NCBI RefSeq assembly: GCF_000518485.1
Contig: NZ_KI912443.1
Location: 341,725-374,382 of the forward strand
Length of the DNA stretch: 32,658 nucleotides
Direction of reading: 5' to 3'
Origin: Olleya marilimosa CAM030
Lineage (GTDB): Bacteria; Bacteroidota; Bacteroidia; Flavobacteriales; Flavobacteriaceae
The translations under genes and the position numbers were made by a program. This document shows, piece by piece, positions 1 through 32,658 of this stretch; within the stretch, counting starts at the first letter, position 1, and each line of letters opens with the position of its first letter. The notes below the pieces were generated by a model. The model was not told the DNA's origin and ran no database searches. It saw nothing but the letters and a program-made list of their open reading frames with translations.

Positions 1-2600
1 ATAGCAGTTTCGTTAGCGGTAATAGCAGAGTTTTGAGTTGTTTGCTCAGCTTCTAAAGCATCAATACTATTTGTGTTAGTTGTAATATTTGCAGTGTTAT
101 CTGCAATAGTCGTGTTTTGTGTGATTTGCTCAGCTTCTAAAGCATCAATACTATCTGTATTTGTTGTAATATTTGCAGTATTGTCTGCAATAGTAGTGTT
201 CTGCGTGATTTGCTCAGCTTCTAAAGCATCAATATCATCAGCGTTCTCTGTGATTTGAGATTGCAATGCTGAATCATCAAAAGGTGTGACGCTTAAATCG
301 AAGTCGTTACCATTAGCAGAAACCGTAACAGAACCATCCGTTGACTCTACAGTTTGTAACTCGTTAGTTGCGTCTGTATCTTCATCAGTAGTAATGTGGT
401 TCGCAATAGCAGTTTCGTTAGCAGTTATAGCAGAGTTTTGCGTGATTTGTTCAGCTTCTAAAGCGTCAATACTATCTGTGTTGGTTGTAATATTTGCAGT
501 ATTATCTGCAATAGTTGTGTTTTGTGTGATTTGTTCTGCTTCGATAGCATCAATATCGTCTGCATTTTCTGTGATTTGAGATTGAAGCGCAGCATCATCA
601 AAAGGTGTTACGCTTAAATCAAAGTCGTTACCATTAGCAGAAACCGTAACAGAACCATCAGTAGATTCTACCGTTTGAATTTCATTAGTTGCATCAGTAT
701 CTTCATCAGCAGTAATATGGTCAGCAATTGCAGTTTCGTTGGCAGTAATAGCAGAGTTTTGTGTGATTTGCTCAGCTTCTAAAGCGTCAATACTATCTGT
801 GTTAGTTGTAATATTTGCAGAGTTATCTGCAATAGTAGTGTTTTGTGTGATTTGTTCTGCTTCGATAGCATCAATATCGTCTGCATTTTCTGTGATTTGA
901 GATTGCAATGCTGTATCATCAAAAGGTGTTACGCTTAAATCGAAGTCATTACCATTAGCAGAAACCGTAACAGAACCATTAGTAGATTCTACCGTTTGAA
1001 TTTCATTAGTTGCGTCTGTATCTTCATCAGTAGTAATGTGGTCAGCAATAGCAGTTTCGTTAGTAGTTATAGCTGAGTTTTGCGTGATTTGTTCAGCTTC
1101 TAAAGCATCAATACTATCTGTGTTAGTTGTAATATTTGCAGTATTGTCTGCAATAGTTGTGTTTTGTGTGATTTGTTCGGCTTCAATCGCATCAATATCA
1201 TCTGCGTTTTGTGTGATTTGAGATTGCAATGCTGTATCATCAAAAAGTGTGACGCTTAAATCGAAGTCGTTACCATTAGCAGTTACAGCAACAGAACCAT
1301 CAGTAGATTCTACCGTTTGAATTTCATTAGTTGCGTCTGTATCTTCATCAGCAGTAATGTGGTCAGCAATAGCAGTTTCGTTAGCAGTAATAGCAGAGTT
1401 TTGCGTGATTTGCTCAGCTTCTAAAGCGTCAATACTATCTGTGTTAGTTGTAATATTTGCAGTATTATCTGCAATAGTTGTGTTTTGTGTGATTTGCTCA
1501 GCTTCGATAGCATCAATATCATCAGCGTTTTGTGTGATTTGAGATTGCAATGCTGTATCATCAAAAGGTATGACGCTTAAATCAAAGTCGTTACCATTAG
1601 CAGAAACCGTAACAGAACCATCAGTAGATTCTACCGTTTGTAACTCGTTAGTAGCATCAGTATCTTCATCAGCAGTAATGTGGTCAGCAATAGCAGTTTC
1701 GTTAGCGGTAATAGCAGAGTTTTGAGTTGTTTGCTCAGCTTCTAAAGCATCAATACTATTTGTGTTAGTTGTAATATTTGCAGTATTGTCAGCTATAGTT
1801 GTATTTTGAGTAATCTGTTCTGCTACAATAGCATCAATATCATCAGCGTTTTGTGTGATTTGAGATTGCAATGCTGTATCATCAAAAGGTGTTACGCTTA
1901 AATCAAAGTCGTTACCATTAGCAGAAACCGTAACAGAGCCATCAGTTGACTCTACCGTTTGAATTTCATTAGTTGCGTCTGTATCTTCATCAGCAGTAAT
2001 GTGATCAGCAATAGCAGTTTGATTAGCAGTAATAGCAGTGTTTTGAGTTGTTTGCTCAGCTTCTAAAGCGTCAATACTATTTGTGTTAGTTGTGATGTTT
2101 GCAGTATTATCTGCAATAGATGTATTTTGAGTAATCTGTTCGGCTTCAATCGCATCAATATCATCTGCATTTTCTGTGATTTGAGATTGGAGTGCAGTAT
2201 CATCAAAAGGTGTTACACTTAAATCAAAGTCGTTACCATTAACAGAAACCGTAACAGAGCCATCAGTAGATTCTACCGTTTGTAATTCGTTAGTTGCATC
2301 AGTATCTTCATCAGTAGTAATATGGTCAGCAATAGCAGTTTCGTTAGCAGTTATAGCAGAGTTTTGTGTGATCTGCTCAGCTACTAAAGCATCAATACTA
2401 TTTGTGTTAGTTGTAATATTTGCAGTATTGTCTGCAATAGTTGTGTTTTGTGTGATTTGTTCTGCTTCGATAGCATCAATATCATCAGCGTTCTCTGTGA
2501 TTTGAGATTGCAGTGCAGTATCATCAAAAGGTGTGACGCTTAAATCGAAGTCATTACCATTAGCAGAAACCGTAACAGAACCATCCGTTGACTCTACAGT
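1..2600 (-). repeat. 321-bp tandem repeat array, distal block (8 units plus a partial)
   Basis: The landmark cgcttaaatc, or its one-base variant, recurs at 290, 611, 932, 1253, 1574, 1895, 2216 and 2537, exactly 321 bp apart each time (107 codons, in frame). In protein order each unit has a NELQTVESTDGSVTVSANG strand-like part, a FDDTALQSQITENADDID part, and two EAEQITQN helical modules 84 bp (28 residues, four heptads) apart. It ends in ANETAIADH and a TDEDTDAT linker. Units are near identical and differ mainly by single-base changes. The leftmost visible unit carries a third EAEQ module, an 84-bp expansion. Confidence 0.9.
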
Positions 2601-5330
2601 TTGTAACTCGTTAGTAGTGTCATTATCATTATCAGCTATAGAGAACGTAGTAGAGACATTATCTTCATTTATATAAGTAAATGTTTGGTTTCCGTTGTCT
2701 GTAAGTGAAGTTGTAGTTTCTAAGGCTGAAACATCAATTGTGATTGGGTTTCCGTCATTATTACTAAATGTATAAGTTCCATCAGTGTTTTCGGTTAAAG
2801 TAGCTTTACTAACTATATCAATAGTTCCATTAGGTTTTATTAAGCTAAACGTCCCGTTATTATTATCAATTAATTGAATATTATCTACATAAGATTTAGG
2901 GGTTGCATCAGTTGCATTAATAGGACTTCCAAGATCAGTAACAGTATTCCCATTCATGTCTAAATTTCCAACCATCGTGTCTCCTGTAACATTTACATAT
3001 CTTGGATCGTATAATGCTGCATTAAAAGGGTCGATTGCAATCCATTCCATGTTATCTGCATCATATATGTATGTGTTTCCTACTTGAGCAGGATCTGGAG
3101 CGTCGCTATTTACCACATATATATCTCCTTCTTGAGGTGTTCCTCCAATTTCAATAGTTCCAAAATCTCCAGTTGTTGTTGTAGGACCAGTGTATACGTT
3201 TCCAATTGGAATATTTACATTACCACTTTCGTCAGGAACGCTTCCGTTAACAGTTGCTACTCTTGGTCCATAAACCCATTGTGAACCATCCCAATATATT
3301 TCGTCATTAGCATTTACTCCATCTGCAAACATAGGAAGTGTGATTTGTCCAGTTAAGTCAACAACATTTCCGAAAGTTGCTGGATTAGATAAAACTAATT
3401 CAGGACCATTTAGCGAAATGTCTTGTAACTCGTTAGTAGCATCAGTGTCTTCATCAGCAGTAATATGGTCAGCAATAGCAGTTTGATTAGCAGTAATAGC
3501 AGAGTTTTGTGTGATTTGTTCAGCTTCTAAAACGTCAATACTATCTGTGTTTGTTGTAATATTTGCAGTATTGTCTGCAATAGTTGTGTTTTGAGTAATC
3601 TGTTCTGCTTCGATAGCATCAATATCATCTGCGTTTTGTGTGATTTGAGATTGCAATGCTGTATCATCAAAAGGTGTTACGCTTAAATCAAAATCGTTAC
3701 CATTAGCGGTAACAGCAACAGAACCATCCGTTGACTCTACAGTTTGTAACTCGTTAGTAGCATCAGTATCTTCATCAGCAGTAATATGGTCAGCAATAGC
3801 AGTTTGATTAGCAGTAATAGCGGTATTTTGAGTTGTTTGCTCAGCTTCTAAAGCGTCAATACTATCTGTGTTTGTTGTAATATTTGCAGTATTATCTGTA
3901 ATAGTTGAGTTTTGCGTAACCTGCTCAGATTCAATCGCATCAATATCATCAGCGTTCTCTGTGATTTGAGATTGCAGTGCAGTATCATCAAAAGGTGTTA
4001 CGCTTAAATCAAAGTCGTTACCATTAGCAGAAACCGTAACAGAGCCATCAGTTGACTCTACAGTTTGTAACTCGTTAGTTGCATCAGTGTCTTCATCAGT
4101 AGTAATATGGTCAGCAATTGCAGTTTCGTTAGCAGTAATAGCAGAGTTTTGCGTGATTTGCTCAGCTTCTAGAGCGTCAATACTATCTGTGTTTGTTGTA
4201 ATATTTGCAGTATTGTCTGCAATAGTTGTGTTTTGTGTGATTTGTTCGGCTTCAATAGCTTCAATATCATCAGCGTTCTCTGTGATTTGAGATTGCAATG
4301 CTGTATCATCAAAAGGTGTTACGCTTAAATCGAAGTCGTTACCATTAGCAGAAACCGTAACAGAGCCATCAGTAGATTCTACCGTTTGTAATTCGTTAGT
4401 TGCATCAGTGTCTTCATCAGTAGTAATGTGGTCAGCAATAGCAGTTTCGTTAGCGGTAATAGCAGTATTTTGAGTTGATTGCTCAGCTTCTAAAGCGTCA
4501 ATACTATCTGTGTTTGTTGTAATATTTGCAGTATTGTCTGCAATAGTTGTGTTTTGTGTGATTTGTTCGGCTTCAATCGCATCAATATCGTCTGCATTTT
4601 CTGTGATTTGAGATTGCAATGCTGTATCATCAAAAGGTGTTATGCTTAAATCAAAGTCGTTACCATTAGCAGAAACTGTAACAGAGCCATCAGTAGATTC
4701 TACAGTTTGTAACTCGTTAGTTGCATCAGTATCTTCATCAGTAGTAATATGGTCAGCAATAGCAGTTTGGTTAGCAGTAATAGCAGAGTTTTGCGTGATT
4801 TGCTCAGCTTCTAAATTGTTAATGTTAGCAGTATTAGTTGCAACTTCAGCACTTTCATCTAACGATGATAGATCAGCAGTAATAGTTCCGCCAGCATCAG
4901 TTAATTCTAAATTTGTGCCATTAAGGTTTAAACCTGTGTTAAGCTCGTTAGTGCTATCCGAATCAGCATCACTAAAAGAAATTGTGGTGTCTAATCCAGA
5001 TTCGTCTGTATAGGTAAACGTACCATCGTTATTTGATACGATTGATGTAACCGTTTCATTAGCCATAACATCAACACACAAGCTATTCCAAGCATTGTTG
5101 TTATATTGAAATAAACAGTCTTCATCTGTATTATACGCTATTGCACCTTCAAGAGGTGTTATAGCGTTCATTTGGGCTGTTGTAATCCTTGTAACAACAA
5201 GTGTTTTGGTCGTGCTTTCTAATTCAAGGACTGAATTTTGATCAATATCCTGTGGATTTTCACCAATCTTAACTTGTGCAAACACGTTAGTCGTGATTAG
5301 GATGGCTAAAAGAAGTAGAATTTTTTTCAT
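1..5330 (-). CDS. Giant repetitive secreted fibre/adhesin-like protein, C-terminus beyond window
   Basis: Reading the minus strand from the ATG at 5330, the frame stays open to the left edge (1776 codons visible, no stop), so the gene is 3'-truncated by the window. Residues 1-19 form a signal peptide (MKKILLLLAILITTNVFAQ). Residues about 20-90 resemble the head found on many Bacteroidota surface proteins (LELESTTKTLVVTRITTAQM, then an AYNTDEDCL segment). Residues about 92-165 carry a GTFTYTDESG-type module. A first array of 107-residue repeats follows (about 168-636), then a 274-residue phage-fibre-like insert (637-910), then a second array to the edge. The repeats are rich in Asn, Thr, Asp, Ala and Ile with almost no Cys or aromatics, as in extended fibres. 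Promoter and C-terminal sorting signal are not visible. A surface fibre or adhesin role is inferred from architecture; no enzymatic domain is seen. Confidence 0.85.
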   Translation of the reverse strand, partial: MKKILLLLAILITTNVFAQVKIGENPQDIDQNSVLELESTTKTLVVTRITTAQMNAITPLEGAIAYNTDEDCLFQYNNNAWNSLCVDVMANETVTSIVSNNDGTFTYTDESGLDTTISFSDADSDSTNELNTGLNLNGTNLELTDAGGTITADLSSLDESAEVATNTANINNLEAEQITQNSAITANQTAIADHITTDEDTDATNELQTVESTDGSVTVSANGNDFDLSITPFDDTALQSQITENADDIDAIEAEQITQNTTIADNTANITTNTDSIDALEAEQSTQNTAITANETAIADHITTDEDTDATNELQTVESTDGSVTVSANGNDFDLSVTPFDDTALQSQITENADDIEAIEAEQITQNTTIADNTANITTNTDSIDALEAEQITQNSAITANETAIADHITTDEDTDATNELQTVESTDGSVTVSANGNDFDLSVTPFDDTALQSQITENADDIDAIESEQVTQNSTITDNTANITTNTDSIDALEAEQTTQNTAITANQTAIADHITADEDTDATNELQTVESTDGSVAVTANGNDFDLSVTPFDDTALQSQITQNADDIDAIEAEQITQNTTIADNTANITTNTDSIDVLEAEQITQNSAITANQTAIADHITADEDTDATNELQDISLNGPELVLSNPATFGNVVDLTGQITLPMFADGVNANDEIYWDGSQWVYGPRVATVNGSVPDESGNVNIPIGNVYTGPTTTTGDFGTIEIGGTPQEGDIYVVNSDAPDPAQVGNTYIYDADNMEWIAIDPFNAALYDPRYVNVTGDTMVGNLDMNGNTVTDLGSPINATDATPKSYVDNIQLIDNNNGTFSLIKPNGTIDIVSKATLTENTDGTYTFSNNDGNPITIDVSALETTTSLTDNGNQTFTYINEDNVSTTFSIADNDNDTTNELQTVESTDGSVTVSANGNDFDLSVTPFDDTALQSQITENADDIDAIEAEQITQNTTIADNTANITTNTNSIDALVAEQITQNSAITANETAIADHITTDEDTDATNELQTVESTDGSVTVSVNGNDFDLSVTPFDDTALQSQITENADDIDAIEAEQITQNTSIADNTANITTNTNSIDALEAEQTTQNTAITANQTAIADHITADEDTDATNEIQTVESTDGSVTVSANGNDFDLSVTPFDDTALQSQITQNADDIDAIVAEQITQNTTIADNTANITTNTNSIDALEAEQTTQNSAITANETAIADHITADEDTDATNELQTVESTDGSVTVSANGNDFDLSVIPFDDTALQSQITQNADDIDAIEAEQITQNTTIADNTANITTNTDSIDALEAEQITQNSAITANETAIADHITADEDTDATNEIQTVESTDGSVAVTANGNDFDLSVTLFDDTALQSQITQNADDIDAIEAEQITQNTTIADNTANITTNTDSIDALEAEQITQNSAITTNETAIADHITTDEDTDATNEIQTVESTNGSVTVSANGNDFDLSVTPFDDTALQSQITENADDIDAIEAEQITQNTTIADNSANITTNTDSIDALEAEQITQNSAITANETAIADHITADEDTDATNEIQTVESTDGSVTVSANGNDFDLSVTPFDDAALQSQITENADDIDAIEAEQITQNTTIADNTANITTNTDSIDALEAEQITQNSAITANETAIANHITTDEDTDATNELQTVESTDGSVTVSANGNDFDLSVTPFDDSALQSQITENADDIDALEAEQITQNTTIADNTANITTNTDSIDALEAEQITQNTTIADNTANITTNTNSIDALEAEQTTQNSAITANETA
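2601..3422 (-). other. In-frame 274-residue phage tail-fibre-like insert between the two repeat arrays
   Basis: The spacing of the repeat landmark jumps from 321 to 1143 bp here, which is 321 plus 822, so 274 codons sit between two otherwise consecutive repeat boundaries. Both borders fall directly after NELQ. The insert reads, in order, a DGSQWVYGPR segment, VNGSVPDESGNVNIPIG, GTPQEGDIYVV and an ALYDPRYVNVTGDTMVG stretch. Then come LDMNGNTVTDLGSP and TPKSYVDN, and finally three NGTF/DGTY/NQTF-type strands. The VNG-x-x-P-D-x-x-G-N-V and L-D-M-N-G-N-x-V-x-D-L-G...YVD patterns are familiar from phage tail fibres. That family link is recognition from memory, not a search. Confidence 0.7.
3423..4826 (-). 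repeat. 321-bp tandem repeat array, signal-peptide-proximal block (4 units plus a partial)
   Basis: The same 107-codon unit as the distal block is present, with its landmark at 3680, 4001, 4322 and 4643 (exactly 321 bp apart). The block begins with an isolated NNLEAEQITQN segment near residue 169 and ends at the NELQ that borders the insert. One unit has STQN in place of ITQN and one has a SEQVTQN variant, so the copies have begun to diverge but keep length and frame. Confidence 0.9.
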
Positions 5331-5460
5331 CTTAGGGGTTTTTGATGTAAACATATGTGTAATAACTCTATATCTACGTAAAAACAGTCTTTTGAGTTTT
5401 ACTTGTCGATGAAGTGTTTGAAATACTCGATAAAAAGCATAATAAAAATTAAAATAATAC

Positions 5461-5490
5461 TTGTTAATCTAACAATTAGTACTATTTTTG
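5461..5490 (+). promoter_or_regulatory. Bacteroidota-type promoter of tRNA-Gly
   Basis: TTG at 5461-5463, then 19 nt, then TATTTTTG at 5483-5490 matches the Bacteroidota sigma-A consensus TTG-N19-TAnnTTTG. The tRNA begins 11 nt after the -7 element. Confidence 0.7.
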
Positions 5491-5501
5491 CCTCCGGAAA
5501 T

Positions 5502-5574
5502 GCGAGAGTAGCTCAGTTGGTAGAGCGTCAGCCTTCCAAGCTGAATGTCGCCAGTTCGAACCTGGTCTCTCGCT
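5502..5574 (+). tRNA. tRNA-Gly (anticodon TCC)
   Basis: A full cloverleaf can be folded by eye. The acceptor stem gcgagag (5502-5508) pairs with ctctcgc (5567-5573), the D-arm is gctc...gagc, the anticodon stem tcagc/gctga encloses loop cttccaa with TCC at 5535-5537, and the T-arm has the ttcgaa loop. The 3' CCA is not encoded, as is usual in this phylum. Confidence 0.97.
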
Positions 5575-5578
5575 CAAA

Positions 5579-5609
5579 AGCTTCATCATAACGATGGAGC
5601 TTTTTTTTT
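5579..5609 (+). terminator. Rho-independent terminator of tRNA-Gly
   Basis: agcttcatc (5579-5587) pairs with gatggagct (5593-5601) across a 5-nt loop, with one G-T pair, and is followed by nine T. It lies 4 nt after the tRNA. Confidence 0.85.
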
Positions 5610-5617
5610 GGAATATA

Positions 5618-5658
5618 GTTAGATGTTACTTTATGATCATGATAAAATAACATCTAAT
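5618..5658. repeat. Long imperfect inverted repeat between tRNA-Gly and pepE
   Basis: attagatgtta-type arm 5618-5628 pairs with 5648-5658 (11 bp). After one mismatch (5629/5647) the stem continues with tttat/ataaa (5630-5634 and 5642-5646) around a 7-nt loop. There is no T-tract on either side, so it is not a standard intrinsic terminator. It lies about 50 nt beyond the pepE stop and could end or stabilise that transcript. Confidence 0.6.
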
Positions 5659-5709
5659 TACATGAAAGAAGACTTTATAAGGTTTAATGTAAAGGTTATT
5701 ATTTCACCT

Positions 5710-6417
5710 TTAATTTAATTCATTTAAAAACGTGTCTGTTTCAATTTCATAAGGCTCAGTTCCGTGTTCAAAAACTCTAGCATTTAATTCGCCTTTAAGT
5801 TGTATAGATTGTCCTTTAACTTCTAACCAACTACCTTCCCTAAGTCCAATAACCGGTTGAGTATTAAATTTATGAAACTCCTTAATTCTAGTTTCTCTAG
5901 TTTCTCCCATATGTTTACTAGAAGGGTTAGGATCTAAATAATGAGGATTAATATTAAAAGGCACAAAGCTTAATGTTTTAAAGCTTGGCGGATAAACAAT
6001 TGGCATGTCATTGGTAGTGCACATAGTAAGACCACAAATATTACTTCCAGCACTTGTGCCTAAATAAGGTATACCATTATTTACAGCAGCTTTTAAGGGG
6101 TTGATCAGCTTAAATTTATACAGTGCATTAACTAAAACAAATGTGTTTCCGCCACCAGTAAAAATACCTTTAGCATTTGTAATAGCTTCTATTGGATTTT
6201 TAAATTCGTGTAATCCTTTTACTGTAATACCAATTTTAGCAAAAGCTTTTGCTGCTTTTTTTGTGTATTCATCATGTGTTATACCACTAGGTCTAGCGTA
6301 GGGTACAAAAACAATGTCTTCTATATTTTTAAAATGAAGTTTTAATGTATCTAATAAATAGTCTAAATATTGACCAGAATGAAGTGTTGAAGTACTTGCG
6401 ATTATTAATTGCTTCAT
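5710..6417 (-). CDS. pepE: Dipeptidase E (alpha-aspartyl dipeptidase, family S51)
   Basis: PepE is a cytoplasmic serine peptidase that hydrolyses dipeptides with N-terminal aspartate. The 235-residue length fits the family. The nucleophile elbow GTSAGSN places Ser122, with Asp137 in TNDMPI and His159 in INPHYLD. These are each offset by two from the Salmonella triad Ser120-Asp135-His157. FTGGGNTF (residues 86-93) is the other conserved glycine-rich block. No signal peptide is present. It is a single-gene unit, divergent from the secreted protein gene at 6527 and convergent with tRNA-Gly. The start is the first ATG and gives a normal N-terminus (MKQLIIAST). All key residues are present, so activity is likely. 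Confidence 0.93.
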   Translation of the reverse strand: MKQLIIASTSTLHSGQYLDYLLDTLKLHFKNIEDIVFVPYARPSGITHDEYTKKAAKAFAKIGITVKGLHEFKNPIEAITNAKGIFTGGGNTFVLVNALYKFKLINPLKAAVNNGIPYLGTSAGSNICGLTMCTTNDMPIVYPPSFKTLSFVPFNINPHYLDPNPSSKHMGETRETRIKEFHKFNTQPVIGLREGSWLEVKGQSIQLKGELNARVFEHGTEPYEIETDTFLNELN

Positions 6418-6526
6418 AATTTTAGTTTTTGTAAATTTAGGTATTAGAAGCTTTTAACAAAAGATTATTAATACTTAACATAATAATTTAGCCTAAAAGT
6501 TTTTAATTTACCTAAAATCAACCATC

Positions 6527-7336
6527 ATGAAATCATATATAATTGCATTTTTTCTTTTAGCTTTAAGTTTTGCTAATGCGCAAGACAGTACTAGAGTAGA
6601 GCTTAAAGGTAAGGTTATTGTCGCATCGCCAGATTTAGAGGGTATTACTGTTTATAACTCTTCGTCTAATAAAGGTACAGTAACTAATGCTGACGGAGAG
6701 TTTACTATTAGTGCAAAACTTAATGATAAGATTAGTATTTCGGCATTACAATTTAAGGATTTTACGGTATTAGTGGCTCAGGAGGTTTTAGACTCTAAAC
6801 AAATGAATGTCTTTTTAGTAGAACAAATTAACAAGCTAGATGAGGTTGTTATTTTACCTTATGATTTGTCTGGAGTTTTAGAAGAAGACATTGCAAACAT
6901 CGAAACCTTTAATCCAGATTTAGATGCTATTTATTTTGGAATTGGTGATATAAGTCTTTACGAGTTTGCTGATGATGAATATAGTAAAGTAGAAAATTTA
7001 GCAGCAATGAGTCAGAATGATAGATTGCGATACCAAGCAAACGGAATGTTAATTTTAGGAAGCTTAGTGGATTTGATTTTTAGTAAAAAAAATAAAAATA
7101 AAAAAGAGACAAAAGAAGTCTTATATCAATCAGCATCTTTAAGTGATACATATAACCATAAATATTTTACAGACAATTTTAATATTCCAGAAGCAAAAGT
7201 AGAAGCCTTTATGGTCTATGTAGAAAGTAATAATTTTGATGTTAATTTACTAAACAAAGGTAACGAGATGCAATTAATAGAGCATCTTAACACGCAAAGC
7301 AAAAATTTTTTAAAAGAGAAAGTTGAAAAAAATTAA
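6527..7336 (+). CDS. Secreted protein with carboxypeptidase-regulatory-like N-domain
   Basis: The N-terminus is a signal peptide ending ...LSFANAQ, cleaved near residue 19. Residues about 24-110 read VELKGKV...GITVYNSSS...GTVTNADGEFTI...ISISALQF, the beta-sandwich pattern of carboxypeptidase-regulatory-like (CarboxypepD_reg-like) domains. These are common at the start of Bacteroidota TonB-dependent receptors and envelope proteins. The rest (about 110-269) matches nothing I recognise and has a lysine-rich stretch near residue 190. No receptor barrel or plug follows, so this is a stand-alone envelope protein of unknown role. It overlaps the next gene by 14 bp; the two share the same plan (LDEV after the domain) and look like tandem duplicates. 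Confidence 0.7.
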   Translation: MKSYIIAFFLLALSFANAQDSTRVELKGKVIVASPDLEGITVYNSSSNKGTVTNADGEFTISAKLNDKISISALQFKDFTVLVAQEVLDSKQMNVFLVEQINKLDEVVILPYDLSGVLEEDIANIETFNPDLDAIYFGIGDISLYEFADDEYSKVENLAAMSQNDRLRYQANGMLILGSLVDLIFSKKNKNKKETKEVLYQSASLSDTYNHKYFTDNFNIPEAKVEAFMVYVESNNFDVNLLNKGNEMQLIEHLNTQSKNFLKEKVEKN

Positions 7337-8090
7337 CCTCTTTTTATGTTTTATTTTATTTGTAAGTGTTCAAGCAGCTTACGCTCAGACTGTTGAGTTA
7401 AATGGAACAATTACAGCTGAAGACGATATTGAAAGCATTCATATATTAAATAAAACGTCTTTAACCAATGCAACATCAAGCAAAGACGGAAGCTTTACTA
7501 TTAAGGCTAAATTAAACGATACTATTATATTTTCTGCAGTACAATATACATTACTTACCAAAGTAGTTAGTCAAGAGGATATAACTTCAAAAACAATAGC
7601 AGTCACTTTAAAATTACAAACCAATCAATTAGACGAAGTTTTTTTAAAAAGGTCTTTGTCAGGAAATTTAGAAGACGATTTGTTGCTTCTAGAGGCTAAA
7701 CCAGTAATTAATTTTTATGACGTCGGTATACCTGGTTATCAAGGAAAACAAAAAACATCTGCCGAAAGGGTTTTACATGAAGCAACCACAGGAGGTGGAT
7801 TAATTCCATTAAATCCTTTGCTAAACGGTATATCAGGTCGTACCAAAAAGCTAAAAGAAATTGTAAGACTAGAAAATGATGATGCCTTATTAGTAAGACT
7901 TAAAAATGACTTAAAAGAAGACTTTTTCAAAGACAATCCTTTGGATCAAAAACACCACACAGATTTTTTTTACTTTGTACAAGAAGATCCAGATTTTAGA
8001 AGTGTTTGTAGCAAAAGTAATTTAGATGCTTTAGCTTTTTTTAAAAAGAAATTAGACCAATACAATACTAATTTAGTTACTAAACAATAA
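7323..8090 (+). CDS. Paralogous secreted protein with carboxypeptidase-regulatory-like domain (TTG start)
   Basis: The frame begins at a TTG inside the end of the upstream gene. This start is favoured because it alone gives a complete signal peptide (MKKINLFLCFILFVSVQAAY, then AQ). Residues about 23-105 repeat the plan of the upstream protein: VELNGTI, IHILNKTS, NATSSKDGSFTIKAKLNDTI, ISFSAVQY-like strand, then QLDEVFL. The C-terminal 150 residues share the motif LSGxLExD with the neighbour and are otherwise unrecognised. The 14-bp overlap suggests translational coupling. Function unknown; probably periplasmic or outer-membrane associated. Confidence 0.68.
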   Translation: MKKINLFLCFILFVSVQAAYAQTVELNGTITAEDDIESIHILNKTSLTNATSSKDGSFTIKAKLNDTIIFSAVQYTLLTKVVSQEDITSKTIAVTLKLQTNQLDEVFLKRSLSGNLEDDLLLLEAKPVINFYDVGIPGYQGKQKTSAERVLHEATTGGGLIPLNPLLNGISGRTKKLKEIVRLENDDALLVRLKNDLKEDFFKDNPLDQKHHTDFFYFVQEDPDFRSVCSKSNLDALAFFKKKLDQYNTNLVTKQ

Positions 8091-8150
8091 ATACTAATTT
8101 TGGAATACTTTTTGTCTATAATCCATTAGATTTGTAACCATATTATACTC

Positions 8151-8651
8151 ATGAAAAAAATTAAACAACTACTATTTATTATTGCATTTGCACTGTTTTC
8201 CTTTACATCAGTACACAAATATTATGTAAGTATCACGCAAATAGAATACGTAAAAGAAAAACAATCACTACAAATAATATCTAGAATTTTTGTTGACGAT
8301 TTTGAAAAACTAATACGCAATCGTTACGACAGTAACATTACCTTAAATAATAATGAAGATGAGGTAATTATAGATCAATATGTTAAAAAGTATTTGCTTG
8401 AAAAAATAGATATTTCCATAAATGGTCAAGCTAAAGCCATATCATTTATTGGAAAAAAATATGATGATGACATCATGTATTGTTATCTAGAAATCGAAAA
8501 CATTGCATCAATCAAGAGTTTTGAAATAAAAAATAAAGTATTGTTTGATCTATTTGATGATCAAAAAAACATTGTACGCACTAATATTAACGACAAAAAT
8601 AAAACCTTTGTGTTGATACCAGAGAAAGATAAAGGTTTGTTAAACTTTTAA
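8151..8651 (+). CDS. DUF6702-family secreted protein
   Basis: This 166-residue protein has a signal peptide (MKKIKQLLFIIAFALFSFTS) followed by VHKYYVSITQIEY, the typical start of the Bacteroidota DUF6702 family. A region of alternating strands ends in LIPEKDKGLLNF. No enzymatic motif is seen. It lies 63 bp before the M1 peptidase gene on the same strand. I recall that pairing from other flavobacteria, so a shared envelope-related role is plausible, but the molecular function is unknown. The -7-like box TAGATTTG at 8127-8134 just upstream may be its promoter. Confidence 0.72.
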   Translation: MKKIKQLLFIIAFALFSFTSVHKYYVSITQIEYVKEKQSLQIISRIFVDDFEKLIRNRYDSNITLNNNEDEVIIDQYVKKYLLEKIDISINGQAKAISFIGKKYDDDIMYCYLEIENIASIKSFEIKNKVLFDLFDDQKNIVRTNINDKNKTFVLIPEKDKGLLNF

Positions 8652-8714
8652 CAAAGACTTTAAACAACGTTAATTTTTGTTAAATTCACGTTCTTAAAGT
8701 AACAAACTATCACA

Positions 8715-11024
8715 ATGAAAAAACTAAAGTATTTATTTCTTTCAGCTTTATTTTTGTCCGTAAGTGCTTTTGCACAGGACCAAAATGAAAAGAAAGAACG
8801 TCAACCAGGTCACACCAACAACAACAAGTTTAAACAGTTGTATGACGAGTTTTCAACACCAAACATGTACAGAGCAGCATCAGGTGCTCCAGGTTCTGCC
8901 TACTACCAACAACAAGCAGATTACAAAATGGACATCCAATTGGATGACACAAATGCAAAACTTTATGGTTTTGAAACCATAACCTACACCAACAATTCTC
9001 CAGATAATCTTAATTATTTATGGGTACAGTTGGATCAAAACATGCGTGCTAAAACATCTTTAACACCATTAATTCAAGATGACGCAGCACAACCAGCAGA
9101 TACACCTGGTAACTTTGCAAACAAATACTTAACCGATGCTTTTGATGGTGGATTTAATATCCAAGAAGTAAAAGATACTAAAGGTAATGCATTACCACAC
9201 ATGATCAACCAAACGATGATGCGTGTAGAGATGCCTTCAGTTTTAAAATCAGGTGAGTCTTTTTCGTTTTCAATCAAATGGTGGTATAATATTAATGACC
9301 ACGTAAATGGTAGAGGTCGTTCTGGTTACGAGTATTTTCCAGAAGATGATAACAGAGCATACGTTATCGCTCAGTTTTACCCAAGAATGGCTGTTTACAA
9401 TGATGTCGAAGGATGGCAAAATTCTCAGTTTTGGGGACGTGATGAGTTCGCATTACCTTTCGGAAACTTTGAAGTAAACATTACAGTTCCAGAAGATCAT
9501 ATTTTAGATGGAACAGGAAAGTTAACAAACAGAAAGGATGTGTTTTCAAAAGAAATGATGAAACGTTATGAGCAAGCTAAAAAATCTTATGACGAGCCTG
9601 TAGTTATTGTAACTCAAGATGAAGCAATTGCTAAGCTAAGCACAAAAGCAACTAAAACTAAAACATGGAAGTTATACGCAGAAAATGTACGTGACTTTGG
9701 TTTTGCAACATCAAGACGTTACATCTGGGACATGATGAGTGTTAAGATTGGTAATAAAGATGTTATGGCAGTATCATTATATGGTAAAGAAGGAAACCCA
9801 TTATGGGAAGACTGGTCAACTAAAGCAGTAGCAAGTACTTTAAAGTCTTACTCTCGTATGACTTTTGATTATCCTTACCACAAAGCAATATCTGTGCATG
9901 CTAAAGAGCAAGGAATGGAGTATCCAATGATCTGTTGGAATTATGGTCGTCCTGATAAAGATGGAAACTATAGTGACAGAACTAAATTTGGAATGATGTC
10001 TGTAATTATTCATGAAGTAGGACATAACTTTTTTCCTATGATTGTAAATAGTGACGAGCGTCAATGGACTTGGATGGATGAAGGTTTAAACACATTTGTA
10101 CAATATGTAGCAGAACAAGATTTTGGAAAATGGTATCCAGATGCCTTATCTGAAGGACAAACAGCATATCCATCACGTCGTGGACCTGCAGCAAACATTG
10201 TAAGATATATGGGTGGAGATCAAGATTACATTGCTCCAATTATGACTAAAGGATTAAATACTTACCAATTTGGTAATAATGCATACGGTAAACCAGGAAC
10301 AGCACTTAATATTTTACGTGAAACTGTAATGGGACCAGAATTATTTGATTATGCATTTAGAGAATATGCTAACAGATGGAAGTTTAAACACCCAACACCA
10401 GAAGATTTTTTCCGTACAATGGAAGATGCCTCAGCATTTGATTTAGATTGGTACTGGAGAGGTTGGTTTTATACAACAGACTACGTAGATATAGGTGTTA
10501 AAGAGGTTAAAAAATACTTTGTGTCTAACGAGCCAAATGCTGAAATTAAAAAAATGGCAGAGCAAAGAGGGATGAAGTTAAGTGACTTACCACCTTTAGT
10601 ATTTTTTGTAGAAGAAGGTGCGGATGATTTTGATACTAACTTAAAAGGTAAGTCTGCTCTAGAAAACTCTAAAACTTTAAATGAGTATGTAATGGATAAC
10701 TTTACTGCTGAAGAGCGTGCTAAAATAAAAGAACCAAAATTCTTTTATAAAGTAACTTTTGAAAAGCCAGGAGGATTAGTGATGCCAATTATAGTTGAGT
10801 ATACTTATGCTGATGGTACATCTAAAACAGAAACGTATCCAGCACAAATCTGGAGACTTAATGATAAAGAAGTAAGCAAAACCTTAGCAACAGAAAAAGA
10901 GATTGTAAGCATTACTGTAGACCCTAAATTAGAAACTGCAGATGTTGACACGTCTAACAATTCTTGGCCAAGAGAAATGAAGGCTAGTGAGTTTGATAAC
11001 TTTAAACAGCAAAACAAAAACTAA
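8715..11024 (+). CDS. Secreted M1-family zinc metallopeptidase (aminopeptidase N-like)
   Basis: M1 peptidases remove N-terminal residues from peptides using one zinc ion. The 769-residue protein starts with a signal peptide (MKKLKYLFLSALFLSVSAFA, then Q). An N-terminal beta-sandwich domain precedes the thermolysin-like domain. HEVGH is at 433-437 and Glu456 in WMDEGLN gives the canonical HEXXH-x18-E zinc site. G400-M-E-Y-P stands where the family has its GAMEN substrate motif, and Tyr524 in AYGKPGTAL is a likely transition-state tyrosine. The changed exopeptidase motif makes exact specificity uncertain. It follows the DUF6702 gene and ends in a clear hairpin terminator. A periplasmic or surface location is expected. 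Confidence 0.92.
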   Translation: MKKLKYLFLSALFLSVSAFAQDQNEKKERQPGHTNNNKFKQLYDEFSTPNMYRAASGAPGSAYYQQQADYKMDIQLDDTNAKLYGFETITYTNNSPDNLNYLWVQLDQNMRAKTSLTPLIQDDAAQPADTPGNFANKYLTDAFDGGFNIQEVKDTKGNALPHMINQTMMRVEMPSVLKSGESFSFSIKWWYNINDHVNGRGRSGYEYFPEDDNRAYVIAQFYPRMAVYNDVEGWQNSQFWGRDEFALPFGNFEVNITVPEDHILDGTGKLTNRKDVFSKEMMKRYEQAKKSYDEPVVIVTQDEAIAKLSTKATKTKTWKLYAENVRDFGFATSRRYIWDMMSVKIGNKDVMAVSLYGKEGNPLWEDWSTKAVASTLKSYSRMTFDYPYHKAISVHAKEQGMEYPMICWNYGRPDKDGNYSDRTKFGMMSVIIHEVGHNFFPMIVNSDERQWTWMDEGLNTFVQYVAEQDFGKWYPDALSEGQTAYPSRRGPAANIVRYMGGDQDYIAPIMTKGLNTYQFGNNAYGKPGTALNILRETVMGPELFDYAFREYANRWKFKHPTPEDFFRTMEDASAFDLDWYWRGWFYTTDYVDIGVKEVKKYFVSNEPNAEIKKMAEQRGMKLSDLPPLVFFVEEGADDFDTNLKGKSALENSKTLNEYVMDNFTAEERAKIKEPKFFYKVTFEKPGGLVMPIIVEYTYADGTSKTETYPAQIWRLNDKEVSKTLATEKEIVSITVDPKLETADVDTSNNSWPREMKASEFDNFKQQNKN

Positions 11025-11047
11025 ATAGTAGTTTGCTATAATATTAT

Positions 11048-11080
11048 AAGCCCTTAAAACTTAAGTCTTAAGGGCTTTTT
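11048..11080 (+). terminator. Rho-independent terminator after M1 peptidase
   Basis: aagcccttaa (11048-11057) pairs perfectly with ttaagggctt (11068-11077) around a 10-nt loop, followed by T residues to 11080. Confidence 0.85.
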
Positions 11081-11114
11081 AATTTTGTATATTTAGCATT
11101 CTAAATAAATAGTT

Positions 11115-11444
11115 ATGTATACATACAAAGCAAAAATAATAGCAGTCTATGATGGTGACACGGTAACAGCTGTCGTTGACTTAGGGTTTTTACATTCACA
11201 AGAAATGAAATTACGTCTATACGGAATTGATACACCTGAAATGAGAGGAGCAGAGAAAGAAGAAGGTAGAAAGGTTAGAGATATTGTTAGGAATATGATA
11301 TTGGATAAAGAAGTAACCATTCGTTCTTACAAGGATAAACAAGGTAAATATGGTCGATATCTAGCCAACATTGTATTAGAGGATGGATTAGAGTTAAACC
11401 AATGGTTAGTAGATAATGGTCATGCTAAGCCTTATTTGTTATAA
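11115..11444 (+). CDS. Thermonuclease-family protein (staphylococcal nuclease fold)
   Basis: A compact 109-residue SNase-like domain with no signal peptide or extra domain. The catalytic set is intact by alignment to staphylococcal nuclease: Asp13 in YDGDT, Arg34 in KLRLYGIDTPE, Asp39, Glu42, and Arg81 in KYGRYLA (equivalent to Asp21, Arg35, Asp40, Glu43 and Arg87). Calcium-dependent phosphodiester hydrolysis is therefore expected. Absence of an export signal would place it in the cytoplasm, unlike the secreted S. aureus enzyme. It is flanked on both sides by hairpin terminators, so it is probably monocistronic. The start ATG gives MYTYKAKII, typical of this family. Confidence 0.88.
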   Translation: MYTYKAKIIAVYDGDTVTAVVDLGFLHSQEMKLRLYGIDTPEMRGAEKEEGRKVRDIVRNMILDKEVTIRSYKDKQGKYGRYLANIVLEDGLELNQWLVDNGHAKPYLL

Positions 11445-11482
11445 AAAAAAAGCGACTACTTATTTAAAGTAGTCGCTTTTTT
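11443..11482. terminator. Bidirectional terminator (nuclease gene / DUF4136 gene)
   Basis: A perfect 10-bp stem agcgactact/agtagtcgct (11451-11460 and 11468-11477) has an A-tract on the left and a T-tract on the right. It can stop transcription of the plus-strand nuclease gene and of the convergent minus-strand unit. Confidence 0.88.
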
Positions 11483-11498
11483 AAATTTTAAACTATTA

Positions 11499-12044
11499 CT
11501 ATTGTTCCATTCCTGGAGGATATTTTTCCATAATTTTAGTTACAAAAGCTTTGATGCGTTCCTCTTTTTTATCTACATTTTTAGATAAGTATCCAGTACC
11601 TTGACCTTGCCAAACTAATTCTTTTTTATTTGCGTCAATTAAGTCCACATACAAAACACCTTGAGTGGAAGTAGAGACTGTAGGTTGCATATTCCAACCC
11701 CATCCCCAACGAGGTCCACCCCAACCCCAAGCACCAACTCCCCAATTGTTGTTGTAAACATCAACACGTTGATTGGATTTAGTAAAGATACTGACTAATA
11801 GGTCTGGTTTTTCAGATTTAGTATACCCTTTAGCTAATAATTCAGATTCAATAGCTCTAAGGATGCGACGTTTGTCAATATCATTAATTTCGGCTTTATC
11901 AATTCCTGATTTAAAAAAAGCAAAAGTTTTGTAGTTGTTAAAATCTACAGCTTTATCATAATCTGCTGCTACTTTAACTGAGCTACAAGAGGTAAATGCT
12001 ATTAGTAATAGCAATGCTGGTAAAATTCGTAATGTTTTGTTCAT
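11499..12044 (-). CDS. DUF4136-family lipoprotein
   Basis: The 181-residue protein begins with a lipoprotein signal peptide, lipobox FTSC with Cys20, so it should be lipid-anchored in the envelope. YDKAVDFNNYKTFAFF and the later DLLVSIFTK segment are the hallmarks of the DUF4136 family. A Gly/Trp-rich stretch (about residues 101-116, WGVGAWGWGGPRWGWGW) interrupts the middle, and LYVDLIDANKKELVWQGQGT leads to a helical end. It lies 23 bp downstream of hutU in the same direction, so it is probably cotranscribed, with no obvious pathway link. Molecular function is unknown. Confidence 0.85.
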   Translation of the reverse strand: MNKTLRILPALLLLIAFTSCSSVKVAADYDKAVDFNNYKTFAFFKSGIDKAEINDIDKRRILRAIESELLAKGYTKSEKPDLLVSIFTKSNQRVDVYNNNWGVGAWGWGGPRWGWGWNMQPTVSTSTQGVLYVDLIDANKKELVWQGQGTGYLSKNVDKKEERIKAFVTKIMEKYPPGMEQ

Positions 12045-12067
12045 GGCGATAATATTTATAGTTTAAC

Positions 12068-14047
12068 TTAATTTAATAAAGCATCATCAACAAGATTAGG
12101 TAAAGTTACTTTTAAATTTGGTTCAGACTCCATTGCGCGTTTGATAGCAAAAATAGCTTCTTCGTTTCTAGCCCAACTTCGTCTTGATATTCCGTTATTT
12201 ACATCCCAGAACAACATTTGTTTTAATCTTATTGATGCTTCTTTAGTACCATCAAGAACCATACCAAATCCACCATTTATAACTTCACCCCAACCAACAC
12301 CACCACCATTGTGGATGCTTACCCATGTGGCACCTCTAAAACTATCTCCAATAACATTTTGGATAGCCATATCTGCTGTAAAGCGTGATCCATCATAAAT
12401 ATTAGACGTTTCGCGATAAGGACTATCTGTGCCAGAAACATCGTGGTGATCACGACCTAATATAACGGTATCAATCTCTCCATTTGCTATGGCTTGATTA
12501 AAAGCTTCAGCAATTTTCATACGACCTTCTGCATCTGCATATAATATTCTTGCTTGTGACCCTACTACTAGTTTATTTTGTTGTGCACCTTTTATCCATT
12601 GTATGTTATCGGACATTTGTTGTTGGATTTCTTCAGGAGAATGTTGCTTTATTTCTTCTAAAACTTGACAAGCTATTGCATCTGTTTTTGCTAAATCCTC
12701 CGGTTTACCAGAAGCACAAACCCATCTAAAAGGCCCAAATCCATAATCAAAGCACATAGGACCCATAATATCTTGCACATAACTAGGGTATTTAAAATCA
12801 ATACCGTTATCAGCCATAATATCTGCTCCAGCTCTTGATGCTTCTAATAAAAAGGCATTTCCGTAGTCAAAAAAGTAAGTGCCTTTTGCTGTGTGTTTGT
12901 TAATAGCATTAGCATGACGACGCAATGTGTTTTGTACTTTTTCTTTAAATAATTCGGGTTGATTGGCCATCATAATATTAGCTTCGTCAAAAGTAATGCC
13001 TACAGGATAGTACCCTCCAGCCCAAGGGTTGTGTAATGAGGTTTGATCACTACCTAAATCAATATGTATATTAGCTTCATCAAATTTTTCCCAGACATCA
13101 ACAATATTTCCTAAATAAGCAATGGAAATGGTTTCTTTTTCGGCTTTAGCCTTATTAACACGAGAGACTAATTCATTTAAATCCATAATCTTCTCATCAA
13201 TCCAGCCTTGATCTAAACGTACTTGTGTGATTTTTGGATTGACTTCTGCACAAACAGTAATACAGCCAGCAATGTTACCAGCCTTAGGTTGCGCACCAGA
13301 CATTCCGCCAAGTCCTGAGGTTACAAATAAATGGCCTTTAGGTTCTTTTTTAATTTTCCTAAATCCGTTTAAAACAGTTATTGTTGTTCCGTGTACAATC
13401 CCTTGTGGACCTATGTACATATAACTTCCAGCAGTCATTTGACCATATTGCGTAACACCTAAGGCATTAAATTTTTCCCAATCATCTGGTTTAGAGTAGT
13501 TAGGTATCATCATTCCATTTGTAACGACTACTCTTGGTGCTTCTTTGTGACTAGGGAATAATCCCATTGGATGACCAGAGTACATGACTAAAGTTTGCTC
13601 ATCATTCATCTCTGCCAAATACTTCATGGTTAAGCAATATTGTGCCCAATTGGAAAACACACCACCATTACCACCATAAGTAATTAACTCATGTGGATGT
13701 TGTGCAACTGCATAATCCAAATTATTTTGAATCATTAACATAATAGCAGCTGCTTGTTTGGATTGTGCAGGATACTCAGATATTGGTCTAGCATACATCT
13801 TATATTCCGGTCTAAAACGATACATATAGATACGACCGTAAGTATCTAATTCTGCTTTAAATTCTGGTAATAATGTTTTATGATGTTTTTTGTCAAAATA
13901 ACGTAAGGCATTTCGTAAAGCTAATTTTGTCTCCTCACTGCTTAATATTGCTTTACGTTTAGGCGCGTGATTTATGGAAGGGTCAAAAGGTTTTGCTTCT
14001 GGTAAATTATCTGGAATCCCTTGTAATATTTGCTCTTTAAATGTCAT
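12068..14047 (-). CDS. hutU: Urocanate hydratase (urocanase)
   Basis: Urocanase converts urocanate to 4-imidazolone-5-propionate, the second step of histidine degradation, using tightly bound NAD as an electrophile. Conserved blocks are YGGNGGVFSNWAQY (124-137), the NAD-binding TSGLGGMSGAQPKAGN (243-258), DQTSLHNPWAGGYYP (334-348) and FGPFRWVCASG (437-447). The last holds Cys444, the counterpart of the active-site cysteine of the Pseudomonas enzyme. At 659 residues it is about 100 longer than the classical form, as is usual for the long urocanases of this phylum. No hutH, hutI or formimidoylglutamase gene lies in the window. The gene sits 14 bp behind DUF5522 and 23 bp ahead of DUF4136. Confidence 0.95.
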   Translation of the reverse strand: MTFKEQILQGIPDNLPEAKPFDPSINHAPKRKAILSSEETKLALRNALRYFDKKHHKTLLPEFKAELDTYGRIYMYRFRPEYKMYARPISEYPAQSKQAAAIMLMIQNNLDYAVAQHPHELITYGGNGGVFSNWAQYCLTMKYLAEMNDEQTLVMYSGHPMGLFPSHKEAPRVVVTNGMMIPNYSKPDDWEKFNALGVTQYGQMTAGSYMYIGPQGIVHGTTITVLNGFRKIKKEPKGHLFVTSGLGGMSGAQPKAGNIAGCITVCAEVNPKITQVRLDQGWIDEKIMDLNELVSRVNKAKAEKETISIAYLGNIVDVWEKFDEANIHIDLGSDQTSLHNPWAGGYYPVGITFDEANIMMANQPELFKEKVQNTLRRHANAINKHTAKGTYFFDYGNAFLLEASRAGADIMADNGIDFKYPSYVQDIMGPMCFDYGFGPFRWVCASGKPEDLAKTDAIACQVLEEIKQHSPEEIQQQMSDNIQWIKGAQQNKLVVGSQARILYADAEGRMKIAEAFNQAIANGEIDTVILGRDHHDVSGTDSPYRETSNIYDGSRFTADMAIQNVIGDSFRGATWVSIHNGGGVGWGEVINGGFGMVLDGTKEASIRLKQMLFWDVNNGISRRSWARNEEAIFAIKRAMESEPNLKVTLPNLVDDALLN

Positions 14048-14061
14048 AGTAGTTAGTAACT

Positions 14062-14229
14062 TTACTTGTTTTTTATTGAGTTAGTTTTTGCATTAAATCC
14101 ATATGGACAATGCCTGCAACCGCTTTGGCAGCAATAACCACGTTTTAAATGGTACTGTTCTGTAAAACAGCGGTAACCTTCAGGTGTAAGGTAAAAATCG
14201 CCTTCTTCAACTGGAATTATCTTCTTCAT
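14062..14229 (-). CDS. DUF5522-family small cysteine-rich protein
   Basis: The preferred start is the ATG at 14229 (55 residues, MKKIIPVEEGDFYL). An in-frame upstream ATG at 14259 would place the -7 promoter box inside the gene and adds residues unlike the family. The conserved part reads FTEQYHLKRGYCCQSGCRHC followed by PYGF, with a C-C-x3-C-x2-C cluster that suggests a bound metal ion or iron-sulfur cluster. That is inference only. DUF5522 proteins are small, cytoplasmic and of unknown function. It leads an apparent operon with hutU, with 14 bp between the genes, and diverges from the HEXXH protein gene. Confidence 0.78.
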   Translation of the reverse strand: MKKIIPVEEGDFYLTPEGYRCFTEQYHLKRGYCCQSGCRHCPYGFNAKTNSIKNK

Positions 14230-14233
14230 ATCA

Positions 14234-14241
14234 CAAAGATA
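14234..14241 (-). promoter_or_regulatory. -7 box TATCTTTG of the DUF5522-hutU unit
   Basis: On the minus strand TATCTTTG is a perfect TAnnTTTG element, ending only 4 nt before the preferred ATG at 14229. No clear -33 TTG lies at 19-nt spacing. If used, the transcript would be nearly leaderless. Confidence 0.45.
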
Positions 14242-14276
14242 ACGTAAATTGGAATACATTTTGAAGGACAGTAATC

Positions 14277-14615
14277 ATGATTATAATATCTAAATATTTA
14301 GTACCTAAAGGTTATACAGGTATGACTGTTTTTCCTTTTATTTTTTTAAAATCCAAAGTTTTAAAACAGAGTGAAACCTTGGTAAATCATGAAAAAATTC
14401 ATTTAAAACAGCAATTAGAGTTATTAATAGTACCGTTTTACATATGGTATGGTTTAGAGTTTGTTTTTAGACTTATCCAACATAAAAATTGGCATATAGC
14501 CTATAAAAATATAAGCTTTGAAAGAGAGGCATATTGTAATGATACAAATTTGGAGTATCTAAAAACTAGGCGTTATTGGCAATTTTTAAAGTATCTTAGC
14601 AAGCATGAAATTTAA
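14277..14615 (+). CDS. Small conserved HEXXH-containing protein
   Basis: This 112-residue protein has no signal peptide. Residues 38-42 are HEKIH, within VNHEKIHLKQQLELL. A hydrophobic aromatic stretch (FYIWYGLEFVFRL) comes next and then an ISFEREAYCN block. HEXXH plus a downstream E-x-E pair resembles a reduced zincin core with one amphipathic membrane-associated helix, but I know no characterised member. I recall homologues in other flavobacteria upstream of the same PLP enzyme. Its stop overlaps the next start by 11 bp (catgaaatttaa), so translation is probably coupled. Catalytic activity is unproven; the motif could serve metal binding only. Confidence 0.7.
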   Translation: MIIISKYLVPKGYTGMTVFPFIFLKSKVLKQSETLVNHEKIHLKQQLELLIVPFYIWYGLEFVFRLIQHKNWHIAYKNISFEREAYCNDTNLEYLKTRRYWQFLKYLSKHEI

Positions 14616-15516
14616 ACCAGAACTTAGTATTAATCAAAAAATAGAACTTCCTTTTAAAAGTTCTGTGTCACTATATATAAAGCGAGAGGATTTAATACAT
14701 CCAATTATTTCTGGTAATAAATATAGAAAGTTAAAATATAATATCGCTTTCGCGGAAACGCTTAATCAGGATACTTTACTGACCTTTGGTGGTGCATTTT
14801 CTAATCATATTGCAGCAGTAGCAGAAGCAGGACGTGTTTATGGACTAAAAACAATTGGAGTTATTAGAGGCGAAGAATTGCATGATAAGGTTTTAGATAG
14901 TCCAACGTTAAAATTTGCACAGTCTTGTGGTATGCAATTTAAATTTATAAGTCGTGAAGCATTTAGATTAAAATCCACACAGTCTTTTTATGAAAAAATT
15001 AAAAAAGAGTTTGGCGATTTTTATTTAATTCCTGAAGGAGGCACCAATGACTTAGCAGTAAAAGGTTGCGAAGAAATTTTGACAGAAAAAGACCATAATT
15101 TTAATTACATATGTGCTTCTGTAGGAACAGGTGGTACCTTATCTGGTTTAATTAATAATTCAAATACAACGCAAAAAGTTTTGGGTTTTTCAGCTTTAAA
15201 AGGTGACTTTTTAAAAGAAGATATTAGTAAATTTGCAAAACAGGATAATTGGCAATTAATGACAGCGTATCATTTTGGTGGTTATGCTAAAATAAATGCA
15301 GAATTAGTAACGTTTATTAATAGCTTTAAAAAGCAAAATAATATTGCATTGGATCCTGTTTACACCGGAAAAATGATGTTTGGTATTTACGATTTAATTA
15401 AACGTGATTATTTTGAACCAAATTCTGAAATATTGGTGATTCATACTGGAGGTTTACAAGGTATTGTAGGTATGAATAAAAGGTTAAAACAAAAACAACA
15501 ACAGTTAATTTTATAA
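14605..15516 (+). CDS. PLP-dependent enzyme, ACC deaminase / D-cysteine desulfhydrase family
   Basis: This is a fold-type II PLP enzyme of 303 residues. The Schiff-base lysine is Lys39 in SGNKYRKLKY. FGGAFSNH (61-68) binds the substrate or cofactor carboxylate, the phosphate loop is VGTGGTLSG, and the C-terminal HTGGLQGIVG block is typical of this family. Members either open 1-aminocyclopropane-1-carboxylate or split D-cysteine to pyruvate, ammonia and sulfide. The residues that separate these reactions cannot be judged securely here; D-cysteine desulfhydrase-like activity is the more usual outcome for non-plant-associated bacteria. It overlaps the upstream HEXXH gene and is followed after 3 bp by the glucosaminidase gene. 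Confidence 0.82.
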   Translation: MKFKPELSINQKIELPFKSSVSLYIKREDLIHPIISGNKYRKLKYNIAFAETLNQDTLLTFGGAFSNHIAAVAEAGRVYGLKTIGVIRGEELHDKVLDSPTLKFAQSCGMQFKFISREAFRLKSTQSFYEKIKKEFGDFYLIPEGGTNDLAVKGCEEILTEKDHNFNYICASVGTGGTLSGLINNSNTTQKVLGFSALKGDFLKEDISKFAKQDNWQLMTAYHFGGYAKINAELVTFINSFKKQNNIALDPVYTGKMMFGIYDLIKRDYFEPNSEILVIHTGGLQGIVGMNKRLKQKQQQLIL

Positions 15517-15519
15517 TTG

Positions 15520-16332
15520 ATGAAAAAAATAATTACCATGCTTTGTCTTACTTTATTAATTGTAAGCTGTGGCTCATCCAAAAAAGTAGCTACAAAAAAA
15601 GGTAGGCAAAAAACAGTTAGAGTTGTAAGAAATAAAAAGGAGACTAAAAATGATACAAAGGAAGATGTTATTGTAGTAGAAACTCCAATTAAAGATACAC
15701 CAGAGGTATATGCAAGTAAAACAGACGAGTATATTGCTATTTACAGTGATATAGCTCAAGACGAAATGCGTAATTATAACATACCTGCAAGTATCACTTT
15801 AGCACAAGGAATATTAGAGTCTGCTTCTGGTCAAGGTCGTTTATCTGTAGAAGCTAATAACCACTTTGGAATTAAATGTCATGAGTGGACTGGAGCAAAA
15901 ATTTATCATGATGATGATGCCTCTCAAGAGTGTTTCCGTAAATACAAAAACTCTAAATACTCGTTTAGAGATCACTCTTTATTTTTAACAGAACGTAAAC
16001 GGTATTCAAAACTATTTACGCTTGAAAAAGATGATTATAAAGGTTGGGCCAGAGAGCTTAGAGCAGCAGGTTACGCTACAGACAGAAAATATCCAGATAA
16101 GTTAATAAGCTTAATAGAGCGTTATCAATTATATCGTTTTGATGCAGATGTATTAGGTAAACAAAATTTGGCTAATGATAAGCATACCGTTGTAAAAGGC
16201 GATACATTATATTCGATTTCAAAAAAATATAACCTTACAGTAGAAACAATTAAGTCGTTAAATAGTTTAGAAAACAACGATTTATTTGTTGGTCAGGTCT
16301 TATTTGTAAAACCAATTCCAAAAGATTTTTAA
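15520..16332 (+). CDS. Glucosaminidase (GH73) - LysM lipoprotein
   Basis: The ATG at 15520 is preferred over an in-frame TTG at 15517; it gives 270 residues. Lipobox LIVSC places the lipidated Cys at 17. Residues about 68-205 form a FlgJ-like glucosaminidase domain: [19 protein letters not shown] with catalytic Glu100, then NNHFGIKC and [15 protein letters not shown] LysM domain (222-265, [20 protein letters not shown]) binds peptidoglycan. The protein should cleave the glycan backbone of the wall from an envelope anchor, in growth or daughter-cell separation. It sits 3 bp after the PLP enzyme gene and 5 bp before hemL, inside a four-gene operon. Confidence 0.9.
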
Positions 16333-16337
16333 AGTTT

Positions 16338-17615
16338 ATGATTTATAAACGTAGTAGTGCTTTGTTTGCAGAAGCAGAGCAAGTAATACCAGGAGGAGTT
16401 AACTCACCTGTTAGAGCATTTAAAGCAGTAGGTGGTACACCTATTTTTGTTAAAGAAGCCAAAGGGGCTTACTTGTATGATGAAGATGGAAACCAATTAA
16501 TAGATTATATAGCATCTTGGGGACCAATGATTTTAGGTCACGCACACCAACCAGTTGTGGATGCGGTTATTGATAAAGCAAAAAAAGGAACGTCCTTTGG
16601 AATGCCTACTCAAATTGAAACTAAAATAGCAGAGTTGGCAGTGTCGATGGTGCCGAATATTGATAAAATTCGTTTTGTTAATTCGGGTACAGAAGCTTGT
16701 ATGAGTGCTGTTAGATTAGCTAGAGGTTATACAAACAAAGATAAAATAATCAAATTTGCTGGTTGTTATCATGGTCATTCAGACTCATTTTTAATACAAG
16801 CAGGTAGTGGAGCAGTAACTTTTGGGTCACCAAATAGTCCAGGTGTTACTCAAGGTACAGCAAAAGATACGCTATTGGCAAAGTATAACGACTTAGCTAA
16901 CGTTGAAGCATTAATTAATGCTAATAAAAACGAAATAGCATGTATTATTATCGAGCCTGTTGCTGGTAATATGGGTTGTATTCCTCCAAAAGAGGGTTTT
17001 TTAGAAGGGTTACGAAAACTATGTGATACCAACAATATCTTGTTAATCTTTGATGAGGTTATGACTGGTTTTAGATTAGCTAAAGGTGGTGCACAAGAAT
17101 TATTAGGTATTAAAGCAGATATTGTATGTTTTGGTAAAGTTATTGGTGGAGGATTACCTGTTGGTGCTTTTGCTGCCAGAGCAGAAATTATGAATCATTT
17201 AGCACCTTTAGGACCAGTATATCAAGCTGGAACGTTAAGCGGTAATCCATTAGCAATGGCTGCAGGATTAGCAATGTTAACCGAGTTAAATTCTGGTGAT
17301 ATTTTTGAAAGTTTAGCACAAAAAACAGCCTATTTGCATAAAGGTATTGCAAAGGTTTTGACCGAATTAAACGTGACTCATACTATAAACAGAGTTGGAT
17401 CTATGATATCTGTTCACTTTTGTGAAGATGATGTTGTAGATTTTGAAACGTCTGCTAAAGGAAATAACGACACGTTTAAAACCTTTTTTCATGGTATGTT
17501 AAACCAAGGGGTTTATTTAGCACCAAGTGCTTTTGAAAGTTGGTTTTTAAATGATGCCTTGACTTATGAAGATTTAGACAAAACAATAGCAGCATGTAAA
17601 GCTGTATTTAGTTAG
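16338..17615 (+). CDS. hemL: Glutamate-1-semialdehyde 2,1-aminomutase
   Basis: HemL converts glutamate-1-semialdehyde to 5-aminolevulinate, the committed tetrapyrrole precursor in the C5 pathway, using PLP or PMP. The 425-residue length is standard. [13 protein letters not shown] (16-28), [16 protein letters not shown] (115-130) and FDEVMTGFR (238-246, Asp239 for the cofactor nitrogen) are all present. The Schiff-base Lys267 lies in [15 protein letters not shown]. The active-site gating loop [15 protein letters not shown] is also intact. It is the last gene of the operon from 14277 and is followed by a strong bidirectional terminator. No other heme genes are nearby. Confidence 0.97.
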
Positions 17616-17633
17616 TCTTAAAATATTTAGACA

Positions 17634-17667
17634 TAAAAAAAGCCGATTATTTATAATCGGCTTTTTT
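17634..17667. terminator. Bidirectional terminator (hemL operon / small secreted protein)
   Basis: agccgatta (17641-17649) pairs with taatcggct (17654-17662) around a 4-nt loop, with an A-tract before and a T-tract after. It serves hemL on the plus strand and the gene at 17695 on the minus strand. Confidence 0.88.
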
Positions 17668-17694
17668 ATATAAGTGTATTACTACGCTATAATG

Positions 17695-18039
17695 TTATTG
17701 ATTAGAGATTTCTAAAAATTTAGCGTACTGCTCATCATTCAATATTTCTTTAAGTTGAAGAGATAAACGATCGTTAATTTTTTTGCTAAAAGTATTATAT
17801 TCACTTGTGCCAACTTCAAACGAGTTGTTTAATGTTTCAGATTTTGAGTAAAATTCTTGATAGGCAACAAACATTAATTCTTGCGTTGGCTCATAAGCTT
17901 TAACAAGTCTACCTATTTCTGCAGTTTTTGCTTGTGCAGCATTGTTTATTTCTGCACTAAATTTTTGTTGTGCATTAGCAGTGTTAGTTGCTAAAAATAA
18001 ACCGAAAACAAAAAGACAAAGCGTAAATATTTTTTTCAT
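17695..18039 (-). CDS. Small secreted helical protein, Spy-like
   Basis: A 114-residue protein with a signal peptide cleaved after ...NTANA (about residue 23). The mature part is predominantly helical by composition and ends in LKEILNDEQYAKFLEISNQ. That resembles the L-T-x-x-Q-Y ending of Spy/CpxP-like periplasmic proteins such as the next gene, but with N-D-E-Q in place of the strict motif. Family assignment is therefore tentative. It lies between two hairpin terminators, so it is transcribed alone. Role unknown; a periplasmic chaperone- or stress-type function is only a guess from similarity. Confidence 0.6.
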   Translation of the reverse strand: MKKIFTLCLFVFGLFLATNTANAQQKFSAEINNAAQAKTAEIGRLVKAYEPTQELMFVAYQEFYSKSETLNNSFEVGTSEYNTFSKKINDRLSLQLKEILNDEQYAKFLEISNQ

Positions 18040-18100
18040 CGTGTAAGTGTTAATTAATTATACTATCAAAGTAACGCTATTTGTTTAATAATTACAAATA

Positions 18101-18132
18101 AAAAAGCACTGAATAGACAATCAGTGCTTTTT
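18101..18132 (-). terminator. Hairpin terminator after the Spy-like gene
   Basis: aaaaagcactga (18101-18112) pairs with tcagtgcttttt (18121-18132) around an 8-nt loop. On the minus strand a T-run follows the stem, 39 nt past the stop of the gene at 18171. Confidence 0.8.
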
Positions 18133-18170
18133 TACCTTTAAAAGTGAATATTTGATACTAAATCTTAGAT

Positions 18171-18665
18171 TTAATTATCATTTAACTCCTCTTTTTTGTG
18201 TTCTTTTTTGTTTTTTAATCCTCTTTTCATGTGCTTACGTCCATGTTCTCTTTTAGATAAAGACTTTTCCCACTTCGTGTATTGCTCAGCAGTAAGGATA
18301 GCTTTCATTTTTTTCTTAGCTGCAATTTGTGCATCTAATTTAGCATTCATGCGTTCTAACTTTTCCTCTTTGGTAGGCTTTACACGCTCTTTATTATCTT
18401 TTTCAGCTAGACGCTTATCAAAGTTTTCTTTACGTTTTTTAGCATTTTCTAAATTTAAAGCCATCACCTTTTGTTGTTGTGCTTCTGTTAAATCTAAATG
18501 CAACGTCATTTTTTTAGTTTGTAATTGTGCCATATCCTGAGGATCTAAATTTTGGCGTTGTTCTAAACGTTCTTTTTTATTTTCTTGACGCTTTTCCTTT
18601 TTGTTGTCTTGTGCATTAGCTTGAAATGTTATTAAAGCTAAAGCTAGTATTACTAATCTTTTCAT
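18171..18665 (-). CDS. Spy/CpxP-like periplasmic protein with two LTxxQ motifs
   Basis: The 164-residue protein starts with a signal peptide (MKRLVILALALITFQANAQ). The mature part is extremely rich in Lys, Glu and Arg and likely forms long amphipathic helices. Two L-T-x-x-Q motifs are visible, LDLTEAQQQKV (about 55-65) and ILTAEQYTKWE (about 123-133). These define Spy/CpxP-like periplasmic proteins, which form cradle-shaped dimers that bind unfolded proteins or sensors in enterobacteria. The basic tail (KREHGRKHMKRGLKNKKEHK) is unusual. No Cpx-type two-component system is nearby, so the regulatory link known from E. coli should not be assumed. Confidence 0.72.
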   Translation of the reverse strand: MKRLVILALALITFQANAQDNKKEKRQENKKERLEQRQNLDPQDMAQLQTKKMTLHLDLTEAQQQKVMALNLENAKKRKENFDKRLAEKDNKERVKPTKEEKLERMNAKLDAQIAAKKKMKAILTAEQYTKWEKSLSKREHGRKHMKRGLKNKKEHKKEELNDN

Positions 18666-18780
18666 TTTTTTTGTTTTTTAAATTGTTATACTACTAAGAC
18701 ATATAAATGTTAGAATGGTTTAAACACCTTAGTTTTTTTAATCTTTAATTAACAGTTTGAAAAAATTAGCCCATTGATAA

Positions 18781-19767
18781 TTATAATGTATTTAAATAGG
18801 ATTTAATTAAAAAGTAACCTTCAGTATGCACAAAGGTTGTACCTAGTAATGGCATGCTAAACAGCTCTTGATAATTAACCATTCTAGAATTTATTTCACT
18901 CTTTTTTTCTAATATAGACGTGTTTTCAAAAAGGGTTTCATATCTAAAGTCTAAAGTAGTTTGTACATCGCAATAACCTCCTGGTTGGTGACAAGAGGCA
19001 CAATTAACATCTAGATATGCTCTAGCACGATCCTGTAAAGAGTAAGAGGTATCATCTTCCCAATTTGGTAAAGTTGTTATTGTGGAAATATCTGATATGC
19101 CAGTTATTTGATTGTTGTTTATTAGGTTTTGTAGTTGATTATTGTAATTAATGGACCGTAATTTAGGTCCTAACGGTTTTACTTGGTCATTGTTGGAGTG
19201 GCAAGTAATACAATCTAAATTTGACGGGATTTGATAATTGACAGCTACGGTTGAACCATTTTTATCAATAAAAGACACTGGTACAGTTGCAGCATTATTT
19301 TCTAAAACTGCTTCGGTTTGTGCTTCGTTCCAGTGATAATCACCTGCAATCCATGTTCCGTTTTGTTTTATTAGTAGCCTAGTTTCGATAATTTTTCTGC
19401 CTTGGCTTAAATCATTTTCATCAAAATTGTAATAAAAAGACTTTACTATTATCGAGTTGTCTGGAAACTCTGGCATACCATTACCCACAGCTGTTAATGT
19501 TTCGCCTTCAGGCAATACAATAAAACGTGATTTATGTGCATAATCCGTAAAAAGTGGAGTATTTAAAGTGTATGTAAAACTATATGGAGATGGTGTTAAA
19601 TCTTTAAGTGGTCCTTCAAAAAGATTAAGTTGTGATAGGTTAGGTAATAATTGCGCAATAGGTCGTGGAGTAGTCGTTACTGGTATATCTATCGTGTCTA
19701 CATCTTCATTTTTACTACAGGAAAAGCAAAGTAATAGTGTTAGTACTAATGTGGTTAATTTATTCAT
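18781..19767 (-). CDS. SO2930-type diheme c-type cytochrome lipoprotein
   Basis: The ATG at 19767 is chosen because it gives a clean lipoprotein signal peptide (MNKLTTLVLTLLLCFSCSKN, Cys17); an upstream ATG at 19809 adds 14 residues ahead of it. The mature protein has two c-heme attachment sites, CITCH (186-190) and CASCH (256-260), and a likely distal Met305 in FSMPLLGT. The N-terminal half carries EGPLKDLTP, NTPLFTDYAHKSRF, IIETRLLIK and NYQIPSNLDC, the pattern I know from the SO2930 family (TIGR03806). Location would be the outer face of a membrane, with heme added in the periplasm. The electron partner is unknown. The beta-helix partner gene often found beside this family is absent here. 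Confidence 0.8.
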   Translation of the reverse strand: MNKLTTLVLTLLLCFSCSKNEDVDTIDIPVTTTPRPIAQLLPNLSQLNLFEGPLKDLTPSPYSFTYTLNTPLFTDYAHKSRFIVLPEGETLTAVGNGMPEFPDNSIIVKSFYYNFDENDLSQGRKIIETRLLIKQNGTWIAGDYHWNEAQTEAVLENNAATVPVSFIDKNGSTVAVNYQIPSNLDCITCHSNNDQVKPLGPKLRSINYNNQLQNLINNNQITGISDISTITTLPNWEDDTSYSLQDRARAYLDVNCASCHQPGGYCDVQTTLDFRYETLFENTSILEKKSEINSRMVNYQELFSMPLLGTTFVHTEGYFLIKSYLNTL

Positions 19768-19845
19768 TGTTAGTGGTTTTGAATTGTGAAAATAACAAAA
19801 ATGAATCAATTATAATGTATGTGTATTTAAATGTGAGAATAAAAA

Positions 19846-19875
19846 AAAAGGAATTACACGTCTGTAATTCCTTTT
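19846..19875 (-). terminator. Hairpin terminator downstream of lysS
   Basis: aaaaggaattaca (19846-19858) pairs perfectly with tgtaattcctttt (19863-19875) around a 4-nt loop, with A-rich sequence on the left that reads as a T-tract on the minus strand. Confidence 0.85.
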
Positions 19876-19910
19876 AATATATTTAATTGTTAGGTTTTGT
19901 AACTATCTGT

Positions 19911-21605
19911 TTATATGGTTTCAACAAATAATCCATCATCTGTTTTATTGACTTTAGCGACACCTAGTTTGGTTAGTCCTTTAATGGTTTTATCCCATTT
20001 TTTGTTACTTAAACCAGATTGCTCTTTAAGTGTATTAAGGTCTATTGGACTACCTGCTTTTACTAAAGCAAATAGTGCTTTTTCGTCGTCTGTCATTGGA
20101 ACTGCTTTTTTCTCAGGTCTCATTTGAGGAAAAAACAGAACTTCCTGGATTGACTTGTTATTAGTTAAAAACATAATTAATCTATCCATACCAATTCCCA
20201 TTCCAGATGTTGGAGGCATTCCGTACTCTAATGCACGCAAAAAGTCTTCGTCTATAAACTCGGTAGCTTCGTCATCTCCTTTTTGAGCTAGTTTTAATTG
20301 GTGCTCAAAACGTTCGCGTTGGTCAATTGGATCGTTAAGTTCTGAATAGGCATTTGCTATTTCTTTACCACAAACCATTAACTCAAAACGCTCTGTTAAT
20401 TCTGGATTATCTCTATGCTCTTTACATAAAGGACTCATTTCTTTTGGATAGTCGGTAATAAAGGTTGGTTGTATGTAGTTACCTTCACATTTTTCTCCAA
20501 AAATTTCGTCAATTAATTTACCTTTACCCATGGTTGCATCAACGCTAATTCCCATGTCTTTAGCAGCAGTACGTATTTGATCTTCTGTTTTTCCATTAAT
20601 ATCAAAACCTGTAAAGTGCTTAATAGAGTCAGCCATAGTGACTCTTGCATAAGGTGCTTTAAAATCTATTTTATGTTCACCAAATGTTGCTTCAGAAGTT
20701 CCGTTTACAGCTATTGCACAATGCTCTAGTAATTGTTCGCAAAAATCCATCATCCAGTTGTAGTCTTTGTAAGCTACATAAATTTCCATTGCTGTAAATT
20801 CTGGATTATGCGTACGATCCATTCCTTCGTTACGGAAATTTTTAGAAAACTCATAAACACCTTCAAAACCACCAACGATAAGACGTTTTAAATACAGCTC
20901 GTTAGCAATACGCATATATAATGGTATGTCTAAACTGTTATGGTGTGTAATAAAAGGACGTGCAGCAGCACCTCCAGGAATAGGTTGTAGTATAGGTGTT
21001 TCTACTTCAAAATATCCTGACGAATTAAAGAAGTCACGCATCGCGTTAAATAACTTGGTGCGTTTTACAAAAACTTCTTTAACTTTAGGATTAACAACTA
21101 AGTCTGCATAACGTTGTCTGTAGCGTTGTTCCGGATCTGTAAAAGCATCAAACGTGTTACCTTCTGCATCTGTTTTAGGTAATGGTAAGGGTTTTAAAGC
21201 TTTACTTAAAACAGTAAAGTTTTTTACCATGACTGTTTTTTCGCCAACTTTAGTAGTAAAAAGTTCACCTTCTACACCAATAAAGTCACCAATATCTAAA
21301 AGCTTTTTATATACTGTGTTATATTTAGTTTTGTCGTCACCTGTACAGATTTCGTCTCTGTTAAAATAGACCTGAATACGACCTTCGCTATCTTGTAGTT
21401 CGGCAAAACTAGCATTACCTTGAATACGTCTAGACATCAAACGACCAGCTATAACAACCTGTTTACCTTCCTTAAACTCCTGTTTAATTTGTTTGGAATT
21501 GTTAGAAACAGGATATAAATCTGCTGGATAAGGGTTGATACCTAACTCACGTAATTTTGCAAGTTTTTCTCTACGTACGAGCTCTAGCTCAGATAATTGT
21601 GACAT
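19911..21605 (-). CDS. lysS: Lysyl-tRNA synthetase (class II) with C-terminal extension
   Basis: LysS charges tRNA-Lys with lysine in the cytoplasm. The N-terminal OB-fold anticodon-binding domain (about 50-140) contains AGRLMSRRIQGNASFAELQD. Class II motif 2 is FRNEGMDRTHNPEFT (257-271) and motif 3 is GMGIGMDRLIMFLTN (468-482). GGAAARPFITHHN (211-223) is the conserved block ahead of motif 2. The catalytic core ends at FFPQMRPEKK near residue 500, where bacterial enzymes normally stop. About 64 further residues follow (DDEKALFALVKAG...LKEQSGLSNKKWDKTIKGL), which look like a small winged-helix module. A -7 box TATCTTTG lies upstream at 21631-21638 on the minus strand. Confidence 0.97.
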   Translation of the reverse strand: MSQLSELELVRREKLAKLRELGINPYPADLYPVSNNSKQIKQEFKEGKQVVIAGRLMSRRIQGNASFAELQDSEGRIQVYFNRDEICTGDDKTKYNTVYKKLLDIGDFIGVEGELFTTKVGEKTVMVKNFTVLSKALKPLPLPKTDAEGNTFDAFTDPEQRYRQRYADLVVNPKVKEVFVKRTKLFNAMRDFFNSSGYFEVETPILQPIPGGAAARPFITHHNSLDIPLYMRIANELYLKRLIVGGFEGVYEFSKNFRNEGMDRTHNPEFTAMEIYVAYKDYNWMMDFCEQLLEHCAIAVNGTSEATFGEHKIDFKAPYARVTMADSIKHFTGFDINGKTEDQIRTAAKDMGISVDATMGKGKLIDEIFGEKCEGNYIQPTFITDYPKEMSPLCKEHRDNPELTERFELMVCGKEIANAYSELNDPIDQRERFEHQLKLAQKGDDEATEFIDEDFLRALEYGMPPTSGMGIGMDRLIMFLTNNKSIQEVLFFPQMRPEKKAVPMTDDEKALFALVKAGSPIDLNTLKEQSGLSNKKWDKTIKGLTKLGVAKVNKTDDGLFVETI

Positions 21606-21630
21606 AGTTTTATTGTAAAAATTTAAGACG

Positions 21631-21638
21631 CAAAGATA
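21631..21638 (-). promoter_or_regulatory. -7 promoter box TATCTTTG of lysS
   Basis: A perfect TAnnTTTG element on the minus strand, about 26 nt before the lysS ATG. No -33 TTG is found at the usual distance, so support is partial. Confidence 0.45.
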
Positions 21639-21706
21639 ATGGTTTGTAACAAAAAATAAGAGTTAACGTCCAATAAGTATATCATCAATCTATTAAATTT
21701 TTAATC

Positions 21707-21865
21707 ATGTCTTTTTGGCGCGTTTTATTGTGTATAATTTGTCCTCCACTATCAGTAATTGGTAAGGGTTGTGGCTCGATTTTAATTGTTTTTATTTTAT
21801 GGTGCTTAGGATGGATACCAGGTGTCATTGCAGCTTTAATAATATTAAATAACCCTGAAAGATAA
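21707..21865 (+). CDS. YqaE/Pmp3-family small membrane protein
   Basis: A 52-codon ORF (ATG 21707, TAA 21863-21865) encodes a tiny hydrophobic protein with two membrane segments. The core reads [19 protein letters not shown] then [14 protein letters not shown]. This matches the Pmp3/YqaE (UPF0057) signature of a P-P-x-x-V start, a G-C-G loop, and L-G-W-I-P-G-x-I-x-A-x before a short tail. Family members are stress-linked plasma-membrane proteolipids that affect membrane potential in yeast and are often salt- or stress-induced in bacteria. Lys20 and the paired Gly-Cys-Gly (21-23) lie in the loop. It is oriented with lipB, whose start lies 29 bp downstream. Confidence 0.88.
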
Positions 21866-21869
21866 ATTG

Positions 21870-21877
21870 TATCTTTG
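21870..21877 (+). promoter_or_regulatory. Possible -7 promoter box of lipB
   Basis: TATCTTTG matches TAnnTTTG and lies 17 nt before the lipB ATG. No TTG is found 19 nt upstream, so this is a weak call. Confidence 0.35.
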
Positions 21878-21894
21878 CAGTATTAAACATTGTA

Positions 21895-22593
21895 ATGAAT
21901 AAGAACGTACAAATACAAGATTTAGGGACTAAAGACTTTAAAGAGACTTGGGATTATCAAGAAGAATTGTTTAAAGGTATTTTAGATACTAAAATTAAAA
22001 ATAGAAGAGAAGCTGCTGGTTTAGAAACTAATAACTACTTTTTGTTTGTGGAGCATCCTCATGTTTATACTTTAGGAAAAAGTGGTGACATGTCTAATTT
22101 ATTACTAAACGAAGCCCAATTAAAAGAGAAAGGAGCAACGTTTTATAAAATTAATAGAGGAGGAGATATTACGTACCATGGTCCAGGACAATTGGTAGGT
22201 TATCCTATTTTAGATTTAGATAATTTTTTTACAGACATCCATAAATACCTACGTTTTTTAGAAGAAGTTATTATTTTAACTTTAGATGAATATGGTTTAA
22301 AGGCAACACGTAGTGAAGGCGAAACAGGCGTTTGGCTAGATGTAGGTACACCATTTGCTCGTAAAATTTGTGCAATGGGAGTTAGAGCTAGTCGTTGGGT
22401 TACAATGCATGGTTTTGCACTTAATGTTAATGCTAATTTAGGTTACTTTGATAATATTATTCCATGCGGAATTAAAGGTAAAGCAGTAACTTCTATGCAA
22501 GTTGAGTTAGGTGTTAAATCTGTTGATGAGACAGAAGTGAAATCTAAAATACTAAAGCATTTTAGTGCTTTGTTTGAGGCTAATTTTATGTAA
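21895..22593 (+). CDS. lipB: Octanoyl-[ACP]:protein N-octanoyltransferase
   Basis: LipB transfers octanoate from acyl carrier protein to lipoyl-domain lysines of 2-oxoacid dehydrogenases and GcvH, the first step of endogenous lipoate assembly. [18 protein letters not shown] (88-105) is the signature. Cys191 in NIIPCGI is the acyl-thioester nucleophile and Lys157 in RKICAMG is its partner (E. coli Cys169 and Lys135, a constant offset). The 232 residues are slightly longer than enterobacterial LipB because of an N-terminal extension of about 20 residues. No lipA is in the window. The gene converges with the one at 22598 with only 4 bp between stop codons and no hairpin. Confidence 0.96.
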
Positions 22594-22597
22594 AAAA

Positions 22598-23239
22598 TTA
22601 CTCTTTAAAATACGCTGCATAAGCATCTGCAATGTCTGTTAGACTAAAGTGTTTCCACTCTTTATTTTGTATACGTTTTACAAGTGCAGGATGGTCTTTA
22701 AAATAAATACCCATTGCTTTTTTTACTTGTCCATTTGTAAACCCTTTACCACTTACAATATAGGCTTTGTCTTCTGTTGGGCGTTGGTATAAAAAATATA
22801 CAAATTCCCACATAGAGTGTGCACCAGTTATGGATTTCATAATTCCTTTTTTATCCAATTTATAGCGTTGTGCAAGCGAGTAACCTTTAATAGCATCATT
22901 GGCATATATTAGTAACATCCAATGTTTATTCTTTTTCTCTGAAACTATTTCTTTTCCAAAAGATTTAAATAAGTGCACAACATTATTTCTGACAAATAAA
23001 AATTTGTTTCCGTTTTTGGCAGTATATAAAATTTGAGAAATACTGTCTTCGTCAATTTTTAAAACTTTAGCTTTTGCACTAGATTTATACTCTACTTTAC
23101 CGTCCAGCATTTTATTAGAAGGTAGTTTAGCAAAGCCATCTTTAACGGTTCCATCTGCCATTAAGATTTTGGCAGTGTGATATTGTGCGTTAGCAAACAA
23201 AGAACTTAAAATAAAGACAAGGTATAAAAGAGACTTCAT
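22598..23239 (-). CDS. Secreted protein of unknown function
   Basis: This 213-residue protein has a signal peptide (MKSLLYLVFILSSLFANAQ). The mature N-terminus YHTAKILMADGTVKDGFAKL, followed by KVEYKSS, a KVLKIDEDSISQI strand and NGNKFLFVR, looks like a small beta-rich domain. The C-terminal half is helical (KGFTNGQVKKAMGIYFKDHP, LTDIADAYAAYFKE). I recall uncharacterised flavobacterial proteins that begin with an ADGTVKxGxxxLP pattern, but no function is known. It is transcribed alone toward lipB. Export to the periplasm is well supported; nothing indicates an enzymatic site. Confidence 0.7.
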   Translation of the reverse strand: MKSLLYLVFILSSLFANAQYHTAKILMADGTVKDGFAKLPSNKMLDGKVEYKSSAKAKVLKIDEDSISQILYTAKNGNKFLFVRNNVVHLFKSFGKEIVSEKKNKHWMLLIYANDAIKGYSLAQRYKLDKKGIMKSITGAHSMWEFVYFLYQRPTEDKAYIVSGKGFTNGQVKKAMGIYFKDHPALVKRIQNKEWKHFSLTDIADAYAAYFKE

Positions 23240-23318
23240 GATTAATTGGTTAGATATTGATTATTAGTTTAATTGCCAATCAAGTTAATTAAAAGTATTT
23301 ACATGTAAAAATGGTCTT

Positions 23319-24776
23319 TTAGTTTTTAATTAGCACGCCATCTTTAAAGTTATGTATATTAAAATCTTTAAAATGGTTTAATAAGTCAGGTTTAGATATA
23401 AAATAGCGTCGATTTATATTATCAAAAAACAAGATTTTTGCTTTACCTTGTTTGACATCTTGGGTCATTTTTTGTAAAGCACTATCGTAAGTTTTTGTGT
23501 TAATAAACGGAAGCTTGTAATTATTTACGTTTTTGTAAAAACGCATGATATCGTGCGCATTGGTATAAAGATTTAATGTGTCTTTAGATTTGATGTAATT
23601 AATTGCTTCAGAGTTTTTCCATACTTCAGCACTATACTGCGTACCGTTATGATAATGATTTACTCTTAATTGGTAGGTGTTTAAAATATTAGATAGTAAT
23701 AGTATGATAAAAAGGACTATGGTTATTGGTTGATATTGTTTCGGTTTAAGAATTGGGTTTAAAATTAAAACGACTAGTGTTAATATGATAAAATAAAATG
23801 GAAAGAATATTCTGGTATTAACAGGCACGTTTTCATCAAAAAAAGAAATAGAAAGTACTATAAATACTGTATAAGAACACAATAAAGTTACCAATAATAA
23901 GATGATAGGTGTACAGGATTTAACTTGTGCTATTATTGTTTTTTGTATTGTTTTAAATTTAAAAAAACTAATAACTATGAAGCTTAAAATGATTGTTGCT
24001 ATATAGCCATTATATAAAAACCAGTAAATTATTGTTTTGGTTAATGATAATAATCTTCTAAATCTGAAACCAAAAAAATCGATATTTCTTATGGTGTTAG
24101 AATTGTTAAAATAGTAGCAGTAAATAAGCCAGAGAATAAATAGACTTAAGGAAGAGATCGTATAAATTAGTACTGCTTTTAATCTTGGTTTAATTTTAGA
24201 TTTATGGAGTATTAAAATATAAAACCCAAAACCACCAATATATCCTAAGCCTGCATATCTAGTTAATAATAACGCGCTAGATATTACTCCAGCCCAAATA
24301 ATATATTTGTAACTGCTGTTTTTAACCCATTTAATTAAAAGCAATGTTACTAATAGTAGTAAAACCATAAATAACCCTTCACTTAAAAAGTAAATAAAGA
24401 CTAGTGATGTGTAGGAGGTTAAAAGTAAAATAACAATAAAAGGAATGACTTTTTTGTCAATTTTTAGTGTTGTTAAAAGGTTGTAAAAAATTAATGAAAT
24501 TGTAGAAAGCAGTCCTACATTTAATATAAAGGCGCCTGTAGGTATACTGCAATTAAATAGCTTGGTCGTTAATGCTACTAATAAAGGGTAAAGTGGAGGC
24601 CAATGCGTAATTAGTATTCCGTTTTCGTCTACGATACCATTACCTAGTAAAATACTTTTTACTATTTGAATATAGGACACGGAGTCTGGCGTGATACCTA
24701 ATTTATAAGGCCAACTAAAATAAGCGAATAGTAAGGTGAATACAATAGAAATTAAAATGATTAATTTTTTTGTCAT
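23319..24776 (-). CDS. Polytopic membrane protein, GT-C glycosyltransferase-like
   Basis: The ATG at 24776 is preferred (485 residues); a GTG at 24779 overlaps the upstream stop by one base and adds one residue. About ten to twelve hydrophobic segments cover residues 1-380, followed by a soluble C-terminal part (about 385-485). The first extracytoplasmic loop has YKLGITPDSVSYIQIVKSIL and THWPPLYPLLVALTTKL. An acidic residue in this loop and a W-P-P-x-Y-P motif are typical of GT-C enzymes of the PMT/ArnT type, which use polyprenyl-phosphate sugars. It directly follows the DPM1-like GT2 gene, whose product would supply such a donor. Acceptor and sugar are unknown. Confidence 0.75.
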   Translation of the reverse strand: MTKKLIILISIVFTLLFAYFSWPYKLGITPDSVSYIQIVKSILLGNGIVDENGILITHWPPLYPLLVALTTKLFNCSIPTGAFILNVGLLSTISLIFYNLLTTLKIDKKVIPFIVILLLTSYTSLVFIYFLSEGLFMVLLLLVTLLLIKWVKNSSYKYIIWAGVISSALLLTRYAGLGYIGGFGFYILILHKSKIKPRLKAVLIYTISSLSLFILWLIYCYYFNNSNTIRNIDFFGFRFRRLLSLTKTIIYWFLYNGYIATIILSFIVISFFKFKTIQKTIIAQVKSCTPIILLLVTLLCSYTVFIVLSISFFDENVPVNTRIFFPFYFIILTLVVLILNPILKPKQYQPITIVLFIILLLSNILNTYQLRVNHYHNGTQYSAEVWKNSEAINYIKSKDTLNLYTNAHDIMRFYKNVNNYKLPFINTKTYDSALQKMTQDVKQGKAKILFFDNINRRYFISKPDLLNHFKDFNIHNFKDGVLIKN

Positions 24777-24778
24777 CA

Positions 24779-25504
24779 CTATTTACCTTTTAAAAGCCCA
24801 TATTTTGTAATACAATATAAGGCTCTAAAACCATCTTTCCATGATATTTTTTTACCTTCCAAATAGGTTCTTCCATAATATGAAATACCGACTTCGTAAA
24901 TGCGTATGTAAGGTATCCTAGAAATTTTAGCAGTTACTTCGGGTTCAAAACCAAAGCGTTTTTCTTTGAGGTTGACAGATTTAATAATTTCGGTTTTAAA
25001 CATTTTATAGCAAGTCTCCATGTCTGTAAGGTTTAAATTGGTTACTGCATTAGAGAAAAAGGTTAAAAACTTATTTCCTATGGTATGCCAAAAAAACAAT
25101 ACACGATGTGGATTACTACCCATAAATCTTGAACCATACACGACGTCCGCAAATCCGTCTGTGATTGGTTTTAATAGGACGTTATACTCGTTTGGGTCAT
25201 ATTCTAAATCTGCGTCTTGGATTATAATATAATCTCCAGTTGCTTGTTTAATGCCTTCATGGAGTGCTGCACCTTTACCAAGATTTACCTCTTGCTTAAA
25301 AAACTTAATATCTAAATTAGGATTATTAGCAATAAAAGTTTCAATGGTTTTTTTTGTTTGATCTGTAGAGCAATCATCAATAATTACAATTTGCTTTTTT
25401 ATTCCAAACAGTAATGTCACACTATTAATCTTGTCCAGTATTAGTGTAATAGTGCTTTCTTCATTATAAGCAGGAATTATAATAGACAAGGTTTTAATAG
25501 ACAT
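24779..25504 (-). CDS. Family 2 glycosyltransferase, polyprenyl-phosphate mannosyl/glucosyltransferase-like
   Basis: A 241-residue GT-A glycosyltransferase with no C-terminal membrane anchor. Landmarks are [11 protein letters not shown] (6-16), [11 protein letters not shown] (40-50), [20 protein letters not shown] (76-95), the D-A-D metal site at 97-99 and DMETCYKMF (161-169). The last is characteristic of dolichol-phosphate mannose synthase-like enzymes. These load a sugar from a nucleotide donor onto a polyprenyl phosphate at the cytoplasmic face. The stop TAG lies next to the start of the GT-C-like gene, so the two are almost certainly cotranslated and may form a lipid-linked sugar synthesis and transfer pair. 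It is 17 bp behind the NdpA-type gene. Confidence 0.87.
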
Positions 25505-25521
25505 GTTTATGGCGTTTGGTT

Positions 25522-26571
25522 TTAGGCTTCGACGTTAAAAAACACTTTATAATAATGCATTTTTTTCTCTTCGTCGTAACCACGTTCTAAATACTCTGCA
25601 CTTGCATCTGGTGCATCAATATCCAATTTAATTTGAATGTTAGTGTCTAATTTAATTTCGGTTTTAATTTTTTTCTTTTCTTTATTTAAAACTTTTTCTG
25701 AAACATCAAATTGATTTCTTATTAGTACATTTTGTTCCGACTCAAAGTCTTTTTTATAGCTTTCAAAAAGATCCATATGTTTATTCTCTACAAAGACTTC
25801 ATCTTTAAATCTTTCGACGTTAACAATTTCGTTTTCTTTAAAAAAGTCAATTGTTTTGGCTAAAAAGTTGTTATGCTCTTGTGCACCATAGGTTGTTTTA
25901 ATTATTTCAGTAGAAAACTCTTTGCAAAGTTCAAGATAGTTTTGTGTATGACTATTGTAGTCGTCTGCATATTTTATATTTAAAAACTTATCTATCCAAT
26001 AGGCAGCATCATAATTATTGTTGTCTACGGTTAACACAACTTTACCTTCGGCATCACCAGTATTTAAAATTAAACAACCTTTATCTACTTTTTTAGCATT
26101 AATCCCTTTTTGGACTAAAACGTCGTAACTGTTATCTTCTAAATAGGTTTGAAAAAAATTAGTTTTGTTTTCTATTTTAAAAATTCCAATCGCGTCCACT
26201 ACCATTTCATTGTGTTCTATACCATCAAAATAGGCTACAATAACATCTCCAGTTTTAATTTGTGCAGAAGTTGATTGCTCATATAAATGCTTAACAACAT
26301 TTTTGGAGACATCTACAAAAGTTTCGTCATCTGCAAAAATTTCTTTTGTGTACGCATTAATTTCATTTAACTCGATATTGGCATGATGATTAAATCTGTG
26401 ACTTTGGACTAAGCTTGTAAATGGTCTTAGTAAAAAAGGAACCATTAACTCATAACTAGCCTCGTCAAATACTAATTCTTTCTCAGAGAAGGCGTTTTTA
26501 GTATCGTTATGTTTGTTTCCTACTTTGTGGATTATACACTTTAATATTGAAGCTTTGTTACGATTAATCAT
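25522..26571 (-). CDS. Nucleoid-associated protein, NdpA/YejK family
   Basis: The 349-residue cytoplasmic protein has the N-terminal pattern of this family ([20 protein letters not shown]) and a conserved middle part ([20 protein letters not shown], then [12 protein letters not shown]). The C-terminal helical part contains [13 protein letters not shown]. The YejK/NdpA family was named from E. coli protein found in isolated nucleoids; the biochemical role is poorly known, and in this phylum related proteins are annotated as nucleoid-associated mainly by homology. Length fits (E. coli about 335). It heads the unit with the two glycosyltransferase genes but no functional link to them is evident. 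Confidence 0.8.
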
Positions 26572-26633
26572 CTGTAAAATGGTATTTATTTTAAGTTACA
26601 ATGTTACTAAATCTAACAGAAAAAAAGCATAAA

Positions 26634-26660
26634 AAAACCGAAGACTTTGCTTCGGTTTTA
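26634..26660 (-). terminator. Hairpin terminator after the large lipoprotein gene
   Basis: aaaaccgaag (26634-26643) pairs perfectly with cttcggtttt (26650-26659) around a 6-nt loop. The A-run on the left reads as a T-tract on the minus strand. It lies 24 bp past the stop at 26684. Confidence 0.85.
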
Positions 26661-26683
26661 GTAATCTATAAAAAGAGTTATAA

Positions 26684-29110
26684 CTAATTTATTTTATAAA
26701 CTAAGATCGAGTTACTTTCACCTTTAGTCACAAATTCTAAGTGGTCATCTTTATCGATGTTTTCTAAATCTATAGCTGATGTACCGTAAACAGGAAAGTT
26801 ATCTTGCTGCTTTGCATTACTGTCAAATAACATTACTTTTTGAGTTTGCTTATCTGTAGTGGAAACGTATATTTTATTGTTAATTAAAAATAGTTTTGCA
26901 GTCGTATAGCTACCAAAATCTAATTGTAAGGTTTGATCTTTAATATTTAAAGTATTGTCACTTTGTGTAATTAATGTTTTTGTAGTCGCGCTTAAAGTTA
27001 TGTTTTCTGACAGGTTTGTATTACTTACTGTAACCTTTCCTTTTTGGTCTATAGTTGCTATTTTACCATCTGCTGTTGTGGTTATAAAATCGGAATTATA
27101 ATTGTAAATAGCTTGATTGGCATAACTAAGTTTTGTTTTAGGTGTCACTCTAGTTTTACCACGTCTGTCTAAAATGTATAATTGATTATCTGTTTTAAAA
27201 AGCAGATAATCCTTTCTGCCAATTCTAATATGTTGAGGTGGTGTGTTTAAGGTTTCTTTTGCGTTTTTAAAGTTAAAACCTTTTACCGTTTTTCCTTTAC
27301 TGTCATAAACCAATACATTTTTGTCTTGTGTAATAAATAGACGATAGTTTTTATTATTATCGTAATCAAAAACTGATAAAGGTTGTGTTATTTCATCATT
27401 AAAAGTCATAGGAAACGGTTTAACATCCTCTCCATTATGATCTAAAACATAAACGCGATTAGCAGTTGCAAATGCTAATTGTAAACGTCCATTTTTAAAC
27501 ATGTCAATTTGGTTGATTGATCCCAAAATGGCTCCTTTTAATTGTTTTTTCCAAAGTATTTTACCACTATTAGATATTAAATATAGTGTGTTGCTAATGT
27601 CTTGTACAACAATATCTTTTTGTTTTGTACGATGATTTTTAACAAACTGAGGATTTGTAAGTACATCATTATCTAGTTTAATATTAAACATTTCGGTTAC
27701 TGCATTATCAGACGTAGATGGTTTGCTTTGCTTGATAATAGCATTAAAATGTGCAAAATCAGTATCGTAAATAAACTGTAAGGCAGAGGTCTTGTAATTG
27801 TCAAATTTAAAGTCAAATGTAGTATTTAAGTTAGATTTAATAATTTGACTAAGACTTGTTGGATTTATAACTTGTAATATGGATGCTTGATTACTTAAGT
27901 TTTTCTTTATATTTTTATAATAATCGCGATCACTTATTGTAGTTTGATTTTGATAGTTAACTATAATGTTTTCTAATGTTTCTGTATTTGATGCAAACAC
28001 CAAAAATTGATTTATTATACAATATTTAGATGCTGTGTTAAGCGTAATAAAGGGTTTTAAATGGCTATTAAAAAGACTAGGATTAGAAAAATTATAAATA
28101 CTTATACCTCTAAAATCTTCAACTTTTTCTTTTTCACTAAGTAAAGCTTCTTGAGTACTAATAATGTCTATGGAATTTAAAACTACTGCACTTGTTGTGT
28201 CGCTGTATATTTCGCCAAACTCAATAATATTATCAAACAAAGCAGTGTTTATGGCCAGAGTATCAATATTATTATAATGGTTAAGATTGCTTCTAAATTT
28301 CTTGTATTCATTAAAAGTAATACTTAAAAAACCATCGCTATTAGATGGGCTAATTTGTGCCAATTGGTTGTCTTGTGGTAATGTGTGTTTAAAAACGTTA
28401 ATTAATTTATTGGACGTGTCTTTAGCTTTAGTTATACCGTTTAATGTTAGTTGGTTTTGACTAACTTCTGTATCAAAAGTCAAATAATCTGTAAAATTTT
28501 TAAAAGAAAGATTATTGTTTTTGAATACAGTATTTAAACCATTGTCTTTATTTATAAATACAGAAAACGAAGCTTCTTGATCTTGAGTTGCTATTATTTT
28601 TTTAATCGAATTTTTATCAGGATTACTGTTTATTAAGTGTTGTAAATGATTAACGTTATTAGCACCTATTAATATATCTCCAATTTTTGAAACATAAACA
28701 GTTTGATTTTTGTTTGAAATTTTTTCGGCTGTAACCCCTTTTAATTTTATAGGCTCTCTTTTAATTTTTAAACTATCTAAATTAAAAACAGAATCGTTTA
28801 ATTTAGTAACAAAGCTATATTGTATACTGTCTTTATTGTCTTTAGACAAGTTTATGTAAACGCGTAGTTTACTTTTAATATGTTCCAGTAATTCCAGCTT
28901 TTTGCTAACATTTTTATAGGACGTTGTGTTAGATAATTGGTCTATAAAATGGTTGTTAGTTATGTTGCTTTTAAAATTTTCTAGGTTATTAATAGTTAAT
29001 ACATAATCTGCTTGATTAAAAATATAATCTTCAATTGTATTTTTGTTAGTAGATGTTTGACAAGAGATTGTCAATAGTATAAATAGTAAACAACACCATA
29101 TATGTTTCAT
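26684..29110 (-). CDS. Large lipoprotein with C-terminal propeller-like half
   Basis: The ATG at 29110 is preferred (808 residues). It gives a clean lipoprotein signal peptide, MKHIWCCLLFILLTISCQTS with lipidated Cys17, whereas the ATG at 29131 adds seven residues ahead of it. The N-terminal half (about 20-480) has several repeats of hydrophobic strands and helices and is unrecognised; a DUF3352-like relation is possible but not secure. From about 495 on, short blade-like repeats occur: NTLYLISNSGKILWKKQL, NRVYVLDHNGEDVKPFPM, KNVLVYDSKGKTVKGFNF, NQLYILDRRGKTRV. The last blade ends in IDKDDHLEFVTKGE, a calcium-loop-like motif of FG-GAP/VCBS type. Likely an envelope scaffold. It is 31 bp behind rnhB. 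Confidence 0.72.
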   Translation of the reverse strand: MKHIWCCLLFILLTISCQTSTNKNTIEDYIFNQADYVLTINNLENFKSNITNNHFIDQLSNTTSYKNVSKKLELLEHIKSKLRVYINLSKDNKDSIQYSFVTKLNDSVFNLDSLKIKREPIKLKGVTAEKISNKNQTVYVSKIGDILIGANNVNHLQHLINSNPDKNSIKKIIATQDQEASFSVFINKDNGLNTVFKNNNLSFKNFTDYLTFDTEVSQNQLTLNGITKAKDTSNKLINVFKHTLPQDNQLAQISPSNSDGFLSITFNEYKKFRSNLNHYNNIDTLAINTALFDNIIEFGEIYSDTTSAVVLNSIDIISTQEALLSEKEKVEDFRGISIYNFSNPSLFNSHLKPFITLNTASKYCIINQFLVFASNTETLENIIVNYQNQTTISDRDYYKNIKKNLSNQASILQVINPTSLSQIIKSNLNTTFDFKFDNYKTSALQFIYDTDFAHFNAIIKQSKPSTSDNAVTEMFNIKLDNDVLTNPQFVKNHRTKQKDIVVQDISNTLYLISNSGKILWKKQLKGAILGSINQIDMFKNGRLQLAFATANRVYVLDHNGEDVKPFPMTFNDEITQPLSVFDYDNNKNYRLFITQDKNVLVYDSKGKTVKGFNFKNAKETLNTPPQHIRIGRKDYLLFKTDNQLYILDRRGKTRVTPKTKLSYANQAIYNYNSDFITTTADGKIATIDQKGKVTVSNTNLSENITLSATTKTLITQSDNTLNIKDQTLQLDFGSYTTAKLFLINNKIYVSTTDKQTQKVMLFDSNAKQQDNFPVYGTSAIDLENIDKDDHLEFVTKGESNSILVYKIN

Positions 29111-29141
29111 AAAAGAAGAGGGTTTGTGCAAATATAATAAG

Positions 29142-29741
29142 TTACAATTCTAATTTCAATTGTTCGGGTAATAGTCTAAAGGATTTTCTGTGGTATTTAG
29201 TTGGGCCATATTTTTTTATTGCTTCACGATGTTGCTTAGTTGGGTAGCCTTTATTTTGTTTCCAATTGTACATTGGAAATTCCTCGTGAATTTTGTTCAT
29301 ATACTCATCGCGATACGTTTTGGCTAAAACTGAAGCTGCTGCAATGCTTAGATATTTTCCGTCACCTTTAATAATTGTTTCAAATGGAATGTCTTTAAAA
29401 GGTTTAAACCTATTACCATCTACAATGATAAACTCAGGTGTTTTTGTCATAGTCTCAATAGACTTATGCATGGCTAAAATCGAGGCGTTAAGTATATTAA
29501 TCTCATCTATTTCAGCTTCATGGATGTGATAAAAGCCAAAGCATAATGCTTCAGTTTCAATAACAGGTCTTAATAAGTCTCTTTTTTTTTCGCTAATTTG
29601 CTTAGAGTCGTTTAAAATTTCATTCTTAAAATTAGGTTTTAAAATAACAGCAGCAGCTGTAACAGGTCCAGCTAAACAACCACGACCAGCTTCATCAGTA
29701 CCGCATTCTAACTTGTGTTTGGAATATTTTAATTTTAGCAT
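29142..29741 (-). CDS. rnhB: Ribonuclease HII
   Basis: RNase HII cuts RNA in RNA-DNA hybrids and single ribonucleotides embedded in duplex DNA, starting ribonucleotide excision repair. The 199-residue length is typical. Catalytic acids are Asp16 and Glu17 in [13 protein letters not shown], Asp108 in IIVDGNRF, and Asp127 in [20 protein letters not shown]. The G-R-G motif (19-21) that reads the RNA-DNA junction and a conserved Tyr in the YGPTKYHR end region are present. It is the first gene of a probable two-gene unit with the large lipoprotein. The pairing is probably not functional. Confidence 0.95.
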
Positions 29742-29886
29742 TAAATAAAAAAGAAGGTTTAACGTTATATTGTTTCAATTTTGTTCCTTTCTTAACAGAA
29801 AACACAAAACCATAAAGATATTTGCTATTTTTGGCAAAAATATATGATTCAGCTTTTAATTAAAGGTCTAAAATAGTCACCATTTA

Positions 29887-31860
29887 ATGAAAAAAATAAT
29901 TTTCTCTTTTCTTTTATTTATCATAACTGTTTTTGCTTATGCGCAAAGACCTATTAAAAAGTCTATAAATAAAGCTGTTTCGCAAGCTGAAAAAAATTCC
30001 GTAACCTCTCAGGATAGTTTGAAAAAAGGAGGTGTTAGTAACAAGTCAACACAAAAAAAAGAAGCTGTTATTACAGATTATTTAATTATTAATCATTTAA
30101 GGGATACGACATATTTAGATACCACTTTAACAATTAATAAAGAGTATAAATACAATTATTTAAGACGTGATGAATTTGGTTTAATGCCATTTGCTAATAT
30201 TGGTCAAACTTATAATAGTCTTACTTATAATTTTAACGACACCCATTTAATTCCTGGTTTTGGAGCAAAAGCAAAGCATTTTAATTATTTAGATGCAGAA
30301 GATATCAATTATTATCATGTACCTACACCATTAACTGAGCTCTATTTTAAAACCGCCTTGACACAAGGACAGCAATTAGATGCTTTTTTCACTACCAATA
30401 CGTCAAAACAATTTAATTTGTCAATTGGATATAAAGGGGTTAGGTCTTTAGGTATATACCAAAATACGTTAACTAGTTCTGGAAACCTTAGGATGACAGC
30501 AAGTTATAAAACAAAAAATAGGCGATATATTTTAAATACACATTTTACCTCTCAGGATTTACTAAACAACGAAAATGGAGGTTTAAAAGATGATAACCTT
30601 GCGTTTTTTGAATCTGGAGACCCTGATTTTGACGACAGAGGAGTGTTGGAAGTTAATTTTGAAAATGCAGAAAACTTGCTTTTAGGTAAACGTTTTTATT
30701 TAAACCATAGCTACGATTTCATAATACCAAAGGACTCAATAAGCTCTAATAGTCTCCAATTAGCACACGTAATGACTCTTGAAGATAAAATTTATACATT
30801 TGATCAGTCAGCTGCCAATACAGATTATTTTGGAGAGTCTTTTCGTACTTCAAGTTTAAAGGACAGGACAGAGCTTGAGCAGTTTACAAATCAGTTGCAA
30901 TTAAATTACAAAAATACTACTATTGGTTCAGTGCAGTTTAATGCCACGCATAATAATTATAATTATGGATATGATAAAATTGTGGTGCTTAACACTGGGA
31001 CAATACCTAATAGACTAATAGGTGATGTAGTATCAGTAGGTGCAAAATATAATAAGCAGTATAAAGGTTTTAATTTAAATGGTAATGCAGGTTTAAATGT
31101 GTCAGGAGATTTTGACGGAAATTATATTTCCGGAACAGCATCCTATCAGCTTACCAATGACATTAAAATATTGGCAAATATCAACCACTCATCGGTAGCT
31201 CCAAATTTTAATACATTACTATTCCAAAGTGATTATAAAAATTACAATTGGAGTAACCAATTCAACAACATTAAATCCCAACAAGTACTCTTTAATATAG
31301 ATTCTAAAAAGTATGCAAATCTGACATTAGATTTTAATACAATAAATGACTATGTGTACTTTGCAAAAAATGATGAAGGCAACGTAAAGCCATTCCAAAA
31401 CAGCAATGCAATTACCTATTTAAAATTAAAACTTCAAAAAGAAATTAGATACAAAAATTTCGCATTAGATAATACCGTATTATACCAAAACGTACAAGAC
31501 GATTCTAATACACTTAACGTTCCCCAAATAGTAACACGTAACACACTATATTATTCCAATCAAGTATTTAAAAAAGCTATGTATTTGCAAACCGGAATAA
31601 TATTCAACTATTTCACAGCATACAATATGAATAGTTATGATCCGTTGTTAGCCGAGTTCTACACTCAAAATCAAGAAGAATTTGGAGGTTTTCCAAGATT
31701 AGACTTTTTTGTAAATGCAAAAATTAGACAAACTAGAATATTTTTAAAAGCAGAACATTTTAACGCAGCCTTCACAGGAAGGGAATATTATTCAGCAGCC
31801 AATCAACCTTATCGCGATTTTACAATTCGATTTGGTTTAGTTTGGAATTTCTTTTTATAG
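29887..31860 (+). CDS. Putative outer-membrane porin (Porin_10-type)
   Basis: The 657-residue protein has a signal peptide (MKKIIFSFLLFIITVFAYAQ). After a Lys/Ser-rich linker, the sequence YLRRDEFGLMPFANIGQTYN near residues 91-110 is characteristic of the Bacteroidota putative porin family (Porin_10). The rest is a succession of alternating amphipathic strands with many aromatic girdle residues, and the protein ends in FGLVWNFFL with a terminal aromatic-hydrophobic pattern expected of a beta-barrel recognised by BamA. No TonB box or plug is present, so passive transport is the likely role. Substrate unknown. It is divergent from rnhB and followed by a gene-free stretch. Confidence 0.82.
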   Translation: MKKIIFSFLLFIITVFAYAQRPIKKSINKAVSQAEKNSVTSQDSLKKGGVSNKSTQKKEAVITDYLIINHLRDTTYLDTTLTINKEYKYNYLRRDEFGLMPFANIGQTYNSLTYNFNDTHLIPGFGAKAKHFNYLDAEDINYYHVPTPLTELYFKTALTQGQQLDAFFTTNTSKQFNLSIGYKGVRSLGIYQNTLTSSGNLRMTASYKTKNRRYILNTHFTSQDLLNNENGGLKDDNLAFFESGDPDFDDRGVLEVNFENAENLLLGKRFYLNHSYDFIIPKDSISSNSLQLAHVMTLEDKIYTFDQSAANTDYFGESFRTSSLKDRTELEQFTNQLQLNYKNTTIGSVQFNATHNNYNYGYDKIVVLNTGTIPNRLIGDVVSVGAKYNKQYKGFNLNGNAGLNVSGDFDGNYISGTASYQLTNDIKILANINHSSVAPNFNTLLFQSDYKNYNWSNQFNNIKSQQVLFNIDSKKYANLTLDFNTINDYVYFAKNDEGNVKPFQNSNAITYLKLKLQKEIRYKNFALDNTVLYQNVQDDSNTLNVPQIVTRNTLYYSNQVFKKAMYLQTGIIFNYFTAYNMNSYDPLLAEFYTQNQEEFGGFPRLDFFVNAKIRQTRIFLKAEHFNAAFTGREYYSAANQPYRDFTIRFGLVWNFFL

Positions 31861-31866
31861 CATAAT

Positions 31867-31912
31867 GTGGGCGTTACCCAAAGGGTCGGGCTATCACTAC
31901 TCGCTTTTTTTT
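31867..31912 (+). repeat. REP-like intergenic element
   Basis: The sequence gggcgttaccc, then an acccaaagggt hairpin, then gggtcgggctatcactactc and a T-tract, resembles a short motif (GGCGTTACCC...GGGTCGGGCT...ACTCGCT) that I recall as scattered in intergenic regions of many flavobacterial genomes. Only one copy is seen in this window. It sits 7 nt after the porin stop, and the trailing eight T could let it act as a terminator. The identification is from memory. Confidence 0.5.
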
Positions 31913-32184
31913 AGCCTACAATTTACTCTATTCAATATAATAGATGTTATAGACTAATTAATTGATCTGTTAAAAGAAGCAATGGTAAAAAAAGAGCTCA
32001 AACATACCGTTCTATCCCTAACGCGTTGTATATCAGCAAGCAAATTAAATAAAGGCAGCAATACTTGTTTGTCAGAAAACTTAAGTTTAAAAAATAATTC
32101 AAAAAAAATCAGACTCTAACCTGTTAATAATAAAGCATTAAAGGTTTGAGTAAAAATAAAAACAAAAAAAGATTAAGAAAAGGG
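31913..32184. other. Gene-free AT-rich stretch ahead of the rRNA operon
   Basis: No convincing gene or RNA is seen here. The only ORF of any size is a 45-codon ATG frame at 31982-32119 with no recognisable motif. The composition is A-rich toward the right end, which fits an upstream region of strong rRNA promoters. Confidence 0.6.
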
Positions 32185-32214
32185 TTGTGGGAATGAAAAA
32201 GGCTTGTATATTTG
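32185..32214 (+). promoter_or_regulatory. rRNA operon promoter P1
   Basis: TTG at 32185-32187, a 19-nt spacer, and TATATTTG at 32207-32214 is a full match to the Bacteroidota housekeeping promoter. The element begins ttgtggga and is followed by cacccc, as in P2. Confidence 0.85.
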
Positions 32215-32320
32215 CACCCCGAAAACGACGTAACGGATGTTACTGAGAATAAGGTAAAGTTCTAAGAGTTATTGAAAGTGAAGTTTAAAAAAAAGAAAAA
32301 AATCTTTTTTTAAATAAAGC

Positions 32321-32351
32321 TTGTGGGATTTAAAAAAGCGAATTATATTTG
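32321..32351 (+). promoter_or_regulatory. rRNA operon promoter P2
   Basis: TTG at 32321-32323, a 20-nt spacer, and TATATTTG at 32344-32351 is a second full match. It shares ttgtggga, an A-rich spacer and gcaccc with P1, about 137 bp upstream. 16S begins about 174 nt downstream. Confidence 0.85.
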
Positions 32352-32524
32352 CACCCGCTTAAGGAAATAACGACTTAAGAAAGATAAGAAAAAGTTCATA
32401 AACATATTGAATTGACAGCGTAAGAATTAATTGGAAACGATTAATTCAAACAAAGAGAATAAACCATTTTGAGTACTGAAAACATTTATAATTGTTAAAG
32501 AATAGTCGCAAGACTTAAAATTTA

Positions 32525-32658
32525 ACGATGAAGAGTTTGATCCTGGCTCAGGATGAACGCTAGCGGCAGGCTTAACACATGCAAGTCGAGGGGTAGCAGG
32601 GAGCTTGCTCCGCTGACGACCGGCGAACGGGTGCGTAACGCGTATAGAATCTACCTCT
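32525..32658 (+). rRNA. rrs: 16S ribosomal RNA, 5' end only (cut by window edge)
   Basis: tgaagagtttgatcctggct (from 32529) is the universal 16S 5' region, followed by gatgaacgctagcggcaggc, cttaacacatgcaagtcgag, and gacgaccggcgaacgggtgc. The last is typical of Flavobacteriia. By alignment with E. coli numbering, nucleotide 1 falls near 32525. About 134 nt are visible; helices through the first variable region are present and the rest lies beyond the right edge. Confidence 0.96.

Follow-up and report, generated by a model that had tools for sequence, protein, structure and literature searches.

Phage long tail fibres consist of a constant N-terminal base, a stalk and a C-terminal tip that is swapped, and trimeric autotransporter adhesins (type Vc) have a head-stalk design. 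The locus described here lies in a stretch of 32,658 nucleotides from Olleya marilimosa CAM030 (contig NZ_KI912443.1), hereafter called the window. It shares with phage long tail fibres the design of base, stalk and tip, an LDMNGN-type motif and, in a gene at the same position elsewhere, a Peptidase_S74 domain, but the fibre gene found here has a signal peptide, a chromosomal site and a type IX partner, and virion genes were not found nearby. With type Vc adhesins it has in common the head-stalk design and I-x-x-N steps in the stalk; however, its conserved tip is at the C-terminus, and a YadA-type anchor is judged absent because the fibre C-terminus has no Pfam match.

Cargo of the type IX system (T9SS) is described as bearing its own C-terminal sorting domain (PMC12618676). 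Type-B substrates leave the translocon on PorP/SprF-like carriers, which apparently anchor them, and in Flavobacterium johnsoniae one carrier serves three type-B substrates that have no carrier gene beside them (PMC9143113, PMC12618676, PMC10994853). SprB/SprF and the other type-B CTD adhesins resemble the present case in the surface type-B CTD and the presumed adhesin role, and orphan substrates without an adjacent sprF gene also exist (PMC9143113, PMC12618676). In contrast to SprB, the giant fibre described here is without a CTD, the CTD being located on a separate 382-aa protein, and no member of the PorP/SprF family was present among the scanned partner neighbours. We found no description of such a fibre/partner gene pair in the open-access (PMC) literature.

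Results

The giant fibre gene and its modules

The minus strand of the window carries the following modules of the fibre gene.

3..5330 (-): giant fibre gene, in-window part, 1776 codons, continuing past base 1
5277..5330 (-): signal peptide MKKILLLLAILITTNVFA, read directly and aligned with relatives
5052..5276 (-): N-terminal head (QVKIGENPQDIDQNSVLELEST...YNNNAWNSLC), a module common to the cassette fibre genes
3429..4712 (-): repeat array 1, four complete 107-residue units
2607..3428 (-): insert of 274 codons with phage tail-fibre-like motifs (VNGSVPDESGNVNI, LDMNGNTVTDLGSP..SYVD)
3..2606 (-): repeat array 2, 107-residue units, seven of them complete and the eighth, an altered one, reaching the N run

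By ORF reading, the open frame extends over 3..5354 and runs off the window edge. A start at 5330 (MKKILLLL...) is preferred to the earlier ATG at 5354, since in G152, a genome of the same genus, the homologue begins at the same methionine; the frame proposed in the initial annotation, on the minus strand from 5330 with 1776 in-window codons and continuing past base 1, was confirmed. Direct reading of the signal peptide leads us to expect cleavage before Q, with no lipobox Cys, and lends support to the previous suggestion that the protein is exported. The head showed weak similarity to phage protein families, among which two carry the name tail fibre; its sole sequence match among solved structures was noise (E=0.99), and it was modelled poorly (block pLDDT 46-88). 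ExsA_N (E=7e-14) and similar whole-protein matches of the 1784-residue frame in Pfam, PHROGs and NCBIfam were not taken as domains, and we regard them as sums over the repeats since mostly no single stretch passes.

The strict landmark [LI]QTVEST[DN]GSV was counted 12 times, with 4 copies ahead of the insert and 8 behind it and a spacing of 107 residues in each array, which agrees with the twelve 321-bp landmarks, interrupted by the insert, noted before. Eleven complete units are delimited by landmarks, one of these by a variant landmark, and their mean identity is 93% at the protein and 90% at the DNA level. Mismatches among the 11 units fall on third codon positions in 74% and on second positions in 5% of cases, a bias that points to purifying selection on the translated protein. 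The I-x-x-N count of 104 exceeds the 35 obtained in shuffles, an excess inflated by the repeats, and the stalk coil is not a clean heptad repeat because only 14 of the 103 spacings in the series are exactly 7.

The insert of 274 codons, likewise recognized earlier, maps to window positions 2607-3428 (residues 643-916, numbered from the 5354 start). It matched PHROG 2710 tail fibre (E=2.9e-4), two phage tail-fibre genes (E=3e-4 and 8e-4) and, over 33 residues, one solved tail-fibre chain (E=0.008). The tail-fibre-like insert motifs that had been pointed out are present, and the phage likeness, found by three routes, is weak; all tail-fibre sequence motifs of the fibre gene lie in the insert. 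Its identity to the inserts of two relatives is 94% and 71%, and the second of these (G154) has flanking stalk repeats of a different kind. The insert, being conserved while the flanking repeats differ, looks like a separate module of its own, and the stalk repeats look exchangeable. The protein can be called fibre-like, as had been proposed.

The C-terminal end of the fibre

The start of the window coincides with the end of a 520-N run (contig 341205-341724). On the far side of the run the same frame encodes collagen-like triplets and a 139-residue C-domain, with a stop at contig 340725; continuity of the frame through the run depends on an N stretch whose length and origin are unverified. 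G152 has a gap-free gene of 2270 codons that encodes, in order, the signal peptide, the head, five landmarks, the insert, eleven landmarks, fifteen G-X-Y triplets and the C-domain, and its product is 99% identical to the fibre over the C-terminal 156 residues. In G154, the head, the insert (71%) and the C-domain lie within one 1720-residue frame. An early stop just beyond the window, which the initial annotation held would speak against its reading, is absent: the frame continues, as it does in the long G152 gene.

The collagen-like tract comprises six consecutive readable G-X-Y triplets before the C-domain, compared with the fifteen of G152, and the match of the fibre to Pfam Collagen (E=0.039, 14.1 bits) is under the cut-off of 27.2. 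No Pfam family matched the C-terminal 156 residues at E<=10, and Peptidase_S74 had no match in the C-terminal part. Neither the in-window fibre nor its C-terminal part gave a type IX sorting domain in searches of Pfam and NCBIfam, and the G152 stretch matching the N run has none by reading. The prediction that the C-terminus would carry S74 or a type IX sorting domain was not borne out; instead, we found a collagen-like tract and a conserved domain absent from Pfam, and the type IX signal belongs to the adjoining partner gene and not to the fibre. At locus L191 of G119, the gene immediately before a partner does end in Peptidase_S74 (E=2.5e-16); the contig stops within this gene, and its head is outside the view.

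A type IX substrate is encoded directly behind the fibre

The next gene downstream, which overlaps the fibre stop by 8 bp, encodes the 382-aa partner, the C-terminus of which is CHU_C (PF13585), a type-B type IX signal (E=2.6e-26). SprA, the T9SS marker that was searched, was found in the same genome (2750 bits); with CHU_C and a T9SS, as judged by SprA, the 382-aa partner has the features of a type IX substrate. A homologue from Lacinutrix himadriensis (L086) gave a model with a mean pLDDT of 92.5. Alignment A3 of partner proteins was made from 47 of the 57 counted before the length filter. The genes downstream of the partner encode a GNAT acetyltransferase, VanY, M48 and iPGM, and the PorP/SprF carrier family was not found directly downstream or among the scanned partner neighbours.

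The loci comprised 80 C-domain loci, 18 partner-chosen stretches and 7 others (own genome, genus and one relative). They yielded 86 full-length partner matches, from which 3 duplicates were dropped to leave 83, and the upstream gene was in view for 81. The next upstream gene was a same-strand, head-positive gene in 57 cases, a same-strand frame running off with the head unseen in 11, and head-negative in 13; some of the 13 have variant or unreadable heads by eye, and three have an arabinofuranosidase-like gene in between. The gap between fibre and partner in the 57 + 11 cases has a median of 2.5 bp and is 30 bp or less in 67 of 68, often with an overlap. The partner-chosen stretches provide a fairer test, because the C-domain loci favour head genes by construction. 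These 18 stretches, from 43 full-length partner places, hold 23 partners (22 after removal of one duplicate), and the upstream gene is head-positive in 16, running off in 3 and head-negative in 3, namely L188 (variant head by eye), L179 (arabinofuranosidase-like gene between) and L189 (a divergent partner and true orphan without a fibre). As a control, other CHU_C genes were taken from 20 stretches, and none of the 9 upstream genes in view was head-positive; one of the 9 runs off its stretch, so that 0 of 8 is the firm figure. A gene of about 297-333 codons was seen between fibre and partner, or one further up, in L101, L110, L129, L134, L160 and L179; that of L101, the only one scanned, resembles the catalytic domain of arabinofuranosidase B (PF09206, E=2.7e-5), with a match slightly short of the cut-off.

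With near-ties left out, the partner's similarity could be predicted from that of the head in 33 of 38 comparisons, and only 4 of 500 within-genome swaps scored as high as the observed pairing of head and partner; the comparisons come from 8 multi-cassette genomes and are non-independent.

Compared by BLAST (E 1e-4) over their C-terminal 130 residues, the 81 upstream proteins form 15 groups; this grouping does not prove the groups unrelated, L139 resembling the FFTVTDF group by eye. Four of them contain no fibres but arabinofuranosidase-like genes, two unrelated proteins and one spurious frame, and among the 11 fibre groups 9 have a member with the head in view, the L139 and L191 S74 groups running off with the head unseen. 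By size, the C-domain group comes first (42 members), followed by a coiled 'HLPGV' cap (10) and 'FFTVTDF' (7). About ten tip groups thus seem to exist among the fibre-like genes with the common N-terminal head. In 25 cases the partner is preceded by a short C-domain gene. The gene one further upstream has an IIQL...EFMFTV-type tip in 21 of them, 18 of these 21 being spaced at -4 to 11 bp, and its head is in view in 8. By this gene order, a short-C-domain cassette is read as a long and a short fibre ahead of one partner; in the window's gene, the C-domain is carried by the long fibre itself.

The C-domain family

Starting from an alignment of 22, the C-domain search confirmed 160 relatives in the genome collection and returned the best 80 of these, nearly all from genera recognised as Flavobacteriaceae. 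A complete frame of 205-300 residues was present at 62 of these 80 loci, and 57 of the 62 eligible short proteins were used for alignment A2. The short proteins that were inspected consist of a signal-peptide-like stretch, a head and the C-domain; at other loci a stalk lies between head and C-domain. These Flavobacteriaceae proteins have the same C-domain as the giant fibre and, in those inspected, a related head, but they are without the long stalk and are about a tenth of its length. Short head and C-domain genes free of a partner were observed beside a conserved gene of about 513 residues in L089, L099, L109, L111, L113, L119, L145, L152, L156, L157 and L164. C-domain proteins that share 61% and 55% identity with the query occur on MAG contigs titled Saccharospirillaceae (L120) and Sulfurovum (L144), which are possibly mis-binned.

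The L089 model has a beta-rich C-domain, most blocks past residue 121 having a pLDDT above 90, and a poorly defined head. By sequence, neither the C-domain family nor a Bizionia giant fibre had a relative among solved structures, and neither the head and C-domain model nor the partner model matched a solved structure at E<=0.001; the best Foldseek hits in the PDB, fungal galectins for the former (E 0.0081) and PorZ for the latter (0.0037), were rejected, with TM-scores near 0.2. Against BFVD, 20 Foldseek matches passed E 0.001 (15 phage-named, 3 unnamed and 2 from eukaryotic viruses), which are taken as a hint only because their TM-scores to the model are 0.17-0.36. The C-domain had no match in 50,697 phage records; distant relatives, 27-35% identical, were found on 8 viral contigs, several with three tandem copies by eye. 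A 'long tail fibre receptor-binding tip' from Bizionia argentinensis was reportedly described by Pellizza in 2020.

In the family sample of 149 genomes, the partner was detected at E<1e-60 in at least 28 and the C-domain in 18. The two occur together in at least 8 of the 149 (3.4 expected, P=0.007). Ten of the 18 C-domain genomes have no full-length partner, their C-domains being always in short frames of 227-281 codons, and 20 of the 28 partner genomes have no C-domain; neither strictly needs the other, because each occurs alone. The phylum-wide sample had the partner at E<1e-60 in at least 8 of 296 genomes, all 8 of the same family. All partner counts are lower bounds, with at most 12 (family sample) or 6 (phylum sample) candidates scored per genome, and weaker partner-like matches in the family sample had E of about 1e-55 to 1e-35.

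A fixed chromosomal site in the genus

Two features beside the fibre gene identify the site of the cassette.

5502..5575 (+): tRNA-Gly (TCC), marking the cassette site in the genus
5710..6417 (-): Peptidase S51 gene, a fixed flank of occupied and empty sites, outside the cassette

The partner is present in 5 of 10 genus genomes, and in the remaining 5 the site beside tRNA-Gly is empty, with the peptidase S51 gene, tRNA-Gly(TCC), a gene of 141 to 147 residues, an acetyltransferase gene and VanY within about 3 kb. The 141-residue protein is read as also being an acetyltransferase. The C-domain is present in 6 of the 10, the sixth genome (G157) having it elsewhere in a 253-codon frame, so that presence or absence of partner and C-domain agree in 9 of 10 (Fisher P=0.048). 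In G000, G152 and G154 the fibre and partner genes lie between the tRNA and VanY, and in G150 and G151, both drafts, the flanks are split between contigs, as expected if the repeats broke the assembly. On reading, an integrase did not stand out at the site. The gene of 141 to 147 residues, seen in the five cassette-free genomes (L241-L245), is missing at the site in G000 and G152, as if it and the cassette were alternative alleles. A Pfam scan of 20 flanking genes detected no phage, baseplate or sheath family, in keeping with the chromosomal location that had been assumed.

Window positions 6527-8090 encode two adjacent CarbopepD_reg_2-like proteins of 269 and 255 aa, and similar-looking opposite-strand genes of about that size flank cassettes in other genera (e.g. 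L174, L181), hinting at a chromosomal neighbourhood common across genera. In several drafts (L078/L079, L080/L081, L009), contigs or N runs end inside fibre genes; since fibre genes break draft assemblies, giant fibres may be under-counted.

Discussion

The export signal, the common head, the variable stalk and tip, the T9SS partner, the tight coupling and co-variation of the two genes and the presence or absence of the cassette at one site can all be read from the sequence. On balance we favour, with some reserve, the interpretation that the window gene encodes the long fibre of a two- or three-gene surface-fibre cassette on the chromosomes of Flavobacteriaceae, with the T9SS partner keeping this fibre at the surface. 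The fibre is probably an exported, trimeric adhesion fibre with a constant base, an extendable stalk and an exchangeable tip. It would be exported by Sec and trimerise through its coil-like repeats and collagen-like neck, and its head would dock on the partner. The partner, which would be an orphan type-B substrate in that no carrier gene was found beside it, would cross the outer membrane by the T9SS with a shared SprF-like shuttle and keep the fibre at the cell surface, where the C-domain may bind a target on a surface or another cell, as a phage fibre tip does. The weakest step in this scheme is the predicted crossing of the outer membrane by a fibre without a sorting domain. More tentatively, and with the odds somewhat against it, the pair could represent two-component export and display, in which a small type-B substrate encoded directly behind the giant fibre carries or anchors it, with tips swapped phage-style.

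Four other explanations were considered. The fibre and its type IX partner could be co-expressed surface proteins that make no contact, the fibre surfacing otherwise or staying periplasmic, which would suit a fibre without a sorting domain, a C-domain family that occurs without the partner in 10 of 18 genomes, and the intervening genes of L101, L110 and L179. We consider this unlikely, given the gap of 30 bp or less, often an overlap, in 67 of 68 cases and the co-variation of head and partner within genomes. There is little to recommend assembly of the fibre into a prophage, a tailocin or an extracellular contractile injection system: the signal peptide, the secreted partner, the 20 flanking genes scanned without a phage, baseplate or sheath family, the same chromosomal site from the S51 to the VanY genes across the genus and the absence of C-domain matches in the phage records argue against a tail fibre of this sort, even though the fibre-like insert, the weak likeness of the head to phage families (two named tail fibre), the S74 domain in the same-position gene of L191 and the distant C-domain relatives on 8 viral contigs are what such a fibre would lead one to expect.

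A common N-terminus joined to a variable C-terminus would also fit a polymorphic contact-dependent effector, whose constant head and stalk would deliver variable C-terminal toxins. Ten C-terminal stretches were compared with Pfam, giving one S74, one weakly TNF-like, one separate arabinofuranosidase-like gene and mostly unclear results, and none of the ten matched a toxin family; moreover, the gene behind the fibre encodes a secreted partner and not a small immunity protein, and we regard an effector as very improbable. The joining of two genes by the 520-N run, with a C-domain foreign to the fibre, draws on the unverified length and origin of the N stretch that the frame crosses, but it is already contradicted by the full G152 gene, which has no N and is 99% identical over the last 156 residues, and by G154, which carries head, insert and C-domain in one frame; such an artefact is hardly credible.

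We return to the interpretation of a surface-fibre cassette with a T9SS partner. With a conserved pair of this kind, the display repertoire of the T9SS would be wider than cargo with its own sorting domain, the sorting domain being on the small partner and none on the fibre. A common head with varied stalks and tips would mirror, in cells, the modularity of phage tail fibres, and the variable tips would be a source of new binding domains. Should the more tentative reading of two-component export and display hold, marine Flavobacteriaceae would own a chromosomal 'tail fibre', polymorphic and used to select surfaces or partners.
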